Assembly (NCBI RefSeq): GCF_900215295.1
Contig: NZ_OCMF01000002.1
Coordinates: 124,001 to 188,000 of the forward strand
Source of the DNA: Salinimicrobium sediminis
GTDB taxonomy: Bacteria; Bacteroidota; Bacteroidia; Flavobacteriales; Flavobacteriaceae
Length of the DNA: 64,000 nt
Direction: 5' to 3'
The notes under the pieces are model-generated. The model was not told where the DNA came from, ran no database searches, and worked only from the letters and a program-made list of their open reading frames with translations. The translations under genes and the position numbers were made by a program. This document shows positions 1-64,000 of the stretch, in pieces. Numbering within the stretch: the first letter of the stretch is position 1; each line of letters begins with the position of its first letter.

Positions 1-1914
1 GTGGAATTTATCAAGCCAGAACAAAGCATTACTTATAAGAAATGAACGTACTTCATTTCTTCCGTAGTTGAAAATATAGCTTTGCCAGTCGGGATGGAAA
101 CCTTTGCGGGGATCCTCATGTTCGTAAAGGTGAGTGCCGTCAAAATAGTGCAATCCATGAAGATCATTAGGGAAGTGGGAGGGGACCCAATCCAGAATGA
201 CTCCAATTCCTTCGCGGTGCAGGCTGTCAATCAATTGCATGAATTCCTGCGGAGTTCCAAAACGGCTTGAGGGAGCAAAATATCCGGTGATCTGGTACCC
301 CCAGGAACCAAAGAAAGGATGTTCCATTACAGGCATGAATTCCACATGGGTAAAGCCCATCTCTTTTATGTAACCCGGAAGCTGTTCTGCCAGTTCCAGA
401 TAGGTCAATGAACGCAGATTATCTTCGGGTACTCTTTTCCATGAACCCAAATGCAGTTCGTAAACCGACATTGGTTGGGGTTTGCCTTTTTTGCTGTCCC
501 TGTCTTTCATCCATACATTATCATTCCATGTATTTTCCAGATCCCACACCATAGAAGCGGTATTGGGCGGAGTTTCCCATTGAAAGGCAAAAGGATCCCC
601 TTTTTCAGCTTCATATCCGGTATTGGACTGGATATAATATTTGTAAAGACTTCCCTTTTTGGCTACCGGAATAAAGACTTCCCAGATCCCCGAATTATCC
701 CAACGGGCAGACATGGGATGAGCTTCCCGATCCCAGTTGTTAAAATCTCCTATTACCGAGATCTTTTCGGCATTGGGTGCCCATAAGGCAAAGTAAACTC
801 CTTTTGTTCCCATATATTCCATGAGATGGGAACCCAGTTTATTGTATAGGTGGTAGTGCTTACCTTCCCTGAACAAATGGATATCAAAGTCGGTTAGCAG
901 CGTAGCTTCGGCCGGTTTTTCAGCAGAAGATTTCTGTTCCTTCTTTTTATCGGTGGTAGCATCCTCAATCGTCTTTTTCACTTTGGCGGCCGCGGCAGTC
1001 ACCTCTTCCGGGCTGGGAGTGATATCTTCCACGAATTTTTTAGCCTTTTCGGTCCCTTCCATCAATTTCTCTGCGATAGATCCGGCCACTCCTTTGATAT
1101 CTTCAGAATCGGGAATATATTCTCTTGCCTTTTCCTCCAGGTCCCGCTTCGTTTTCTCATCGGGAGTAAGCTTTTCTTTCAATCCTTCTGCAGTTTCCTT
1201 GGCTGCATCCTTCAGGTCATCGGAAGGGGAAGTATTGGGTAATTTCATTTTCTCTTCTGCACTTATTCCCGGAACTGCCTTTGGACGGGACATCTTTTTA
1301 GCAGGTTTCTTCTCTTCAGGTTTTGCTTTGTCTTCGGCAGCTTTTTTTCCCGGAGATTTCTTTGCAGCAGGTTTTGAAGTTGAAGCAAATTTTTTATCTG
1401 CAGCTTTTCTTCCCGGTTTTTTCTTATCCTCCTCCTGCGGACTCCTCACTTCTCCTGTGGCAGGTGCCGAAACATGTGGCACAGGCTCATCGATCATAGG
1501 ATCCTGAAATTTTGCAGGTTTACTTGAAGTTTTGGAGGCAGCAGCTTTCTTTCTTCCGGGTTTTCTATTTTCTGCTGAAGTTTTTCCTGTTTTTTCCTTG
1601 TCTGGCGTACCTGTTTCCGGTAAAGCCTTTTTTGGCTTCGGAAGTTTTGGTTTCCCGGAAGTATCACCGGGCGTGCTTCCTGCGGCAGAAGACTTACTTT
1701 TTGAAGGTTTTTTATCTGAAGTATCTTTTTTCAAATTTGAGCCTTTGGCACCCGATTTTGAACGGGTTTTATCACCAACTCCCATAGGTCCTTTTACATC
1801 ACCTGATTCTTCAGCCTTTCCGGAAGTTTTAGTTCCCGGTCTGCCTTTAGGTGCCTTTTCTGAATTAGTAAACTTCTTTTCTTTATCTGGATTATTTTCC
1901 TTTTTCTTAGCCAT
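1..1914 (-). CDS. glgB: 1,4-alpha-glucan branching enzyme with long basic N-terminal extension (C-terminus off window)
   Basis: The enzyme makes alpha-1,6 branches in glucan, the last step of the GlgE pathway. The ATG at 1914 lies 3 bases after the treS-mak stop, so it is the third gene of a leftward operon. All 638 visible codons are open and the gene continues past base 1. From about residue 340 it matches GlgB: an N-terminal FDIHLFREGKHYHLY segment, a CBM48-type module with GDFNNWDREAHPM, then the start of the GH13 barrel including conserved region I (DWVPSHF, about residue 573). The catalytic Asp/Glu residues lie outside the window. Residues 1-339 are odd: a Lys/Pro/Ala/Ser-rich tail with PKGRPGTK (22-29), RKPGRKK (117-123) and KKPGRK (165-170), then an acidic-basic helical stretch (about 230-325). 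GlgB proteins normally begin near residue 335 of this one. The branching function is sure; the role of the tail is unknown. Confidence 0.93.
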   Translation of the reverse strand, partial: MAKKKENNPDKEKKFTNSEKAPKGRPGTKTSGKAEESGDVKGPMGVGDKTRSKSGAKGSNLKKDTSDKKPSKSKSSAAGSTPGDTSGKPKLPKPKKALPETGTPDKEKTGKTSAENRKPGRKKAAASKTSSKPAKFQDPMIDEPVPHVSAPATGEVRSPQEEDKKKPGRKAADKKFASTSKPAAKKSPGKKAAEDKAKPEEKKPAKKMSRPKAVPGISAEEKMKLPNTSPSDDLKDAAKETAEGLKEKLTPDEKTKRDLEEKAREYIPDSEDIKGVAGSIAEKLMEGTEKAKKFVEDITPSPEEVTAAAAKVKKTIEDATTDKKKEQKSSAEKPAEATLLTDFDIHLFREGKHYHLYNKLGSHLMEYMGTKGVYFALWAPNAEKISVIGDFNNWDREAHPMSARWDNSGIWEVFIPVAKKGSLYKYYIQSNTGYEAEKGDPFAFQWETPPNTASMVWDLENTWNDNVWMKDRDSKKGKPQPMSVYELHLGSWKRVPEDNLRSLTYLELAEQLPGYIKEMGFTHVEFMPVMEHPFFGSWGYQITGYFAPSSRFGTPQEFMQLIDSLHREGIGVILDWVPSHFPNDLHGLHYFDGTHLYEHEDPRKGFHPDWQSYIFNYGRNEVRSFLISNALFWLDKFH

Positions 1915-1917
1915 TTT

Positions 1918-4900
1918 CTATCGTTTTATGCATGATTTTATTCCTCTTAGGGGGATCAAAACCCAATCTGGACGATTGTTCAATTCATAATTCATTTCAT
2001 ATATCGCTTTTTCAAGCAGGAAGATCTGCATTAGGATCTCTGTGTCTTCCTTATCTGCAGGAATAAATTCGTTTTCTCCCACATGGTCATAATATCCTTT
2101 TAAGAATATTTGGGTCACCAGGTAATACCAGTTCTCTGCCCAGGTATCCAGTTCCCCTGTTTTGTTCTGTTGATCAAATTCCGATTCCAGAATGCTGCTG
2201 TATGCTGCATAATGGAAGGATCTAACCATCCCGGCGACATCCCGTAAAGGTGAGCGTTTCAATCTTCTTTCACTGAAAGATCTTGCCGGTTCTCCTTCAA
2301 AATCAATGATCACAAAATCTTTCCCGGTCCAAAGCACCTGACCCAAATGATAGTCTCCATGGGTCCTTATCTTCATGATGGGGATCTTATGATCGTATAC
2401 TTTCTTAAAAGTGTTTAAAACTACTCCCTTCATATCAAGCACCTCCTGTGCTTCGGGTTGGATGTGCTTCGGAAGCAATTTGATGCTCTTCTGAAGGTTT
2501 TGAAAAGCATTTCTGGTAAGCGACTGAAGCGAGGAGAAGAGAGACCTTTGATAATGCAGGGAAAAAGGTTCGGGTTCAAAATCCTTTTCAAGTGGATTCG
2601 CAGCCAAAGCTTTATGCATTTCGGCAGTCCTTTGTCCCAGCAGGGACATTCTCTCCGGGAATACTGCTCCCATTAATTCCTTCATATTTTCAGAAAGATC
2701 CTGATAAGAGAGCGGGGTAAGGGTATGGGGAACTTCTTCAAATTGTTTTTCTTTAGGAAGGGTTACTACCCTGTCAAAAAAGCGATTTAAAGAATCCTTT
2801 GTATAATCCCATGCATCTCCATGATTAGGAATGAGATCCTGCATCATTCCCAATACGATGATGTTCCTGGTACCCTGGGTATATTCTATAGCCCCTACAA
2901 ACCTTGGGGAATTTTGATAATCGGTTTTTTCAGTTAGATACCTGGTGATCTCGAGATCTGGATTGATTGTATTATCCAGTTTACGGTACAATTTCAGGAA
3001 ATATTTGTTGTCAAAGATGAGCGAGGTATTGCTTTGTTCGGCGTTAAGGATCTTCGACTGAACTTTTTCCGCTTCCTCCGCAAAGTCATTATCGCTGTGA
3101 TAAAATACCAGGTTCCCCCGGCCGCTTTGAAGACTTCTACCTTTCTTTATATTACGGAACAGCACATTTCTGAAACTTTCACTGTACACGGCATCAAAAA
3201 GATATCCTTCTTCTCCGTCAAGACTTAATTTTGCAATAATACCCTTTGCAGGCAGGTCTTTGTACTCCTGATCCATTTTAGGACTTAAAAAACCTAGAGG
3301 TAGTTGATACACTTCCGGCAGGCCATCATTATAATTCACTTCAATAGTGATTAAGGTGGAAGGCACATTGTGCACAGGAATATCAACCTTATTCAAAATG
3401 GAAATATTCTGGATCACCCTGGATTTGCCTCCAAACCAGCGGCAGGTATTTAGGTATTGAGGGAGGATATCATGTTCAAAACGGGATTTTGTTTTATTTT
3501 GAAGCAGTTGCTCCCAATTATTGAGCTGCAATACCGGGGTTTCTGATTTTGCCACATGCCCTTCTTCCTTTTGAAGAATGAACCAGTAATACCCATGAGG
3601 TGCCATGGTAAATAAGTAAGGATGTTCTGTGATCCTTGGGAACTTATTGTGGCTAAAAACCTCTACCGGAATATAACCTTCATAAGCTTCAAGGTCTAAC
3701 TCTGCTGCCTGTGGAAATCTGGAAAGATTTCCCAGCACCAGAATGTCCTCATCTTCAAAAGTTCGGGTATAGGCAATAACCTTAGCGTTACTTGGGGAAA
3801 GGAAGTTGATATCTCCGCGGCCAAAAGCTTTATATTTTTTTCTCATAGCAATGATCCTTTTCATCCACCATAATAGAGAAGAGGAATTCATTTGCTCGGT
3901 TTCCACGTTCACCGCCTCATATTTATATGAAGGATCAATGATTACCGGTAAATACAATTTGTGTGGGTTAGCGGTTGAAAAGCCCGCATTCCTGTCCGAG
4001 GACCACTGCATTGGTGTTCGTACCCCATCCCGGTCTCCCAGGTAGTAGTTATCTCCCATTCCTATTTCGTCTCCGTAATAGATCACCGGAGTTCCGGGAA
4101 GGGAGAAAAGCAGCACATTCATCAATTCGATCTTGTTGCGGTTGTTCTCCAAAAGCGGAGCCAGTCTGTGCCTTATCCCTACATTGATCTTTGCCTGCGG
4201 ATCTTTTGTATATACCTTATACATATAATCCCTTTCCTCATCGGTCACCATTTCCAGCGTTAACTCATCGTGGTTCCGGAGAAAAATTGCCCATTGGCAG
4301 TTAGCCGGAATTTCAGGAGTTTGGTCAATGATATCCATGATTGGATAACGATCTTCCATTTTGACCGACATGAACATGCGCGGCATTATTGGAAAATGAT
4401 AATTCATATGGCACTCATCACCCTCACCAAAATATGCAGCCGAATCTTCGGGCCACATATTGGCCTCGGCCAACAGCAGCTTGTTATCGTATTTTTTATC
4501 AACGTGAGTTCTAAGCTTTTTTAGAAATTCATGCGTCTCGGGTAGGTTTTCACAATTGGTGCCTTCTCTTTCGAAAAGGTAAGGCACGGCATCTAATCTA
4601 AAACCATCCACTCCAAGGTCAAACCAAAAATCCAGGACATCAAATACTTCCTGTTGTACCTTGGGATTGTCGAAATTAAGATCAGGTTGATGACTAAAGA
4701 ATCGGTGCCAAAAATATTGCTTTGCTACGGGATCATAGGTCCAGTTTGAAGGCTCGGTATCTGTGAAGATGATACGGGTATCTTTGTATTTATTGGGATC
4801 ATCTGTCCAGACATAATAGTCCCTTTCAGGAGAACCAATAGGTGCATTCCGGGCTCTCTGAAACCATGGATGCTGATCTGATGTGTGATTGATCACCAGC

Positions 4901-5217
4901 TCGGTAATGATTTTTAATCCGCGGCTATGAGCTTCTACAATAAGACGTTTAAAAACGTCCAGGTCGCCATACGAGGGATTGATACTGTAGTAATCCGCGA
5001 TGTCATAGCCGTCGTCCCGCAGCGGGGAAGGATAAAAAGGTAACAGCCAAATGGCAGTAACTCCAAGATCCTCAAGATAATCCAGTTTTTGAAGCAGACC
5101 TTCAAAATCTCCTATTCCGTCACCATTACTGTCAAAAAATGCTTTTATATGTAGTTCATAAATTATAGCGTCTTTATACCAGGTTTCCTGATCGCTCGAA
5201 TTAATTGGTTTGATCAT
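1918..5217 (-). CDS. treS: Trehalose synthase / maltokinase fusion
   Basis: A two-domain cytosolic enzyme of 1099 aa. The N-terminal GH13_16 domain (about 1-550) isomerises trehalose and maltose; the C-terminal maltokinase (about 570-1090) phosphorylates maltose to maltose-1-phosphate for GlgE. Visible GH13 residues are nucleophile D209 (GFRLDAVPYL), acid/base E251 (LLLAEANMW) and D317 (FLRNHDELT). The kinase part has the aminoglycoside-phosphotransferase-like catalytic loop HGDYHLGQVL followed by IDFEGEP, near residues 960-990. The start is 10 bases after the glgE stop, and glgB follows after 3 bases. Such TreS-Mak fusions are known in many bacteria. The assignment rests on both domains being complete and on the glgE/glgB neighbours. 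Confidence 0.95.
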   Translation of the reverse strand: MIKPINSSDQETWYKDAIIYELHIKAFFDSNGDGIGDFEGLLQKLDYLEDLGVTAIWLLPFYPSPLRDDGYDIADYYSINPSYGDLDVFKRLIVEAHSRGLKIITELVINHTSDQHPWFQRARNAPIGSPERDYYVWTDDPNKYKDTRIIFTDTEPSNWTYDPVAKQYFWHRFFSHQPDLNFDNPKVQQEVFDVLDFWFDLGVDGFRLDAVPYLFEREGTNCENLPETHEFLKKLRTHVDKKYDNKLLLAEANMWPEDSAAYFGEGDECHMNYHFPIMPRMFMSVKMEDRYPIMDIIDQTPEIPANCQWAIFLRNHDELTLEMVTDEERDYMYKVYTKDPQAKINVGIRHRLAPLLENNRNKIELMNVLLFSLPGTPVIYYGDEIGMGDNYYLGDRDGVRTPMQWSSDRNAGFSTANPHKLYLPVIIDPSYKYEAVNVETEQMNSSSLLWWMKRIIAMRKKYKAFGRGDINFLSPSNAKVIAYTRTFEDEDILVLGNLSRFPQAAELDLEAYEGYIPVEVFSHNKFPRITEHPYLFTMAPHGYYWFILQKEEGHVAKSETPVLQLNNWEQLLQNKTKSRFEHDILPQYLNTCRWFGGKSRVIQNISILNKVDIPVHNVPSTLITIEVNYNDGLPEVYQLPLGFLSPKMDQEYKDLPAKGIIAKLSLDGEEGYLFDAVYSESFRNVLFRNIKKGRSLQSGRGNLVFYHSDNDFAEEAEKVQSKILNAEQSNTSLIFDNKYFLKLYRKLDNTINPDLEITRYLTEKTDYQNSPRFVGAIEYTQGTRNIIVLGMMQDLIPNHGDAWDYTKDSLNRFFDRVVTLPKEKQFEEVPHTLTPLSYQDLSENMKELMGAVFPERMSLLGQRTAEMHKALAANPLEKDFEPEPFSLHYQRSLFSSLQSLTRNAFQNLQKSIKLLPKHIQPEAQEVLDMKGVVLNTFKKVYDHKIPIMKIRTHGDYHLGQVLWTGKDFVIIDFEGEPARSFSERRLKRSPLRDVAGMVRSFHYAAYSSILESEFDQQNKTGELDTWAENWYYLVTQIFLKGYYDHVGENEFIPADKEDTEILMQIFLLEKAIYEMNYELNNRPDWVLIPLRGIKSCIKR

Positions 5218-5227
5218 GGTTTTATTT

Positions 5228-7207
5228 TTATCTGATTGGTTTTTTTGTTTCTACTTTTAAAATATGGGCAGGAACAGCCCGGGGATGTAACTCTACATAG
5301 TTCCATTCATTTTGCCAGATATAGCTGGCGCCGGTAAGCAGGTCTTTTACCGAATAGGAGTCGTGGTTCTCGATCTTTAATCTTTTTAATGGCACTTGAA
5401 CCCAACCCGATTGGGTATGGTGGGGATCGAGATTAACAATGATGATAAGTTTATTGGTTTCTTCTTCGTCTATTTTGGAATATGCGATAATTTGATCATT
5501 ATCTGTATCGCAGAATTCAATGTTCCAGGTGGTTTGCAAGGCAGCATTTTCATTCCTTATGCGGTTGAGAATACTTATCATCTCCTTGATCCTTGTATTT
5601 CTATGCCAGTCCCAGTGATAGACCTGGTACTTTTCTGAATGATTGTATTCCTCCTTACCCGGATAAGCTTCATTGAGTCCTAACTCGAATACAGGACCGT
5701 ACAGGCCGTAATTAGAAGACATTGTTGCAGCAAGGATGAGGCGTATGATAAACGATGGCTCCTCTTGATTTTCGAGGGAAATAGGTAAAATATCAGGCGT
5801 ATTGGGCCAAAAATTAGGGCGGTAATATTCCCTGACTTCAGTTTTGGTGAGCTGGGTAAGGTACTCGATGAATTCCTCTTTAGTGTTCCTCCAGGTAAAG
5901 TAGGTATAGGATTGATTGAACCCGATCTTTGCAAGTTCTTCCATCACCCGTGGGCGGGTAAAGGCTTCAGCAAGGAAAATTATACCCTCATGTTTTTTAT
6001 TGATCTCCCTGATACACCACTCCCAAAAAGGGAAAGTTTTGGTGTGGGGATTATCCACTCTAAAAATGGTGATACCCTTGTCGATCCAGAATTCTACAAT
6101 GCTCTTTAATTCCTCCCAAAGATTTTCCCAGTCTTCGGTCTCGAAATTCACAGGCAATACATCCTGATATTTTTTGGGCGGATTTTCGGCATACTGCACA
6201 GTGCCATCCGGCCGCCACTTAAACCACTGGGGATGTTCCTTCACATAAGGATGATCTGGAGAACATTGGATCGCAAAATCAAGCGCGATCTCGATATCCA
6301 TATCTTTTGCTTTTTTGACCAGACGTTGAAAATCATCCATGGTCCCCAGTTCGGGATGTATGGCTTTATGGCCCCCTTCTTTAGCACCAATGGCCCATGG
6401 CGATCCGGGATCACCTTCTTCGGCATCGGTTGCGTTGTTTAAGCCCTTTCTATGGCTACGGCCAATAGGATGAATAGGGGGGAAATAGATCACGTCAAAT
6501 CCCATTTTTGATACTTCAGGAAGCACATTCTCACAGTCTTTGAAAGTTCCGTGTTTTCCTTTTTCGGGAGAAGATGACCTGGGAAAGAATTCATACCAAG
6601 CACTGAATAATGCTCTTTTTCTTTCTACCCTTACCTCCAGGACTTTATCATATGCAAAAGCTTTGTTCCGGTCCCGGGATTCGTACATTACTTTGGAAGC
6701 CGAATCACTCAAAGCTTCAGAAACAGAACGGGCCTCATGATCCTCATCTTTAAAAAGAGATATCCACTCCTTTAATTTCTTTTTGTTGGGCGCAGAGGCG
6801 CGGGATAGAGCCTCCTCCATGAGTTCGGCGCCAATGAGCAATTCTGTTTTAAGATTTTGATTAGCGGCGGCTTTTTTCTTCAGTCCGTCCTGCCAGGTAG
6901 AGAAATGATCTACCCAGGATTCCAGGGTATATTCGTATTCACCAACCTCGGGAAGTTTAAAGACGCTGCTCCAGTGGTCATTGCCTTCAAACTCCATTGG
7001 CTGTTCCTGCCATTTTTTCTCACGTCCTCGGTTTTTCTTCTTCTCCCTGTAAAGCAGGACCGCATCCACCTTATCATGGCCATCACCAAAGATATCGGCT
7101 TCAACTTTTATTTCTTCGTTTATGATTCTTTTGATCGGATATTTTCCGCAGTCAATTTCGGGTTTTACATTTCTTATACTTACTCTTTTATGTCCATCAA
7201 TTTTCAT
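5228..7207 (-). CDS. glgE: Alpha-1,4-glucan:maltose-1-phosphate maltosyltransferase
   Basis: GlgE transfers maltosyl units from maltose-1-phosphate to the non-reducing end of alpha-1,4-glucan. At 659 aa it has the family length: an N-terminal beta/helical region (about 1-190), the GH13_3 barrel, then a C-terminal beta domain. Diagnostic stretches are YFPPIHPIGR (241-250), FRVDNPHTK with nucleophile D385, and FLAEAFTRPR with acid/base E414. It is the first gene of the leftward operon glgE, treS-mak, glgB and diverges from treZ across 191 bases. No clear TANNTTTG element was found on its own strand. Some relatives are annotated simply as alpha-amylase, but the NPHTK and EAFTRP signatures are specific to GlgE. 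Confidence 0.95.
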   Translation of the reverse strand: MKIDGHKRVSIRNVKPEIDCGKYPIKRIINEEIKVEADIFGDGHDKVDAVLLYREKKKNRGREKKWQEQPMEFEGNDHWSSVFKLPEVGEYEYTLESWVDHFSTWQDGLKKKAAANQNLKTELLIGAELMEEALSRASAPNKKKLKEWISLFKDEDHEARSVSEALSDSASKVMYESRDRNKAFAYDKVLEVRVERKRALFSAWYEFFPRSSSPEKGKHGTFKDCENVLPEVSKMGFDVIYFPPIHPIGRSHRKGLNNATDAEEGDPGSPWAIGAKEGGHKAIHPELGTMDDFQRLVKKAKDMDIEIALDFAIQCSPDHPYVKEHPQWFKWRPDGTVQYAENPPKKYQDVLPVNFETEDWENLWEELKSIVEFWIDKGITIFRVDNPHTKTFPFWEWCIREINKKHEGIIFLAEAFTRPRVMEELAKIGFNQSYTYFTWRNTKEEFIEYLTQLTKTEVREYYRPNFWPNTPDILPISLENQEEPSFIIRLILAATMSSNYGLYGPVFELGLNEAYPGKEEYNHSEKYQVYHWDWHRNTRIKEMISILNRIRNENAALQTTWNIEFCDTDNDQIIAYSKIDEEETNKLIIIVNLDPHHTQSGWVQVPLKRLKIENHDSYSVKDLLTGASYIWQNEWNYVELHPRAVPAHILKVETKKPIR

Positions 7208-7357
7208 ACGTAAATTTTAAAGGTAAAAGCTGGGTGATTTATGGAAGTACCTGCATTTACAGGATTTCCCCAATCTAAAACACTTAAATTTAGGCAAGTA
7301 AACCCACACCCTTAGTTAAAAAACTATTAAACATAAAATCTTCCGTTTTATCCTTCT

Positions 7358-7365
7358 TAGCTTTG
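7358..7365 (+). promoter_or_regulatory. -7 promoter element for the treZ operon
   Basis: TAGCTTTG matches the Bacteroidetes -7 consensus TANNTTTG and lies 33 bases before the treZ ATG. No good -33 TTG at the usual spacing was seen, so the call rests on the -7 word and its position in the divergent glgE/treZ gap. Confidence 0.5.
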
Positions 7366-7398
7366 AATGTGTTAGGAAAAATCTGAGGAATTTTATTT

Positions 7399-9216
7399 AT
7401 GGGAAAGAAAGTTGGTGCAGTATATAAAGGAGAAAAAAATAGTCAATTTTGCATATGGGCTCCCAAAGCCGAATCTGTAGAAGTACTTATAAAGGATAAA
7501 CAAAAGCCACTTCCACTAACCAAAGATGCTAAAGGTTACTGGAGTGGGGACTTTACTGAAATCGCTCCCGGCACCCTTTACAAATTCCGCATAGACAACG
7601 AGACATTTCCCGATCCTGCTTCCCTTGCTCAGCCTGAAGGAGTCCACTCCTGGTCACAGCTTGTTGATCATCATTCTTTTAATTGGCAGGATGCTGCCTG
7701 GAAGGGTCGTAAACTTTCAGAAATGGTCATTTACGAACTTCATGTGGGTACTTTTACACCTCAGGGTACTTTTGAAGCCATTATTGAAAAACTTGATCAC
7801 CTGGAGGAACTCGGCGTCAATACTATTGAACTAATGCCTGTTTCTCAGTTTCCCGGCAATCGTAACTGGGGTTATGACGGGGTCTATCCTTTTGCCGCCC
7901 AGGATAGCTATGGCGGAATGGAAGGTCTCAAAAAGCTCATAAATGCCTGTCATTCCCGTAATTTTTCGGTGCTGCTTGATGTGGTTTATAATCATTTAGG
8001 TCCCGAAGGGAATTACATTTCTCAATATGGCCCCTATTTTACTGAAAAATATCACACTCCCTGGGGCAGTGCCATTAATTTTGATGATGCATACTCTGAC
8101 CAGGTGCGGCATCATTTTCTCCAGAATGCCTTAATGTGGCTGGAAGATTTTCACTTCGACGGACTGCGGCTTGATGCAGTACACGAGATCATTGATAGGG
8201 GAGCCAGGCATTTCCTTAAAGAGCTGAGCGAAAAAACCGATGAGCTTGAACAAAGGACCGGAAAAAAATATTGCCTTATCGCAGAAAGTGATCTTAATGA
8301 TTCCCGGCTGGTTACCTCTTATGAGAAGGGCGGCTACGGACTGGAAGGCCAGTGGGTGGATGATTTTCACCACGCCGTACATACTGTTTTAACCGGCGAA
8401 GATGCAGGTTACTACAGTGATTACGGAAAAATGGAATACCTGGCAAAAACCTTTACACAGGCATTCATCTATGATGGGATCTATTCCCCTTTTAGGAAGC
8501 GTAGTATAGGAAATAGCCCGCAGGGGATTGAGCCATCGCAATTCGTGGTGTGTATACAGAATCATGATCAGGTTGGCAACAGGTTGTTGGGAGAACGTCT
8601 TTCTGAACTGGTGACTTTTGAAAAAAATAAACTGGCTGCCGGCATTATGCTTTCTTCTCCTTATGTACCTATGCTGTTCATGGGGGAGGAATTTGGAGAA
8701 AAAAACAGGTTTCAGTATTTTATTAGTCACGGAGATCCAAATCTGGTGAAGGCCGTTCAGGAGGGGCGAAAAAGGGAGTTTTCATACTTCTTCCAAAGCC
8801 ATAGCGATACAGAATTTCCCGATCCACAGTCAGAGAACACTTTTAAAAATTCTAAATTGAACTGGAATTTTAAAAAAGATGATCATCAAAATACCCTTTT
8901 TCAATATTATAAGGAGTTGCTGAAATTAAAAAAACAGGGGGCTTTTGATCTTTTCAGGCATGAAAGCCTTTCGACAGAAGCCGATGAGGCTTCAAAAGTT
9001 CTTAAAGTTTCGGCCTCAAATGGGAATAATACCCTTACCGGAATTTATAACTTCGGAAAAGAGCCATTTTCAGCAGAAATTTCCGAAGAAAAAAATATTA
9101 GAGTGATCATTTCCTCCTCCGCTACCAAATGGGGAGGAAAGAAAGCAGAAAACGAGGTGCAAAAAGGAGGAAGGATCCAAGTTCTTCCTGAAGCGATGCT
9201 AATCTTCAGTTACTGA
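7399..9216 (+). CDS. treZ: Malto-oligosyltrehalose trehalohydrolase
   Basis: TreZ releases free trehalose from malto-oligosyltrehalose made by TreY. The protein is 605 aa. An N-terminal CBM48-like sandwich (FCIWAPKAESVEVLI, 17-31) precedes the GH13 barrel, with LLDVVYNHLGPEG (192-204), nucleophile D259 (FDGLRLDAVHEI), acid/base E296 (LIAESDLND) and a distal CIQNHDQVGN near residue 380. Spacing of the active-site segments and the length fit TreZ rather than GlgB. It heads the rightward operon treZ, GH57, treY, malQ; the next gene follows after 73 bases. The partner TreY is encoded two genes downstream, which supports the assignment. Confidence 0.94.
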   Translation: MGKKVGAVYKGEKNSQFCIWAPKAESVEVLIKDKQKPLPLTKDAKGYWSGDFTEIAPGTLYKFRIDNETFPDPASLAQPEGVHSWSQLVDHHSFNWQDAAWKGRKLSEMVIYELHVGTFTPQGTFEAIIEKLDHLEELGVNTIELMPVSQFPGNRNWGYDGVYPFAAQDSYGGMEGLKKLINACHSRNFSVLLDVVYNHLGPEGNYISQYGPYFTEKYHTPWGSAINFDDAYSDQVRHHFLQNALMWLEDFHFDGLRLDAVHEIIDRGARHFLKELSEKTDELEQRTGKKYCLIAESDLNDSRLVTSYEKGGYGLEGQWVDDFHHAVHTVLTGEDAGYYSDYGKMEYLAKTFTQAFIYDGIYSPFRKRSIGNSPQGIEPSQFVVCIQNHDQVGNRLLGERLSELVTFEKNKLAAGIMLSSPYVPMLFMGEEFGEKNRFQYFISHGDPNLVKAVQEGRKREFSYFFQSHSDTEFPDPQSENTFKNSKLNWNFKKDDHQNTLFQYYKELLKLKKQGAFDLFRHESLSTEADEASKVLKVSASNGNNTLTGIYNFGKEPFSAEISEEKNIRVIISSSATKWGGKKAENEVQKGGRIQVLPEAMLIFSY

Positions 9217-9289
9217 AAATCATCATATTAAAAGCCCTTTTTAGAACCCGGAGTTCCCGGGGGGAAACAACTAACATATATCATGTAAT

Positions 9290-11716
9290 ATGAGTAAAAA
9301 ATATATTTGCGTACACGGACATTTTTATCAGCCGCCTAGAGAAAACCCATGGTTAAATAAGGTGGAAATGCAGGAATCTGCATATCCTTACCACGACTGG
9401 AATCACAGGATCAATGCAGAATGTTATGTAAGAAATTCGGCATCCAGAATACTTGATGAGGAGGGGAGGATCCAGGAGATCATGAATAACTATGCCTGGA
9501 TGAGTTTCAATATTGGTCCTACGCTCCTGGCATGGATGCAAAATGAGACTCCCGAAACCTATGAAGCCATCCTTGAGGCCGACAAGCAGAGCATTGAAAG
9601 CTTTTCGGGACATGGGGCTGCTTTGGCACAGGCTTACAACCATCTAATTATGCCCCTTGCCAATGAAAGGGACCAGGAAACGCAGGTAATATGGGGAATT
9701 GAAGATTTCAAATCGCGTTACGGAAGATTTCCGGAAGGAATGTGGTTGGGAGAAACCGCCGTAAATACCAGCGTCCTGGAAATGCTCGCAAAACACGGTA
9801 TAAAATTCACCATTCTTTCTCCATACCAGGCAAAACAGGTAAGAAAAATCGGGGATAAAGAATGGAAAGATGCCACAAATGCAAAGGTAAATACCCGGCG
9901 GGCCTACACCTGCAAATTACCTTCAGGAAATGAAATAAGCCTGTTCTTTTATGACGGTCCGGCATCACAAGCCGTGGCCTTTGAAGGCTTGCTGAACAAT
10001 GGAGAGGCATTTGCCGATCGTCTGCGCGGTCAGTTTTCTAATACTGAGGATAGGGAATTGGTAAATATCGCAACAGATGGGGAAAGCTATGGCCACCACC
10101 ACAAGCTGGGGGAAATGGCACTTTCCTACTGCCTTAATGCCCTCGAACAGGATGAGGATATTAACCTTACGATCTATGGGGAATTCCTTGAGAAGTTTCC
10201 GCCGCAGTATGAGGCACAGATCATCGAAAATACTTCCTGGAGCTGTTACCATGGGGTGGAAAGATGGAGAAGCAATTGCGGTTGTAATACCGGGGGCAAT
10301 GATGACTGGGACCAGAAATGGCGTAAACCTTTAAGAGAGGCCTTTGATGAGGTGCGGGAAAAGCTTATCGTGCTTTACGAAAACCAAATGCAGCAGTACA
10401 CCCGGGATCCATGGGGTGTAAGGAATAAATACATCCAGGTGATCCTTAACAGGGATAATGAAAATGTAAGTACTTTTCTAAAAGAGAATTTTGGGAATGA
10501 ACTTTCTGAAGAAGACGAGGTGAAACTGCTTAAACTGCTGGAAATGCAGTACCACGCTATGTTGATGTACACCAGTTGCGGCTGGTTCTTTGATGAAGTT
10601 ACGGGAATCGAATCCATGCAGGACATTTTCTATGCTACCCGTGCCATACAATTGGCAGAAGAAATAAGCGGGGAAAGCTATGAACCCGATTTTGTTGAAT
10701 CTCTTAAAAAGATCCCTTCAAATATTCCGGAATATGGAAGTGCTCATAAGGCCTATGAGTTGTTCGTTAAACCTACCGAGTTGGATATGATAAGGATCGG
10801 AGCCCATTACGCGATTTCTTCCCTTTTCGAAGAATTTCCGGAGGAGGTCACGCTATATAACTTTAGTGCCACTACAAAGGCAAGTCACTATTATGAGGCG
10901 GGAAAACAAAAATTGATCATTGCCCGCACAGAATTCCGAAGTGATATCACCTGGGAAAAAGTGGATATTTCTTATGCTGTTCTTTACATGGGAGATCACC
11001 ACCTATTCGGGGGAGTGCGACAATACATTAGTGCCGAAGCTTTGGAAGAATTGCACAACAAAATGGCTGAATTCTTCGAAAGAGGGAATATCTACGAGAT
11101 CTTTAATCTCATGGATGAACATTTTGGTAACCATAACTACTCCTTCTGGCATTTGTTCCGGGACGAGCAGCACAACATTATGAGGCAGGTGATGGAAAGC
11201 AATCTGCGCGGCGCCGAGGGTGCTATGCAGCAGCTTTATGACAATACTTATCCTTTGCTAAAAACTTTCCAGGAGATCAATATGAGGGTTCCGGCAAGGC
11301 TGAAGCTGCCTGTGGAAATGGCTGTTAACAACAGGTTAGTGAAGGAATTAAATAAAAAAGACTGCAATTTCAAAAAACTGGAATTACAGCTAAAATCTGC
11401 AGTTTCAATTGAAGTCGAACTGGATCTAGTTACGCTGAACTACCTGGTGGACCGCAGACTCACCGAAAAAATGAAAGAACTTCAAAACAACCCTAAAGAT
11501 CTAAAACGGCTTGAAGATGTTAATGTACTGCTGTCTCTGTTAGAGAAAACCCCCTTAAATCCCGAAAAATGGGAAGCCCAGAATATCACTTTTGGTTTGA
11601 AAGCAGAATATTATCGTGAAATGCAGGAAAAAAGTGAAGAGGGAGATCAAAATGCCACCCAATGGGTAGATTCTTTTCAGATGCTTGAAGAATCTGTAAA
11701 TCTGGTGATAGAATGA
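9290..11716 (+). CDS. GH57 family glycoside hydrolase with DUF3536
   Basis: An 808-aa GH57 enzyme. Visible GH57 motifs include HGHFYQPPRENPW (9-21), the nucleophile segment MWLGETAVN with E155, and the acid segment NIATDGESYGHHHK with D263. The region after about residue 330 corresponds to DUF3536. GH57 members act on alpha-1,4- or alpha-1,6-glucans (amylase, branching, 4-alpha-glucanotransferase, amylopullulanase), and the exact activity of the DUF3536 group is not clear from sequence. Its position between treZ and treY, with its TGA overlapping the treY ATG by 4 bases, suggests it trims or remodels the glucan that TreY uses. No signal peptide is present, so it is cytosolic. Confidence 0.85.
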   Translation: MSKKYICVHGHFYQPPRENPWLNKVEMQESAYPYHDWNHRINAECYVRNSASRILDEEGRIQEIMNNYAWMSFNIGPTLLAWMQNETPETYEAILEADKQSIESFSGHGAALAQAYNHLIMPLANERDQETQVIWGIEDFKSRYGRFPEGMWLGETAVNTSVLEMLAKHGIKFTILSPYQAKQVRKIGDKEWKDATNAKVNTRRAYTCKLPSGNEISLFFYDGPASQAVAFEGLLNNGEAFADRLRGQFSNTEDRELVNIATDGESYGHHHKLGEMALSYCLNALEQDEDINLTIYGEFLEKFPPQYEAQIIENTSWSCYHGVERWRSNCGCNTGGNDDWDQKWRKPLREAFDEVREKLIVLYENQMQQYTRDPWGVRNKYIQVILNRDNENVSTFLKENFGNELSEEDEVKLLKLLEMQYHAMLMYTSCGWFFDEVTGIESMQDIFYATRAIQLAEEISGESYEPDFVESLKKIPSNIPEYGSAHKAYELFVKPTELDMIRIGAHYAISSLFEEFPEEVTLYNFSATTKASHYYEAGKQKLIIARTEFRSDITWEKVDISYAVLYMGDHHLFGGVRQYISAEALEELHNKMAEFFERGNIYEIFNLMDEHFGNHNYSFWHLFRDEQHNIMRQVMESNLRGAEGAMQQLYDNTYPLLKTFQEINMRVPARLKLPVEMAVNNRLVKELNKKDCNFKKLELQLKSAVSIEVELDLVTLNYLVDRRLTEKMKELQNNPKDLKRLEDVNVLLSLLEKTPLNPEKWEAQNITFGLKAEYYREMQEKSEEGDQNATQWVDSFQMLEESVNLVIE

Positions 11717-14355
11717 AAAATCCTGTCTCCACTTATCGGGTACAACTTTCACCGGAGTACACCTTAGAAGATATGGAAGAGATCCTCGATTATCTTGAAG
11801 CCTTCGGTATTTCCACCATATATTCTGCGCCATTATTTCAGGCAAGGAAGGGCAGTAGCCATGGCTATGATATCACTAACCCTTTCCGCCTGAATAAGGA
11901 GATAGGGAAACTGGCTCTTTTCAAGAGGATTAGCGACCGCCTGCAGCAAAAAAAGATGACCTGGTTACAGGACATTGTTCCCAACCATATGGCTTTTGAC
12001 GGAGATAATATCTGGCTGCAGGATATCTTTGAATTAGGGCCCGAAGCGAGTCAATACAATTATTTTGATATCGATTGGGAGAAAAACGGAAAGCTCATGG
12101 CTCCTTTTCTGGGAAATCCTCTGGAAGAAGTCCTTGCAAATCACGAGTTGAAGCTAGAGGTGTCAAAAAGGGGATTTTCCTTTGTTTATTTTGACCACCG
12201 CTATCCGGCTGCTGCGAGATCCTATTATCTTATCCTGAAGGGTCTGGGGAAGTGGGACGAAAAATTCCGGGATCTATCAGACAAAAAGGAGAGATGGGAA
12301 GAACTAAAGGAATTTCTGGTCAGGGAGTATCAAAAAGTTCCGGATATTAGAAACAGCATTAATAAGAGACTAATAGATATAAATGCTTCCGAAGAAAAAC
12401 TGAAACAAATCCTGGATCAGCAGTTCTTCCTTCCTGCACATTGGAAAGAAACCGAAAAAGAGATCAACTACCGCAGATTTTTTACTATTAATGATCTCAT
12501 TTGTTTAAAAATGGAGGATGAGCAGGTTTTTGAGAGCTATCACCGTTTTATTCTGCAGTTGTGTGAAGAAAATCTTATCCAGGGCTTAAGGATAGACCAT
12601 ATTGACGGGCTTTTTGACCCCAAGGCTTATTTGGAAAGACTAAGGGAAAAATTGGGTCCCGACTTTTATATTATTATAGAGAAGATCCTGGAGTGGGATG
12701 AAAAGCTGCCTGTGCATTGGCCGGTTGAAGGAACCAGTGGGTATGGTTTTCTGGCCACGGTCAACCAGGTGCTTACGAACAAAAACAGTGAAGATCTATT
12801 CTTTAAAGCCTATTTAAAAGTGGATCCCGAACATCCAGATTATCATGACCTGGTTTACAAACAAAAGATGTTTATCCTCAATGAGAGAATGGGAGGTGAA
12901 TATAAAAATTTATGGCAGCTTGCAATAGATCTTGAATTGCTGGAAGAGCAGGAGGATACAAAATTAAAGGAAGCCCTGGGCGCATTTTTGGCAGGATTTC
13001 CTGTTTATAGGATCTATCCCGAGGAATTTCCTTTGAGGAAGCGACAGAGAAAAATTATTGAGGCTGCCTATCAAAATGCTCTAACCCATTCCGAAGCTTT
13101 GGAACGGGAACTGGAGCAAATAAAAAATGTGTTTTTGGGAGATGCCGGTAAAGACAAAGAAAGTATGCTGATGTTTTTGCAGCGTTGTCAGCAATTTACC
13201 GGGCCTCTGGCTGCAAAAGGAGTGGAAGACACGTCCTTCTATATATACAATGAATTGATCTCTCATAACGAGGTGGGGGATTCTCCGGATGTCTTTGGAG
13301 TTTCTGTAGAAGGTTTCCACAAGAGGATGCAGTTGCGGAGAGAAGATTTCCCGCTTTCTATAAATGCGACGGCCACTCACGATACGAAACGTGGAGAAGA
13401 TTCCCGAATGAGGATCAATGTGCTTAGTGAAATAGGAGAGGAGTGGTTTGAGAATGTAGGGCAGTGGAAGGAAATTGGGGAAAAACTTCGGAAAGAGAAA
13501 AGTATCCCTGATGCCAATGAGGAGTATTTTATTTATCAGATGCTTATTGGCGCCTGGCCTTTTGATGGAGAACCGGGAGAAGAATTTTTAGAAAGGTCAA
13601 CCGCTTACCTTCAAAAGGTTTTGCGGGAGGCAAAGGTGAATTCTTCCTGGGCACAACCCGATGAAAAATATGAAGAACAGGTTTACGAATTTTTGAAAAA
13701 GCTCCTTAAAAGTGATGATTTTCGTACTTCCTTCGGAAAATTCCATCATAATGTCTCCGCATACGGAGCTATAAAATCCCTTTCCCAGTCGCTTCTGAAG
13801 ATCACTGCCCCAGGAATTCCTGATGTGTACCAGGGAACAGAATTGTGGGATTTGAGTTATGTGGATCCGGACAATCGCAGGCCGGTCGATTATCAGCTTA
13901 GGAAACAATACCTGGAAGAAATAAACAGCTTAAAACCTGAAAATATTACCGAGCAACTTCAAGACCTGAAGCAGGATTTTCCCTCCGGAAAGATCAAGAT
14001 GTTCTGTTTGCACAAAGCCTTACAAACCAGGAAAGACTTCAAAGAAGCTTTTGAAGAAGGAGCCTATTTGCCGTTAGAAGTAAAAGGTGAAAATGCAGAA
14101 GGAGTTATTGCTTTTGCCCGAAAGCTCCGGGAAAAAGTGGTGATCATAGTAGTTCCTGCCATGGTAACAGCATTTTTTACCGAAGAACTGCAGCTAAAAG
14201 AGGGGCTTTCCAATGATCTTAGAGTTGTGGTTCCTGAAGATCTTAAAGGAGATTTCAAAAATGCATTCACAGGAAAAACAATTTCTTCAGAAGAGATTGT
14301 GCTAAACACTATTTTTGCCGACCTACCGGTAGCACTATTAATAAAGGAAGTATAA
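11713..14355 (+). CDS. treY: Malto-oligosyltrehalose synthase
   Basis: TreY converts the reducing-end alpha-1,4 bond of malto-oligosaccharides into an alpha,alpha-1,1 bond, giving the substrate of TreZ. The 880-aa protein begins STYRVQLSPEYT and has SAPLFQARKGSSHGYD (38-53), region I DIVPNHMAFD (87-96), nucleophile D295 in GLRIDHIDGL and acid/base E323 in YIIIEKIL. The late segment KGVEDTSFYIYN is also typical of TreY. The ATG overlaps the previous stop (ATGA), and malQ starts one base after its stop, so translation is probably coupled along the operon. Length and motifs leave little doubt. Confidence 0.95.
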   Translation: MKNPVSTYRVQLSPEYTLEDMEEILDYLEAFGISTIYSAPLFQARKGSSHGYDITNPFRLNKEIGKLALFKRISDRLQQKKMTWLQDIVPNHMAFDGDNIWLQDIFELGPEASQYNYFDIDWEKNGKLMAPFLGNPLEEVLANHELKLEVSKRGFSFVYFDHRYPAAARSYYLILKGLGKWDEKFRDLSDKKERWEELKEFLVREYQKVPDIRNSINKRLIDINASEEKLKQILDQQFFLPAHWKETEKEINYRRFFTINDLICLKMEDEQVFESYHRFILQLCEENLIQGLRIDHIDGLFDPKAYLERLREKLGPDFYIIIEKILEWDEKLPVHWPVEGTSGYGFLATVNQVLTNKNSEDLFFKAYLKVDPEHPDYHDLVYKQKMFILNERMGGEYKNLWQLAIDLELLEEQEDTKLKEALGAFLAGFPVYRIYPEEFPLRKRQRKIIEAAYQNALTHSEALERELEQIKNVFLGDAGKDKESMLMFLQRCQQFTGPLAAKGVEDTSFYIYNELISHNEVGDSPDVFGVSVEGFHKRMQLRREDFPLSINATATHDTKRGEDSRMRINVLSEIGEEWFENVGQWKEIGEKLRKEKSIPDANEEYFIYQMLIGAWPFDGEPGEEFLERSTAYLQKVLREAKVNSSWAQPDEKYEEQVYEFLKKLLKSDDFRTSFGKFHHNVSAYGAIKSLSQSLLKITAPGIPDVYQGTELWDLSYVDPDNRRPVDYQLRKQYLEEINSLKPENITEQLQDLKQDFPSGKIKMFCLHKALQTRKDFKEAFEEGAYLPLEVKGENAEGVIAFARKLREKVVIIVVPAMVTAFFTEELQLKEGLSNDLRVVVPEDLKGDFKNAFTGKTISSEEIVLNTIFADLPVALLIKEV

Positions 14356-14356
14356 T

Positions 14357-15862
14357 ATGAAATTAAAAAGGAGCAGTGGCATTCTTTTGCATATCACCTC
14401 CCTTCCGGGGAAATTCGGGATTGGAGATATCGGGCCTAACGCCTACAAATTCCTGAATTTTTTAAAAAGATCCGGGCATACTTACTGGCAGATCCTGCCG
14501 GTAAACCCCACAGACGGTATTTATCAGCATTCACCCTACAGCAGCCATTCGGCTTTTGCAGGAAATCCATTGTTGATAAGTCCGGAGTTACTGGAACAGG
14601 AGGGTTATATAAGACTATCCGATTTTTCTGTGCCTTCAGAAATTAAGGCTGAAAAAGTCATTTTTGACAGCGTAGAAAACTACAAACGCAAACTTCTTGA
14701 TACTGCTTTCAATACCTTCAGTAATCAGGAACAGGAGGACAGTGATTATTTAGAATTTTGTGAAAAACACGGGCAGTGGCTGGAGAATTATGCACTTTAC
14801 CTCGCGTTGAGGAAGAAGTATCACAAGGCCAATTGGGTGGATTGGCCAAAGGAGCTGAGGGATAGAGATCCCGAAGCCATGGAGGCAGTCCGGGAGGAAT
14901 TGAAAGAAGAGGTAGATAAAGAAAAATTCATTCAGTTTATTTTCTTTTCCCAATGGTCACAATTCATGCAGGAGGCACATAAAGCCGGAATTAAAATCTT
15001 TGGCGATGTACCGTTTTATATCAATCACGATAGCGCCGACTGTTGGGCAAACCCTGAGTTCTTTAAGTTAGATAGGGAAAAACAACCCACGCATGTTTCG
15101 GGTGTGCCGCCAGATATGTTCAGCAAAACCGGGCAACTTTGGGGAACCCCAGTGTACGACTGGCAGGAATTACAGCGAAGGGAATACGAGTGGTGGATAG
15201 ATCGCCTGCGACAAAACCTGCTGTTATTCGACGTGCTTCGAATTGACCATTTCAGAGCTTTTGCTGCCTATTGGGAAGTTCCGGCAGAAGAGAAAACAGC
15301 AATACATGGAAAGTGGCAGGAAACCCCCGGAATGGATTTCTTTAAGGTGGTGAAAGAGAAGTTTCCAAAAATGCCTTTTATAGCCGAAGATCTTGGGTTA
15401 CTTGATCAACCTGTTTACGATCTTATGGAGGCCTATAATTTCCCCGGGATGAAGGTTCTTCAGTTTGCTTTTGGAGACACCAACAGAGAAAATCCATACC
15501 TGCCTTATAATCATGTTTTCAACAGCATTGTTTATACAGGAACGCATGACAACAATACAACCCGTGGCTGGTTCCATGAGAGTGGAAAAGATACGAGGCA
15601 GCACCTGGAGAAATATCTGGGAATAAAAGTTTCAGAGGAAAACGTGCACAAGGTGTTGCACCGGGTTGCATTACAATCTACCTCTGCTGTAGCAATTGTT
15701 CCCCTGCAGGATATTACCGGACTGGGAGGCGAGGCAAAAATGAATATCCCCGGAAGCAACTCAGGAAATTGGTCCTGGAGAGCAACTGCAGAAGATATTC
15801 CTGAGGAAAAAACCGGGGAACTTTTTTCTCTCAATGAGTTGTTTGGCAGGATTTCATATTAA
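14357..15862 (+). CDS. malQ: 4-alpha-glucanotransferase (amylomaltase)
   Basis: A GH77 enzyme of 501 aa that disproportionates malto-oligosaccharides and so makes longer chains for TreY and GlgB from short ones. Visible features are the N-terminal RSSGILLHITSLPG (5-18), nucleophile D297 in DVLRIDHFRAFAAYW, acid/base E344 in FIAEDLGLL and the distal YTGTHDNNTTRGWF segment. This is the short, plant DPE1-like type, with no extra N-terminal starch-binding modules. It is the last gene of the treZ operon and is followed by a strong terminator hairpin. Confidence 0.95.
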   Translation: MKLKRSSGILLHITSLPGKFGIGDIGPNAYKFLNFLKRSGHTYWQILPVNPTDGIYQHSPYSSHSAFAGNPLLISPELLEQEGYIRLSDFSVPSEIKAEKVIFDSVENYKRKLLDTAFNTFSNQEQEDSDYLEFCEKHGQWLENYALYLALRKKYHKANWVDWPKELRDRDPEAMEAVREELKEEVDKEKFIQFIFFSQWSQFMQEAHKAGIKIFGDVPFYINHDSADCWANPEFFKLDREKQPTHVSGVPPDMFSKTGQLWGTPVYDWQELQRREYEWWIDRLRQNLLLFDVLRIDHFRAFAAYWEVPAEEKTAIHGKWQETPGMDFFKVVKEKFPKMPFIAEDLGLLDQPVYDLMEAYNFPGMKVLQFAFGDTNRENPYLPYNHVFNSIVYTGTHDNNTTRGWFHESGKDTRQHLEKYLGIKVSEENVHKVLHRVALQSTSAVAIVPLQDITGLGGEAKMNIPGSNSGNWSWRATAEDIPEEKTGELFSLNELFGRISY

Positions 15863-15899
15863 AAAATGGCGAGAGTCCTTTTATCGATATTTTAAAACT

Positions 15900-15929
15900 A
15901 AAAAAGCCCGGAATTTTCCGGGCTTTTTT
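15900..15929. terminator. Bidirectional terminator between malQ and the copper-storage-like gene
   Basis: An AAAAAGCCCGGAA stem pairs with TTCCGGGCTTTTT around a tiny loop, with A and T runs on both sides. It lies between convergent genes and can stop transcription from either side. Confidence 0.9.
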
Positions 15930-15933
15930 GATG

Positions 15934-16257
15934 TTATGCTGCATATTTTCTACAGGCATCTGCACAGTCGCGACAGGCTTTTGCACACTCTTTACAGTGT
16001 TGATGTTCATGTTTCTCACATTCCTGAGCACATTCTTCGCAAATCTGGATGCAGTAATCCATAAGGCCTTTTACATTAGTGTGTTTTGTGGCTAAGACAT
16101 CTGCAAGGGTAGCGCAAACTGAAGCACAAACCTTATCTGTCCTTATACATTTGGCCATCATTTTCACATTGTCTTCATCCAGGCATGCATCGGCACAATA
16201 ATTACACGCATTGATACAATCTGATAATTTGTTTAATATTTCCTGATTTCTCATCAT
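15934..16257 (-). CDS. Four-helix-bundle copper-binding (Csp/DUF326-like) protein
   Basis: A 107-aa cytosolic protein with 16 cysteines (14, 18, 21, 25, 37, 44, 48, 69, 73, 76, 80, 88, 91, 95, 98, 102), mostly in CxxxC or CxxC spacing along predicted helices, plus several His. This matches the DUF326 family, whose members include the copper storage proteins (Csp) that bind many Cu(I) ions inside a four-helix bundle. No signal peptide is present, so it resembles the cytosolic Csp3 type. It lies 92 bases downstream of nosY on the same strand with no terminator between, so it may be the last gene of the nos operon, where it could buffer copper for NosZ (inference). The neighbouring start codon MMR is ambiguous by one residue. 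Confidence 0.85.
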   Translation of the reverse strand: MMRNQEILNKLSDCINACNYCADACLDEDNVKMMAKCIRTDKVCASVCATLADVLATKHTNVKGLMDYCIQICEECAQECEKHEHQHCKECAKACRDCADACRKYAA

Positions 16258-16349
16258 AAATTTTTTTGGTTAGACTTTTATTAATTTCAAGATACCAAAA
16301 GCAGGAGGGAATTGGTGTAAAAGCCTGTTAAACAATGCTCAAGGACAGG

Positions 16350-17132
16350 TTAAAAATCCTTTTTCCCTACCACCCTTTTAAGCCTGAAAAGAGGAAGTAT
16401 AACCCACAGGAAAAGCATTCCCAGAGAAGCCAGGGTACCAACGGGAGTCCCAAAAAACTGTTTAAAAACTGCTCCGGTATAACTGAGCAGGGCAGAGATA
16501 TCTAACTTTAAAAGGATGAGGATCCTGGAGAGGTCAATAGGATTGAACATGCTTGCTGCAAGAGAGAATTTATCCAGAGGATAATCCTGAAAGTAGACCA
16601 AAGACAGGAGGAAGATCCCGTCATAGATCACCGCCAGGAACAACCAGAGCAAGATCGCATAACCAAAACCTTTGATTTTATTCTCATGGGAAAGAGCTAT
16701 GTTAAACGCCAGTGCAGAAAAAATAAGGGTAAGGAAAAGCCCGGTGACCAGGAGCATTGAAAAATCCCAGATAGCAGAAGATTTAAATAAGCCATAGGCG
16801 GCAAAAGGTATTCCCAGTCCCAGGATCAAACTAAGAGATAAGGAAATAGCCACTCCAAAATACTGCCCCAAAAAAATAGAACTTCTTCTAACCGGCTGCG
16901 CCAGGAGTAACTGTGTAAATTCACGGGAGTTATAATAGTACATCACTCCAAAAATTGTCCCTATAAGCGGCACGATCATAATGATCACGTTCATTAGGGT
17001 GATGATCGCTGTAGAAAGGTCATTGTTAAGGAATAATAGAACACTTCCCAGCAGAAGATAAAAGAAGAAATATACGTAACTCCAGCTGCTTCTGGTGAGG
17101 TCAAAAAAGCTGTATTTTAATATTTTAAACAT
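16350..17132 (-). CDS. nosY: Nos ABC transporter permease
   Basis: A membrane permease of 260 aa with about six hydrophobic helices. It resembles the ABC-2/NosY family, which with NosF and NosD supports assembly of the copper centre of nitrous-oxide reductase. The N-terminus (MFKILKYSFFDLTRSSWSY) and the cytosolic loop EFTQLLLAQPVRRSSIFLGQ, typical of NosY-type permeases, are visible. The start overlaps the end of nosF by 8 bases. The family assignment is firm from context; on sequence alone it would be a generic ABC-2 permease. Confidence 0.9.
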   Translation of the reverse strand: MFKILKYSFFDLTRSSWSYVYFFFYLLLGSVLLFLNNDLSTAIITLMNVIIMIVPLIGTIFGVMYYYNSREFTQLLLAQPVRRSSIFLGQYFGVAISLSLSLILGLGIPFAAYGLFKSSAIWDFSMLLVTGLFLTLIFSALAFNIALSHENKIKGFGYAILLWLFLAVIYDGIFLLSLVYFQDYPLDKFSLAASMFNPIDLSRILILLKLDISALLSYTGAVFKQFFGTPVGTLASLGMLFLWVILPLFRLKRVVGKKDF

Positions 17133-17832
17133 GATCTTCAGATAAAAGTTTGGCTATGGCGTGTTCAAAATCAGGTTGTCCCGTACTTGATTTAATTTCT
17201 GAAACCGTACCGTCAAAATAGATCTTTCCTTCCAGGAGAAAGACAATCCTGTCTGCCACTTCTTCCACAAAATTCATAATATGGGAAGTAATTAAAATTG
17301 TTTTTCCTTTTTCCTTTTCCTCCTGCAAAAGGTTTCTAAGTTGAAGCAAGGCAACAGGATCCAGTCCGGAGGTAGGTTCATCAAGAATGACCAGTTGACT
17401 GTCAAACATGAAACAAAGCACCAGGTTTACCTTTTGTTGTGTTCCCCCGGAAAGTTTATTTAGTTTTTTGTCCAGGAATGGCTGCAGCCTGAAGTATTCT
17501 ATCAATTCCTTTTCTCTGGCAGGTTTCCCGCGTAGATCCTTGATCATTGTGATCAATTCCTGAACCTTGAGATTTCCGGGAAAATTAGCTATTTGAGGCA
17601 GATAATCTATTTCCTGCCGGTAATTCCATCTTTTCCTGATATTACTGCCGGCAATGCTGATCTCCCCCTTATCGGGTACTACCATCCCAAGGAGGCTTTT
17701 AATAAGAGTAGTTTTTCCGGAACCGTTGGGTCCCAGTACTGCAATGATCCCTTTTTCCATGATATCCAGTTCCAGTCCGTTAAGGACTTTTAGGGCACCA
17801 AATTGTTTATGCAGGTTTTGTATGCTTACCAT
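17125..17832 (-). CDS. nosF: Nos ABC transporter ATP-binding protein
   Basis: A cytoplasmic ATPase of 235 aa. It has a Walker A loop (GPNGSGKTT, about 34-42), the ABC signature LSGGTQQKVNL, Walker B LVILDEPTSGLDP and a switch His in LITSHIM. It pairs with NosY to power the NosDFY complex. Its start overlaps the end of nosD by 7 bases and its end overlaps nosY, which indicates coupled translation. The ATP-binding motifs are complete. Confidence 0.93.
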   Translation of the reverse strand: MVSIQNLHKQFGALKVLNGLELDIMEKGIIAVLGPNGSGKTTLIKSLLGMVVPDKGEISIAGSNIRKRWNYRQEIDYLPQIANFPGNLKVQELITMIKDLRGKPAREKELIEYFRLQPFLDKKLNKLSGGTQQKVNLVLCFMFDSQLVILDEPTSGLDPVALLQLRNLLQEEKEKGKTILITSHIMNFVEEVADRIVFLLEGKIYFDGTVSEIKSSTGQPDFEHAIAKLLSEDHV

Positions 17833-19061
17833 TTTATCTTTTTCATTTGAGGGTAATCGTCTGTAAGTTCTGCCGGCGTAAAGACAGGGGAAACTTTTTC
17901 AGAAAAATCCAGAAGGCCTATAAACATACTACGGAGCAAAATTATTGCTTCGGGAGTACGGTTTACCAGGTAGGAGAATAACTTGACCGGCCGGTACGGT
18001 ACATCCCCGATACCATCCTTATCCAAATCATAGCCTGTATATTCGCTCCAGTAATTTCTACTGAATTCGTTCTCATTGATATTGCCTGTATAGGACACGT
18101 CGAAGGAATTAGCGATGAAACTGTTTGCTGTAAAAACATTTTTATAACAGGCTCCCCTTATCCTCACAGCATATCCATTACCCCTGAATTCATTATTGAT
18201 GTAATTGATCCTGTTGGTGTTATCTGCACTGATGGCTATGGTATTATCTTCAAAAATGTTATTTTTTAACTCAGCATCATTGATTTCCTTGAGAAGTAGT
18301 CCATAGGAGGCGGGTCCCCAGTTTTTTCTGAAGAGGTTTCGCTGCATTTCAATAAATTTCGAGTACATGACTGCCACCCCTGCGCCATTATTGTCAAAAG
18401 TATTGTCAAGATATTTATTGTTATCTGCAAACATAAAATGAAGGCCATAACGAAGATTTCCCTCACATAAATTATTTGTTATGGTACAGTTTTTAGAGAA
18501 TTCGAGATAAATTCCATCTCTTACGCTTTTTACTATGTTATTGCTAACCGTAAGATCACTGCAGTTCCACATATGTATCCCATTGCCCGACTTAGCCTGA
18601 GAGACAGCCTTGCTGCTTATTTGATTCCGGGATATTACACCATGGGAAGACTTCTCCACAAGGATCCCGAAAAAGATATTTTCCAACCTGTTGTTCTCAA
18701 TCCTGAAATTTTTTGATCCCGATACCAAAATGGCTGCATGATCACTTGTATGACTGGTTCCAATATTAATGATCTTCAGGCCTTCGAGGGAAAAATTTTC
18801 TGCCCTTACAGTAAGTGCGGTACCCTTAAATTGCGCATCGATCACCGGGTATCCCTCCCCGAGAAGGTGGAGGGATTTATCGATGATCTTGATCTCCTGC
18901 TCCCTGTAAGTTCCTTTTGCAATCTTTATAGTATCTCCATTATCTGCAAGATCTATAGCTTTTTGAATCGAAGAAACTTCGCAGGTAGGACAAACTTCTA
19001 CGACCTGGGCCCGGGTAGTGAAGTAGAAGAGCATTAAAAGAACCGGAATAATTTTTTTCAT
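17826..19061 (-). CDS. nosD: Periplasmic copper-processing protein NosD
   Basis: A 411-aa secreted protein with a Sec signal peptide (MKKIIPVLLMLFYFTTRAQ) and a right-handed beta-helix built from repeated N-x-I/F turns (for example residues 95-330). NosD is the periplasmic part of the NosDFY machine that matures the CuZ site of NosZ. A CPTC motif sits just after the signal peptide at about 24-27. The C-terminal region has NYWSEYTGYDLDKDGIGD, a calcium-loop-like sequence seen in NosD/CASH-type proteins. The ATG overlaps the nosL stop (ATGA). Confidence 0.93.
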   Translation of the reverse strand: MKKIIPVLLMLFYFTTRAQVVEVCPTCEVSSIQKAIDLADNGDTIKIAKGTYREQEIKIIDKSLHLLGEGYPVIDAQFKGTALTVRAENFSLEGLKIINIGTSHTSDHAAILVSGSKNFRIENNRLENIFFGILVEKSSHGVISRNQISSKAVSQAKSGNGIHMWNCSDLTVSNNIVKSVRDGIYLEFSKNCTITNNLCEGNLRYGLHFMFADNNKYLDNTFDNNGAGVAVMYSKFIEMQRNLFRKNWGPASYGLLLKEINDAELKNNIFEDNTIAISADNTNRINYINNEFRGNGYAVRIRGACYKNVFTANSFIANSFDVSYTGNINENEFSRNYWSEYTGYDLDKDGIGDVPYRPVKLFSYLVNRTPEAIILLRSMFIGLLDFSEKVSPVFTPAELTDDYPQMKKIKW

Positions 19062-19504
19062 TCTAGAATTTTTCCGCCTATAGAATCTTTCCGAAGGAAA
19101 TATTCAAGGAGTTGATCCCACTCCAGTAAATCGTGTTTCTCTTTAGGAGGATTTTCTTTACTTACTGCAGCGAGGTTAGCTCCCATAGGACTGTTTATGC
19201 TGTCCTCCATGATGAAAAAAGCGTTTTCAACATTGAGCATTTCACCGGGATCTGAATAATTGGCCACCTGGATTACTGCCATCTCAATCTCTTTTTGTTC
19301 CAGGTCATGCACTAAACATTCGATCGCATCATACTTGAACTGTTTCCCTTTAGTACTTACTGCTCTTGCAGAAAAAACTTCATTAACTATGGTCATTTCA
19401 CAGAAATCGCAGGTATCATGACCATAAGCTATAGGCTTAGGATCAGTGTTACAACCAAACAGGAGGAGCAAGGCCGCTAAAAAGATCAGCTTCTTCATTT
19501 TCAA
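19058..19504 (-). CDS. nosL: Copper chaperone lipoprotein NosL
   Basis: NosL delivers Cu(I) to NosD and apo-NosZ in the periplasm. The 148-aa product has a lipoprotein signal with lipid Cys18 (LLLFGC) and the metal motif C32-x2-C35-x-M37 (TCDFCEM). The SPMGANLAA segment is also typical of NosL. It sits directly between the conserved membrane protein and nosD. Length and motifs are standard. Confidence 0.93.
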   Translation of the reverse strand: MKMKKLIFLAALLLLFGCNTDPKPIAYGHDTCDFCEMTIVNEVFSARAVSTKGKQFKYDAIECLVHDLEQKEIEMAVIQVANYSDPGEMLNVENAFFIMEDSINSPMGANLAAVSKENPPKEKHDLLEWDQLLEYFLRKDSIGGKILE

Positions 19505-20119
19505 CTATTTTTTTGTTTTAACTGTACGAAAACCTGCAAACCAGGCGATCAAAGTTAAAAACATCCCTATAAACATCATGTAAGCACCGGTTCTTGGGTA
19601 GGAATGGGCAGTAAAATTGAGGATCTTTTCTGACCCTAATAAAGGTGGTTTATAATTTAGGGGATTTCCTTCAGCATCGGTTAACTTTATAATGGCCTTT
19701 GGATCCAAATCTGTTCCGTAGTCCAGCAGCCAGTTATTGAAATCATACATCCCAAGTATTCCCAGAATGATCATTAGAACCAGCCATCCCATAAACCAGT
19801 GGGGGCTGATCTTTCCGAAGAAACCAAGAAAACCTAAGAGTATTCCTAAACCTGCCATAGATCCAATAACAATTGGAAATACATTAAATTCCCACATTTC
19901 CTCGGGTTTCGGAATTTTTTTCATACCAATATAATGATTTACACCATCAATATTCTGAATGTCAAATTCTTCTTCACCCTCAATTCCGGCGATATAAATA
20001 TCCATCCCCAGGGGATCGGGATATTGTGGCGCCTCCAGCCTTATGTTCCATAAGGGATAGAAGAAAAGGCCCAGCAACAAAGCGGAACCTAATATCATAA
20101 TAGTTCCTGAAATTTTCAT
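19505..20119 (-). CDS. Conserved membrane protein of the clade II nos cluster
   Basis: A membrane protein of 204 aa when started at the ATG at 20119 (MKISGTIMILGS). A longer reading frame from 20161 would run through a terminator-like hairpin and is unlikely. About four hydrophobic helices are visible: one near the N-terminus, two close together around 90-140 and one at the C-terminus (about 178-198), with a periplasmic loop rich in Asp/Glu/Pro. I do not recognise an enzymatic motif. Proteins of this kind are regular members of nos clusters in Bacteroidota, so a role in electron supply or assembly for NosZ is likely but unproven. nosL starts immediately after its stop. Confidence 0.75.
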   Translation of the reverse strand: MKISGTIMILGSALLLGLFFYPLWNIRLEAPQYPDPLGMDIYIAGIEGEEEFDIQNIDGVNHYIGMKKIPKPEEMWEFNVFPIVIGSMAGLGILLGFLGFFGKISPHWFMGWLVLMIILGILGMYDFNNWLLDYGTDLDPKAIIKLTDAEGNPLNYKPPLLGSEKILNFTAHSYPRTGAYMMFIGMFLTLIAWFAGFRTVKTKK

Positions 20120-20140
20120 ATCACTTAGTTTTAAGAAAAA

Positions 20141-20170
20141 GAAAGCGGGTAGTTTACCCAACCCGCTTTC
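20141..20170 (-). terminator. Hairpin between nosZ and the nosL-side genes
   Basis: GAAAGCGGGT at 20141-20150 pairs perfectly with ACCCGCTTTC at 20161-20170 around a 10-base loop. On the minus strand it is followed by a T-rich run (TTTTTCTT). It lies 42 bases after the nosZ stop and before the membrane-protein ATG, so it may partly terminate or stabilise the nosZ message. Confidence 0.7.
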
Positions 20171-20211
20171 TTAAAATTGAAGAGTTACATTTTATAACTA
20201 ATTAAACATAA

Positions 20212-22179
20212 TTACTCTCCGTCCAGGGTCCATGTAAGCGGGGTGTTTGAATTTTTACCCGATACCCGAACATATCCCTGCATTTCCTGATGCAGTGCAG
20301 AACAGAAGTCTGTACAATAGAACGGCCAAACCCCTGCTTTTTTAGGCTCCCAGGTAATGGTCTTGGTTTGTCCGGGCATAATCAGTAATTCTGAAGTATT
20401 GGCACCAATCATTGCAAATCCATGCGGTACATCAAAGTCCTGCTCCAGGTTGGTTACGTGGAAGAAAACCTTGTCACCTACTTTGATTCCTTCAATGTTA
20501 TCTGGTGCAAAGTGGCTACGTACGGTGGTCATGTAAACATGCACTTCATTTCCTTGACGAACTACCTTGGTCGCATCTTCACTTGTAGCAGCAAATTCAT
20601 GCTTGTTCTCATCCAGACGGTATATCTTCCTGGAGTTTGCTTTTACCCTGTCTGCAGAAATACCGGCAGCATAGTGTGGTTCCCCGTGAGTCGGGAAGTC
20701 CAGAAGTAATTCCATTTTGTCTCCGGAGATGTCATAAAGCTGCGCAGAGTGCTCTAATTCAGGTCCTGTTGGTAAGTAGCGATCTTTGGTGATCTTGTTC
20801 ATAGAGATAAGATACTTACCTTCAGGCTTACGGGAGTTACCTCCTGGGATCATAAGGTGGCCTACAGAATAGTAACTTGGTTGTCTGTCAAGTACTTCCC
20901 AGGTTCCAAGTTTCCATTTTACCACTTCAGAAGAAATAAAGAAGGTAGTATAGGCATTTCCCTCCCCATCAAATTCTGTATGCAATGGTCCAAGACCTCC
21001 TTCTTTTACAGTTCCTGCTAAGGTAGATTCAAAGTTGAGGATTGGAATTCCGTAAGCATCTCCATCAAAATCCTTATTCTCAATAGCTTTCAGCATTTTA
21101 GAGAAGGAGTGAACAGTAAGATCTGTAGAGAGTTTACCGTTACCCACGATGTACTCTCCAGAAGGATCCACATCACACCCGTGTGGAGATTTTGGAGTAG
21201 GCATAAAGTAAACTGCACCTTCCACATCTCTTGGATCCACAGTCAATACCTTGTTCATCATAGTAGAGGTTGCGGTATGGGTTTCATGATCATAAACGTT
21301 ATGAGCGTATTGGGCATCAATTTCCTGACCTCCCCCGTTGGCCACATATTCCTGGATCTTTTTCCAGTTTACGGCAGCAATAAAATCCTTATCGTTCTGA
21401 GATGCATTTACCTCCTGTAAAGTATGAGCTTCTTCGGTATTGTAAGTGGTAAAGAAGAACCATCCATGGGAATCTCCACGTCCCGGGTGAGAAAGGTCAT
21501 AGTTGAAGCCCGGCATTTTTAACTGGAAATCGATCTTCATACGCCCTTCATCATCAATAGCGATAAAGGTAAGAGGGCCTTTAAAGTTACCTTTCATTTC
21601 TGAAATAGCGATATCTTCCTGAGGGTAGGGGACAGAGAATCTTGTTCCTGCTACCACATATTCTGTATTTTCGGTTACGAAAGAAGAGGAGTGGTTACCG
21701 GCACTGTGTGGAATTTCAATGATCTCTTCGGTCTCAAAGGTTTCAAGACTTATTCTGGCGATCCTTGGAGTATTGTTCTCATTAATAAAAACCCAGCGCC
21801 CGTCTGTCTCTCCATTTGTTTGAGAAATATCGGGGTGGTGAGCATCTCCCCATGGCACAAATCCGAAAGAAGTATTTAGCATGGGTTTTGTCTCTTCAGA
21901 ATACCCATACCCCGAGGTTGGGAATTGAGAAAAGACAGGGATTTCTTTTAGCATTCTTCCCGATGGTAATCCATATACGGTAAGATTCCCACTATATCCC
22001 CCTGAAAGGAAGGCATAAAATTCATCATGTTCTCCCGGTGCGACATATACTCTTTCTGCGGCATTTGAAGCCATTGCACCTCCGGAACGACTATCCCGGG
22101 ATTTTGCATCGTCCTCTCCACAACTCACCATAAGTATAGAAAGAAGAAATAAAAATAGAATTGAATTTAATTGTTTCAT
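20212..22179 (-). CDS. nosZ: Nitrous-oxide reductase, clade II (lipoprotein type)
   Basis: NosZ reduces N2O to N2 at a periplasmic copper-sulfide CuZ centre fed by a CuA centre. The 655-aa precursor has a Sec lipoprotein signal with lipid Cys20 (ILMVSC), not the Tat signal of clade I enzymes. The beta-propeller carries CuZ histidine candidates H114 and H115 (DAHHPD), H163, H333 (SPHGCD), H400 (GPLHTEF), H441 (VGHLM) and H502 (GEPHYA). The C-terminal cupredoxin domain has CuA ligands H586 and C622-x3-C626-x3-H630-x2-M633 (CTDFCSALHQEM). All needed residues appear present, so it should be active. The fasciclin gene lies 15 bases upstream in the same operon. Confidence 0.97.
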   Translation of the reverse strand: MKQLNSILFLFLLSILMVSCGEDDAKSRDSRSGGAMASNAAERVYVAPGEHDEFYAFLSGGYSGNLTVYGLPSGRMLKEIPVFSQFPTSGYGYSEETKPMLNTSFGFVPWGDAHHPDISQTNGETDGRWVFINENNTPRIARISLETFETEEIIEIPHSAGNHSSSFVTENTEYVVAGTRFSVPYPQEDIAISEMKGNFKGPLTFIAIDDEGRMKIDFQLKMPGFNYDLSHPGRGDSHGWFFFTTYNTEEAHTLQEVNASQNDKDFIAAVNWKKIQEYVANGGGQEIDAQYAHNVYDHETHTATSTMMNKVLTVDPRDVEGAVYFMPTPKSPHGCDVDPSGEYIVGNGKLSTDLTVHSFSKMLKAIENKDFDGDAYGIPILNFESTLAGTVKEGGLGPLHTEFDGEGNAYTTFFISSEVVKWKLGTWEVLDRQPSYYSVGHLMIPGGNSRKPEGKYLISMNKITKDRYLPTGPELEHSAQLYDISGDKMELLLDFPTHGEPHYAAGISADRVKANSRKIYRLDENKHEFAATSEDATKVVRQGNEVHVYMTTVRSHFAPDNIEGIKVGDKVFFHVTNLEQDFDVPHGFAMIGANTSELLIMPGQTKTITWEPKKAGVWPFYCTDFCSALHQEMQGYVRVSGKNSNTPLTWTLDGE

Positions 22180-22194
22180 TGGTAGTGTATTAAT

Positions 22195-22791
22195 TTAATT
22201 TTTTGGTAAAATGACTGCATCGACAACATGTACCCATCCATTACTGGCCTTGACCGTACCTAATATTTTGGCTCCGCCTACAAAGATGTCTTTTCCTTCC
22301 CGGGTAATTTCTACGTTCTCACCAGAAGCCATATAAAGGGTACGTCCTTTTTCAATATTCTTGTTGAGCATATCTACGGGATAATTACTGGGAGCTACAT
22401 GGTGCTTTAGAATGTAGGCCAGTTTGCCCTTATTTTCAGGTTTTAGAAGGTCTTCAACTGTACCTTCGGGTAGTTTTTCAAAGGCTGCGTTAGTTGGTGC
22501 AAACACTGTGAGCGGTCCTACATTTACAAGGGCGTTCTGTACTTCAGCCGCTTCCACTGCTGCCACCAGCGTGGTATGATCGGGAGAATTAAGTGCTATT
22601 CGTAAAGCATTAGGATTATCACTTTCATCTTCGATATATGCCTGCCCCTGGTTAGAAACATTTTCTGTCGCGACAGGGGAAGCAGTATCTTCTGTGCGGT
22701 CTTCAGCAGTGGTGTCCTGCTTACAGCCGGTAAAAGCCAGGGCAAAAATACCCAGGGCGATCACAAGTAAAATTGGTTTGGTTGTCTTCAT
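22195..22791 (-). CDS. Fasciclin-domain lipoprotein
   Basis: A 198-aa lipoprotein (lipid Cys23 in AFTGC) with a low-complexity linker (24-60) and a single fasciclin/FAS1 domain (about 62-196). Typical FAS1 motifs are visible: LTVFAPTNAAFEKLPEGTV, ILKHHVAPSNY and a C-terminal VHVVDAVILPKN. FAS1 domains mediate adhesion or protein contacts. In the nos operon it might hold the cytochrome and NosZ together at the outer leaf of the periplasmic membrane, but that is inference. It is 15 bases upstream of nosZ and 54 bases downstream of the cytochrome c gene. Confidence 0.88.
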   Translation of the reverse strand: MKTTKPILLVIALGIFALAFTGCKQDTTAEDRTEDTASPVATENVSNQGQAYIEDESDNPNALRIALNSPDHTTLVAAVEAAEVQNALVNVGPLTVFAPTNAAFEKLPEGTVEDLLKPENKGKLAYILKHHVAPSNYPVDMLNKNIEKGRTLYMASGENVEITREGKDIFVGGAKILGTVKASNGWVHVVDAVILPKN

Positions 22792-22845
22792 TAGAGGGTT
22801 GTTTTTAAATTAAGCCGTAATTAAGAAGATAAGAGAGTAGGGGAG

Positions 22846-23334
22846 TTAGTTTTCCTGGTCAAACTGCCTGAAATACTCCAGGATCGCTCTGGCTTCTTCC
22901 TGAGTAAGACCTTGATTTGCCATAACTGCCATATTGGATTCAATAAGAAGTTTTTTGGCAATGGGGTCTTCTTTGATCATCTTTTCGGGATTCAGGATCA
23001 TATTCATGATCCATTCGGGAGTGCGTCTTTCTGTAACACCGGCCAGTTCGGGTCCAATGAATTTTTTATCCATTTTATGGCAGGCAGAACACATATTTTT
23101 GAATAGCTCTGCACCTTGGGTCGCCAGGGCTGCATCGATGTCTGCACCTATTTCTACAGATTTTACAGGTCCCACCCCTTTGTTGTCAAGATTGCTTACT
23201 TCAGCTGTAGTGGTTTTTGCCTCTTCTACAGTTTCGGGGTCTGATAATTTAGGTTGTTCCTTTTCTTCTTTCTCCCCACATGATATTGCGAAAAGGATTA
23301 AAAAAACGGAAAGGATCTTAAAAGTTAATTTCAT
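22846..23334 (-). CDS. Mono-heme cytochrome c lipoprotein
   Basis: A 162-aa lipoprotein (lipid Cys19 in FAISC) with an acidic linker and a C-terminal class I cytochrome c domain. The heme motif is C82-SA-C85-H86, and M135 or M138 (NMAVMANQG) could be the second iron ligand. It is the first gene of the nos operon, so it is the likely electron donor to the CuA site of NosZ (inference from position). Its upstream gap is shared with the rrf2 regulator and contains a palindromic operator-like site. Confidence 0.9.
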   Translation of the reverse strand: MKLTFKILSVFLILFAISCGEKEEKEQPKLSDPETVEEAKTTTAEVSNLDNKGVGPVKSVEIGADIDAALATQGAELFKNMCSACHKMDKKFIGPELAGVTERRTPEWIMNMILNPEKMIKEDPIAKKLLIESNMAVMANQGLTQEEARAILEYFRQFDQEN

Positions 23335-23393
23335 GATAAAGGTTATTAATGTTATGCTGCAATATTACGACATTTACACTTATTAAAGATATT

Positions 23394-23401
23394 AAGGTCT
23401 T
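23394..23401 (-). promoter_or_regulatory. Possible -7 element of the nos operon
   Basis: On the minus strand this reads TATCTTTA, one mismatch from TANNTTTG, 60 bases upstream of the cytochrome c ATG. The palindrome at 23434-23453 would be centred about 50 bases upstream of the implied start of transcription. Confidence 0.35.
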
Positions 23402-23433
23402 ATAATATTTTTAACAAGAAAGAAATAATCTTA

Positions 23434-23453
23434 TTAGGACAAAGTAATCCTAA
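23434..23453. promoter_or_regulatory. 20-bp palindromic operator candidate in the nos/rrf2 gap
   Basis: TTAGGAC, a 6-base spacer, then ATCCTAA: 6 of 7 arm positions pair. A second copy with the same spacing lies at 29104-29123. It sits between the divergent nos operon and the rrf2 gene, so it is a candidate site for the Rrf2 protein or another redox regulator. Confidence 0.5.
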
Positions 23454-23490
23454 AAGAGCAATAAAAAATATGACCGGCGTCAGGATTTAT

Positions 23491-23498
23491 TATCTTTG
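23491..23498 (+). promoter_or_regulatory. -7 promoter element of rrf2
   Basis: TATCTTTG fits TANNTTTG and lies 46 bases before the rrf2 ATG. Confidence 0.5.
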
Positions 23499-23544
23499 AC
23501 CAGCTTTTTTAGCCCCCGGGCAAAAACTAACCATTAATTATTAT

Positions 23545-23976
23545 ATGTTATCAAGCTCCAGTAAATATGCAGTAAATGCCGTGCTTTACCTGGCGGTACA
23601 TTCCAGCCAGATCAATAAGATAAGAGCAAAGGAAATCGCGGAGGCTATTAAACTTCCCTCACCCTTCCTGGCAAAGTTGCTTCAAACGCTTTCCCGGGAA
23701 AATATAGTTTCCTCCTCCAAAGGACCAACGGGAGGATTTTATCTTACCCCCGAGGCTCAGCAAAGACCGCTTTTGGAAGTGGTGAAGATCATCGATGGGA
23801 CAGACAGGCTCGATGAATGCGTGTTGGGATTGAAAAAATGCAGCTCAGAAAAACCCTGCCCGGTTCATTTCTCTGTACAGCCATTAAAGAAAACCTTCCG
23901 AAAAGAGCTTGAAGAGAACAGTATCGCTTCTTTTGCCGAAAAAGTAAAAAGCGGGGAGACCTATTTATTTGTTTAG
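23545..23976 (+). CDS. Rrf2-family transcriptional regulator (NsrR/IscR-like)
   Basis: A 143-aa winged-helix regulator. The N-terminal helices (MLSSSSKYAVNAVLYLA) and the recognition region around 28-60 (AKEIAEAIKLPSPFLAKLL) are typical of Rrf2. Three cysteines, C92-x6-C99-x5-C105, match the Fe-S ligand pattern of NsrR and IscR, which sense NO or iron-sulfur status. It is transcribed divergently from the nos operon, so an NO or redox signal controlling N2O respiration is plausible. The last eight codons also form part of a hairpin that can end ackA transcription. Confidence 0.9.
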   Translation: MLSSSSKYAVNAVLYLAVHSSQINKIRAKEIAEAIKLPSPFLAKLLQTLSRENIVSSSKGPTGGFYLTPEAQQRPLLEVVKIIDGTDRLDECVLGLKKCSSEKPCPVHFSVQPLKKTFRKELEENSIASFAEKVKSGETYLFV

Positions 23977-23987
23977 GAGCTCCCCGC
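23951..23987 (-). terminator. Terminator of pta-ackA overlapping the rrf2 3' end
   Basis: GCGGGGAG (23951-23958) pairs with CTCCCCGC (23980-23987). On the minus strand the stem is followed by TTTTTACTTTTT, a good termination run for ackA. On the plus strand no T run follows. Confidence 0.65.
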
Positions 23988-24015
23988 TTAAAAATGTCAT
24001 ATTTGACAGGTGATA

Positions 24016-25203
24016 TCAGATCATTGCAAGCGTTTGCTTGGCGATCTCCAGTTCTTCATTTGTAGGGATCACCAGGATCTTTACTGCAGAACTTTCCTTG
24101 CCAATACTTCTTATTTCTTTGGAGCGAACACTATTCTTCTCTTCATCCAGCTGTAAACCGAGGAAATCCATATCCCGACAAACCATTTTTCGAATAACCT
24201 CACTGTTTTCACCAATTCCCGCGGTAAACACAACAGCATCAAAGCCATTCATGGCGGCGGCATAGGCGCCAATGTATTTTTTGATTCGGTAGGCATTCAT
24301 TTCCAGTGCCAGGATACATTCTTTATTCCCTTTTTCGGCCTGCTCCTCAATATCTCTAAGGTCACTGTAACCGGTAAGGCCAAGCATTCCGCTTTTGTGG
24401 TGCAGCAGGTCGCTCACTTCTTTAGCTGTATACCCAAATTTTTCAATCATGTAAAAAATGACCGACTGGTCGATATCTCCACTTCGGGTCCCCATGATCA
24501 ATCCGTTTACCGGGCCAAAACCAAGGCTGTGATCAACACTTTTTCCATTCTTTACAGCAGTTATACTGCAGCCGTTCCCAAGATGTACTGTGACCAGTTT
24601 GGTATCTTTTCTTTTGAGGTAATCATTCGCTTTTTCTGAAACATATTTATGGCTGGTGCCATGAAATCCATAAACCTGGATTTTATCTTCTTCGTAAAAT
24701 TTATTCGGAATTGCATACCGGTTAGCCGGAGCGGGAATGGTTTGATGAAAAGCCGTGTCAAAAACTGCAACCTGTTTTGCTTCAGGAAAAATTTCTTCAG
24801 CTACTTCAATGCCCTTTAAGTTTGGCGGATTGTGGAGCGGGGCAAGGGAGAACAATTGTTCGATCTTGCTTTTCACTTTCTCATCAATAATTATGGTATC
24901 TGAAAAACTCGCACCTCCATGCACCACTCTGTGTCCAATTGCCGGAATTTCAGCAGGATCTTTGATCACGCCATAGTCCTTATGCATCAGGTGCTTTGTC
25001 ACTCCTTTCAATGCTACGGAATGATCTGTTATTTCCATTTCTTCGGAAGTTGAGAAAGCTTCCGATTTATAATGCAACTTTCCTGAAGCCTGACCAATTC
25101 GCTCCACTAATCCCGATGCCAGTACTTTTTCTGAAGGCATTTCGATGAGCTGGAACTTTAATGAAGAACTTCCGGAATTAATTATCAGTATATTTTTATT
25201 CAT
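24016..25203 (-). CDS. ackA: Acetate kinase
   Basis: AckA interconverts acetyl phosphate plus ADP and acetate plus ATP. The 395-aa protein has all signature stretches: LIINSGSSSLKFQL near the start, GHRVVHGG (about 90), FDTAFHQTIP (about 148), HLGNGCSITAV (about 208) and the C-terminal FTAGIGENS. It follows pta by 82 bases on the same strand. The gap holds short direct repeats (AATCAAGA twice) and no terminator, so co-transcription is likely. Confidence 0.97.
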   Translation of the reverse strand: MNKNILIINSGSSSLKFQLIEMPSEKVLASGLVERIGQASGKLHYKSEAFSTSEEMEITDHSVALKGVTKHLMHKDYGVIKDPAEIPAIGHRVVHGGASFSDTIIIDEKVKSKIEQLFSLAPLHNPPNLKGIEVAEEIFPEAKQVAVFDTAFHQTIPAPANRYAIPNKFYEEDKIQVYGFHGTSHKYVSEKANDYLKRKDTKLVTVHLGNGCSITAVKNGKSVDHSLGFGPVNGLIMGTRSGDIDQSVIFYMIEKFGYTAKEVSDLLHHKSGMLGLTGYSDLRDIEEQAEKGNKECILALEMNAYRIKKYIGAYAAAMNGFDAVVFTAGIGENSEVIRKMVCRDMDFLGLQLDEEKNSVRSKEIRSIGKESSAVKILVIPTNEELEIAKQTLAMI

Positions 25204-25285
25204 AATCTTTATTTTGAATCAAGAGTTAAGAATCAAGACTTTTAGAATTTTGATTTTTTTATTACTGCCCATTGCCAACTGACGA

Positions 25286-27379
25286 CTATAATCCCTGTGC
25301 CTGTATAGCTGTTAGAATTACAGTATTGAAAACGTCATCTACAGTACACCCGCGGCTTAGATCGTTGACAGGTTTGTTGAGACCTTGTAACATCGGGCCA
25401 ATAGCCAAAGCTCCGGTCTCGCGTTGCACTGCTTTATAGGTATTGTTTCCGGTATTAAGGTCAGGGAAAATAAGGACGCTTGCCTGTCCGGCCACTTCAG
25501 ATCCGGGAAGTTTGGCTTTCCCGACACTCAGGTCAACTGCGGCATCATACTGAATAGGACCCTCGATCTTAAGGTCTGGACGTTTGCGTTTTACAATTTC
25601 GGTTGCCTCCCTTACGCGGTCTACATCCTCACCTTTTCCTGAGCTTCCGGAAGAGTAGGAGAGCATAGCGATCTTTGGTTCAATTCCGAAGGCTTTACTG
25701 CTTTCCGCAGAAGAAATACAGATCTCTGCAAGCTCTTCTGCAGTGGGATTAGGATTAATTGCGCAATCCCCAAAAACGGAAACCCTGTCCTCCAGACACA
25801 TAAAGAAAACCGAAGAAACCACAGATACTCCCGGCTTGGTCTTGATAAACTGCAGTGCAGGACGAATGGTGTGCTGGGTAGTATGTGCAGCACCCGAAAC
25901 CATTCCGTCGGCATGACCTTTATAGATCATCATGGTGCCGTAGTAAGAGACATCACTCATAAGATCCCGTGCAATATCCATGTTGACATTTTTATGCTTT
26001 CGCAGCTCATAAAAAGTCTTCACGTAATCCTCAAAATATTCTGAAGTTGTGGGGTTGATGATCTTCAGCTTTTTGAAGTCCATTGGCAGCGCCAGCTTCA
26101 TGATGAGCTTCCTGATCTCTTCTTCATCTCCAAGAATGGTAAGATCAACAATATCCATGGCGATGAGACGGGAAGCTGCGGTAAGGATTCGCTCGTCTGT
26201 ACCTTCAGGCAGGACGATGTGTTTTCTCTTTTGCTGCGCTCTTTTCACCAGGCTGTACTGGAACATACGTGGCGTTAATCCTGAAGGTTGCAAGCCTGCA
26301 AACCTTTCGATAAGGGGATCTATTTTTATATATTTTTCAAAGGTGCTGATGGATGTTTCGATCTTTTGAATGCTGTCTGCATAAATATTCGAATTAATGG
26401 CACCCACTTTATTGGTCACGTTAAAAGTCCCGTCCTCAACAGAAATAATTGGCACCACCTGGGAAAGACCTTCAATAAGTTTTATAATGGAATCCTCCGG
26501 AATAAGTCCGCCGGTAAGTATGATCCCTGAAATTCTGGGGTAATTGCTGGAAATATGTGCCTGAAGGGCACCAAGAATGATATCGGCACGGTCACCAGGA
26601 GTGATCACCAGGCTCTCATTTTTAAGATGCTTCAGGTAATTGCGTAATTGCATGGCTCCCACATTGAAACTTCCGGATTGGTTGTCCAGGAATTCCTCTC
26701 CAAAAAGCACTTTGCCGTCAAGCTCTTCCACGATCTCTTTAAGCGTTGGATTGGCAAGGGTATCAATAAGAGGCAGGGCGAAAACCGCAACATCATCGGG
26801 TAAAAATTCCCTCATTCCATTGGTTGCAATGGCAAGGTTCGCAAGTTCGATTTTGTTGCTTACCATCGCCATGACCCTTACATCTTTATTGATGAAAGTT
26901 TGATATGCCATTTGCAGGCTCCCCATAAGGCCCTCTTTGGTTTTTCCGCGGCCGCTGGCCACGATGATCACCGGTAGTCCAAGGTTTTTGGCTATGGTAA
27001 CATTCTCATCAAATTCAAAAACAGAGCCCTCGCCCGAGAAATCACTGCCTTCAACCAGTACAAAATCAAAATTCTCCTCCAGGGCTTTATATTTCCTGAT
27101 GATGGTATCTATAATCTCCCCACTTTTTCCTTCATTCCTCTTTTGGATCACCTCTTTTCTTTCGAAGGCAAAAGCATCGGTATAAGCGAGGGGCAAGTCA
27201 AAATATTTAAGTACCGTTTCGATGTGGTTATCAAGGTTGCCGGGTTTTTCCTCATTAATGATGGGGCGAAAGTAGGCTACCTTGACCGTCTTGCCCAGGA
27301 GGGCTCTCATGAGGCCGAGAGAGATCAAAGATTTACCACTATTTGGCTCTAAAGTCGCAATATAAAGTCCTTTGTTCAT
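25286..27379 (-). CDS. pta: Phosphate acetyltransferase, long form
   Basis: Pta converts acetyl-CoA and phosphate to acetyl phosphate and CoA, supplying AckA. The 697-aa protein has an N-terminal BioD-like P-loop domain (LYIATLEPNSGKSLISLGL, 5-23), a middle DRTGG domain (about 215-320) and the C-terminal PTA_PTB catalytic domain (about 370-690) with SYSSGSSGKGEDVDRV and LIFPDLNTGN. The length is that of the regulated Pta of enteric bacteria. A TACTTTTG -7 element lies 20 bases upstream. Confidence 0.97.
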   Translation of the reverse strand: MNKGLYIATLEPNSGKSLISLGLMRALLGKTVKVAYFRPIINEEKPGNLDNHIETVLKYFDLPLAYTDAFAFERKEVIQKRNEGKSGEIIDTIIRKYKALEENFDFVLVEGSDFSGEGSVFEFDENVTIAKNLGLPVIIVASGRGKTKEGLMGSLQMAYQTFINKDVRVMAMVSNKIELANLAIATNGMREFLPDDVAVFALPLIDTLANPTLKEIVEELDGKVLFGEEFLDNQSGSFNVGAMQLRNYLKHLKNESLVITPGDRADIILGALQAHISSNYPRISGIILTGGLIPEDSIIKLIEGLSQVVPIISVEDGTFNVTNKVGAINSNIYADSIQKIETSISTFEKYIKIDPLIERFAGLQPSGLTPRMFQYSLVKRAQQKRKHIVLPEGTDERILTAASRLIAMDIVDLTILGDEEEIRKLIMKLALPMDFKKLKIINPTTSEYFEDYVKTFYELRKHKNVNMDIARDLMSDVSYYGTMMIYKGHADGMVSGAAHTTQHTIRPALQFIKTKPGVSVVSSVFFMCLEDRVSVFGDCAINPNPTAEELAEICISSAESSKAFGIEPKIAMLSYSSGSSGKGEDVDRVREATEIVKRKRPDLKIEGPIQYDAAVDLSVGKAKLPGSEVAGQASVLIFPDLNTGNNTYKAVQRETGALAIGPMLQGLNKPVNDLSRGCTVDDVFNTVILTAIQAQGL

Positions 27380-27398
27380 AGTTATTCAAATTCTGATG

Positions 27399-27406
27399 CA
27401 AAAGTA
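27399..27406 (-). promoter_or_regulatory. -7 promoter element of pta-ackA
   Basis: The minus strand reads TACTTTTG (TANNTTTG), 20 bases before the pta ATG. A matching -33 element at normal spacing was not seen. Confidence 0.5.
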
Positions 27407-27510
27407 AGGCTAAATGCAAACCTGAATTGGGATAGAGGGTTAAAAAGTCGTGAAAATCTGATGAAGATCAGCTGAACCAAGACCTTTTTGTCTTCAAAAT
27501 TTGGGGTCTC

Positions 27511-27539
27511 TTGAATTCCTTTTTAAAATCATATTTTTG
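27511..27539 (+). promoter_or_regulatory. Promoter of the methyltransferase gene
   Basis: TTG at 27511-27513 and TATTTTTG at 27532-27539, separated by 18 bases, fit both Bacteroidetes promoter elements. The ATG follows 20 bases later. Confidence 0.6.
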
Positions 27540-27559
27540 AGGGTACAGGCTCTTTAATT

Positions 27560-28294
27560 ATGAAAGATCTTTTTTCCGGACATTCCGCAGCTTACTCACA
27601 GTACCGGCCAACTTATCCTTCAGGATTATATGCTCTGCTGCACAAACTTTGCTTAAACAAGGAAAAAGCCTGGGATTGCGGTACGGGAAACGGACAGGTA
27701 GCAGGGGAGCTGGCGAACTCTTTTGAGCAGGTATATGCGACAGACATTAGCACCAATCAATTGTCACAGGGTATTCAAAAGGAAAATATTCATTACACCA
27801 AACAAGCTGCCGAAAAAACCAATTTCCCCGATGCCTATTTTGACCTGGTAACGGTGGGGCAGGCGGTACATTGGTTTGAATTTGACAGGTTTTATGCTGA
27901 AGCTAAAAGAGTTCTAAAAAAGGATGCTGTAATTGCCATTTTTGGATATGGATTATTTAGGAGTGATCCTGTCACCAATGAGTTTATCGAGCACTTCTAC
28001 AACGATATTATAGGACCATATTGGGCGACCGAAAGGCGATATTTGCAGGATAGTTATAAAACTATCCCATTCCCCTTTGAAGAAATTGAAACTCCTCCTT
28101 TTACCATGAAGCATACCTGGAGTTTTGAAAGATTATTAGGGTATCTCAACACCTGGTCTGCAGTGAAGGCTTTCGAAAAGGAAAAGGGAGAAAATCCGGT
28201 GGAACTGATTAAAAATGATCTTTTTAATAGTTTTGGAGAGCTGGGATCGGTGGAATTTCCTATTCTCCTTAGGGTAGGAAGAAACCCGGAGTGA
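27560..28294 (+). CDS. Class I SAM-dependent methyltransferase
   Basis: A 244-aa cytosolic methyltransferase of the Methyltransf_11/UbiE-like type. The SAM-binding motif I is AWDCGTGNGQVA (about 36-47), followed by the acidic strand end in YATDIS and the motif DLVTVGQAVHWF. The N-terminal FSGHSAAYSQYRPTYP is typical of a group related to trans-aconitate and small-molecule methyltransferases. The substrate cannot be told from sequence. It is a single gene with its own promoter and a terminator shared with the CHRD gene. Confidence 0.88.
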   Translation: MKDLFSGHSAAYSQYRPTYPSGLYALLHKLCLNKEKAWDCGTGNGQVAGELANSFEQVYATDISTNQLSQGIQKENIHYTKQAAEKTNFPDAYFDLVTVGQAVHWFEFDRFYAEAKRVLKKDAVIAIFGYGLFRSDPVTNEFIEHFYNDIIGPYWATERRYLQDSYKTIPFPFEEIETPPFTMKHTWSFERLLGYLNTWSAVKAFEKEKGENPVELIKNDLFNSFGELGSVEFPILLRVGRNPE

Positions 28295-28304
28295 TAAATC
28301 AAAA

Positions 28305-28331
28305 AAAGGACGCCCAAACTGGGCATCCTTT
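28305..28331. terminator. Bidirectional terminator
   Basis: AAAGGACGCCC pairs with GGGCATCCTTT (one mismatch) around a 5-base loop, with flanking A and T runs, between convergent genes. Confidence 0.85.
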
Positions 28332-28356
28332 ACTTTCTTTAATACAATACGGACTA

Positions 28357-28971
28357 CTAGTTATTTCCCTGAGCAGGTTGTATTTGTCCACAAGCCACTG
28401 GTAACGTAGCAACATATTCTCCTTCTACATACATTCCGTGTAGAACAATTACTCTGTTTTGAAGTGGAGTAACAGAAAAATCAAGATCACTTACGTTGTA
28501 GGTTTGTACAAATGAAATCATACCATTTGGCGCTGTTGGAAATGGATCAAGGGGTAAAAGCACAGGACCGTAAAAAGGTAATCCTTCCCCTAATTCTACA
28601 AGACCGTCCCCATCATTATCGGCAGAGGCCGGAGGACACTTTGCATTTCGGTTATCGTCCTGAAATCCATGAATATGTTGAGGATGCAACATATCCGGAA
28701 CTAAATTCCTGGCATTAATAGTTACAGTAAGTTCATTACCTTCTAAAACAAGTTCTGCGGTACCCATTACGTCAGAGCCGTTTAATTCAGCTAATTCTGC
28801 AGTGTACATTTTTGCCTTTGAAGAATTATTAACATCCTTGTGTGCAGCCTGAAGATCACTTTCAATACCTGTCATGATAGCTTCATCATTATCGGGCGTT
28901 GAACAACTCACAGTAAATAAGATTGAACTTAAGAAGAGGCACGAATAAATAAATCGATTAAATTTTTTCAT
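28357..28971 (-). CDS. CHRD-domain lipoprotein
   Basis: A 204-aa lipoprotein started at the ATG at 28971 (MKKFNRFIYS), with lipid Cys near residue 23 (FTVSC). A longer frame from 29040 would include the promoter and is rejected. The body resembles the CHRD domain: MYTAELAELNGSDVMGTAELVLEGNELTV, HPQHIHGF, and a C-terminal VIVLHGMYVEGEYVATLPVACG. A calcium-loop-like DNDGDGLVELGE is inserted. CHRD proteins are often secreted, and their function in bacteria is unknown. A TATCTTTG element and a distant copy of the nos-region palindrome lie upstream. Confidence 0.75.
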   Translation of the reverse strand: MKKFNRFIYSCLFLSSILFTVSCSTPDNDEAIMTGIESDLQAAHKDVNNSSKAKMYTAELAELNGSDVMGTAELVLEGNELTVTINARNLVPDMLHPQHIHGFQDDNRNAKCPPASADNDGDGLVELGEGLPFYGPVLLPLDPFPTAPNGMISFVQTYNVSDLDFSVTPLQNRVIVLHGMYVEGEYVATLPVACGQIQPAQGNN

Positions 28972-29004
28972 AATACTTATATTATAGGGTTTAAAGTTAT
29001 AATC

Positions 29005-29012
29005 CAAAGATA
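29005..29012 (-). promoter_or_regulatory. -7 promoter element of the CHRD gene
   Basis: The minus strand reads TATCTTTG, a perfect TANNTTTG, 33 bases before the ATG at 28971. Confidence 0.55.
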
Positions 29013-29332
29013 GGGAGTGACAGCAGCGTTTTGAGAGCATAAAAAGCTAATTGTGAGCTTATTGTGATTATTCGGAAAGATAATTCCATGAAATACCTTA
29101 AATCAAGGACAAAAATGTCCTAATTGGATGGGAGTGAGGTTTTTCCTCTATAGAGAATTAAGAAAAAAGACCCTGAGATTGAGAAATTATCAATTATTAT
29201 TACCTGTTAAGAGTAAAAATTAAGAATTCTATTGTTCTAAACAGGAAGTTGTACAGATTTTAAAATTAAGATGGGATATTTAAATTGCATCCATGAAGTG
29301 ATCATAAACCGGAAAAATAATAGAGGAAATAG
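29013..29332. other. Gene-free stretch
   Basis: About 320 bases between the CHRD promoter and the terminator of the next gene. It is AT-rich and holds no open frame with coding character on either strand and no RNA-gene structure that I can see. The only notable element is the palindrome at 29104-29123. Confidence 0.7.
29104..29123. promoter_or_regulatory. Second copy of the 20-bp nos/rrf2-type palindrome
   Basis: CAAGGAC, 6-base spacer, GTCCTAA. The core AGGAC-N6-GTCCT is perfect and the spacing equals that of the site at 23434-23453. It is centred about 115 bases upstream of the inferred CHRD transcription start, so a direct role there is uncertain. Confidence 0.4.
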
Positions 29333-29368
29333 AAAAAGGCGTTTTTGGACTTTCTCCTCAAACGCCTT
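29333..29368 (-). terminator. Terminator of the small secreted protein gene
   Basis: AAGGCGTTT (29336-29344) pairs with AAACGCCTT (29360-29368). On the minus strand the stem runs into CCTTTTTCTATTT. Confidence 0.8.
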
Positions 29369-29408
29369 CCAGGTTGTAGGGGTAAAAACCTTTTAAAATA
29401 CCCTACTT

Positions 29409-29804
29409 CTAAGGGTCTTGAAGTTTGCCGGAATTTTTAACAACAAAAAGATCTTCCAGTACAGAATCTCTTGTTATGTCGTATCTAAGAGTTCGGAAAT
29501 TTCCTAAGGAATCAAATCTCCCAAAAGAAACTTCGTCGTTGAGAGTAGAGGTCATAATGTAAAGACCGTCATCTGTAGTTCTGCGCAACTGTGCAAATTC
29601 CATCTCCTCATCATTTTTCAGTTTTTTGATTCTGATGACGTCGTTCTCCGGTCTAAAAGTAAAATCTGTGTCTTTAAGTTGATAAACTGCCGGCTTTTTC
29701 AGCTCGTAAAGCTCTGCCCCGGCGTGGTGCACCCGGGTGGTAGTGTCCTGCGCCTTTCCAAAGGCAAAGACAAAAAGTAATGCAAGAGTTAAAACGATTT
29801 TCAT
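29409..29804 (-). CDS. Small secreted protein of unknown function
   Basis: A 131-aa protein from the ATG at 29804 (MKIVLTLALLFVFAFGKAQD), which gives a clean Sec signal peptide ending in KAQ. An upstream in-frame start at 29828 would add eight residues and overlap the promoter. The mature part is charged, with RIKKLKNDEEMEFAQLRRTTDDGLYIMTS-like strands (about 65-95), suggesting a small beta-rich periplasmic protein. I do not recognise the family. It has its own -7 element and its own terminator. Confidence 0.7.
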   Translation of the reverse strand: MKIVLTLALLFVFAFGKAQDTTTRVHHAGAELYELKKPAVYQLKDTDFTFRPENDVIRIKKLKNDEEMEFAQLRRTTDDGLYIMTSTLNDEVSFGRFDSLGNFRTLRYDITRDSVLEDLFVVKNSGKLQDP

Positions 29805-29825
29805 AGTTTCATGATTAACAACACT

Positions 29826-29833
29826 CAAAATTA
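29826..29833 (-). promoter_or_regulatory. -7 promoter element of the small secreted protein gene
   Basis: The minus strand reads TAATTTTG (TANNTTTG), 22 bases before the ATG at 29804. Confidence 0.5.
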
Positions 29834-29937
29834 GCTTTCCGGCTAGACAAGTCTTAATAAGAAGGCGTTAAAATAGAGCTGTTGCTTCTTAGTATTTTCT
29901 GAAATTTTAGGTTTCTAAAAATTCAAATCCTTATACC

Positions 29938-29945
29938 TATATTTG
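29938..29945 (+). promoter_or_regulatory. -7 promoter element of ychF
   Basis: TATATTTG fits TANNTTTG and lies 31 bases before the ychF ATG. Confidence 0.5.
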
Positions 29946-29976
29946 CAGCCGCTAAAAGAGCATCTAAATTTTATAT

Positions 29977-31071
29977 ATGAAAGCCGGAATTGTAGGATTA
30001 CCCAACGTAGGAAAATCGACCTTGTTCAATTGTCTCTCTAATGCTAAAGCTCAGAGTGCCAATTTTCCATTTTGTACCATTGAACCCAACATTGGAGTGG
30101 TTAACGTTCCCGATAAACGTTTGGAAAAGCTGGAGTCCCTTGTGCATCCTGAAAGGGTATTACCCGCCACTGTAGAGATCGTGGATATTGCAGGTCTTGT
30201 AAAAGGAGCGAGTAAGGGAGAAGGGCTTGGGAATCAATTTTTGGGAAACATTAGAGAGACCGATGCTATTCTACACGTGCTGAGATGTTTTGAAAATGAT
30301 AATATTGTTCACGTAGATGGTAATATCAATCCTTTAAGGGATAAAGAGACCATCGATATGGAATTGCAGCTTAAGGATCTTGAAACTGTGGATAAAAAGC
30401 TGGAAAAGGTAAAACGTGCGGCAAAGACAGGAAACAAAGATGCGCAAAAGGAAGAAGCTGCATTGCTTAAAGTCAAAGCCGGTCTTGAAGCAGGAAAATC
30501 TGTTAGAGCAATTGATCTTACCGAGGATGAAAGAATAGAGTTTATTCGTCCCCTACAGTTCATCACAGATAAACCTGTTATGTATGTATGTAATGTGAAT
30601 GAAGAAGACGCTGTTTCAGGAAATGAATATGTGGAAAAGATCAAGGCAGCAGTAAAAGACGAAGGAGCAGAAGTTCTTGTACTTGCAGTGGGAACTGAAG
30701 CCGATATTACTGAACTTGAAGATTATGAAGAACGTCAAATGTTCCTTCAGGATATAGGCCTGGATGAGCCTGGATCGGCTAAACTAATTCGTGGGGCCTA
30801 TAAACTTCTAAATCTTCAAACATACTTTACCGCCGGAGTAAAAGAAGTGAGAGCCTGGACTATTCCTGTGGGTGCTACTGCGCCACAAGCTGCAGGTGTT
30901 ATTCATACCGACTTCGAAAAGGGGTTTATCCGGGCAGAAGTTATTGCATATGATGATTATGTGAGCTACGGCAGTGAGGCAAAGGTAAAGGAAGCCGGAA
31001 AAATGAAAGTAGAAGGGAAAGAATACATCGTGAAAGACGGGGATGTTATGCATTTTAGGTTCAACGTTTAG
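29977..31071 (+). CDS. ychF: Redox-regulated ATPase YchF (Obg-like)
   Basis: A ribosome-associated P-loop ATPase of 364 aa, universal in bacteria and linked to translation and stress response. The Walker A loop is [12 protein letters not shown] (6-17), switch II is [20 protein letters not shown], and a coiled-coil insertion (about 125-180) and a C-terminal TGS domain (about 280-363, ending [12 protein letters not shown]) are visible. The usual NKxD base-specificity motif is changed (NVNEED), as in the family, which prefers ATP. It is a single gene with its own promoter and a strong terminator. Confidence 0.97.
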
Positions 31072-31089
31072 TTAGATATGAGATTTTAG

Positions 31090-31118
31090 TATTGAGTATT
31101 GAGACTTGATACTCAATA
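31090..31118. repeat. Perfect inverted repeat after ychF
   Basis: TATTGAGTAT and ATACTCAATA, 10 bases each, with a 9-base loop. It directly abuts the ychF terminator and shares base 31118 with it. Confidence 0.7.
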
Positions 31119-31156
31119 AGACCTCATGGGTTTCTTAACCCTTTGAGGTCTTTTTG
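31118..31156 (+). terminator. Terminator of ychF
   Basis: AAGACCTCA (31118-31126) pairs with TGAGGTCTT (31144-31152), followed by a T run. Confidence 0.85.
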
Positions 31157-31351
31157 GTTAAAAGCTTCAGAATAAATTACTTCAGGAAATGGCATTTTAG
31201 AGGATCATATTTTCATCAGTCCAATCTTGAATATTGAACCCGGAATTTTGAATCTCCGGATTGTGAAACAATTGTTAATTATTTTGTTCCCCGGAGGTTT
31301 CAACTTTTTAGGGGAAAGCTTATATTAGCCACGAAACCGTAGGAAGCAGCT

Positions 31352-33205
31352 ATGATCGAAGAAACTAAATATACCGAAGATAATATCCGGTCCCTGGACT
31401 GGAAGGAGCATATTAGAATGCGTCCCGGGATGTATATTGGAAAGCTCGGCGATGGTTCCAGTGCAGATGATGGGATTTACATCCTTCTAAAAGAGGTGAT
31501 TGACAACTGTATCGATGAATTTGTCATGGGTGCAGGTAAAACCATTGAAATTTCGGTACAGAACCAAAAAGTAATTGTCCGTGACTACGGAAGGGGAATT
31601 CCACTTGGAAAAGTAGTAGATGTGGTTTCCAAAATGAACACCGGGGGTAAATATGATACCCGCGCCTTCAAAAAGTCCGTGGGCTTAAACGGGGTAGGTA
31701 CAAAAGCAGTAAATGCACTCTCCAGCAGTTTTAGAGTAGAATCCACGAGAGATGGCAGGTCAAAGTCGGCCGAATTTGAGCAGGGAAACCTTATCAATGA
31801 AGAAGAGCTGGAGGAAACCTCGAGAAGAAGGGGTACTAAAGTTACCTTTATCCCAGATGAGCTCATTTTTAAGCACTATAAGTTTAGGTCTGAATACATA
31901 GAAAAAATGCTGAAGAACTATGTATACCTCAATCCGGGGTTGACCATAGTTTTTAATGGCGAGAAATTTTATTCCGAAGAAGGGCTGAAGGATCTTTTGT
32001 CTGATTCCATACATCCCGATGACAGGCTTTATCCTATCATTCACCTTCGCGGCAACGATATTGAAGTAGCGATCACCCATAGTAAATCCCAATATAGTGA
32101 AGAGTACCATTCTTTTGTGAACGGGCAGCATACTTCGCAGGGAGGAACACATTTAGCCGCTTTTAGAGAAGCGGTGGTGAAAACCTTAAGGGAATTCTAC
32201 AATAAGAATTTTGAGGCCAGTGATGTTAGAAAATCCATAGTTTCGGCCATTAGTATAAAAGTAATGGAGCCGGTTTTTGAGAGTCAGACAAAAACCAAAC
32301 TAGGCTCTACAGATATGGGAGGCGATCTGCCAACGGTACGTACCTATATCAACGATTTTCTGAAAACCCAACTGGATAATTTCCTGCACAAGAATCCTGA
32401 AACTGCAGATGCACTGCAACGCAAGATCCTGCAGGCAGAAAGAGAGCGAAAGGAGCTTTCGGGCATCAGGAAGCTTGCAAAAGACAGGGCCAAAAAGGCA
32501 AGCCTGCACAATAAAAAATTACGGGATTGCCGTATCCACCTGGGAGACAGTAAAAAAGAGCGGTACCTGGAAAGTACACTTTTCATTACCGAGGGAGATT
32601 CTGCGAGTGGATCTATCACCAAATCCAGGGATGTGAACACGCAGGCCGTTTTTAGCTTAAAAGGAAAACCTCTTAACAGCTATGGGCTAAGCAAGAAGAT
32701 CGTATATGAGAATGAGGAATTCAACCTGCTTCAGGCGGCGCTGAATATTGAAGAATCCATGGAAGATCTTCGGTATAACAATATTGTGATCGCTACAGAT
32801 GCCGATGTTGACGGGATGCACATTAGGCTATTGCTTATTACCTTTTTTCTGCAATTCTTTCCGGAGATCATTAAAGAAAATCACCTGTATATTTTGCAGA
32901 CCCCGCTCTTTCGCGTGCGCAATAAGAAAGAGACCATCTACTGTTATAGTGAGCAGGAGAGGAGAGATGCTATAGAAAAACTTTCGGGAAAACCGGAGAT
33001 CACCCGCTTTAAGGGATTGGGTGAGATCTCACCGGACGAGTTTAAACATTTTATTGGAGATAATATACGTCTGGATCCTGTGATGCTTGACAAGGATATG
33101 AGCATTGAAGAAATGCTGAGTTTCTATATGGGCAAAAATACCCCGGACAGGCAGGAATTCATCATTGATAATTTGAAAGTTGAACTGGACATTATCCAGG
33201 AGTAG
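31352..33205 (+). CDS. parE: DNA topoisomerase IV subunit B (ParE/GyrB type)
   Basis: The ATPase subunit of the type IIA topoisomerase that decatenates chromosomes. The 617-aa protein has the GHKL ATPase domain (about 25-220, with [17 protein letters not shown] and [14 protein letters not shown]), a transducer domain and a C-terminal TOPRIM domain ([13 protein letters not shown], about 413-425, and [12 protein letters not shown], about 476). It lacks the long GyrB insertion. It starts the operon parE, small membrane protein, parC, mscL. Confidence 0.93.
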
Positions 33206-33206
33206 T

Positions 33207-33689
33207 ATGAAATTCAACAACAGAAAGGAAACCAGTATTATTCCCTCCATCTATATTATTGTAGTTGCAGTATTTATCACAAATGCTTTTGCTTCAGTTG
33301 AATTAAAATATGATGATGTTCCTTTTAACTACAGCAGCCTTATCCCTAATGGAATTGCCCTGCTCATTGGGATCTACATCTTCATTGTGGGAAAGACCTT
33401 TGAATTTGACAGTGATGGCGAAACCATAAATTTCAAAAGTAACGGGGTATTGGTTTCGCAGTTCATGCACTACAGAGAGCAGCGAACCGAGGTGCCTAAA
33501 TCCAAACTTAAAGATTTTAAAGTAGAGAATTACTTTTTATACAAACGCCTGCACATTTTTATTCATTCCAGAAATAGCAGAGGGTACAGGCATTATAAAT
33601 ACAATATCACCTTTTTGACAGGTAAGAAGACAAAATCTTTAAAAATGTCACTAGCCAAAGTGATGGAAAGAAATAAAGCAAGGGTTTAA
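33207..33689 (+). CDS. Small membrane protein between parE and parC
   Basis: A 160-aa protein from the ATG at 33207 (MKFNNRKETSII), one base after the parE stop; a GUG/ATG further upstream inside parE is not needed. Two membrane helices (about 10-30 and 48-66) are followed by a cytoplasmic basic domain with a YREQRTEVPKSKLKDFKVE segment and a Lys-rich C-terminus. The parC ATG directly follows its stop. I do not recognise a function. It resembles PH-like two-helix membrane proteins. Its tight packing between two topoisomerase genes suggests shared expression, not necessarily shared function. Confidence 0.75.
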   Translation: MKFNNRKETSIIPSIYIIVVAVFITNAFASVELKYDDVPFNYSSLIPNGIALLIGIYIFIVGKTFEFDSDGETINFKSNGVLVSQFMHYREQRTEVPKSKLKDFKVENYFLYKRLHIFIHSRNSRGYRHYKYNITFLTGKKTKSLKMSLAKVMERNKARV

Positions 33690-36386
33690 ATGGAGAACGA
33701 GAATTTTGACAATCCTAAGGACAACCAATTTGAACAAAACGGAGAGGTAAATCCAGATAAAAATGAATCGCTTATCAAGGTTACCGGGATGTATAAGGAC
33801 TGGTTTCTTGACTATGCCTCCTATGTTATCCTCGAAAGAGCTGTTCCGGCACTTGAAGACGGCTTTAAACCGGTACAGCGACGCATTCTTCATTCAATGA
33901 AGGATCTTGATGATGGCCGCTACAATAAGGTGGCGAACATTGTAGGTCATACCATGCAGTATCATCCGCACGGGGATGCCAGTATTGGCGATGCCATGGT
34001 GCAGATAGGACAAAAGGATTTGCTGATCGATACCCAGGGGAATTGGGGAAATATCCTTACCGGGGATGGGGCCGCTGCACCGCGTTATATAGAAGCAAGG
34101 CTTTCTAAATTTGCTCTTGATGTAGTTTACAATCCAAAGATCACAAACTGGCAGTTGTCTTACGACGGCCGAAAGAAAGAACCTATCAACCTGCCGGTGA
34201 TGTTCCCTATGTTGTTAGCGCAGGGAGCCGAAGGAATTGCAGTTGGATTGAGCACACGTATTCTTCCTCATAATTTCAATGAGCTTATTGATGCCAGTAT
34301 AAAACATCTGCAGGGGAAGAAATTTAAATTATACCCCGATTTCGTCACCGGAGGAATAGCAGATATTACCAATTACAACGATGGGATGAGGGGCGGTCGG
34401 GTTCGTGTTCGCGCAAAGATTTCCCAGCTGGATAGAAATACCCTGGTAATAAAAGAAATACCTTTTAGCACCAACACTTCTACTTTAATTGACTCTATCC
34501 TCAAAGCCAATGATAAAGGCAAGATCAAGATCAAAAAAATAGAAGATAATACCTCCAGCGATGTAGAGATCCTTATCCATTTACCCGGAGGAATTTCTCC
34601 GGATAAAACTATTGATGCGCTTTATGCCTTCACCAACTGCGAAATTTCGCTACCGCCATTAAGCTGTATCATCATTGATAATAAACCGGCTTTTCTCGGA
34701 GTTTCTGAAATCCTTAGAAGATCTACAGACCACACTTTAAGCCTGCTAAAACAGGATCTTGAAGTAAAACTTGAAGAGTTCCAGGAACAATGGCATTTCG
34801 CATGTTTAGAAAGGATCTTTATAGAAGAAAGAATCTATCGGGACATAGAAGAGGAGGAAACATGGGAAGGAGTAATAAGAGCTATTGATGAAGGTTTAAA
34901 GCCCCACATTGCTCACCTGAAACGTGCAGTAACCGAAGAAGATATTGTGCGTCTAACCGAAATAAGGATCAAGCGTATCTCTAAATTTGACCTGGAAAAA
35001 GCACAGCAAAAAATTGAAGCTCTTGAAGGAGAGATCGCTAAAATAAAACATCACCTGGACCATCTGGTAGCATATGCTATCGCTTATTTCACACGCCTTA
35101 AAAAGGAATATGGTGCAGGAAAAGAGAGAAAGACAGAATTACGACTTTTTGATGATATCGAAGCCACAAAGGTGGTTATCCGCAACACGAAGTTGTATGT
35201 AAACCGTCAGGAAGGTTTTGTAGGTACATCTCTCAAAAAGGATGAATATGTCACAGATTGTTCAGACATCGATGACGTGATCTGCTTTACAGCAGAAGGG
35301 AAGATGATCGTAACCAAAGTGGATGCCAAGACTTTTATTGGAAAAGATATTATCCACGTAGCCATCTTCAAGAAAAAAGACCGCAGGACCATTTATAATA
35401 TGATCTATAAAGATGGTAAGGGCGGAGCTTCCTACATTAAAAGATTTGCAGTGACTTCGGTGACCCGGGACCGGGAATATGATCTCACCCAGGGAAAAAA
35501 GGGCTCAGAAGTATCCTATTTTACCGCTAATCCTAATGGAGAGGCCGAAGTGGTCATGGTTTACCTGAGACAGGTGGGGAGTATCAAAAAATTAAAATTT
35601 GAAGTCGATTTTGCAGATATGGCCATTAAAGGCAGAGCTGTAAAAGGAAATATTGTGACCAAATACCCTGTAAAGAAGATCGAACTTAAAGAAGAAGGGG
35701 TTTCAACCTTAAAACCCCGCCGAATCTGGTATGACGAGGTGGTGAGAAGACTCAATGTTGATGAAAGAGGAGAACTTCTGGGGGAATTTAAGGGAGAGGA
35801 CCGGCTTTTAATCATTACTCAAAATGGGGTAGCCAAAACGATAAAACCAGAGCTTACTACAAGATTTGACGAAGATATCATCGTGCTTGAAAAGTGGTCG
35901 CCTAAAAAACCAATTTCAGCAATTTACTGGGAGGGCGAAAAGGAACGTTTCTATGTAAAGCGCTTCCTGATAGAAAATGAAGACAAAGAGGAGAATTTTA
36001 TTGGAGATCATCCTAAGTCATATTTAGAAGTTGTTTCTACGGATTATTTACCGGTGGCCGAGGTGGTCTACGGGAAATCCCGCGGAAAAGATCAGAGACC
36101 CAATGACCTTTTAGAGCTTGAAGAATTCATTTCTATAAAAGGGATTAAAGCCCTTGGAAACCAGCTGACTACAGAAAAGGTAAAACAAATCAACCTGCTA
36201 GATCCAAGGCCTTTTGTAGAGCCGGAAGAAACCGCCCCGGAAGATATGGAAGTAGTAGATGAAGAAGCTGTGGATACAGCAGGTGAAAACTCTCCGGCAG
36301 GGGAGGCCCCTAATTTTTCAAAAGAAAAACTTCATAAGAAATCGGGCACCACAGATGAATCCCAGATCAAACTTTTTGAAGAGTAA
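33690..36386 (+). CDS. parC: DNA topoisomerase IV subunit A
   Basis: The DNA-cleaving subunit, 898 aa. The winged-helix breakage domain has PVQRRILHSM (61-70), YHPHGDASIG (91-100) and the catalytic tyrosine Y133 in APRYIE. A tower and coiled coil (about 340-480) and a C-terminal beta-pinwheel domain follow. The C-terminus beyond residue 840 is an acidic, Pro/Glu-rich tail. Its partner parE is two genes upstream. Confidence 0.95.
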   Translation: MENENFDNPKDNQFEQNGEVNPDKNESLIKVTGMYKDWFLDYASYVILERAVPALEDGFKPVQRRILHSMKDLDDGRYNKVANIVGHTMQYHPHGDASIGDAMVQIGQKDLLIDTQGNWGNILTGDGAAAPRYIEARLSKFALDVVYNPKITNWQLSYDGRKKEPINLPVMFPMLLAQGAEGIAVGLSTRILPHNFNELIDASIKHLQGKKFKLYPDFVTGGIADITNYNDGMRGGRVRVRAKISQLDRNTLVIKEIPFSTNTSTLIDSILKANDKGKIKIKKIEDNTSSDVEILIHLPGGISPDKTIDALYAFTNCEISLPPLSCIIIDNKPAFLGVSEILRRSTDHTLSLLKQDLEVKLEEFQEQWHFACLERIFIEERIYRDIEEEETWEGVIRAIDEGLKPHIAHLKRAVTEEDIVRLTEIRIKRISKFDLEKAQQKIEALEGEIAKIKHHLDHLVAYAIAYFTRLKKEYGAGKERKTELRLFDDIEATKVVIRNTKLYVNRQEGFVGTSLKKDEYVTDCSDIDDVICFTAEGKMIVTKVDAKTFIGKDIIHVAIFKKKDRRTIYNMIYKDGKGGASYIKRFAVTSVTRDREYDLTQGKKGSEVSYFTANPNGEAEVVMVYLRQVGSIKKLKFEVDFADMAIKGRAVKGNIVTKYPVKKIELKEEGVSTLKPRRIWYDEVVRRLNVDERGELLGEFKGEDRLLIITQNGVAKTIKPELTTRFDEDIIVLEKWSPKKPISAIYWEGEKERFYVKRFLIENEDKEENFIGDHPKSYLEVVSTDYLPVAEVVYGKSRGKDQRPNDLLELEEFISIKGIKALGNQLTTEKVKQINLLDPRPFVEPEETAPEDMEVVDEEAVDTAGENSPAGEAPNFSKEKLHKKSGTTDESQIKLFEE

Positions 36387-36842
36387 ATGGCACTTAATTT
36401 AATTAAGGAGTTTAAGGAGTTTGCCGTAAAAGGCAATATGATCGACATGGCGGTGGGTATCATTATTGGTACCGCTTTTAACCGTGTAGTAGATGTTCTG
36501 GTTAAGCAGGTAGTGATGCCACCTTTATCCATGTTAACCGGGAAGATCAAATACGCTGACAGGAAATATGTTTTAAAGGACGCGGTCCCCGCAACAGAAA
36601 CTACCGAGGCGGTGGAGGAGATCGCTATTGGATATGGACTCTTAATAGAAGTTTTTATAGATTTCCTCGTGATAGGCTTTACGGTCTTCCTGGTTGTAAA
36701 ATTCATGAACAGGTTTAGGAAAAAAGCCGAGGATCCTAAAAATAAAACGGTAAGTACTCCGAAAGATATAGAACTGTTGACTAATTTAAATGACCTGATG
36801 CAGGAACAGAATGAATTATTAAGGAAAAACAGCAGTTTATAA
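36387..36842 (+). CDS. mscL: Large-conductance mechanosensitive channel
   Basis: A homopentameric channel that opens on hypo-osmotic shock. The 151-aa protein shows the family start (LIKEFKEFAVKGNMIDMAVGIIIGTAFNRVV), two membrane helices (about 17-45 and 80-105), a periplasmic loop somewhat longer than in E. coli, and a C-terminal helical bundle (LLTNLNDLMQEQNELLRK). Its ATG follows the parC stop with no gap, making it the fourth gene of the topoisomerase operon. Confidence 0.95.
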   Translation: MALNLIKEFKEFAVKGNMIDMAVGIIIGTAFNRVVDVLVKQVVMPPLSMLTGKIKYADRKYVLKDAVPATETTEAVEEIAIGYGLLIEVFIDFLVIGFTVFLVVKFMNRFRKKAEDPKNKTVSTPKDIELLTNLNDLMQEQNELLRKNSSL

Positions 36843-36861
36843 AGCAATCCGTTTATAGAAC

Positions 36862-36890
36862 AAAGAGGGTGTCTACGGGTACCCTTTTTT
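36862..36890. terminator. Terminator after mscL
   Basis: A nine-pair stem (AAAGAGGGT with ACCCTTTTT, including one G-T pair) and a 10-base loop, followed by T bases on the plus strand. It abuts the stop codon of the convergent lipoprotein gene. Confidence 0.75.
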
Positions 36891-37263
36891 ATTCTACTTT
36901 CACCACTGTGCCTCTCTGTTTTTTAGATTCTCCCACTAATCCATATTCGAAGGTATAGGTATTTCCTTTAGTAGTAAGGATCTTTATGTGTATAGGCTTC
37001 TCCTCTGCACGGTTTTTAGGGTTTTTATTCGCAATAATATATTCACAGTTATTGATCCACCTTATGGAAGAGGTATCAGTGTTCCCGCGAAAATAATCAA
37101 TTTCAATACTGTCATTGCGCACAAACTGACTCTTCACGAGCTCACCCTCCAGATAGGATTCAAATTCGAAGGTGCCTGTCTTAAAATCGCTGCAGTTGCG
37201 TTCAGGTTGAAAGCAGGAGCTTAGGCTTAAAATTAGAAGTAAGCAGGGTAGAATTCTTTTCAT
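36889..37263 (-). CDS. Small lipoprotein of a conserved flavobacterial family
   Basis: A 124-aa lipoprotein with lipid Cys17 (LSLSSC). The mature part has RNCSDFKTGTFEFESYL, NTDTSSIRWINNCEYII and YTFEYGLVGESKKQRGTV, which look like strands of a small beta-barrel. I recall homologues in Flavobacteriaceae databases named DNA topoisomerase IV, apparently by transfer from the neighbouring parC; nothing in the sequence supports that name. It starts 9 bases after the Xre gene on the same strand, so the two form an operon. Confidence 0.75.
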   Translation of the reverse strand: MKRILPCLLLILSLSSCFQPERNCSDFKTGTFEFESYLEGELVKSQFVRNDSIEIDYFRGNTDTSSIRWINNCEYIIANKNPKNRAEEKPIHIKILTTKGNTYTFEYGLVGESKKQRGTVVKVE

Positions 37264-37272
37264 GCGTCAAAT

Positions 37273-37707
37273 TTAAGATCTTTTTCTTCCTTCACCATTC
37301 TCAAAGGCTTCAAAAGTGCCATCTGAATAAAAGATCACGATCTTACTAATATTTTTTCCTCTTTCTGAAGTCATTTCTGAAAATGTTTCTTCTGGCAATG
37401 GAGAAGAGCTGGAGAAAAGGTCCCGGGCAGCAAATTTTTCTGAAGCTACTGGTTTATCCTCTTTTACTACAGATTCTGTGGTCTTCGGAAAAGATCCTTT
37501 TCCATTGAGCAGCCAGTAAAGTTCAACTTCCGGAAATGCCTTAACGATCTTCATTACAAAATCCAGGCTGGGTTTATTTCTGCCTGAAAGCAAATGGGAA
37601 ATAGAGGAGCGGCCAACCTCAATTTTGTCGGCAAAAGAAGCTGCAGAAAGATCATAATATTCCATGACCTTATTGAGTCGATTTGTAAATTCTTCAACGT
37701 TTACCAT
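37273..37707 (-). CDS. Xre-family HTH transcriptional regulator
   Basis: A 144-aa regulator from the ATG at 37707 (MVNVEEFTNRL); an alternative TTG at 37716 is less likely. The HTH_3 domain (about 5-62) has ASFADKIEVGRSSISHLLSGRNKPSLD. A linker rich in Ser/Lys/Glu and a short C-terminal strand segment (SKIVIFYSDGTFEAFE) follow, the latter a common flavobacterial tail. Its start codon and -7 element (TACATTTG, minus strand 37746-37739) sit inside copies of a GTTTAC-N4-GTAAAC palindrome, so it most likely represses itself and the divergent M14 gene. Confidence 0.88.
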   Translation of the reverse strand: MVNVEEFTNRLNKVMEYYDLSAASFADKIEVGRSSISHLLSGRNKPSLDFVMKIVKAFPEVELYWLLNGKGSFPKTTESVVKEDKPVASEKFAARDLFSSSSPLPEETFSEMTSERGKNISKIVIFYSDGTFEAFENGEGRKRS

Positions 37708-37714
37708 TGTAAAC
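37699..37714. promoter_or_regulatory. Operator-like palindrome 1 (over the Xre start codon)
   Basis: GTTTAC-CATT-GTAAAC, a perfect 6+6 palindrome that covers the ATG of the Xre gene. Confidence 0.65.
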
Positions 37715-37733
37715 AAGTATTAATTTCTTAGGT

Positions 37734-37749
37734 ATTTACAAATGTAAAA
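37734..37749. promoter_or_regulatory. Operator-like palindrome 2 (over the Xre promoter)
   Basis: ATTTAC-AAAT-GTAAAA, same spacing as site 1. It contains the Xre -7 element TACATTTG (minus strand 37746-37739). Confidence 0.65.
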
Positions 37750-37910
37750 CATCTAAAGGAGGTGCGCAATTGACAGGTGTAAATTAATTTAAAACTTAAA
37801 TACTAACATTAAGTAAATCTATGCAATAACTTAATTTATAGTAAGTTAAGTGTATTAAAATTAGCTACTGGAAAGTTTCCATCTCTTTTGTTTACAAGGA
37901 TGTAGAGGCT

Positions 37911-37926
37911 GTTTACAGAAGTAGAC
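37911..37926. promoter_or_regulatory. Operator-like palindrome 3
   Basis: GTTTAC-AGAA-GTAGAC, one mismatch in the right arm, same spacing. Confidence 0.5.
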
Positions 37927-37945
37927 AATAAACGATAGATTTCTT

Positions 37946-37961
37946 GTATACAAATGTAATT
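37946..37961. promoter_or_regulatory. Operator-like palindrome 4
   Basis: GTATAC-AAAT-GTAATT, a weaker copy with the same 4-base spacing, 24 bases upstream of site 5. Confidence 0.4.
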
Positions 37962-37969
37962 TTTGGATT

Positions 37970-37985
37970 ATTTACTTTTGTAAAC
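37970..37985. promoter_or_regulatory. Operator-like palindrome 5 (over the M14 peptidase promoter)
   Basis: ATTTAC-TTTT-GTAAAC. It contains TACTTTTG (37973-37980), a TANNTTTG -7 element for the M14 gene, so a protein bound here would block that promoter. Confidence 0.65.
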
Positions 37986-39134
37986 ATGAATATCACAATG
38001 GACTTTTTCAGGAACTACGATCACTACAAGGCTTCAGAAGTGACAGGAAGATTTCTCCCCAGGAAGGAACTGGAGAAGCAACTGGAAAAATTAAAAAACT
38101 ATTATAAGGTGTTTGAGATAGGACGTTCCTTTCTCAATTTGCCTATAGAAACTATTAGAATAGGAACAGGTGAAATAAAAATTCTCGCCTGGTCACAAAT
38201 GCACGGGAATGAAACTACTACCACGAAAGGAATTCTCGACCTGCTTCAATATTTTATTAAAAAACGAGAGGATCCTGAGATAAGTGAGATGCTGCAAAAG
38301 ATCACTTTGCTCATCATTCCCATGCTGAATCCTGACGGAGCTGATCGCTATACGAGGGAGAATGTCAACGGCACAGACCTAAACAGAGACGCTCTTAATA
38401 TTATTGAGCCGGAAAGTAAAGTGCTTAGGGAATGTTTTGAGAAATTCGCTCCACATTATTGTTTCAACTTACATGATCAACGTACCATTTTTGGAGCTGG
38501 AGAGGAGGCACATCCCGCCACACTTTCTTTTTTAGCACCATCACTGGATTCGTCAAGGACGATTAGCGGCGGCAGAAAAAAAGCTATGCAGGTGATCGTG
38601 GCAATGAATACTGCCCTACAAGAGATAATTCCACACCAGGTAGGAAGGTTTGATGACTCCTTTAACCTCAATTGTTCCGGAGATTATTTCCAGGCGCAGG
38701 GCGTACCAACTATCCTGTTTGAATGCGGACATTTCCAGGAGGATTATCTGCGGGAAAAAACCCGTGAATTTTTTACTTTTTCGATGCTTACTGCTTTAAA
38801 CGCTATAGCTTCAAGTTCTTACCTCTTGCAGGATTATGAGGAATATTTTAGAATTCCGGAAAATCAAAAGAACTTCTACGATATCATTTTACGCAATGCA
38901 CTTATTGCAGGAAATATAGTTGATGTGGCGATCCAGTATTCTGAAAAGATCAAGTCAGGTGAGGTTGTTTTTGTTCCTACGGTAGCAACTATGGCGCCCG
39001 TTATTAGCTTTTATGGTCATAGAGAAATTGATTGTAAGGGAGAAGATGTTGAAAATATAGATGAAACCCCACTTTCCGAAAACGATATAGTAGAGGCTAT
39101 TTTGTTAAATAAAGAGAAGTTATTAATAAAATAG
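37986..39134 (+). CDS. M14-family zinc carboxypeptidase-like protein
   Basis: A cytosolic peptidase-like protein of 382 aa from the ATG at 37986, or 378 aa from the ATG at 37998, which leaves more leader. The frame also opens at a TTG at 37944, but that would read through operators and promoter. The zinc motif is H73-G-N-E76 (MHGNETTTTKG), the third ligand is in FNLHDQRTIFG, and the catalytic Glu lies in ILFECGHFQEDY. NPDGADRYTRENVNGTDLNRD is the usual substrate loop. No signal peptide is seen, unlike digestive M14 enzymes, so it may process peptidoglycan-derived or cytosolic peptides. It is divergent from, and probably repressed by, the Xre protein. Confidence 0.88.
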   Translation: MNITMDFFRNYDHYKASEVTGRFLPRKELEKQLEKLKNYYKVFEIGRSFLNLPIETIRIGTGEIKILAWSQMHGNETTTTKGILDLLQYFIKKREDPEISEMLQKITLLIIPMLNPDGADRYTRENVNGTDLNRDALNIIEPESKVLRECFEKFAPHYCFNLHDQRTIFGAGEEAHPATLSFLAPSLDSSRTISGGRKKAMQVIVAMNTALQEIIPHQVGRFDDSFNLNCSGDYFQAQGVPTILFECGHFQEDYLREKTREFFTFSMLTALNAIASSSYLLQDYEEYFRIPENQKNFYDIILRNALIAGNIVDVAIQYSEKIKSGEVVFVPTVATMAPVISFYGHREIDCKGEDVENIDETPLSENDIVEAILLNKEKLLIK

Positions 39135-39179
39135 CCTCATATTCCATTAATATTATTTATAATCTAATTATTTTGTGCT

Positions 39180-39187
39180 AATTTTGT
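39180..39187 (+). promoter_or_regulatory. -7 promoter element of the Lrp gene
   Basis: TAATTTTG fits TANNTTTG, 40 bases before the ATG. Confidence 0.45.
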
Positions 39188-39227
39188 ACTTCATTTAAAA
39201 TAATGGAGAATCTACAAAAGAGAAGAT

Positions 39228-39707
39228 ATGGCAAAGTTTAGATTAGATGAAACAGATCACCAGATCCTGAACATGTTGATAGACAACACCCGTACCCCGT
39301 TCACCGATATAGCGAAGAAACTCAATATTTCGGCAGGTACAGTTCATGTAAGAGTTAAGAAAATGGAAGAGGCAGGGATAATTCTTGGATCCTCTCTTAC
39401 GCTTAATTACGAAAAACTTGGTTATGCTTTTATTGCATACGTTGGAATATTCCTTCAGAACACTTCTCAGACAAAGTTTGTACTGGAACGCATCAATGAG
39501 ATTCCGTTTGTAACTGTTGCTCATGTTACCACAGGAAAATTCAACGTTTTTTGTAAAATACGGGCACGTGATACACAACATGCAAAAGAGATCATTTTCA
39601 AGCTTGACGATATTGAAGGAGTGTACCGCACAGAAACAATGATATCACTTGAAGAAAGCATCAATGACAAAAAACGTTTAATGCATTCTATTTTTGAGAA
39701 TCTTTAG
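39228..39707 (+). CDS. Lrp/AsnC-family transcriptional regulator
   Basis: A 159-aa regulator with an N-terminal AsnC-type HTH (about 5-60; DETDHQILNMLIDNTRTPFTD, then IAKKLNISAGTVHVRVKKM) and a C-terminal RAM ligand-binding domain (about 68-145). Such proteins sense amino acids and act locally or globally. The ligand cannot be told from sequence. It is a single gene with a strong terminator. Confidence 0.93.
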   Translation: MAKFRLDETDHQILNMLIDNTRTPFTDIAKKLNISAGTVHVRVKKMEEAGIILGSSLTLNYEKLGYAFIAYVGIFLQNTSQTKFVLERINEIPFVTVAHVTTGKFNVFCKIRARDTQHAKEIIFKLDDIEGVYRTETMISLEESINDKKRLMHSIFENL

Positions 39708-39725
39708 TGTATTAAAGTCTTATTA

Positions 39726-39761
39726 AAAACCCTCTAAACACCATGTTTAGAGGGTTTTTTT
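39726..39761 (+). terminator. Terminator of the Lrp gene
   Basis: AAAACCCTCTAAAC pairs perfectly with GTTTAGAGGGTTTT around a 5-base loop and is followed by a T run. Confidence 0.92.
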
Positions 39762-39789
39762 ATTAAATTCAGACCAACGAGCAGCGAAT

Positions 39790-40806
39790 ATGCCTGACAT
39801 AAAACGAAAAACGAAAACATTTTTCAGCCTGCTGAAAAGAGCTTATTTCAGTTGGGATCGTAATGATCCCTGGGCAAGAAGTGCTACTATTGCTTATTAT
39901 GCGTTGTTTTCCCTGCCATCACTTCTAATTATTGTTGTGACCGTTGCCGGATATTTTTGGGGTCAGGAAGCAGTGCAGGGGAGGATTACCAAGGAAATTG
40001 GTGAATTTATAGGAATGGAAGCGGCCAATTCTATCGAAGAGATGGTGGCGGCTGCAGCTTTGGACCAAAGTTCTACCTGGGCCCTGGTTTTCGGATTCTT
40101 TTTTCTTTTGTTTGGAGCTACAGGAGTCTTCTTTCAGCTAAAAGCAGCCATGAACAATATCTGGAATATTGCCGCGAAGAAGAACAACGTGAAAAGGATC
40201 GTGATTAACCGGATCATTTCGCTGGGAATGGTTTTCGTTCTGGGCCTTTTACTCTTGATTTCGCTCATAATTTCTACAATCTTAAGAGCTATTAGTGATT
40301 ACCTTGCCAAAATAACCCCGGGAATTACTACCTTTTTGCTGGACCTGGCCGATTTCGTGCTTTCTTTTACCATTATAATGTCTCTTTTCGCTTCCATCTT
40401 TAAATGGCTTCCCGATGTAAAGCTAAGGTGGAAGACCACTTATTTGGGCGCAATGTTAACGACAGCCCTGTTTTTAATCGCTGAATATCTCATTGGCTTC
40501 TATTTTGGCCAAAGCGATCCTGCTTCAGTTTATGGCGGGGCATCTTCTGTAGTACTTATCCTGCTCTGGGTGTATTACACCTGCCTTATAGTCTTTTTTG
40601 GTGCCGAATTTACCGTACAGTATGCGCTCCATAAAAAGGAAAAGGTAGAACCTAATGAATATGCCGAACCTGCTATTTATCAGGAATTACAGAGACTGGA
40701 ATCCAAACGTGGACAGTTGATAGATGAAAAGCGTATCCTGGATACCCTTCAATCTCATACAGACAAAGATGAGGAAGAAAAGAAAAATCAAGAGAGCGAA
40801 AAATAA
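39790..40806 (+). CDS. YihY/BrkB-family inner membrane protein
   Basis: A 338-aa membrane protein of the YihY/virulence factor BrkB family (older name RNase BN, now known to be wrong for this family). It shows WARSATIAYYALFSLPSLLII near the N-terminus, about six membrane helices, the GASSVVLILLWVYYTCLIVFFGAEFT motif and a C-terminal charged coiled-coil tail (about 295-338). Its function is not established; a transport or envelope role is assumed. Confidence 0.9.
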   Translation: MPDIKRKTKTFFSLLKRAYFSWDRNDPWARSATIAYYALFSLPSLLIIVVTVAGYFWGQEAVQGRITKEIGEFIGMEAANSIEEMVAAAALDQSSTWALVFGFFFLLFGATGVFFQLKAAMNNIWNIAAKKNNVKRIVINRIISLGMVFVLGLLLLISLIISTILRAISDYLAKITPGITTFLLDLADFVLSFTIIMSLFASIFKWLPDVKLRWKTTYLGAMLTTALFLIAEYLIGFYFGQSDPASVYGGASSVVLILLWVYYTCLIVFFGAEFTVQYALHKKEKVEPNEYAEPAIYQELQRLESKRGQLIDEKRILDTLQSHTDKDEEEKKNQESEK

Positions 40807-40922
40807 AAGTCTTAGCCTAAGTTTAACCTTAATCCCTCCAATTTTAAAGGCAATTTAGCACAGAAAGTACTGGTTTCTGGTTATCTTATCTATGAGAAAA
40901 TGTTAAACCAAAAAACTTAGAA

Positions 40923-41471
40923 ATGAAAAAGAAAGTAGCAATATTAGCCACCAATGGATTTGAAGAAATAGAATTGACTTCCCCAAAGGAAGCCATGGAA
41001 AAAGAGGGTTTTGAAGTCCATATTGTAAGTCCTGAAAAAGATAAGATCAAAGCCTGGGATAAGACAAATTGGTCCAAAGAATATAAGGTGGACAAAACTT
41101 TGGGAGAAGTAAGTGCATCAGATTATAATGCTCTCATGCTGCCGGGCGGAGTTATGAATCCCGATAACATGAGGACCAATAAAGATGTGCAGAAATTCGT
41201 AAAGTATTTCTTTGAGCAAAAGAAACCTGTTGCCTCAATTTGTCATGCCCCGTGGACGTTGATAAGTGCAGGAGTGGTAAAAGGAAGAACAATGACTTCC
41301 TATCATACCCTGAAAGACGATCTTATCAACGCAGGAGCAAACTGGGTAGACCAGGAAGTAGTGGTAGATGAAGGTTTTGTTACCAGTAGGAAACCGGATG
41401 ATCTTCCTGCCTTTAATGCAAAATTAATTGAAGAGATTAAAGAAGGAAAGCATGAAGAACAACACGCCTAA
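40923..41471 (+). CDS. PfpI/DJ-1 family protein
   Basis: A cytosolic class I glutamine-amidotransferase-like protein of 182 aa. The catalytic elbow is SICHAPW with C107 and H108, and E15 (NGFEEIEL) completes the DJ-1-type site. Members act as deglycases, chaperones or cysteine peptidases, often induced by stress. It is a single gene with a bidirectional terminator behind it. Confidence 0.93.
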   Translation: MKKKVAILATNGFEEIELTSPKEAMEKEGFEVHIVSPEKDKIKAWDKTNWSKEYKVDKTLGEVSASDYNALMLPGGVMNPDNMRTNKDVQKFVKYFFEQKKPVASICHAPWTLISAGVVKGRTMTSYHTLKDDLINAGANWVDQEVVVDEGFVTSRKPDDLPAFNAKLIEEIKEGKHEEQHA

Positions 41472-41491
41472 TCTCTTTTAGTTCATTTAAT

Positions 41492-41530
41492 AAAAAAAGC
41501 CGCTCAACAAAAAGTTAAGCGGCTTTTTCT
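41492..41530. terminator. Bidirectional terminator
   Basis: AAAAAGCCGCT (41494-41504) pairs with AGCGGCTTTTT (41518-41528), between convergent genes. Confidence 0.9.
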
Positions 41531-41547
41531 ATTAATTATATTTTCTT

Positions 41548-41874
41548 CTATTCTTCGGCATCTTCCTCTTCCTCATCAATATCCTCTTCAACCTCTTCTT
41601 CGGTTTTTTCAGGAATTTCTACAATAGGTTCATTGAAGTCTGCGTCATCATAATCGTCTTCATCATAATTGGCCATGGTATTTTCCAGTCGGGTACTTAC
41701 TTTGACCAGGTAAATGCTGTCTTCGGTTCTCACTTCTACTGCCTCTACGGTTTCATTCTTAGCATTTTTGAAAGAAATGATCTGGTCATCATCATAACCA
41801 TCGGGATATTTCTCTACCAGTAGGCCCAAAATTTCGGGAGTAAGCTTTTTGTAGTCAACGATAATTCTTTTCAT
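41548..41874 (-). CDS. Small acidic conserved protein
   Basis: A 108-aa protein with a folded N-terminal half (MKRIIVDYKKLTPEILGLLV, KNAKNETVEAVEVRTEDSIYLVKV) and a very acidic C-terminal tail (about 70-108) of Glu, Asp and few other residues. No signal peptide or membrane helix is present. I recognise it only as a conserved flavobacterial protein without a known function. It lies 93 bases downstream of aroB on the same strand. Confidence 0.75.
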   Translation of the reverse strand: MKRIIVDYKKLTPEILGLLVEKYPDGYDDDQIISFKNAKNETVEAVEVRTEDSIYLVKVSTRLENTMANYDEDDYDDADFNEPIVEIPEKTEEEVEEDIDEEEEDAEE

Positions 41875-41967
41875 AAATAATTTTTAAGTCCTCCTTCTTA
41901 GCGAAAATAGCGATTACATCTTGCGCTGTCGTTAAAATAAATAAAAAATTTAAAGTCTTTTTTCTTT

Positions 41968-43053
41968 TTACTGTTGTTCATCCTGTTGTGGATCAAGGTA
42001 GTATTCAAAAGCTTCATGTATCAAGCTGTTTGGCACCTCACGATCCACTATGGGTTCTCCAATTTTCCGCAAAAGAACAAAATTTATCTTTCCGCCTTCA
42101 TTTTTTTTATCAAATTTCAGCAAGCCGATTATTTTTTCTTTGTCCTCTTCAGTAAAATCAATTCTTCCGTAGAGAGAAATGATATTTCGCTTTATCTCAT
42201 CCCGGTCTTGCTTCGGAAATTTTTCAATTTCTGAAGAAAGATATGCCGCCAGCACCATTCCTGCTGCCACAGCCTCTCCATGAAGTAGCTTCTTTTTATC
42301 TTTCTGTTCCAAAAACAAGGATTCTATGGCATGTCCCAGGGTGTGACCAAAGTTCAGGCTCTTGCGAAGGCCTTTTTCAAAAGGATCCTGCTGTACTACT
42401 CTTTCTTTTATTACGACAGATTCTTTGATCAATCCTTCAAGATCATCAAGATCTAAATTTTTCAGGGTGTTGAGGCGATTCCAGTAACCTTTATCTGCAA
42501 TGAGGCCGTGCTTAAGCATTTCTGCCAGTCCGCTGCGCATTTCGGCTGCTTCCAAAGTACCGAGGAAAGAGGTATCTGCCACTACCATTTCAGGATTTTT
42601 AATCACACCCACCTGGTTCTTAAGAGTACCTAAATTAACGCCATTTTTGCCACCTAATGCCGCATCCACCATGGCCAGGAGGGTGGTGGGGAAATGTACA
42701 CAGGAAATGCCTCTTTTAAAAGCTGCAGCCACAAAGCCACCCAAATCTGTGACCACTCCGCCTCCAAGATTTATTAATAAGCTCTTGCGGTCTCCTCCCA
42801 ATTCTGATAATGCTCCCCATAAGCCGCTGCAGGTCTCCAGCGTCTTGTTTTCTTCCCCGGCTTCTATTTCCAGAATCTCAACAGGAGTGTCAGTTTTCAG
42901 ATTTTGCATAAAAGGAGCAAGGCAATGCGAATGCGTGTTACTGTCTACCAGCACAAAAATTTTGGTGAACCGGTTCTTCTCTAAAAACTGGTTGAATTTT
43001 TGATATCCTTCAGTATTAAAATAAATGGAAGATTCAGCAGAGATTTGAGACAT
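41968..43053 (-). CDS. aroB: 3-dehydroquinate synthase
   Basis: AroB catalyses the second step of the shikimate pathway, turning DAHP into 3-dehydroquinate with NAD and a metal ion. The 361-aa protein has NLGGGVVTDLGGFVAAAFKRG (residues 95 onward), the phosphate-binding TTLLAMVDAALGGKNGVNLG stretch, metal ligands E178 (AEMLKHG) and H237 (FGHTLGHAIE), and the HGEAVAAG histidine. Length and motifs are complete. Confidence 0.96.
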   Translation of the reverse strand: MSQISAESSIYFNTEGYQKFNQFLEKNRFTKIFVLVDSNTHSHCLAPFMQNLKTDTPVEILEIEAGEENKTLETCSGLWGALSELGGDRKSLLINLGGGVVTDLGGFVAAAFKRGISCVHFPTTLLAMVDAALGGKNGVNLGTLKNQVGVIKNPEMVVADTSFLGTLEAAEMRSGLAEMLKHGLIADKGYWNRLNTLKNLDLDDLEGLIKESVVIKERVVQQDPFEKGLRKSLNFGHTLGHAIESLFLEQKDKKKLLHGEAVAAGMVLAAYLSSEIEKFPKQDRDEIKRNIISLYGRIDFTEEDKEKIIGLLKFDKKNEGGKINFVLLRKIGEPIVDREVPNSLIHEAFEYYLDPQQDEQQ

Positions 43054-43126
43054 GATATTCGTTAGGTTTTCTTGAATTTAAGGCCGAAAATAAGGAGAAA
43101 TATAATAACAATGTCTACCCAATAAT

Positions 43127-43134
43127 TATCTTTG
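43127..43134 (+). promoter_or_regulatory. -7 promoter element of the proline dehydrogenase gene
   Basis: TATCTTTG fits TANNTTTG, 19 bases before the ATG at 43154. Confidence 0.5.
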
Positions 43135-43153
43135 TCTTCCCTAATTGATATTC

Positions 43154-44365
43154 ATGATCACGAAAAAAATCTTCAATGATACTGAAACAGCTTTTACACT
43201 TAAAACTGAATCAGAATTAAACCGGGCGATATTTCTTTTTGAAATGATTGACCGTCCTCTTTTGGTAAAGGCCGGTACTGCTATGACCAATCTTGCCCTA
43301 AAAGTTCACCTGCCGGTTGAAAGCCTCATCAAAAAGACCATTTTTAACCAGTTCTGTGGAGGAGTGACCGAGAAGGATTGCCTTCCTACTATTGAGAAAA
43401 TGTACTCTAAAAACCTTCACAGCATTCTTGACTACTCTGTAGAAGGAAAGGAGAAGGAGAGTGAATTTGAAAAAGCTATAGAGCGTAAGACCAATATCGT
43501 TAAGTTCATTGCTAACAGAAAAGAGATGCCATTTGCTGTGTTTAAACCTACAGGAATCGGGAGGTTTGAGCTGTGGCAAAAAGTTTCGGCCAATGCCAGT
43601 CTTTCTTTAGAGGAAGAAGAGGAATGGCAAAGAGTGAAGAATCGTGTCAACAGGATTTGTGAGGAAGCCTACAATCAGGGGGTAAGGTTATTGGCCGATG
43701 CCGAAGAAAGCTGGATGCAGGATGCTGCCGATGTACTTATGGAAGATATGATGTTCAAGTATAACCGCGAACGTGCAGTCATTTTTAATACTTTACAGTG
43801 TTACCGATGGGATCGCATGCAATACCTGAAGGATCTACATAGTCGTGCAAAGGAAGAAGGTTTTATAGTGGGTGCTAAGATAGTGCGCGGTGCATACCTG
43901 GAAAAGGAAAACGAAAGAGCATCAAAAATGGGCTATCCTTCTCCAATTTGTGAAAACAAAGAGGCAACCGATGTGAATTATAATGGTGTTCTTACTTATT
44001 GTTTGGCCCACATTGATGATATACATGTATTTATAGGAAGCCACAACGAGGTGAGCAATTATCTTGCCCTGCAGGTGATGGAAGATAAAGGAATTGCAAT
44101 CGATGATGACCGGGTTTGGTTTTCTCAGCTCTTTGGAATGAGTGAGCATATTAGCTACAACCTGGCACAGGAAGGTTATAATGTTGCCAAACTGGTACCG
44201 TTTGGTCCGGTAAGGGAAGTGGTGCCTTATCTAATTCGCAGGGCCGAAGAGAATACTTCTGTAAAAGGACAAACCAGCCGTGAATTAGGACTTCTTTACG
44301 AAGAAAGAAAAAGAAGAAACGGAGAGATCACAAAGAGCAACAGGGAGAGTGAATTGGCTGGCTAG
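43154..44365 (+). CDS. Proline dehydrogenase
   Basis: A monofunctional FAD enzyme of 403 aa that oxidises proline to pyrroline-5-carboxylate. The ATG at 43154 is preferred to a TTG nine bases upstream. The barrel strands are visible (VRLLADAEESWMQDAADVL, GAKIVRGAYLEKENERA, HIDDIHVFIGSHNE) and the C-terminal signature LVPFGPVREVVPYLIRRAEEN is complete. The P5C dehydrogenase is not in the window. The acyltransferase gene overlaps its last 17 bases. Confidence 0.93.
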   Translation: MITKKIFNDTETAFTLKTESELNRAIFLFEMIDRPLLVKAGTAMTNLALKVHLPVESLIKKTIFNQFCGGVTEKDCLPTIEKMYSKNLHSILDYSVEGKEKESEFEKAIERKTNIVKFIANRKEMPFAVFKPTGIGRFELWQKVSANASLSLEEEEEWQRVKNRVNRICEEAYNQGVRLLADAEESWMQDAADVLMEDMMFKYNRERAVIFNTLQCYRWDRMQYLKDLHSRAKEEGFIVGAKIVRGAYLEKENERASKMGYPSPICENKEATDVNYNGVLTYCLAHIDDIHVFIGSHNEVSNYLALQVMEDKGIAIDDDRVWFSQLFGMSEHISYNLAQEGYNVAKLVPFGPVREVVPYLIRRAEENTSVKGQTSRELGLLYEERKRRNGEITKSNRESELAG

Positions 44366-44888
44366 ATTCATCTACTTTAAGATCATGGGCTGGAAATTCT
44401 ATGGAAGCTGGCCCGCCGGAATTAATAAAGCGGTTGTCATTGTAGTGCCTCACACCAGCTGGCATGACTTTTACCTGGGACTTTTGGTGAGAAGGATTCT
44501 GGGAGTGGATATAAAATTTGTGGCCAAAAAAGAGCTTTTCAAACCTCCTTTTGGCTGGTACTTTAGATGGATGGGCGGTACCCCTTTGGACCGTACTGCG
44601 GGACAGAACAAGGTGGATTCAATTGCGGCCTTATTCGGAAAAAAAGAGGAATTCCGCCTCGCAATCGCTCCCGAAGGTACCAGAAAGAAAGTAAAAGACT
44701 GGAAAACCGGTTTCTATTACATAGCAAAGACTGCAGACGTTCCTATTGTTATGATCGCTTTTGATTTTGGAAAGAAAAGGGTGAAGATATCAAAGCCCAT
44801 GTATCCCACCGGGGATAAGGAACGGGATTTTGATAAAATTCGCGCATTCTATAAGGAGGTGACGGGTAAAATTGCTCATTACACATAA
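44349..44888 (+). CDS. 1-acyl-glycerol-3-phosphate acyltransferase-like protein (GTG start)
   Basis: A PlsC-type acyltransferase of 179 aa. The start is GTG at 44349, inside the end of the proline dehydrogenase gene. It is preferred over the ATG at 44385 because it restores the hydrophobic N-terminus (ARFIYFKIMGWKFYG) common to this family. Motif I is H35-TSWH-D40, and APEGTRKK is motif III. It probably acts in phospholipid or acyl-lipid synthesis at the inner membrane; the acceptor is unknown. Confidence 0.88.
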   Translation: MNWLARFIYFKIMGWKFYGSWPAGINKAVVIVVPHTSWHDFYLGLLVRRILGVDIKFVAKKELFKPPFGWYFRWMGGTPLDRTAGQNKVDSIAALFGKKEEFRLAIAPEGTRKKVKDWKTGFYYIAKTADVPIVMIAFDFGKKRVKISKPMYPTGDKERDFDKIRAFYKEVTGKIAHYT

Positions 44889-44918
44889 AAAAAGCTGCCG
44901 TGAAAGGGCAGCTTTGCT
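44889..44918. terminator. Bidirectional terminator
   Basis: AAAGCTGCC (44891-44899) pairs with GGCAGCTTT (44907-44915), between convergent genes. Confidence 0.85.
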
Positions 44919-44933
44919 TTTCATTGCTTTCTG

Positions 44934-46103
44934 TTAATATCTAAAAACGGCATTCATCTTCGAATTTTTATCCGGCATAAATTCTTTTTCTACCAAATAC
45001 ACTTTTCCGTTTTGTTCGATAACTTTAACGGCTGCAAGATTCATTAGAGAAATACTTCCATTCTTTCTCTCTTCATGCACATCTACAGAAGCCATATTTT
45101 CATTGTAATTACCCCAGATATCTTCCCTGTTCTCCAGGAACAAAGTATCTACTTTACCTTCAAAGATGGCAGGAATAATTTCTGAAACCCGGGTCGAGGT
45201 ACGGGAAGGGTTAAGCTCTGTGAACTGACGCATCTTTTCCTCTCTTTCCTTCCTAAAATGAGGTTCCAGAGTATCTAATGCTGCGGCATGTAAACCAAAC
45301 ATGTTCTTGTGATCTGCTTCCGGATTTCCGGGAACAGGCTTTGGATAAAGATTTTTATATCTGGAAGCTTCCTGGTAAATAGGAAAGTTTGAATCCTGGC
45401 AAGCCACTACCAAAGGTACATTTTCATTGTTGAGTATCTCGTAAATACCTTTATCTACTGCCCTAAAGAACCTAAGGATCTCATTTTTATCATCCCTGTT
45501 TGCTGCATCATATCCATGTTGAGTGGAAACTCCTGCATCACCTGCTCCCACGTTCCTCTGGGTCTTATGTTTGGTATTCTTTTCCTCATAATCATAACCT
45601 ACTCTGTCTTCCAGTCGGGAAGGGGTGAGGTCGCTCACATCAACTTCTCCAATTGAATATTGTGTAGCCTCATATAACTTTACCTCATCCAGTTGCAGGT
45701 GAAGCAGATAAAACCTGCCATCTCCGTTGAACATGGGCACCAGGGGTTTCAGGTAAAAATGATCGGCTACATAGGTGAAAGTTTTAAAATTCACCGGCAC
45801 TGTATGTTTTTCAGAAAATCCATCAGCTAAGAAAATTGCGAGACCATCGCTTTGGTGTCTCCAAAAATCGCGATCCTCCAGGATATCATTTACCGGCTTT
45901 CCGATCTTTTCAATTTTTTCCTGGGAATGACCCATCTCCTTTAGAGTTTCTGAAGCCTTTTTCCACTGGCTTTTCAAATTGATCTTATCCTTTTCTTCCA
46001 GCACATCTTTTCCTGCCCTTTGTGTAGGAATAAAAATCGATACACATGGATTGCTGTCAAATTTTGCTAAGTTCTGAAATTGCTCTTTACTCAAAATTGG
46101 CAT
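44934..46103 (-). CDS. Bacterial archaeo-eukaryotic release-factor-like protein (baeRF)
   Basis: A 389-aa cytosolic protein. It resembles the baeRF families (bacterial relatives of aRF1/eRF1, probably family 7), with an N-terminal CVSIFIPTQRAGKDVLEEK segment, a middle domain (FYLLHLQLDEVKLYEAT, about 128-144) and a C-terminal RNase-like fold region (VSEIIPAIFEGKVDTLFLE, about 310-328). These proteins are proposed to act on stalled ribosomes, but direct tests are few. It is a single gene, with 161 bases of AT-rich DNA upstream in which I see no clear promoter. Confidence 0.75.
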   Translation of the reverse strand: MPILSKEQFQNLAKFDSNPCVSIFIPTQRAGKDVLEEKDKINLKSQWKKASETLKEMGHSQEKIEKIGKPVNDILEDRDFWRHQSDGLAIFLADGFSEKHTVPVNFKTFTYVADHFYLKPLVPMFNGDGRFYLLHLQLDEVKLYEATQYSIGEVDVSDLTPSRLEDRVGYDYEEKNTKHKTQRNVGAGDAGVSTQHGYDAANRDDKNEILRFFRAVDKGIYEILNNENVPLVVACQDSNFPIYQEASRYKNLYPKPVPGNPEADHKNMFGLHAAALDTLEPHFRKEREEKMRQFTELNPSRTSTRVSEIIPAIFEGKVDTLFLENREDIWGNYNENMASVDVHEERKNGSISLMNLAAVKVIEQNGKVYLVEKEFMPDKNSKMNAVFRY

Positions 46104-46264
46104 GATCTGTAAGTTTTAATGGAAATAGTCCCGCGGAAACTGCGGAAGATTTTTCCGATTTATATTCCCTGTTAAGATACTAAGACCTTAAAAAAGCTAG
46201 CGAACGCGGGGTCATAATTTTTCCTTAACTCCTAAAGGTCTGCCCGTTAATATTGTGCTAAGGA

Positions 46265-47089
46265 CTACCACCATACCACGAAAAACCGCTCATGTTTTCC
46301 CGAAGGCGTTTTCATCCAAACCAAAGGGGAAAATTTTTTAGCCAGTAATTGGTGAAGCTGTGGCTCGATTTCCTGCCTTGTCAACCAGGTACTGTTCCTT
46401 TGGGGTTTTACAGGCCAATAGTTTTTTGCGGGGATGAAAAATTTATTTTTCTGATAGGCTTCTAAGGTAAATTCTGAAGTTTTAATCCAGTACCCGCTAA
46501 TGGTGGCGGGATTTATTATCTCCAAAGATATTCTGTCCATTCGCTTCGGAAGAAAAACGGATGCTTTAAAGCACATTTTTTGAACCACATCATTAGGAGC
46601 TACTTCCAATTCGTCCAGAAGGTTTCGGGTAGCTTCATGGTATAATAGCGGAAATTGTCTTTTTTTAAGTCTGTCTATTTTTCTACCTAAACTATCTCTT
46701 TTGTTGGGGCCAATAAGATGATCTGATTCTGAAGAACCGGTAGCCTCGTCATAGATATAAAACTTATAGACCAGCTCGACATGTGAAATTCCCCCTGAAA
46801 TATTGTTCTTCAGCAGGAAATCCAGTTCTCCCAGAGTTTTTTGATCCTGAATGATCTGCCGGTTGTGAGCGAGGATCATTTCCGAAGTAAACTGATCGAT
46901 ATAAGAGGCAAAAAAATGTTCCATCCGCTTTCCGAGGATTGTGGCACCGGGAGCGGAAATTTCCGGAAGCTCCTCCGGAGAAGCTAAATGAAATGCATGG
47001 TAAAGCGGATAGTCTAAAATGTGATCTTCTGCATAGATTTGAGGGGTCGCTAAAAAACCTTCAAATTGTTCCTTAATAGAGAAGTCCAT
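46265..47089 (-). CDS. DUF1853 family protein
   Basis: A 274-aa cytosolic protein. The core GELDFLLKN...HVELVYKFYIY (about 86-113) matches DUF1853 and looks like a PD-(D/E)XK-type site (D89, then E-x-x-x-K), which would suggest a nuclease-like fold. The remainder has LIGPNKRDSLGRKIDRLKKRQ, consistent with the family. No biochemical function is known to me. It lies 3 bases downstream of the AI-2E transporter gene on the same strand. Confidence 0.75.
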   Translation of the reverse strand: MDFSIKEQFEGFLATPQIYAEDHILDYPLYHAFHLASPEELPEISAPGATILGKRMEHFFASYIDQFTSEMILAHNRQIIQDQKTLGELDFLLKNNISGGISHVELVYKFYIYDEATGSSESDHLIGPNKRDSLGRKIDRLKKRQFPLLYHEATRNLLDELEVAPNDVVQKMCFKASVFLPKRMDRISLEIINPATISGYWIKTSEFTLEAYQKNKFFIPAKNYWPVKPQRNSTWLTRQEIEPQLHQLLAKKFSPLVWMKTPSGKHERFFVVWW

Positions 47090-47092
47090 TTT

Positions 47093-48166
47093 TTAATCTG
47101 TTTCCTGACCCAAGAGGAATCCGAAAGGTTTAAGTGTCGTGACATGGTTAAAGATCACATTGATAATGGCAAGAATAGGAATCGCCAGCACCATCCCGGC
47201 AAGACCCCAAATCATTCCGCCAATTATAACGGCAAGGATCACGAAAAAGGGGTGAAGATCCACCTGGTCTCCCACCACATATGGTTCCAGCACATAACTT
47301 TCAACAAATTGAGCTACAGTAAATGTTATAATGATCCCAATTAAAACTCCCATTTCCCCCGATATGAGGTAACCAAAAATCATAGCCAGTCCAAAGCCTA
47401 TGATATTTCCTATGTAAGGCAGCAGACTAAAAACAGCAGCAAGGATACTGATCAATATAAAATTATTAACCCCGGAAACTCCCAGCCCTATAGCATATAA
47501 AATCGCTAAAAGCCCTATAAGGATCAATTTTCCCACCAAGTATTTTTGAGTAACACTTGCCGAATCTTCTATTACTCCTTTAATTTTATGACGTTTTGAA
47601 TCGGGAAAAAGCTTCAGGAGAAAAGCTTTGAACCGATGGCGGTAATTGAGCAGGAAAAAAATATAAATGAATGTAAGCAGATAATCCCCAAAAAAACCGA
47701 GGGTTTTATTGAGAAAAGTGGCTGCTTTTTGACCTGCATTGGAATTACTGCTCATCAATGGTAAACCAGATCCTTCTTTAGATTCTTTAAGGTCTTCCTC
47801 ACTTAAAGGTGTGTGTTCAAAAAGAAAGGCTTTTAAATTTTCTATTTTAGGGGTCATGGTTTCTTCGATCTTTGGCCAGTCATCTACTACAGTTTTTACC
47901 TGCATGGAGACCAATGCTAAAAAGCCCAAAGAAGCCAGTAGGACGATAAAAGTGCTTATTAATGAGGAAGCTGTACGGTTTAGAAAAGATTTCTCCATTT
48001 TGCGTGAAAGAGGCAACATGAGCAAAGCAAGAATGAGCGCCGTAGTAAGCGGAATTAAAAATCCGCTGGCTTTAACCAGGCTCAAAAATAAGAAGTAAAA
48101 ACCCAGGATTGTAAGGGTGCCGTAAATAAGCATCTGCTTTCCTTTGGAGGTCGTAGTTTTTTCCAT
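47093..48166 (-). CDS. AI-2E family transporter (PerM-like permease)
   Basis: A 357-aa inner-membrane protein from the ATG at 48166 (MEKTTTSKGKQML); a GTG 63 bases upstream would run through the promoter. About eight hydrophobic helices and the family segment GVNNFILISILAAVFSLLPYIGNIIGF are visible. Family members export AI-2 or act as ion antiporters; the substrate here is unknown. A TACTTTTG element lies 14 bases upstream and DUF1853 follows after 3 bases. Confidence 0.9.
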   Translation of the reverse strand: MEKTTTSKGKQMLIYGTLTILGFYFLFLSLVKASGFLIPLTTALILALLMLPLSRKMEKSFLNRTASSLISTFIVLLASLGFLALVSMQVKTVVDDWPKIEETMTPKIENLKAFLFEHTPLSEEDLKESKEGSGLPLMSSNSNAGQKAATFLNKTLGFFGDYLLTFIYIFFLLNYRHRFKAFLLKLFPDSKRHKIKGVIEDSASVTQKYLVGKLILIGLLAILYAIGLGVSGVNNFILISILAAVFSLLPYIGNIIGFGLAMIFGYLISGEMGVLIGIIITFTVAQFVESYVLEPYVVGDQVDLHPFFVILAVIIGGMIWGLAGMVLAIPILAIINVIFNHVTTLKPFGFLLGQETD

Positions 48167-48179
48167 ATCAGTGAAGATA

Positions 48180-48187
48180 CAAAAGTA
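48180..48187 (-). promoter_or_regulatory. -7 promoter element of the AI-2E transporter gene
   Basis: The minus strand reads TACTTTTG (TANNTTTG), 14 bases before the ATG at 48166. Confidence 0.5.
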
Positions 48188-48291
48188 AAGGCCATAATTT
48201 TTTAAGTAAAAGTTAAAGACTTTTCTCACATAGCCTGTATTAAGAGGGAACTGGCAAAAGAATTTCCGTTATTTTCGTATAAATTGAACAC

Positions 48292-49080
48292 TTGAAACAG
48301 CAGCGATATTATTACTTAGTCAAGATCCAGTACCTGGGATACCGGTTGCATGGATGGCAAAGGCAACCGGGATTAAAGACAGTAGAAGGTCTGGTAAAGA
48401 AGACTCTTAAATTTGTACTCGGAGATCTCCGGTTCAAGATCCTGGGCTCCAGTCGCACAGATGCTATGGTTTCTGCACATGAATCGGCTTTTGAACTTTT
48501 TACAGACCATGAACCCCTTGAAAACCTGGCCGACTTCCTGGTGCTGTTCAATAAAAACCTTCCTCCCGACATCAGAGCTTTAAGTATTAAAGAGGTGGAT
48601 GCGGGTTTTAATATTATTCAGCATCCAAAGAAGAAGGAATACCTGTATTTGTTTTCCTTCGGAAGAAAAAGTCATCCCTTTGCCGCCCCTTTAATGGCAA
48701 CCTTTCCCGAAAAACTAGAGGTAGACCTTATGATGCAGGGTGCAAAATTGTTTGAAGGAAAACATTCCTTTCATAACTATTGTACCAAACCCACCCCACA
48801 CACAGTACTGCAACGGGAGATCGTGCTTTGCGAGATCGTGCCGAACAAGGAAATAACTGCCAGTTTTTTCCCCGACAAATCTTTTCTCCTCCGGGTGACA
48901 GGATCCGGATTCCTAAGGAATCAAATAAGGCTTATGATGGGCTGCTTAGTCCAATTGGGAAGAGGGGAATACACTATTGAGGAAGTACAAAAAAGTCTTG
49001 ACCCGGACGTAAAAATGCCCATGACCTACATTGCTCCCGGCAGCGGATTGATCCTGAATAAGGTGGAATTTGACCAATGA
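48292..49080 (+). CDS. tRNA pseudouridine synthase A-like protein (TTG start)
   Basis: A TruA-family pseudouridine synthase of 262 aa. No ATG fits, and the TTG at 48292 gives the expected start just before YYLVKIQYLGYRLHGWQRQPG. The catalytic Asp lies in GSSRTDAMVSA (about 53-63), where classical TruA has GRTDAGVHA. The distal FHNYCTKP (about 161) and GSGFLRNQIRLMMGCLVQLGRG (about 203) are conserved. The altered active-site surroundings suggest it may be a second TruA paralogue with another target site. Confidence 0.85.
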   Translation: MKQQRYYYLVKIQYLGYRLHGWQRQPGLKTVEGLVKKTLKFVLGDLRFKILGSSRTDAMVSAHESAFELFTDHEPLENLADFLVLFNKNLPPDIRALSIKEVDAGFNIIQHPKKKEYLYLFSFGRKSHPFAAPLMATFPEKLEVDLMMQGAKLFEGKHSFHNYCTKPTPHTVLQREIVLCEIVPNKEITASFFPDKSFLLRVTGSGFLRNQIRLMMGCLVQLGRGEYTIEEVQKSLDPDVKMPMTYIAPGSGLILNKVEFDQ

Positions 49081-49215
49081 TTAAGGTCTAAGGTTGGTGG
49101 AGCCTTATCGACTGGTTTGCCCGATTTAAATTTGCCCAATTGCGAAATCCCAGGTTACTATTCCATAAAAAAAATGAAAATAACGCTTAAAAACTGCTCA
49201 CTGGCTCCTTTTTCC

Positions 49216-49257
49216 TGAACACTGATCACTGAACACTGATCACTGAACACTGACCAC
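49216..49257. repeat. Tandem repeat, three 14-base units
   Basis: Units TGAACACTGATCAC, TGAACACTGATCAC and TGAACACTGACCAC, then TGG. It lies in the convergent truA/recQ gap together with related words (ACTGCTCACTGG). No protein or RNA gene is visible in the gap. Confidence 0.85.
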
Positions 49258-49268
49258 TGGCTACTTAT

Positions 49269-51371
49269 CTACTCCTCCTTATTCAAAATCGTAAGCGCAA
49301 CCCGAATGGTACCATAATCCATTTCCTCATTAAAATGTTCAAAATAGGGTCTTAGGGCATCGGCATCATTCAGTTCAGATTTAGCTTTGCGTATTGCATC
49401 CAGGTCTTGTGTGGAAATAAATTTCTTCAGGTCAACATCTTCTCCTGATTCATAGAGTTTTGAAAGGTGAGAAAAAATGGTAGTAGGAGAGAGGTTCCGC
49501 ATTTGGGCGATGTCTTCTATAGTCATTCCGTCGCGGTAAAGTTTGAAGGTCTCTTTATATGTGTTACCTTTTTTCCGGGTTTTCTTTTCCCTTTTTTCCT
49601 TTCCAAAAGCGATTATTTCCTTTATAAAATGGTAACCGTAGTTCTGCATTTTTTGCCTTCCCACTCCGTTGATCTGTATAAACTCTTCATCGGTCATAGG
49701 GCGTTCTTTTTCCATTTCCTTCAGGGTTGCATCATTAAAAATAAGGTAGGCAGGAATTCCTTCTTCCCTGGCAAGCTCCAGCCTTAACTGTCGTAACCTT
49801 TCAAAAAGAGTATTTTCGGAAGCCTTTTCTGCAACTACAGGGGATTTTTTAATTTCAGCTTGTGTGACCTCTGCAAGTAAAACTTTTTGATGATCAAAAA
49901 GGACATTTTTCGCAAGGGAAGTAAGCTTGAGCTTGTTCTGGTCATGAAAAGCAATTTCTACATACCCCTGGTTGATCAACTGGATCATGTATTGTTGCCA
50001 GTCTCTCCAGGAAACATCCTGGGAAATCCCATAGGTTTTTAAATTTTGAAAGCCTTTCTCCAGCACCTGTGCATTCTGTGCCCCACGCAGTACATCAATA
50101 ACCATCGAGATTGGTTCCTGCTCTCTAAGCCTATAGATGGTGGAAAGGGCTTTTTGTGCAAGAATAGTTCCGTCGAAGAATTCCGGCGGATTTTTACATA
50201 CATCACAATTACCGCAGTCCCGGGGAATAATTTCCCCAAAATAGCTTAGCAGAATTCTTCGGCGGCAGGTAAGCGCTTCAGAATATTGTTTCATGCGCTC
50301 CAGTTTTGCAAGCTGCACTTCGGCATTTCCGGAACCTTCAGCAAACTTCTGCAGCTGCACCACATCGGCATAGCTGTGAAAAAGAAGCGTGGAAGAAGGC
50401 AAACCATCTCTCCCTGCACGACCTATTTCCTGGTAATAACCTTCCAGGTTTTTGGGCATATTGTAATGGATTACCCACCGCACATTTGATTTATCGATCC
50501 CCATACCAAAGGCGATCGTAGCACAGATGATCTCCAGCTTATCATTGATGAAATTTTCCTGAATGCTTATGCGGTCGCTGTGGGACAGGCCGGCATGATA
50601 AGCTTCGGCTTCATAGCCTTTTGCCTTAAGCTTTGCGGCGAGTTCTTCGGTATTTTTTCGGCTAAGGCAATAAATTATCCCGCTTTCGCCACGCCGGCCT
50701 TTCAAAAATACCAGGATCTGTTCAAATTTTTTGTTCCCCGGCCTCACATCCAGGCTCAGGTTCTTACGGTCGAAAGAAGAGATATGATGAGTAGCGTAAG
50801 GAATATTTAGCTGGTCACAAATGTCCTGCCGTGTAGCTTTATCGGCGGTAGCGGTAAGAGCAATCATAGGAGTTTGCGGGTGGCGGTTTTTTAGATAACC
50901 TAACTGAGTGTAGGCAGGTCTAAAATCATGTCCCCAGCTGGAGATACAATGTGCTTCATCTATGGCAATAAGGCTGATGTTTCCTGCGGAAAAAACCGCA
51001 TCTATGTATTGCAGACTTTCAGGAGCTACGTAAAGGAGCTTGATCTCATTGAGTTCAATCTTTCTGAAGATCTCCTGCTGTTCCTTTTCCTGCTGACTGC
51101 TGTTTAGAAAAGCGGCGGGAATTCCGTTTGCTGTTAGTCCGTCAACCTGATCTTTCATCAGGGCGATAAGAGGAGAGATGACGATGGTAATACCGGGAAG
51201 CAGGAGAGCTGGGAGCTGAAAACAGATGGATTTTCCGCCGCCGGTGGGCATGATCACTAAATTGTCATTCCCTTCAAAAACTGAACGTATGATGTTTTCC
51301 TGCTGCGGCCTGAAGCTGTCATAGCCAAAATATTCCTTTAATGTCCTCTTTAGTTTTACCTCCTCTACCAT
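49269..51371 (-). CDS. recQ: ATP-dependent DNA helicase RecQ
   Basis: A 3'-5' DNA helicase of 700 aa from the ATG at 51371 (MVEEVKLKRTLKEYFGYDSF); a TTG 39 bases upstream is not needed. The Walker A loop is PTGGGKS (42-48) and the DEAH box is at 138-141. A helicase C domain, the zinc-binding CRRRILLSYFGE...CGNCDVC region, RQC (about 400-510) and HRDC (about 530-600) domains follow, and the C-terminus has an added HTH_40-like segment (LYRDGMTIEDIAQMRNLSPTTI). The gene is monocistronic. Confidence 0.95.
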   Translation of the reverse strand: MVEEVKLKRTLKEYFGYDSFRPQQENIIRSVFEGNDNLVIMPTGGGKSICFQLPALLLPGITIVISPLIALMKDQVDGLTANGIPAAFLNSSQQEKEQQEIFRKIELNEIKLLYVAPESLQYIDAVFSAGNISLIAIDEAHCISSWGHDFRPAYTQLGYLKNRHPQTPMIALTATADKATRQDICDQLNIPYATHHISSFDRKNLSLDVRPGNKKFEQILVFLKGRRGESGIIYCLSRKNTEELAAKLKAKGYEAEAYHAGLSHSDRISIQENFINDKLEIICATIAFGMGIDKSNVRWVIHYNMPKNLEGYYQEIGRAGRDGLPSSTLLFHSYADVVQLQKFAEGSGNAEVQLAKLERMKQYSEALTCRRRILLSYFGEIIPRDCGNCDVCKNPPEFFDGTILAQKALSTIYRLREQEPISMVIDVLRGAQNAQVLEKGFQNLKTYGISQDVSWRDWQQYMIQLINQGYVEIAFHDQNKLKLTSLAKNVLFDHQKVLLAEVTQAEIKKSPVVAEKASENTLFERLRQLRLELAREEGIPAYLIFNDATLKEMEKERPMTDEEFIQINGVGRQKMQNYGYHFIKEIIAFGKEKREKKTRKKGNTYKETFKLYRDGMTIEDIAQMRNLSPTTIFSHLSKLYESGEDVDLKKFISTQDLDAIRKAKSELNDADALRPYFEHFNEEMDYGTIRVALTILNKEE

Positions 51372-51489
51372 ACCACAAAGAAAAACAAACGCTGATTTAC
51401 AGCCAATCAAATTCGGTTTGAAAAATTGCGATTTCCGCTTAAATTGATAATAAGGGAATATTCTTACTTTTAAGGAAACAAATTTCTCT

Positions 51490-52572
51490 ATGGTAAAAAG
51501 AATCCGTCACCTCTCCAAAAGACCTAAGTCCACAAAAGCACTTCACCAGGCTCCGGGCACTGTCACATATGTGGGTAGTAAGGAACAGGTGGAAACGACC
51601 CTTGAAGTGATAGATTATAATGCAGATAACTTTGAAAGGTTTACCTCTAAAACTCCCGAAGACGCTTTTAAATTTGAAGCCGAAGACCGCACCACCTGGA
51701 TCAATATTGACGGACTTAGCAATACAGCTGAAATTGAAAAGGTGGGGAAATATTATGAACTCCACCCGTTGATCATTGAAGACATAGTGAATACCAATCA
51801 GCGGCCAAAAATTGATGAATATGGAGATTATTTTTTCATAGTTGCCAAGATGCTCTATTACCGTAAAGACGGGAGATTGGAAAATGAACACATTAGCATT
51901 GTTCTCGGGAAGAACTATGTACTCACCTTTCAGGAAGCGGGAGGAGATGTTTTTGACGGGGTACGGGAACGGCTTAGCAATGCCAAAGGCCGCATTAGAA
52001 GCAGGGGAGCAGATTACCTTGTTTTTGCCCTTTTAGACGCCATAGTAGATAATTACTTCGTGGTGGTAGAGGAGATGAGTGATAAGATTGAGAGTCTGGA
52101 GGAACGTTTATTCAATGCACAACCAAATGATGATATTACTCTTGAAATTCAGGAATTAAAACGCACTATGTTAAGGATAAGACGGGCGGTGAATCCATTA
52201 AGGGAAGTGGTGAGCAGGCTTGAGAAGGTAGATCATGAATTGGTACAGGAACAAACCATCAATTACATTAGGGATCTTTACGATCACATGATCCAGGTTT
52301 CAGAAAACATTGAGATCTACAGGGAAATGACCTGGGGCTTAATGGATATGTACATGACCACCATTAGCAACAAAATGAATGAGGTGATGAAGGTGTTGAC
52401 CATTATGGCCTCTATATTTATTCCGCTAACTTTCCTCGCAGGTCTCTACGGAATGAATTTCGAATACATGCCCGAACTGGAGTATAGATTCAGTTATCCT
52501 ATTTTATTGGGCGTAATGTTCCTTATGTTGCTGGGGATGCTGTTCTATTTCAAACGCAAACACTGGTTATGA
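51490..52572 (+). CDS. corA: Magnesium/cobalt transporter CorA
   Basis: A pentameric Mg2+ channel of 360 aa. It has a long cytoplasmic N-terminal domain, the stalk helix (about 240-300) and two C-terminal membrane helices. The signature YGMN is visible (GMN at 321-323), followed by FEYMPEL, and the C-terminus is basic (FKRKHWL). The 3' end overlaps the convergent hemerythrin gene by 6 bases. Confidence 0.95.
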   Translation: MVKRIRHLSKRPKSTKALHQAPGTVTYVGSKEQVETTLEVIDYNADNFERFTSKTPEDAFKFEAEDRTTWINIDGLSNTAEIEKVGKYYELHPLIIEDIVNTNQRPKIDEYGDYFFIVAKMLYYRKDGRLENEHISIVLGKNYVLTFQEAGGDVFDGVRERLSNAKGRIRSRGADYLVFALLDAIVDNYFVVVEEMSDKIESLEERLFNAQPNDDITLEIQELKRTMLRIRRAVNPLREVVSRLEKVDHELVQEQTINYIRDLYDHMIQVSENIEIYREMTWGLMDMYMTTISNKMNEVMKVLTIMASIFIPLTFLAGLYGMNFEYMPELEYRFSYPILLGVMFLMLLGMLFYFKRKHWL

Positions 52573-53040
52573 TTCTTCCTTTAGCCAGAATTTGTCATCC
52601 CAGTCTTCAGGATCGGGGGTACGCACCTCTTCCTCCTTATTTGTGATGTTTTGAAGAGCCTCTTTAGAAGCTGTCTTTTGAAGCTCCTGAAAAAGTTCTC
52701 TTTCCTCAAACCTGATATGCCGGTTAAGTTCGGTCTCAATAGCAGTAAAAATTTCTACCGATGCTTCTTCTTTAAAAAGGAACTCCAGTCTTCTGTGTTC
52801 GTTGACTGCTCTTTCCTTCATTGAATGGTAGCTTCCTAAAAGCGGAAAGATCTCCCTTTCTTCAAATCTAAAGTGTGGTCTTAACTGGGAAGTGAAGAAA
52901 TAATCTGTGTAATTCTTAATACGCGCGGGTGATACCTGCTTTTTTATCCCTTCTCTTATTTTCCAGCACAGCAAAAGGCCATGGTGGTGGTCTCGGCTCA
53001 ACGGTTTCAAGGCTTCGTGTCTAACAATAGGCTTTGTCAT
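52567..53040 (-). CDS. Hemerythrin-like (HHE domain) protein
   Basis: A 157-aa cytosolic protein with a four-helix hemerythrin domain. Iron-ligand candidates are in LSRDHHHGLLL (about 14-24), HFRFEEREIFP (about 56-66), NEHRRLE (about 80-86) and HIRFEERELF (about 107-116), and the C-terminus is acidic. Such proteins bind O2 or NO or sense oxidants. It might belong with the NO/N2O physiology of the nos cluster, but it is far from it and this is inference. Confidence 0.88.
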   Translation of the reverse strand: MTKPIVRHEALKPLSRDHHHGLLLCWKIREGIKKQVSPARIKNYTDYFFTSQLRPHFRFEEREIFPLLGSYHSMKERAVNEHRRLEFLFKEEASVEIFTAIETELNRHIRFEERELFQELQKTASKEALQNITNKEEEVRTPDPEDWDDKFWLKEES

Positions 53041-53234
53041 GTTGTTGTATATGGATTGACGGCAAAGTTAAGCCCCTTGTCGGCAAGGCCTTATGATACA
53101 GGTCATGTATGGTGTAATATTGGAAGGAGGAAATAGATTTTATCTTTTTTTTAATATCCTAAACCCTCCAATATCCTTGAAAGCTTTATAATTTAGAAGA
53201 AACAGGATGAATTTTTGAATTAAAATCAATTCCA

Positions 53235-54200
53235 ATGAAAATAGGATTTCACGCCTCTCATGAACAATTTTCTCCCCGCCATTTACTAGAACTGGTACAA
53301 AAAGCCGAGGCTGCAGGTTTTAAAGCAGTATTATCTTCAGATCATTTTCATCCCTGGAGCGACCTGCAGGGGGAAAGCGGTTTTGCCTGGAGCTGGCTGG
53401 GAGCGGCTATGCAGGCTACTTCTATGGAATACGGAATTGTAAATGCTCCGGGTCAAAGATATCATCCTGCTATTATTGCCCAGGCCGTTGCTACTTTAGA
53501 TCAAATGTTCCCCGGGAGATTCTTTTTATGTTCAGGGAGCGGGCAACTGTTGAATGAAAATATTACCGGGGAGAAATGGCCTTCCAAAAGGGACAGAAAC
53601 AAAAGATTACAGGAGTCAGTGGAAGTGATGCGGCGCCTTTGGCAGGAGGAGGATTATCTCAATCACAAAGGAATGTTTACTGTTGAAAGAGCTAAACTAT
53701 TTACCAAACCCACTCACATTCCCACAGTTTTTGGAGCAGCAATCACTGAAAAAACTGCAGCCTGGCTTTCTTCCTGGGCAGATGGGATGATTACCATTTC
53801 TAAACCATTAGAGGATTTGGAGAAAATGGTAAAAGCGTTTAGAGGTACAGATGGTGCGAATAAACCTATGGCTTTAAAAGTGCAGATTTCCTATGCAAAA
53901 ACCCGGGAAGAAGCTTTGGACGGAGCCTGGGAACAATGGAAAAATAACATTTACCCTAGCAAGCTCATAGCAGATATTGACAGCCCCGAAAAATTTGATG
54001 CTCTGGGTATGAATACCAGGAAAGAAGATCTGGAAAAGCACGTGATCATTGGAGATAGTGCAGAGATCTTTATTGACAGGATTAAAGAATATGAAGAAAT
54101 GGGATTTGAAAAGATCATCATTCATAACGTGAATAAAGAACAGGAAAGTTATATCGATTTCTTCGGAAAGGAAGTGCTTCCCAATTTCCAACAACAATAA
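53235..54200 (+). CDS. Luciferase-like flavin oxidoreductase (TIGR03885-type)
   Basis: A 321-aa TIM-barrel protein of the luciferase-like monooxygenase superfamily. Motifs include SSDHFHPWSDLQGESGFAWSWLGAAMQAT (about 34-62), the FLCSGSGQLLNE region (about 98-109) and the family C-terminus. It resembles F420-dependent glucose-6-phosphate dehydrogenase relatives, but Bacteroidota generally lack F420, so FMN is more likely (the non-F420 group TIGR03885). It lies 9 bases upstream of two GH13 genes, so a sugar-related substrate is plausible but unproven. Confidence 0.8.
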   Translation: MKIGFHASHEQFSPRHLLELVQKAEAAGFKAVLSSDHFHPWSDLQGESGFAWSWLGAAMQATSMEYGIVNAPGQRYHPAIIAQAVATLDQMFPGRFFLCSGSGQLLNENITGEKWPSKRDRNKRLQESVEVMRRLWQEEDYLNHKGMFTVERAKLFTKPTHIPTVFGAAITEKTAAWLSSWADGMITISKPLEDLEKMVKAFRGTDGANKPMALKVQISYAKTREEALDGAWEQWKNNIYPSKLIADIDSPEKFDALGMNTRKEDLEKHVIIGDSAEIFIDRIKEYEEMGFEKIIIHNVNKEQESYIDFFGKEVLPNFQQQ

Positions 54201-54209
54201 TTAGCCAAC

Positions 54210-55850
54210 ATGAACAAATATTGGTATAAAAATGCCGTGATCTATTCGCTGGATGTAGAAACCTTTAAGGATTCAAATGGTGACGGCACAGGAGATTTTA
54301 AGGGCTTAAAAAATGCCCTGCCTTACCTTTCCAGCCTGGGGGTAACCTGTTTATGGCTTCTTCCCATATTCGATACTCCTAACCGCGACAACGGTTATGA
54401 TGTAAAGGATTATTACAAAATAGATCCCAGGCTGGGAGACCTGGGCCACCTTGCGCAGTTGATAGACGCTGCGGAAGAAGTAGGGATTAGGGTGATCATT
54501 GATCTCGCCGTAAACCACACCTCGATTGAACATCCCTGGTTTCAGAAATCGCGGGAAGACAAAAATTCGAAATTTAGGAATTACTATATATGGCTAGATG
54601 AAAAACCGGAAGATCCCGAACGCAACATGATGGCCGAAGATGGGGAAGATGCTACCAGCTGGAAATATGATAGGAAAGCCAAGGCATATTACTTCCATTC
54701 CTTTTATCCACACCAGCCCGATCTTAATCTTGCCAATCCCGATGTACAGGAAGAGATCTTCAGGATCATGCATTTCTGGCTTAAAATGGGAATTTCAGGA
54801 TTCAGGATAGACGCAGCTCCTCATATGTTCAAGGAAAAGGGAAGAATGGATTTTGAAGGAGATCCACATGAGATCTTTAGAAACTTCCGGTCTTTTGTTG
54901 AGACTCAAAAACCGGATGCCATATTACTGGCCGAGGTCGATCTCGACCCTAACCAGTACAACAAATACCTGGGAAATGAAGATCAAATGCATATGCTCTT
55001 CAATTTTTACGTGAATAATTTCCTTTACCTCGCTTTCGCTAGAGAAGAGGCCACTCCGTTGTCCCGTGCTTTACAAAGAATGCCTATTGAAATTACTGAA
55101 AAAGAACAGCTGGCCACATTTCTTCGGAATCATGACGAGCTCAACCTCGATAAATTGAGCCGGAATGAAAGGGAGGAGGTCTTTAAAGTTTTTGCGCCGG
55201 ACGAAAATATGAGGATCTTCGGCCGCGGAATCAGAAGAAGATTGGCTTCTATTCTGGGCAATGACCGGAAAAAAATGGAACTGGCGCACAGTCTTTTATT
55301 CACCCTTCCCGGCACGCCGGTACTGCGATATGGTGAGGAGATTGGAATGGGAGAGGATCTTTCTATGGAAGGTCGGTCCAGTGTTCGTACCGTCATGCAA
55401 TGGTCTAATGAGAAAAACGGCGGATTCTCCACAGCACCCACAGAAAATCTAATAAGAAATGTCATTTCCGGAGGGGATTACGGTTATGAAAAAGTAAATG
55501 TAAGTGATCAATTAAGAGATCCGGAATCATTTCTTACCTGGATCTCGAAGGCCATTGATTACCGAAAAGAATTTCCTGAATTCGGCTGGGGCCGTAATAA
55601 TATCATAGACACCGGCGATCCTCACGTATTGGGTCATTACGTAAAATCGGATAAAGGAATGGGAATAGCCTTTCACAACATGTCGGGAAAAGAAATAACT
55701 ATTAAACTGGAAATAGATAAAGATGAATTTAAAGATGTAGTAGATGTCTTTGGAAACATCAGGTATGAAAGTTTTGATCCTGAAAAACCGGAAGTGAGAC
55801 TAACAGCTTACGGTTACAGATGGATGCACAAAAAACACAATTTCTTATGA
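54210..55850 (+). CDS. GH13 enzyme, trehalose synthase-like (no maltokinase domain)
   Basis: A 546-aa cytosolic GH13 enzyme closest to the trehalose synthase group (GH13_16). Active-site residues are nucleophile D201 (GFRIDAAPHM), acid/base E242 (LLAEVDLD) and D309 (FLRNHDELN). Region I is DLAVNHTS, and YFHSFYPHQPDLNLANPDVQ matches TreS. It is a different protein from the treS-mak fusion of this window, with no kinase part, and a C-terminal beta domain ends at RWMHKKHNFL. The next gene overlaps its stop (ATGA). Trehalose/maltose isomerase is likely; amylase or sucrose-isomerase activity cannot be excluded. Confidence 0.85.
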   Translation: MNKYWYKNAVIYSLDVETFKDSNGDGTGDFKGLKNALPYLSSLGVTCLWLLPIFDTPNRDNGYDVKDYYKIDPRLGDLGHLAQLIDAAEEVGIRVIIDLAVNHTSIEHPWFQKSREDKNSKFRNYYIWLDEKPEDPERNMMAEDGEDATSWKYDRKAKAYYFHSFYPHQPDLNLANPDVQEEIFRIMHFWLKMGISGFRIDAAPHMFKEKGRMDFEGDPHEIFRNFRSFVETQKPDAILLAEVDLDPNQYNKYLGNEDQMHMLFNFYVNNFLYLAFAREEATPLSRALQRMPIEITEKEQLATFLRNHDELNLDKLSRNEREEVFKVFAPDENMRIFGRGIRRRLASILGNDRKKMELAHSLLFTLPGTPVLRYGEEIGMGEDLSMEGRSSVRTVMQWSNEKNGGFSTAPTENLIRNVISGGDYGYEKVNVSDQLRDPESFLTWISKAIDYRKEFPEFGWGRNNIIDTGDPHVLGHYVKSDKGMGIAFHNMSGKEITIKLEIDKDEFKDVVDVFGNIRYESFDPEKPEVRLTAYGYRWMHKKHNFL

Positions 55851-57442
55851 CAGAAAAAGAGTATTTATGGTGGCACAAGGGAGTAGTTTACCAGATCTAT
55901 CCCCGGTCATTTCAGGATAGTGATGGTGACGGAATTGGAGATATCAAAGGAATTATTAACAGATTGGACTACCTGCAGGACCTCGGGGTCAAGGCAGTAT
56001 GGGTATCACCTGTTTTTCCTTCTCCCATGGCCGATTTTGGATATGATGTAAGTGATTATACCGGAATACATGAAATGTTTGGAAGCATGGAAGATTTTGA
56101 TGAGCTGCTTAAATCTGTTCATCAACGGGATATGAAGCTTATTCTGGACCTGGTGCCAAACCACTCCTCAAACCAACACCCCTGGTTTCAGGAATCTAAA
56201 AGTTCCATAGACAATCCCAAGCGTGACTGGTATATCTGGAAAGATCCTGCACAGGGCGGCGGACTACCAAATAACTGGCTAAGTGTATTTGGAGGTTCGG
56301 GCTGGGAATATGATGAAACTACAGGCCAATATTACTACCATGCCTTTTTGAAGGAACAGCCCGATTTAAACTGGAGAAATCCTGAGGTGCAAAAAGCTGT
56401 TTTTGATGCTATGCGTTTCTGGCTTAAGAAAGGGGTTGATGGTTTTAGAGTTGATGTGATGTGGCACATGATCAAGGATGAACAGTTCAGAAATAATCCA
56501 CCAAATCCCGATTATTCCAAAGACATGTCTTCCTATAATAAACTTATTCCCGCTTATTCTACAGATCAGGATGAAGTACATGAGATTGTGGCCAAAATGC
56601 GAAATGTCATAGAAGAATTTGATGAACGGTTGCTTATTGGGGAGATCTACCTGCCCATCTCTAAATTAGTTACCTATTATGGCCATAACAATGAAGGAGC
56701 GCACCTGCCATTCAATTTTCAGCTATTGGAGCTGCCATGGGATGCTGAAAAGATCAATGCCACCATCAATGAATATGAAGGGGCATTGCCCGAAAATGGC
56801 TGGCCAAACTGGGTTTTAGGAAACCATGACAAATCGCGTATAGCCAGCAGAGTGGGGAAGGAGCAGGCAAAAATAGCAGCTATGATGCTCCTAACGCTTA
56901 GAGGCACTCCCACCATCTACTATGGAGATGAACTGGGAATGGAAGACGTGGACATTCCTGAAGATAAAATTAAAGATCCCCAGGCGCTCAATGAACCCGG
57001 AGTGGGTCGAAGCCGGGATCCTGAACGCACCCCTATGCAGTGGGATGATTCTCAAAATGCCGGCTTTACCAAAGGGGAACCATGGCTTCCGCTAAGTGAT
57101 GATTTTAAAGAGGTGAATGTAAAAAGGCAATGGGATCAAAAAGGTTCTATGCTCAAGCTTCACAGGGATCTTCTAAAATTAAGAGCTGAGGAAGCCGCAT
57201 TGAACATTGGAGAATACACTCCTGTTTTTACAAAAAAAGATCTCCTGTCTTACATCAGGGAGCATAAGAATTCAAAATTCCTGGTGGTACTTAATTTAGG
57301 TACTTCTGAAATAATTTTTGAACCGGAACTGGAGTGGAAAGGCAGCGTATTAATTTCCACACATCCGGAAATGGAAGGCAAAGAATTAAAAAATAAAACA
57401 AAAATAGCCCCTAATATGGGATTGCTAATAAAATTAAAATAA
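55847..57442 (+). CDS. GH13 alpha-glucosidase (oligo-1,6-glucosidase-like)
   Basis: A 531-aa cytosolic enzyme from the ATG at 55847 (MTEKEYLWWHKGVVYQIYP), which overlaps the previous stop by 4 bases; a longer frame opens 27 bases earlier but is not needed. Nucleophile D203 (GFRVDVMWH), acid/base E266 (LLIGEIYLP) and D328 (VLGNHDKSR) are visible. QPDLNWRNPEVQ marks the oligo-1,6-glucosidase subgroup. Specificity for alpha-1,4 or alpha-1,6 bonds is not settled by sequence. It may cleave maltose or isomalto-oligosaccharides made by its GH13 neighbour. Confidence 0.9.
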   Translation: MTEKEYLWWHKGVVYQIYPRSFQDSDGDGIGDIKGIINRLDYLQDLGVKAVWVSPVFPSPMADFGYDVSDYTGIHEMFGSMEDFDELLKSVHQRDMKLILDLVPNHSSNQHPWFQESKSSIDNPKRDWYIWKDPAQGGGLPNNWLSVFGGSGWEYDETTGQYYYHAFLKEQPDLNWRNPEVQKAVFDAMRFWLKKGVDGFRVDVMWHMIKDEQFRNNPPNPDYSKDMSSYNKLIPAYSTDQDEVHEIVAKMRNVIEEFDERLLIGEIYLPISKLVTYYGHNNEGAHLPFNFQLLELPWDAEKINATINEYEGALPENGWPNWVLGNHDKSRIASRVGKEQAKIAAMMLLTLRGTPTIYYGDELGMEDVDIPEDKIKDPQALNEPGVGRSRDPERTPMQWDDSQNAGFTKGEPWLPLSDDFKEVNVKRQWDQKGSMLKLHRDLLKLRAEEAALNIGEYTPVFTKKDLLSYIREHKNSKFLVVLNLGTSEIIFEPELEWKGSVLISTHPEMEGKELKNKTKIAPNMGLLIKLK

Positions 57443-57443
57443 C

Positions 57444-57815
57444 ATGAGAGCATTAGGAAAGAAGACCTGGGTGATCGCTGAAGGCTATATACCCGAATAT
57501 GGTACAGGAAAGGAACCGGAATTCACAAGTCATGAAACAGCCTGCATTCTCAACACCTCGAATGAGGATGCTAAGGTGGAGCTAACCATTTATTTTTCAG
57601 ATAAAGATCCTGTGGGGCCATATAAAGTAACCGTGGAGGCACAGCGAACTAAACATTTAAGGTTCAATGATCTAAAAGATCCTGCGCCTGTACCTTTAGG
57701 AACAGATTATGCCTGTGTGATAGAATCTTCCATTCCGGTGGTTGTGCAACATACCCGCCTTGATTCAAGGCAGGCAGAAAATGCACTTTTGACCACCATT
57801 GCTTATTCGGAATAA
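57444..57815 (+). CDS. Homologue of Anabaena sensory rhodopsin transducer
   Basis: A 123-aa cytosolic protein. It reads WVIAEGYIPEYGTGKEPEF (9 onward), SHETACILNTSNEDAKVELTIYFSDKDPVGPY, RTKHLRFNDL and VVVQHTRLDSRQAENALLTTIAYSE, which agree closely with Anabaena sensory rhodopsin transducer (ASRT, DUF1362) as I recall it. ASRT is a small beta-sandwich tetramer that can interact with rhodopsin and with DNA. No rhodopsin gene is present here; instead it ends a sugar-metabolism operon, starting one base after the GH13 stop. A sugar-binding or regulatory role is possible. Confidence 0.85.
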   Translation: MRALGKKTWVIAEGYIPEYGTGKEPEFTSHETACILNTSNEDAKVELTIYFSDKDPVGPYKVTVEAQRTKHLRFNDLKDPAPVPLGTDYACVIESSIPVVVQHTRLDSRQAENALLTTIAYSE

Positions 57816-57929
57816 ATAGGAGCAGCACTAATTTGATCAAAAACCAGATTTTAAAAAAGGACCTGTCAAAAACCTCATTTTTGGAGATGATTTTGTGGGA
57901 AAATTCTTAGCTTTATAGAAAATCTTCCG

Positions 57930-59093
57930 ATGCCCATATTTCACTCCAGACTTTTCGCCTTTGTAATTATCCTTGGTTTTCTTGGCTGTAAAAATTCAGA
58001 AATAGCAGGGGATAAAACATATACAAAAGCTTCTGAAAATAAAGATATGAATACCATGTTCGCAGGTACCTATACCAAAAAAGAGGGGCATGTGGATGGA
58101 CAGGCAGATGGAATAATCGCTATCCAATTAGATCCTGAATCAGGGGAGATCATGTCTCAGAGCACTGTTGCTGAAGTTGTCAATCCATCTTTTGTAAAGG
58201 TTTCCAAAAATGACAAATTTCTGTTCGCCGTTAGTGAACTGGGAAGTGCCGATGCACCCAGCGGATATTTCTATTCCTTTAAAATAATTGAAAATAATTC
58301 TCTTGAGGAGATCTCCAAACTTAGTACTGAAGGTTTCGCGCCTGCGCATATAGCACTGGACCAAACAGGAAATTTCGCCTTTGTCTCTAATTACATGGGG
58401 GGAGTAATGATGGTATATCGTATAAATGAAGATGGTTCTCTAAAAAAACAGCAGCGGGTTGATCTGGAAAATCCTGAAAGATCACATGCTCATTCAGTGA
58501 CCATTTCTGCAGATAACAAGAGCGCCTATATAGCTGATCTTGGCAATAACAAAATATGGATCTATAATTTCAATTCTGAAAAAGGAATTTTAACCCCTAA
58601 TGAACAGGCTTTTGTCTCCCTGGAAAAAGGCTCAGGCCCCAGGCACTTTACGATTTCTGAAGATGGAAAAACGGCATATTCAGTTAATGAACTGAATAGT
58701 ACAGTAACTGCTTTTGAAGTATTAAAAAATGGGGGACTGAAAATACTGCAGAATATTTCTACCCTTCCTGAGGATTATTCAGGTAAGAACTCAACAGCAG
58801 ACATACATCTTCATCCTTCCGGAAAGTACTTATATGTTTCCAACAGGGGACATAATTCAATTGCAGGTTTTAAGGTGGAAAATGACGGAAGGCTTTCGGC
58901 TTCAGGTCATTTTTCAACACAGGGAGATACTCCCAGGAATTTTGCGCTTTCCCCTTCAGGAGATCATCTCTATGTTGCCAATCAGGATTCAAACAGTGTT
59001 GTACTTTTTGAGATAGATGAGAGCACAGGAAATCTTCTTCAAAAAGCTGATCCATACGAAGTCAAGACCCCGGTTTGCCTGGAATTCCTATAA
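57930..59093 (+). CDS. Lactonase-fold (YbhE/6-phosphogluconolactonase-type) lipoprotein
   Basis: A 387-aa lipoprotein with lipid Cys20 (LGFLGC) and a seven-bladed beta-propeller of the lactonase family (Pfam Lactonase). Blades repeat patterns such as PSFVKVSKNDKFLFAVSE, PAHIALDQTGNFAFVSNY and HSVTISADNKSAYIADL. Cytosolic members are 6-phosphogluconolactonases; a secreted, lipid-anchored member must act on something periplasmic. TAGCTTTA at 57908-57915 is a near match to the -7 element. Confidence 0.85.
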   Translation: MPIFHSRLFAFVIILGFLGCKNSEIAGDKTYTKASENKDMNTMFAGTYTKKEGHVDGQADGIIAIQLDPESGEIMSQSTVAEVVNPSFVKVSKNDKFLFAVSELGSADAPSGYFYSFKIIENNSLEEISKLSTEGFAPAHIALDQTGNFAFVSNYMGGVMMVYRINEDGSLKKQQRVDLENPERSHAHSVTISADNKSAYIADLGNNKIWIYNFNSEKGILTPNEQAFVSLEKGSGPRHFTISEDGKTAYSVNELNSTVTAFEVLKNGGLKILQNISTLPEDYSGKNSTADIHLHPSGKYLYVSNRGHNSIAGFKVENDGRLSASGHFSTQGDTPRNFALSPSGDHLYVANQDSNSVVLFEIDESTGNLLQKADPYEVKTPVCLEFL

Positions 59094-59184
59094 TTTCATC
59101 TCTTCCCTGATTTTTTTAACCGCGGAATATTTTTTTAAAAAGCTTTAGAAAAAATATTAATTTAATCTTACTAAACCAGTTAAG

Positions 59185-59526
59185 ATGAAAAGTAAGATCA
59201 CCACTGCAATGGGGGCTTGTTTGCTGCTGTTGCTTTTGAGCTGCGGCACCACCTCAAGTACCCGTTCAATGAAATCAATTGAAAGACAGGCGATGGATGT
59301 ACCTGACCGTTTTGAAGCTCCTGCGGGAGTAGAAAGAACCAGTAATGCCTGTATAAGCCCTCTTACAGATCCTCGGGATGGAACCACGATCAAAATGGTC
59401 ACCTCCTTTAGTGGAGAAGAAGTGGGAGATTACTCTGTACCGGCAGGTAAATACGGAGTAGAGGCAAACGAGCTGCTAAGGATCAACTGCCGAACAGGGG
59501 AAGTTTTAGGCATTGTAAAGAGGTAA
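59185..59526 (+). CDS. Small lipoprotein of unknown function
   Basis: A 113-aa lipoprotein with lipid Cys20 (LLLLSC). The rest has EAPAGVERTSNACISPLTDPRDGTTIKMV and ends YGVEANELLRINCRTGEVLGIVKR. No family is recognised. Its stop codon lies inside a 22-bp palindrome shared with the stop of the convergent AstE-like gene. Confidence 0.7.
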   Translation: MKSKITTAMGACLLLLLLSCGTTSSTRSMKSIERQAMDVPDRFEAPAGVERTSNACISPLTDPRDGTTIKMVTSFSGEEVGDYSVPAGKYGVEANELLRINCRTGEVLGIVKR

Positions 59527-59546
59527 GCTGAGTGATCACTCAGCTT
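59525..59546. repeat. Perfect 22-bp palindrome spanning two convergent stop codons
   Basis: AAGCTGAGTGATCACTCAGCTT. It covers most of the lipoprotein TAA (59524-59526) and all of the AstE-like TGA (59536-59538 on the minus strand). It has no T run, so it is at best a weak terminator or a processing hairpin. Confidence 0.8.
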
Positions 59547-60435
59547 CCTCTATAATGAAAAATCCGTCATTTCCCTGCGACTGGTAAAGGGGCATAAAAA
59601 TATATGCATCCCATTCGCTTTCTATTTCACGGCCATTGCTGGTTGCCAGCAACTGGCCTTTTTTGATCTTCTGGAAATTCTTAAATCCGGGTTCCATTTT
59701 GAAACTATCGCCTTTCTTTATTTCATGGCGATAAGTAATCTCAAAGACCTTTTGAGAAGGAGCATTCTTTTCTGTAAACCGCTCTACACATTCTGGATAG
59801 CAGGAAAGTTTTTCCACCTCAAGGCCGTTTGCTTCCTTAAGAGCTAACCAGATGACCCCTTCATGGTTTTCTACAGATGCAGGATTCTCATGTTGTCCTG
59901 CTTCAAAAACGAATCCCGTAAGGCCTGTTCGGCTCATATAATGGTCAATTGCTCCGTAAATGATATCACTAAAACCCCGGACTATATAAGTGGGAAATTT
60001 TTGAGCCCAGCTATCATTATCGTTTACATCCTGCACAGAAATATACGGGTAGCTGTCTGAAGAGGTTGTATGACAATCTAAAAAGTACCTTTTTGAATAA
60101 ACATCTTCCGGAAACTGTTCCAGCACTTCAATAATCTCGTGCATTTCACGCTGTTCCTGTGTTTCCGGGTCATGGTTATTTACATTATCCTCTGTCCAGG
60201 TGCGGTTAAGATCTTCATCTATATATCGTTGACCTTTTTGAAGTGCAGACTTATTACCCATAACTCCAACAATCCTGCCTTTGATCTCCGGCTTTGTTTT
60301 TTCCAATTCGGCAAAGACCTTTTCCAAAGCTTTTACGCCGCTGGGTTCGTTACCATGTACTCCGGCCGTAACAAAGAGTAAAGGACCTTCATTTCCGCTG
60401 GTATAATTTCCTATAATTCTTGAATTGTCTTTCAT
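59536..60435 (-). CDS. AstE/AspA-type zinc deacylase (succinylglutamate desuccinylase/aspartoacylase family)
   Basis: A 299-aa cytosolic M14-fold enzyme. Zinc ligands H27 and E30 (AGVHGNEPSG) and H122 (FLDCHTTSSD), the substrate-binding EDLNRTW (74-80) and catalytic E178 (GFVFEAGQHEN) are all visible. Relatives remove the acyl group from N-acyl amino acids or act as carboxypeptidases. Its position at the end of the DUF1704/ATP-grasp operon, 11 bases after the second ligase gene, suggests it cleaves an amide made by those ligases (inference). Confidence 0.85.
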   Translation of the reverse strand: MKDNSRIIGNYTSGNEGPLLFVTAGVHGNEPSGVKALEKVFAELEKTKPEIKGRIVGVMGNKSALQKGQRYIDEDLNRTWTEDNVNNHDPETQEQREMHEIIEVLEQFPEDVYSKRYFLDCHTTSSDSYPYISVQDVNDNDSWAQKFPTYIVRGFSDIIYGAIDHYMSRTGLTGFVFEAGQHENPASVENHEGVIWLALKEANGLEVEKLSCYPECVERFTEKNAPSQKVFEITYRHEIKKGDSFKMEPGFKNFQKIKKGQLLATSNGREIESEWDAYIFMPLYQSQGNDGFFIIEEAE

Positions 60436-60446
60436 TTATATTTTCT

Positions 60447-61496
60447 TTATTCCATAGTGGCCAAAACATGGTTGTCGATCTGGCCTTTGTATAATTTTTT
60501 ATACTCCACTTTTCTTTCAATAGAATCTATAACCACATCAGAAAAATCGGGTAATCCAATTTCTCCAAAATGATCCATGCCCCCTGGGCCAAGAACATTG
60601 ATCTCTATAAGCTTATCCTTTACGATATCCAGACCTACAAAGAAGAGTCCGTCGCGAATCAATTTTGGGGCGGTAACATCAATAATTCTCTTCATCGCAT
60701 CGGTAAAAGGACTTTTGTCTCCGGTTCCTCCCTGATTAAAATTGCTGCGGAATTCTCCTTCCCCGGTAACTCTCCGAATAATTCCGTAGTTGCCATCTTT
60801 TTCCATTACCCGACCATTCATAAGTAGTACTCTAACATCACCATCTTTGGCAGCCGGAAGATATTCCTGGGCAATAATATATCCCTGAGCAGAAAGATTT
60901 TCTATGATCTGATTCAGGTTCTTTTCATTTTTGTCTATGAGATAAACATCTCTACCTCCGGATCCCTCCAATGGCTTAAGCACCATCTTCTTTTTGTGCT
61001 TCTCAAAGAATTCCATAATATCCTCCTTTTTGCGGGTAATAATGGAATTTGGTTTAATACTGGCAGGTAATTCCTCGAAGTACAATTTGTCTATAAAGGC
61101 ATTGGATAGGGCATAGGCATCATTAAGCACCAATACGCCTTCCTGCTGCATCATTCGTCCAAAGGCAACCCCGGCCTGTTCTGCCCATTGCCTGGAGGAT
61201 CCTTCTTCGGTAGGATTATTTCTTATAAAAAGCACATCAAGATCTGTAGCCACGATGCGTTCTTTTATAGCTTTATCACTTTGCAGCGCCTCGAGATAAG
61301 CCTGAGGCGTCTTAATTTCCATTTTTTTAGGGACATATGTGGAATAGATGCTGAGGGCTTCATTTTGTGCGAAATAAAAATCGCCCACTCCCATGGCATA
61401 AACATCGTGATTCCTTTTTCTAGCTTCCTGCATTAGAAAAACAGTGGTCCCGCAAGTTTCGGTTTCCACATCATTGACTACAAAACAAATTTTCAT
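60447..61496 (-). CDS. GshB-like ATP-grasp ligase (copy 2)
   Basis: A 349-aa ATP-grasp enzyme resembling prokaryotic glutathione synthetase. The N-terminal domain begins MKICFVVNDVETETCGTTVF. DVLFIRNNPTEEGSSRQWAE (about 86-105), MVLKPLEGSGGRDVYLI (about 171-187, ATP-binding) and LIEINVLGPGGMDHF (about 305-319, metal ligands) are visible. It is colinear with the next protein without gaps and about two-thirds identical by eye. With GshB partners absent here, it probably joins an amino acid or peptide to another carboxylate. Confidence 0.85.
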   Translation of the reverse strand: MKICFVVNDVETETCGTTVFLMQEARKRNHDVYAMGVGDFYFAQNEALSIYSTYVPKKMEIKTPQAYLEALQSDKAIKERIVATDLDVLFIRNNPTEEGSSRQWAEQAGVAFGRMMQQEGVLVLNDAYALSNAFIDKLYFEELPASIKPNSIITRKKEDIMEFFEKHKKKMVLKPLEGSGGRDVYLIDKNEKNLNQIIENLSAQGYIIAQEYLPAAKDGDVRVLLMNGRVMEKDGNYGIIRRVTGEGEFRSNFNQGGTGDKSPFTDAMKRIIDVTAPKLIRDGLFFVGLDIVKDKLIEINVLGPGGMDHFGEIGLPDFSDVVIDSIERKVEYKKLYKGQIDNHVLATME

Positions 61497-61587
61497 ATAA
61501 TTATTTTAGATTTTTCTTATTCAATTTTTAATATTTCTATCCATTGCCCATTGAACCTTAAATGTAAATGGGGTTTTATTTTAAACT

Positions 61588-62637
61588 TTAAACCATTGTG
61601 GCGAGTTCCCTGTTATTAACGGTCTTCTCATAATGTTTTTTGTATTCAATTTTCCTTTCTATAGCTTCCACTATAACATCCGAAAAATTGTCAACTCCTA
61701 TTTTTGCAAGCCCATCCAAACCTCCCGGACTAAGCACATTGATCTCGATCAATTTATCCTTTACCGCATCCAGACCCACAAAGAACATCCCGTCTCTAAT
61801 TAATCGCGGCGCAATGGTATCTACGATCTTTCTTATATCGTCTGTGATCTCAATAGCTTCAGGAGTACCACCCTGGGAAATATTACTGCGGAAATCACCT
61901 TTGGAAGTCTTTCTTTTAATAATTCCGAATTTGCCATTTTTCTCAAGTATTTTTCCGTTTAGCAGTAACACCCTAACATCTCCTTCTTTTGCCGCCGGTA
62001 AATATTGTTGTGCTATGATATAACCCTCCTTTGTGAGATTTTCGATGATCTGGTTAAGGTTCTTCTCATTCTTGTCGATCAGGTAAACTCCGCGACCGCC
62101 TGAACCTTCAAGAGGCTTAAGGATCATTTTTTTCTTATGATTTTCGAAGAACTCCAGAATTTCGCCTTTATCACGGGTGATCAGGGAATCTGGTTTAATA
62201 TGAGCCGGTAATTCCTCGAAGTATAGTTTATCAATAAAAGCATGGGAAAGTGCAAAAGCATCATTAAGGACCAGCACTCCTTCCTGCTGAATCATCCGAC
62301 CAAACGCCACACCGGCATTCTCCGCCCAGTTGCGATCTGTTCCTTCCTCTGTTGGATTGTTCCTAATGAAAAGAACATCCAGCTCTGTAGCCTTGATCTT
62401 TTTCTTTACTGCTTTATCACTTTGCAGTAGCTCAAGGTTTTCCTCGGGGGTAGCCGGTTCAGACTTTTTAGGAAGAGTTACGCACAATATGCTTATAGCT
62501 TCATTTTGGGAGAAGCTAAAGTCGCCCACTCCCATAAGATACACTTCATGACCTCGTTTCCAGGCTTCGTGCATAATGTAAACTGTTGTTCCTGCTCCTT
62601 CAGTTTCAATGCTGTTAACTACAAAACATATTTTCAT
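61588..62637 (-). CDS. GshB-like ATP-grasp ligase (copy 1)
   Basis: A 349-aa paralogue of the previous protein, with the same ATP-grasp landmarks (MILKPLEGSGGRGVYLI and LIEINVLSPGGLDGL). The ATG overlaps the DUF1704 stop by 4 bases (ATGA), and 91 bases separate it from the second copy. The paralogues differ most in the segments around 52-75 and 240-260, and at the PGG-adjacent residues (SPGGLDG versus GPGGMDH), which could set substrate choice. Confidence 0.85.
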   Translation of the reverse strand: MKICFVVNSIETEGAGTTVYIMHEAWKRGHEVYLMGVGDFSFSQNEAISILCVTLPKKSEPATPEENLELLQSDKAVKKKIKATELDVLFIRNNPTEEGTDRNWAENAGVAFGRMIQQEGVLVLNDAFALSHAFIDKLYFEELPAHIKPDSLITRDKGEILEFFENHKKKMILKPLEGSGGRGVYLIDKNEKNLNQIIENLTKEGYIIAQQYLPAAKEGDVRVLLLNGKILEKNGKFGIIKRKTSKGDFRSNISQGGTPEAIEITDDIRKIVDTIAPRLIRDGMFFVGLDAVKDKLIEINVLSPGGLDGLAKIGVDNFSDVIVEAIERKIEYKKHYEKTVNNRELATMV

Positions 62638-64000
62638 GCATTAATTAGTTGTGAAAGAGAAATCCCCTTTCTGATTTGATTTATTTTCTCGTTGGTTTCT
62701 TCTGTTTTTAAATATCTCGGGGTAAGGCTAACCGGTAATAACACCCGTCTGTCTCGCAATTCATTGATAATGGGCATATGTTCCAAAGCAAACTTTCCGG
62801 TTAACAAAGGCTCCAATTCTCCGCCTTCTTCTAGATATTCCTTTACCTGTAAAATGCCTTTGAAATAGGAGATATCTTTGGTAAAGCCGCCACCCTGCAT
62901 GATCCTTGATGTAATATTAAAAGATCGGGCAGGGGAGAAGTTGTAATCCTTATGTAGCAACCGGAATATACCCTGGAAATCTGCACCATGCATTCTTGCT
63001 GCAGAAGCTACTACTCTCCCCGCAAGGGTTCTCATCCTGTTTGCGGTCAATCCTCCAACAAAATATTCAGACATTACGGCAAGGCCTTCCTGCAGGGTAT
63101 CATAATCTGTAAGTCCAATTGATAAAAGCTTTAAAGGTTGCCGCTTTCCATTATAATAGGTAAGGACATGAGTACCTATTTCATGCTGAACAAGAGCAAT
63201 GGTCTCATTGGTATTCAATTTATAATCTATCGGGATATATAATTCTCCCTGGGAGACCATTAAAATATTCACATCACTCCGCACGTGAACTTTACTGCTA
63301 AAGTTCTTATCCTGATTTCTGAAATAATCGAATTCCTGATGAGCAAGAGCCTTAAAATCATCGGCTTTCATGATGCTGTCAAACTCAACCTGTTCTACCT
63401 CATTTACCTCTCTTAAAAGATTCTCGGCTTCCTTTTGCAAGTGGGAATCTATATCTCCATACAACATCATACTATTATAGAAGAATTCCTTGCTTCCTCT
63501 GTCTGTCAGCATACTGATCTGCAGGTCCAGCTCTTCCCTTTTTTCCCTGAAGATGTGTGACAAAGCAGGATCGTCTATATCTTCCATTCTCAAATTGTAC
63601 AATTTCCTTTTTAGTACATCGGGATCAAAGGGGAGTAATCGATAATGGTAGTTGAGCACCTTTTCAAAGTCAGACTCAAAAAAGGTTTCTTTGATCTGCC
63701 TTATATTGGCAGGGGAGACCAGCCACAGGAATTGATAGGAAGTCTCAATTTCACTAAGTTGCCTGTCGATTTCCAGAACGTTCTCCTGAAGGCTTTTTTG
63801 TCCCAGGGCCTGGTAACTCTTTACTCCGCTGGAAGTTTGAATACGTATGAATTCAAAAATGGCTTTATGAAGGGCTACTACCAGATCATCTTTAAAACTG
63901 CGGAAGAAGACAGGAAATTCTTCTCCTTCTTCATTCCTGTAAACAGGTGGAACTTCAAGTCCTAATAATAAACATCCCGCATCTTTTATTTCCTCCAGGC
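62634..64000 (-). CDS. DUF1704 (QEGLA) metallopeptidase-like protein, N-terminus off window
   Basis: At least 455 codons are open, and the frame continues past base 64000, so the start is not visible; a GTG at 63659 is internal. The zinc-type motif HEIGTH is at 63168-63185 and QEGLA at 63078-63092. Both are hallmarks of DUF1704, which includes bacterial 'flavohemoglobin expression-modulating QEGLA motif' proteins and the human tubulin tyrosine carboxypeptidase MATCAP, where the His/Glu residues bind zinc. A carboxypeptidase or amidase role is therefore likely. It is the first visible gene of a leftward operon with two ATP-grasp ligases and an AstE-type deacylase. Confidence 0.85.
   Translation of the reverse strand, partial: LEEIKDAGCLLLGLEVPPVYRNEEGEEFPVFFRSFKDDLVVALHKAIFEFIRIQTSSGVKSYQALGQKSLQENVLEIDRQLSEIETSYQFLWLVSPANIRQIKETFFESDFEKVLNYHYRLLPFDPDVLKRKLYNLRMEDIDDPALSHIFREKREELDLQISMLTDRGSKEFFYNSMMLYGDIDSHLQKEAENLLREVNEVEQVEFDSIMKADDFKALAHQEFDYFRNQDKNFSSKVHVRSDVNILMVSQGELYIPIDYKLNTNETIALVQHEIGTHVLTYYNGKRQPLKLLSIGLTDYDTLQEGLAVMSEYFVGGLTANRMRTLAGRVVASAARMHGADFQGIFRLLHKDYNFSPARSFNITSRIMQGGGFTKDISYFKGILQVKEYLEEGGELEPLLTGKFALEHMPIINELRDRRVLLPVSLTPRYLKTEETNEKINQIRKGISLSQLINA

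Follow-up and report, generated by a model that had tools for sequence, protein, structure and literature searches.

The right-hand end of the window, as we call the whole 64,000-nucleotide stretch of Salinimicrobium sediminis DNA analysed here, carries four minus-strand open reading frames (ORFs) that form one operon. Its features, from the first gene to the last, are the following.

62634 to 64000, minus strand: homologue of the MATCAP/DUF1704 (PF08014) zinc carboxypeptidases; ORF 62634-63998, open at the window end (Pfam, profile comparison, Foldseek)
63168 to 63185, minus strand: HEIGTH, an HExxxH zinc motif (two His ligands and the catalytic Glu); residues 272-277 of the 454-aa part inside the window, aligning with HEIGTH of human MATCAP
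63078 to 63092, minus strand: QEGLA motif, its Glu the presumed third zinc ligand; residues 303-307, aligning with EEGLA of human MATCAP
61588 to 62637, minus strand: ATP-grasp ligase 1, GshB fold, subfamily PRK12458, 349 aa (Pfam, NCBIfam, Foldseek)
60447 to 61496, minus strand: ATP-grasp ligase 2, 349 aa, 70% identical to ligase 1 (Pfam, NCBIfam)
59536 to 60435, minus strand: AstE/AspA-type zinc amidohydrolase, 299 aa, in place of the N-formylglutamate-amidohydrolase-like protein (FGase) of other loci (Pfam, motifs)

The four-gene leftward operon of the first-pass annotation was verified, with a 4-base overlap between the MATCAP and ligase 1 genes (62634-62637) and an 11-base gap between the ligase 2 and amidohydrolase genes (60436-60446); the spacer between the two ligase genes is 91 bases. 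The MATCAP gene is truncated by the window edge, its complete form encoding 626 aa and running from window position 62634 to 64514 (L003:4635-6515(-)), with 514 bp outside. A scan for upstream promoters found 14 against 14.4 expected from shuffled sequences, which is no excess, and a terminator scan found 8 against 5.7. For each of the four genes, dN/dS was 0.004-0.044 in the two least diverged pairs within the genus, most other pairs being synonymous-saturated (usable pairs: 10/45 for MATCAP, 9/36 for ligase 2, 4/21 for ligase 1 and 7/28 for AstE). Such low values in the closest pairs make the four genes look real and maintained. The four-gene operon is real.

The first protein matches PF08014 with 280.6 bits for the part in the window and 279.3 at full length (cut-off 27), covering profile positions 1-359 of 365, and both motifs named by the first-pass annotation, HEIGTH and QEGLA, were found. 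Profile comparison links it to human KIAA0895L/MATCAP (7z5g) with an E-value of 4e-16, and human MATCAP is the only solved structure matched at E <0.001 by sequence or fold. For the part inside the window, an AlphaFold2 model (mean pLDDT 71) gave five Foldseek matches at E <0.001, all of them human MATCAP chains, followed by the DUF885 structures 3u24 and 3iuk (1.3e-3 and 2.0e-3). The protein falls below the curated cut-off of the NCBIfam 'QEGLA' model TIGR02421 (307.6 vs 338.65), with two of four relatives above it (L055, 381; L159, 353) and two below (L062, 297; L063, 324). Judged from its sequence, it is a MATCAP-family zinc-carboxypeptidase homologue with intact metal-site motifs, and carboxypeptidase activity is predicted. 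In the long MATCAP form, the N-terminal region may be a decayed FGase, a suggestive reading of a profile match to FGase (hhalign probability 63.6, E 6.8e-5). A pseudo-MATCAP is also kept within the genus.

The two ligases are, as had been described, 349-aa GshB-like proteins by both ORF and domain content (PF02955/PF02951). GSH-S_ATP (PF02955) scores 161 and 169 bits and is accompanied by GSH-S_N (PF02951), all above cut-offs, and both proteins retain the alignment columns that are invariant in 18 relatives. They also pass the PRK12458 subfamily model (NF009110, cut-off 408) with 427.2 bits for ligase 1 and 429.1 for ligase 2. This subfamily tracks MATCAP closely. MATCAP was found by profile search in 16/296 Bacteroidota genomes, and the ligase exceeded its cut-off in 14/296, all 14 of which are MATCAP genomes with the genes near each other (naive Fisher 3.6e-22, which overstates the evidence because the sampled genomes are related). 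The fifteenth MATCAP genome (G061) has a ligase of 396.5 bits, just short of the cut-off, and no ligase was found by profile search in the sixteenth (G242). The first-pass annotation had let its proposal stand or fall with co-occurrence in other genomes, and this co-occurrence was seen in both the Bacteroidota sample and rhizobial plasmids. Its two-ligase composition holds at the window, but the tandem pair is limited to this genus among the loci examined: side-by-side ligases are present in 8/11 genus loci and a single ligase in 3/11.

Could the ligases simply be what their annotation says, glutathione synthetases making glutathione or a close gamma-glutamyl peptide? NCBIfam gives the PRK12458 subfamily that label, GshB (1gsa) is the top Foldseek match of ligase 1 and the best solved relative, and several arginines and other GshB-aligned residues are retained (by eye). 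The class A ligases of L062 and L055 even exceed the cut-off of the glutathione-synthase model PRK05246 (282 and 278 vs 272), and three MATCAP and ligase genomes (G187, G290 and G287) carry a strong PF04107 gene (~222 bits) elsewhere. However, the window ligases are far under the cut-offs of both PRK05246 (203 and 191 vs 272) and TIGR01380 (197 and 179 vs 299), and TIGR01380 is matched in 16/16 MATCAP genomes but above its cut-off in 0/16. Gamma-glutamylcysteine ligase PF04262 was found in 0/16 of these genomes, with none near the window locus, and PF04107 is missing from 9/16; the window genome's own PF04107 gene lies ~63 kb off in a separate RLAN ligase-GCS2-FGase operon. Sinorhizobium meliloti 2011 has a PRK12458 gene on pSymB (NC_020560.1), yet its gshB mutant was glutathione-free by HPLC according to the available part of PMC7063052, although the pSymB gene may have been unexpressed there. 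Ordinary glutathione synthetases with a nearby GshA, the outcome that the first-pass annotation had set against its own proposal, do not fit scores below the cut-offs and a locus with no gshA near, and we hold the glutathione explanation to be very unlikely.

The last gene is, by its sequence, an AstE/AspA-type zinc amidohydrolase. It scores 75.5 bits against AstE_AspA_cat (PF24827, cut-off 25) and has a DLNR motif together with the zinc ligands H27, E30 and H122, which are invariant in 10 sequences; the full HxxE...H site claimed for it is thus present, with the codons checked by eye. The protein stays below the equivalog cut-offs for both AstE (TIGR03242, 65.2 vs 305.65) and aspartoacylase (NF002601, 64.1 vs 180). 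The more usual third partner of MATCAP and ligase is FGase (PF05013), which has invariant His, Glu and DLNR-type columns and is sometimes fused to MATCAP (L034, L055, L037 and L158 by Pfam; L161 and L168 by phmmer). The two partners were scored with models (A3 for FGase, A5 for AstE) built in part from genomes they then scored best. FGase was matched in 14/296 genomes at E 1e-10, with >300 bits in 13, and 12 of these 13 are MATCAP genomes in which the gene is adjacent or fused. AstE was matched in 49/296 genomes at E 1e-30 and exceeded 400 bits in only three, which are exactly the three MATCAP and ligase genomes without FGase; it adjoins MATCAP in all three, and the AstE-linked MATCAPs form one group in the tree (1 change; 84% of bootstrap trees; support 82/63). 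The window genome (G000) gave no match to the MATCAP-linked type of FGase (A3, E 1e-10), and a different FGase is present there inside the RLAN operon. Remoter AstE relatives (263-297 bits or less) occur alongside FGase, unlinked, in several MATCAP genomes, and at L035 MATCAP and ligase are adjoined by neither FGase nor AstE, with an AstE locus (L045) in the same genome. In Bernardetia, an unlinked relative (L166) has hutH and argH a few kb away. The AstE-type enzyme substitutes for FGase at the window locus. The association put forward by the first-pass annotation stood and is wider than proposed, with the correction that AstE is a local substitute for the commoner FGase.

Among Flavobacteriaceae loci, ligase and FGase were both found in 68/80, and 2 more on short contigs had FGase only. 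At 10/80, an intact MATCAP sits in a genome without ligase (E 1e-60) or FGase (E 1e-30), so MATCAP can exist without them. L105, a further candidate for a solitary MATCAP, was rejected when whole-genome searches placed ligase and FGase directly beside it, and an apparent MATCAP–ligase fusion in G287 (L066, 914 aa) proved to be an overlapping frame. The solitary genes, and the fact that two of the three activities are hydrolytic, would suit a scavenging role in which MATCAP and FGase/AstE merely degrade imported or damaged acyl-peptides and the ligase serves a separate step, such as salvaging the released residue. Against this, a ligase over the cut-off is kept in 14/16 MATCAP genomes (15 with G061) and is duplicated at the window locus, and we regard scavenging as improbable. 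Beyond the Bacteroidota, FGase-MATCAP-ligase operons occur on rhizobial plasmids (L159, L160, L162, L163 and L167), and the ligase lies directly 3' of MATCAP in 19/19 plasmid records, these being the records common to both sets of matches listed. A Vibrio FGase-MATCAP fusion (L158) has no ligase within ~5 kb, some ligases lie away from any MATCAP (Ensifer, L164, L165), and so does one FGase (G185, L170). Because the trio turns up again in bacteria that are only distantly related, it probably represents an unstudied pathway for building, trimming and recycling a small peptide or peptide tag.

The reading we prefer, to which we give a probability of about 40%, is that the operon serves to build, trim and recycle a small metabolite, an amino acid or peptide that is probably N-acylated and acidic. 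Small N-acyl amino acids are the substrates of the FGase and AstE families, and the chemistry is proposed because of the enzyme families present. In the first step, the GshB-like ligases would spend ATP on phosphorylating a carboxylate, carried by an acyl-amino acid or a peptide, and would then join an amino acid to the resulting acyl phosphate. Once the MATCAP-family metallopeptidase had cleaved the added residue off the C-terminus, the amino acid left behind, which is probably acidic, would be deacylated by the zinc amidohydrolase (usually FGase, here AstE-like). This reading is supported by the enzyme families and their intact motifs, by the arrangement of the genes in one operon and their co-occurrence elsewhere, by the fusions of FGase with MATCAP and by the exchange of FGase for AstE. 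Also in its favour are the joint induction of a ligase and QEGLA gene pair in Photobacterium damselae and the carboxypeptidase and deglutamylase activities of TMCP/MATCAP enzymes (PMC10308900 and PMC10499314, available parts; details below). Counting against it, the operon has no acyltransferase gene to account for an N-acyl group, we know of no substrate for any PRK12458-subfamily enzyme, and MATCAP, ligase and FGase each occur in places without their partners, as listed above. We infer, as the first-pass annotation did, that the operon makes, trims and recycles a conjugate.

Alternatively, the conjugate could be a protein, with the ligases placing amino acids such as glutamates on a C-terminus or on side chains and MATCAP taking them off, which would be the bacterial equivalent of the cycle of tubulin tyrosination/glutamylation; FGase or AstE would in that case act on a fragment that has been released or on a capped end. 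In the fold search with the ligase, GshB is followed by RimK, under the entry titles poly-alpha-L-glutamate synthetase and RimK with RpsF, and by ArgX together with the carrier protein LysW. The available part of PMC10499314 describes TMCP/MATCAP enzymes as carboxypeptidases and deglutamylases, the human MATCAPs working on protein tails and removing polyglutamylation. In Photobacterium damselae, a 'GshB' gene (38x) and, next to it by locus tag, a QEGLA gene (27.5x) are co-induced at 1% NaCl, and RimK rises 52x under the same condition (PMC10308900, available part). However, the RimK co-induction is a single data set, the operon encodes no candidate target protein, and the small substrates of the FGase and AstE families suit a small molecule better, which makes a protein-tail cycle rather unlikely. 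In a bolder version, which seems to us doubtful, GshB/RimK-type ligases would attach amino-acid tags, C-terminal or branched, to a bacterial protein or peptide, and peptidases of the MATCAP family would take them off again, much as on tubulin tails. If it were true, eukaryotic MATCAP would descend from an eraser whose partner survives in bacterial operons, and the genus-conserved pseudo-MATCAP would be a tag reader.

The same P. damselae data bear on the nitric-oxide stress module that the inherited name 'flavohemoglobin expression-modulating' brings to mind. One rhizobial locus (Shinella, L163) has nirK and nnrS ~3-5 kb beyond the ligase, but in the other five annotated MATCAP neighbourhoods examined no NO-related gene is tabulated, the tables of plasmid genes being incomplete. 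In the available part of PMC10308900, moreover, the reactive-nitrogen response genes rise at 3% NaCl, opposite to the ligase and QEGLA pair. The NO link of the first-pass annotation, which comes down to the family name, found no support, and such a module is highly improbable.

Confirmation of such a pathway would assign a function to MATCAP/DUF1704, whose bacterial members have so far borne only a doubtful name, and would correct the 'glutathione synthetase' label of the PRK12458 ligases. In Bacteroidota, vibrios and rhizobia alike it would indicate a new peptide metabolite or a new tag made of peptide, and it would also offer a tractable bacterial system for the origin of eukaryotic tubulin-tail trimming. 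Among the matches listed in keyword searches of the open-licence PMC literature there was no functional study of a bacterial MATCAP/DUF1704 member, which is not proof of absence, and the MATCAP1 paper PMC13269789 has no occurrence of 'bacterial', 'prokaryot' or DUF1704.

Several known systems resemble parts of the operon. Amidoligase-peptidase neighbourhoods, in which ATP-grasp ligases and unrelated peptidases act as peptide-modification pathways, were reportedly proposed in general terms by Iyer et al. in 2009 (Mol BioSyst). Human MATCAP/TMCP (KIAA0895L, KIAA0895) shares the Pfam family, the HExxxH and EGLA motifs and the fold with the window protein, but at only 15-17% identity in fold alignments, and the window homologue is a bacterial, predicted peptidase encoded with ligases and an amidohydrolase. 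GshB (1GSA) is the nearest solved structure to the ligases in both fold and sequence, whereas the ligases have SPGG rather than TSPT after the EINV motif, lie under both glutathione-synthase equivalog cut-offs and have no gshA nearby. The window amidohydrolase resembles AstE and aspartoacylase in PF24827, in its ligands H27, E30 and H122 and in DLNR, and differs in falling under both equivalog cut-offs and in its linkage to ligase and MATCAP; the FGase partner of other loci resembles N-formylglutamate amidohydrolase in PF05013 and its invariant columns. Cyanophycin synthetase CphA1 likewise brings an ATP-grasp ligase domain and a metallopeptidase-like site to bear on one amino-acid polymer (PMC9262961, available part); unlike the window operon, it does so in a single polypeptide, with an HxxEH site in another type of domain and a product that is known.

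All four ORFs that the first-pass annotation had described as a candidate peptide-conjugate operon were found at the right end of the window (G000:C7:124001-188000), on the minus strand. The first encodes MATCAP, a DUF1704 metallopeptidase homologue, and is cut by the window edge. In transcription order, MATCAP is followed by a 4-base overlap, ligase 1, a 91-base gap, ligase 2, an 11-base gap and an AstE-like zinc amidohydrolase gene. The full first gene and a feature outside the window lie on locus L003:

L003:4635-6515, minus: full MATCAP gene, 626 aa
L003:6866-7705, upstream of the operon, outside the window: tRNA-Arg(TCT), then a 353-bp tandem repeat (2.3 copies, 96% match)

The repeat unit carries an 84-aa GIY-YIG gene and, at its end, duplicates the 3' half of the tRNA and the terminator hairpin. 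The array resembles a small GIY-YIG element that associates with tRNA ends, here present in tandem. Near the operon, window 51490-57815 holds genes for CorA, hemerythrin, an LLM flavin oxidoreductase (TIGR03885) and an ASRT-family protein, with two GH13-type glycosidases recognized by eye, a set that recalls a stress island. Likewise, glgA is found close to two rhizobial MATCAP loci, accompanied by glgX or a mechanosensitive channel.

The operon MATCAP scores 279-281 bits against PF08014 (Pfam) and 307.6 against the NCBIfam QEGLA model, below the 338.65 cut-off. When a profile from 13 relatives was compared with solved structures (E <= 0.1), the sole matches were human KIAA0895L/MATCAP (7z5g, E 4e-16; 7z6s, E 1.3e-14), with which HEIGTH and the Glu of QEGLA align. 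An AlphaFold2 model of the part in the window (16 sequences, mean pLDDT 71, pTM 0.68) gave five PDB matches at E < 0.001, every one human MATCAP, followed by the DUF885 structures 3u24 and 3iuk (E 1.3e-3 and 2.0e-3). Both ligases lie above the cut-off of PRK12458, a GshB-fold ATP-grasp subfamily, and clearly below both glutathione-synthase equivalogs; the ligase 1 model (mean pLDDT 76) is closest to 1gsa (E 6.5e-23), with RimK and ArgX next. The AstE-like protein exceeds the PF24827 cut-off and falls far below those of the AstE and aspartoacylase equivalogs, its closest solved relative being the succinylglutamate desuccinylase 1yw6 (E 1.6e-11).

This arrangement is kept within the genus. Long MATCAP is found in 11 of the 12 genomes searched, the own genome included, and the order MATCAP, ligase, AstE holds in all 11 loci, with two ligase copies in 8 and one in 3; the twelfth genome, G008 (75% complete), has the short form only. 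The co-occurrence is strong, and the first-pass observation stands. In an evenly drawn sample of 296 genomes, MATCAP occurs in 16, and 14 of these hold all of the sample's above-cut-off PRK12458 ligases, within ~2.5 kb of MATCAP; Fisher values are only indicative because the genomes are related. In G061 the ligase adjoining MATCAP reaches 396.5 bits, and G242 has only a divergent MATCAP (L064:7931-9205 / L171:5931-7205), with HEAYVH and QEGIA, a very long branch and neither ligase nor FGase. The FGase (N-formylglutamate-amidohydrolase-like) model A3 matches 14/296 genomes at E 1e-10, 13 of them above 300 bits. In 12 of the 13, all MATCAP genomes, FGase adjoins MATCAP or is fused to it; the thirteenth, G185, lacks MATCAP and carries an FGase of the MATCAP-linked type (L170:7252-8058, 306.6 bits). 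The AstE model A5 matches 49/296 at E 1e-30 and exceeds 400 bits only in the own genome, G111 and G329 (next score 297), a gap that arises partly by construction because both models contain sequences from some scored genomes, which does not touch adjacency or FGase absence. These three are the MATCAP and ligase genomes without FGase; in each the AstE gene adjoins MATCAP, on the opposite strand in G329. More distant AstE relatives occur together with FGase, unlinked, in several other MATCAP genomes.

Two architectures can be distinguished. Class A, in which overlapping genes encode ligase, FGase and a short MATCAP of about 390 aa in that order (e.g., L078, L099), was seen in 68 of 80 Flavobacteriaceae loci, which are not random because they were picked by intact QEGLA-type pattern and similarity from 572 confirmed candidates. 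Two more lie on short contigs with FGase alone seen as partner, and in 10/80 MATCAP is solitary, genome-wide searches having found neither a PRK12458 ligase (E 1e-60) nor a MATCAP-type FGase (E 1e-30):

Solitary intact MATCAP: L082, L083, L102, L107, L109, L110, L112, L115, L117, L147

Within the operon, a rhodanese gene is present in 17/80 loci and a TerB-like gene, below its Pfam cut-off, in 11/80. Class B joins a ligase and a long MATCAP of about 610-650 aa with either FGase or AstE. Rhizobial plasmids carry FGase – long MATCAP – ligase (L159, L160, L162, L163, L167), and the ligase is directly 3' of MATCAP in 19/19 plasmid records common to both match lists (60 of 116 and 60 of 162 matches listed). 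Ensifer plasmid loci L164 and L165 hold PRK12458-like ligases annotated 'glutathione synthetase', with no MATCAP or FGase close by, and Pseudomonas phage Y1 gives a weak MATCAP-like match (OQ572403.1:63548-64441, 26% identity, E 1e-10). FGase-MATCAP fusions were found by Pfam (L034, L037, L055, Vibrio L158) and by phmmer (Photobacterium L161, L168). The N-terminal part of long MATCAP may be a decayed FGase, since its partial alignment to FGase is moderately confident (probability 63.6, E 6.8e-5) and by eye it lacks the FGase catalytic motifs. In a tree of 35 MATCAPs, where the placement of one long-branched row (L064) is unsure, the 11 AstE-linked sequences group together (82/63; 84% of bootstrap trees), consistent with AstE having replaced FGase once.

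The own genome holds a second MATCAP that nests in this tree within FGase-linked class A:

L004:5155-6360 (G000:C7:271154-272359): second MATCAP, at the class A place between symporter and DCC-family genes

No ligase or FGase lies beside it, and its motifs read HEIGVN and QAGLA, so that only one metal ligand of three remains. Of the genus copies, 10/11 lack both the second His and the Glu, the exception being L010 (HEIGVH, QDGLA). Its dN/dS is 0.017 and 0.079 in the two closest genus pairs (6/55 pairs usable), so it appears kept rather than decaying; it is strongly conserved within the genus and likely a pseudoenzyme remaining at the ancestral class A place.

Alternatively, as the first-pass annotation had considered, the ligases could be ordinary glutathione synthetases with a nearby GshA. 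Among the 16 MATCAP genomes, PF04262 was found in 0/16, TIGR01380 was matched in 16/16 and above its cut-off in 0/16, and PF04107 was found in 7/16, strongly (about 220 bits) in G187, G290, G287 and G242, and not near MATCAP. The own PF04107 copy belongs to a separate operon ~63 kb off:

L172:3081-6538 (G000:C7:118080-121537): a 485-aa RLAN-type ATP-grasp; a 408-aa GCS2 carboxylate-amine ligase, overlapping by 4 bases; and an FGase of 227 aa, distinct from the MATCAP-linked kind

S. meliloti 2011 carries gshB (SMc00419) plus a PRK12458 gene on pSymB (NC_020560.1); its gshB mutant lacks GSH, as validated by HPLC (PMC7063052), and the pSymB gene may have been silent in that experiment. PRK12458 ligases thus probably do not perform ordinary glutathione synthesis, although two class A ligases exceed the PRK05246 cut-off, which counts against this.

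GshB/RimK ligases lengthen peptides at a carboxylate via an acyl phosphate, and FGase and AstE families cleave N-acyl acidic amino acids. That FGase and AstE swap, and share a DLNR motif, points to deacylation as the likely third activity. Ligase, MATCAP and FGase/AstE together fit a cycle that would act on an N-acylated acidic peptide. According to excerpts of PMC10499314, MATCAP/TMCP enzymes take off tubulin C-terminal residues and polyglutamylation. The only expression hint found for the ligase/MATCAP pair is from P. damselae, where an excerpt of PMC10308900 gives ligase 38x, MATCAP 27.5x and RimK 52x up in 1% vs 3% NaCl. PMC3091676 lists among the clade-2 specific genes of Vibrio vulnificus a COG3930 gene together with the 'glutathione synthetase' gene that follows it. 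We rate the operon as belonging with ligase–peptidase peptide-modification loci, an already known sort of locus.
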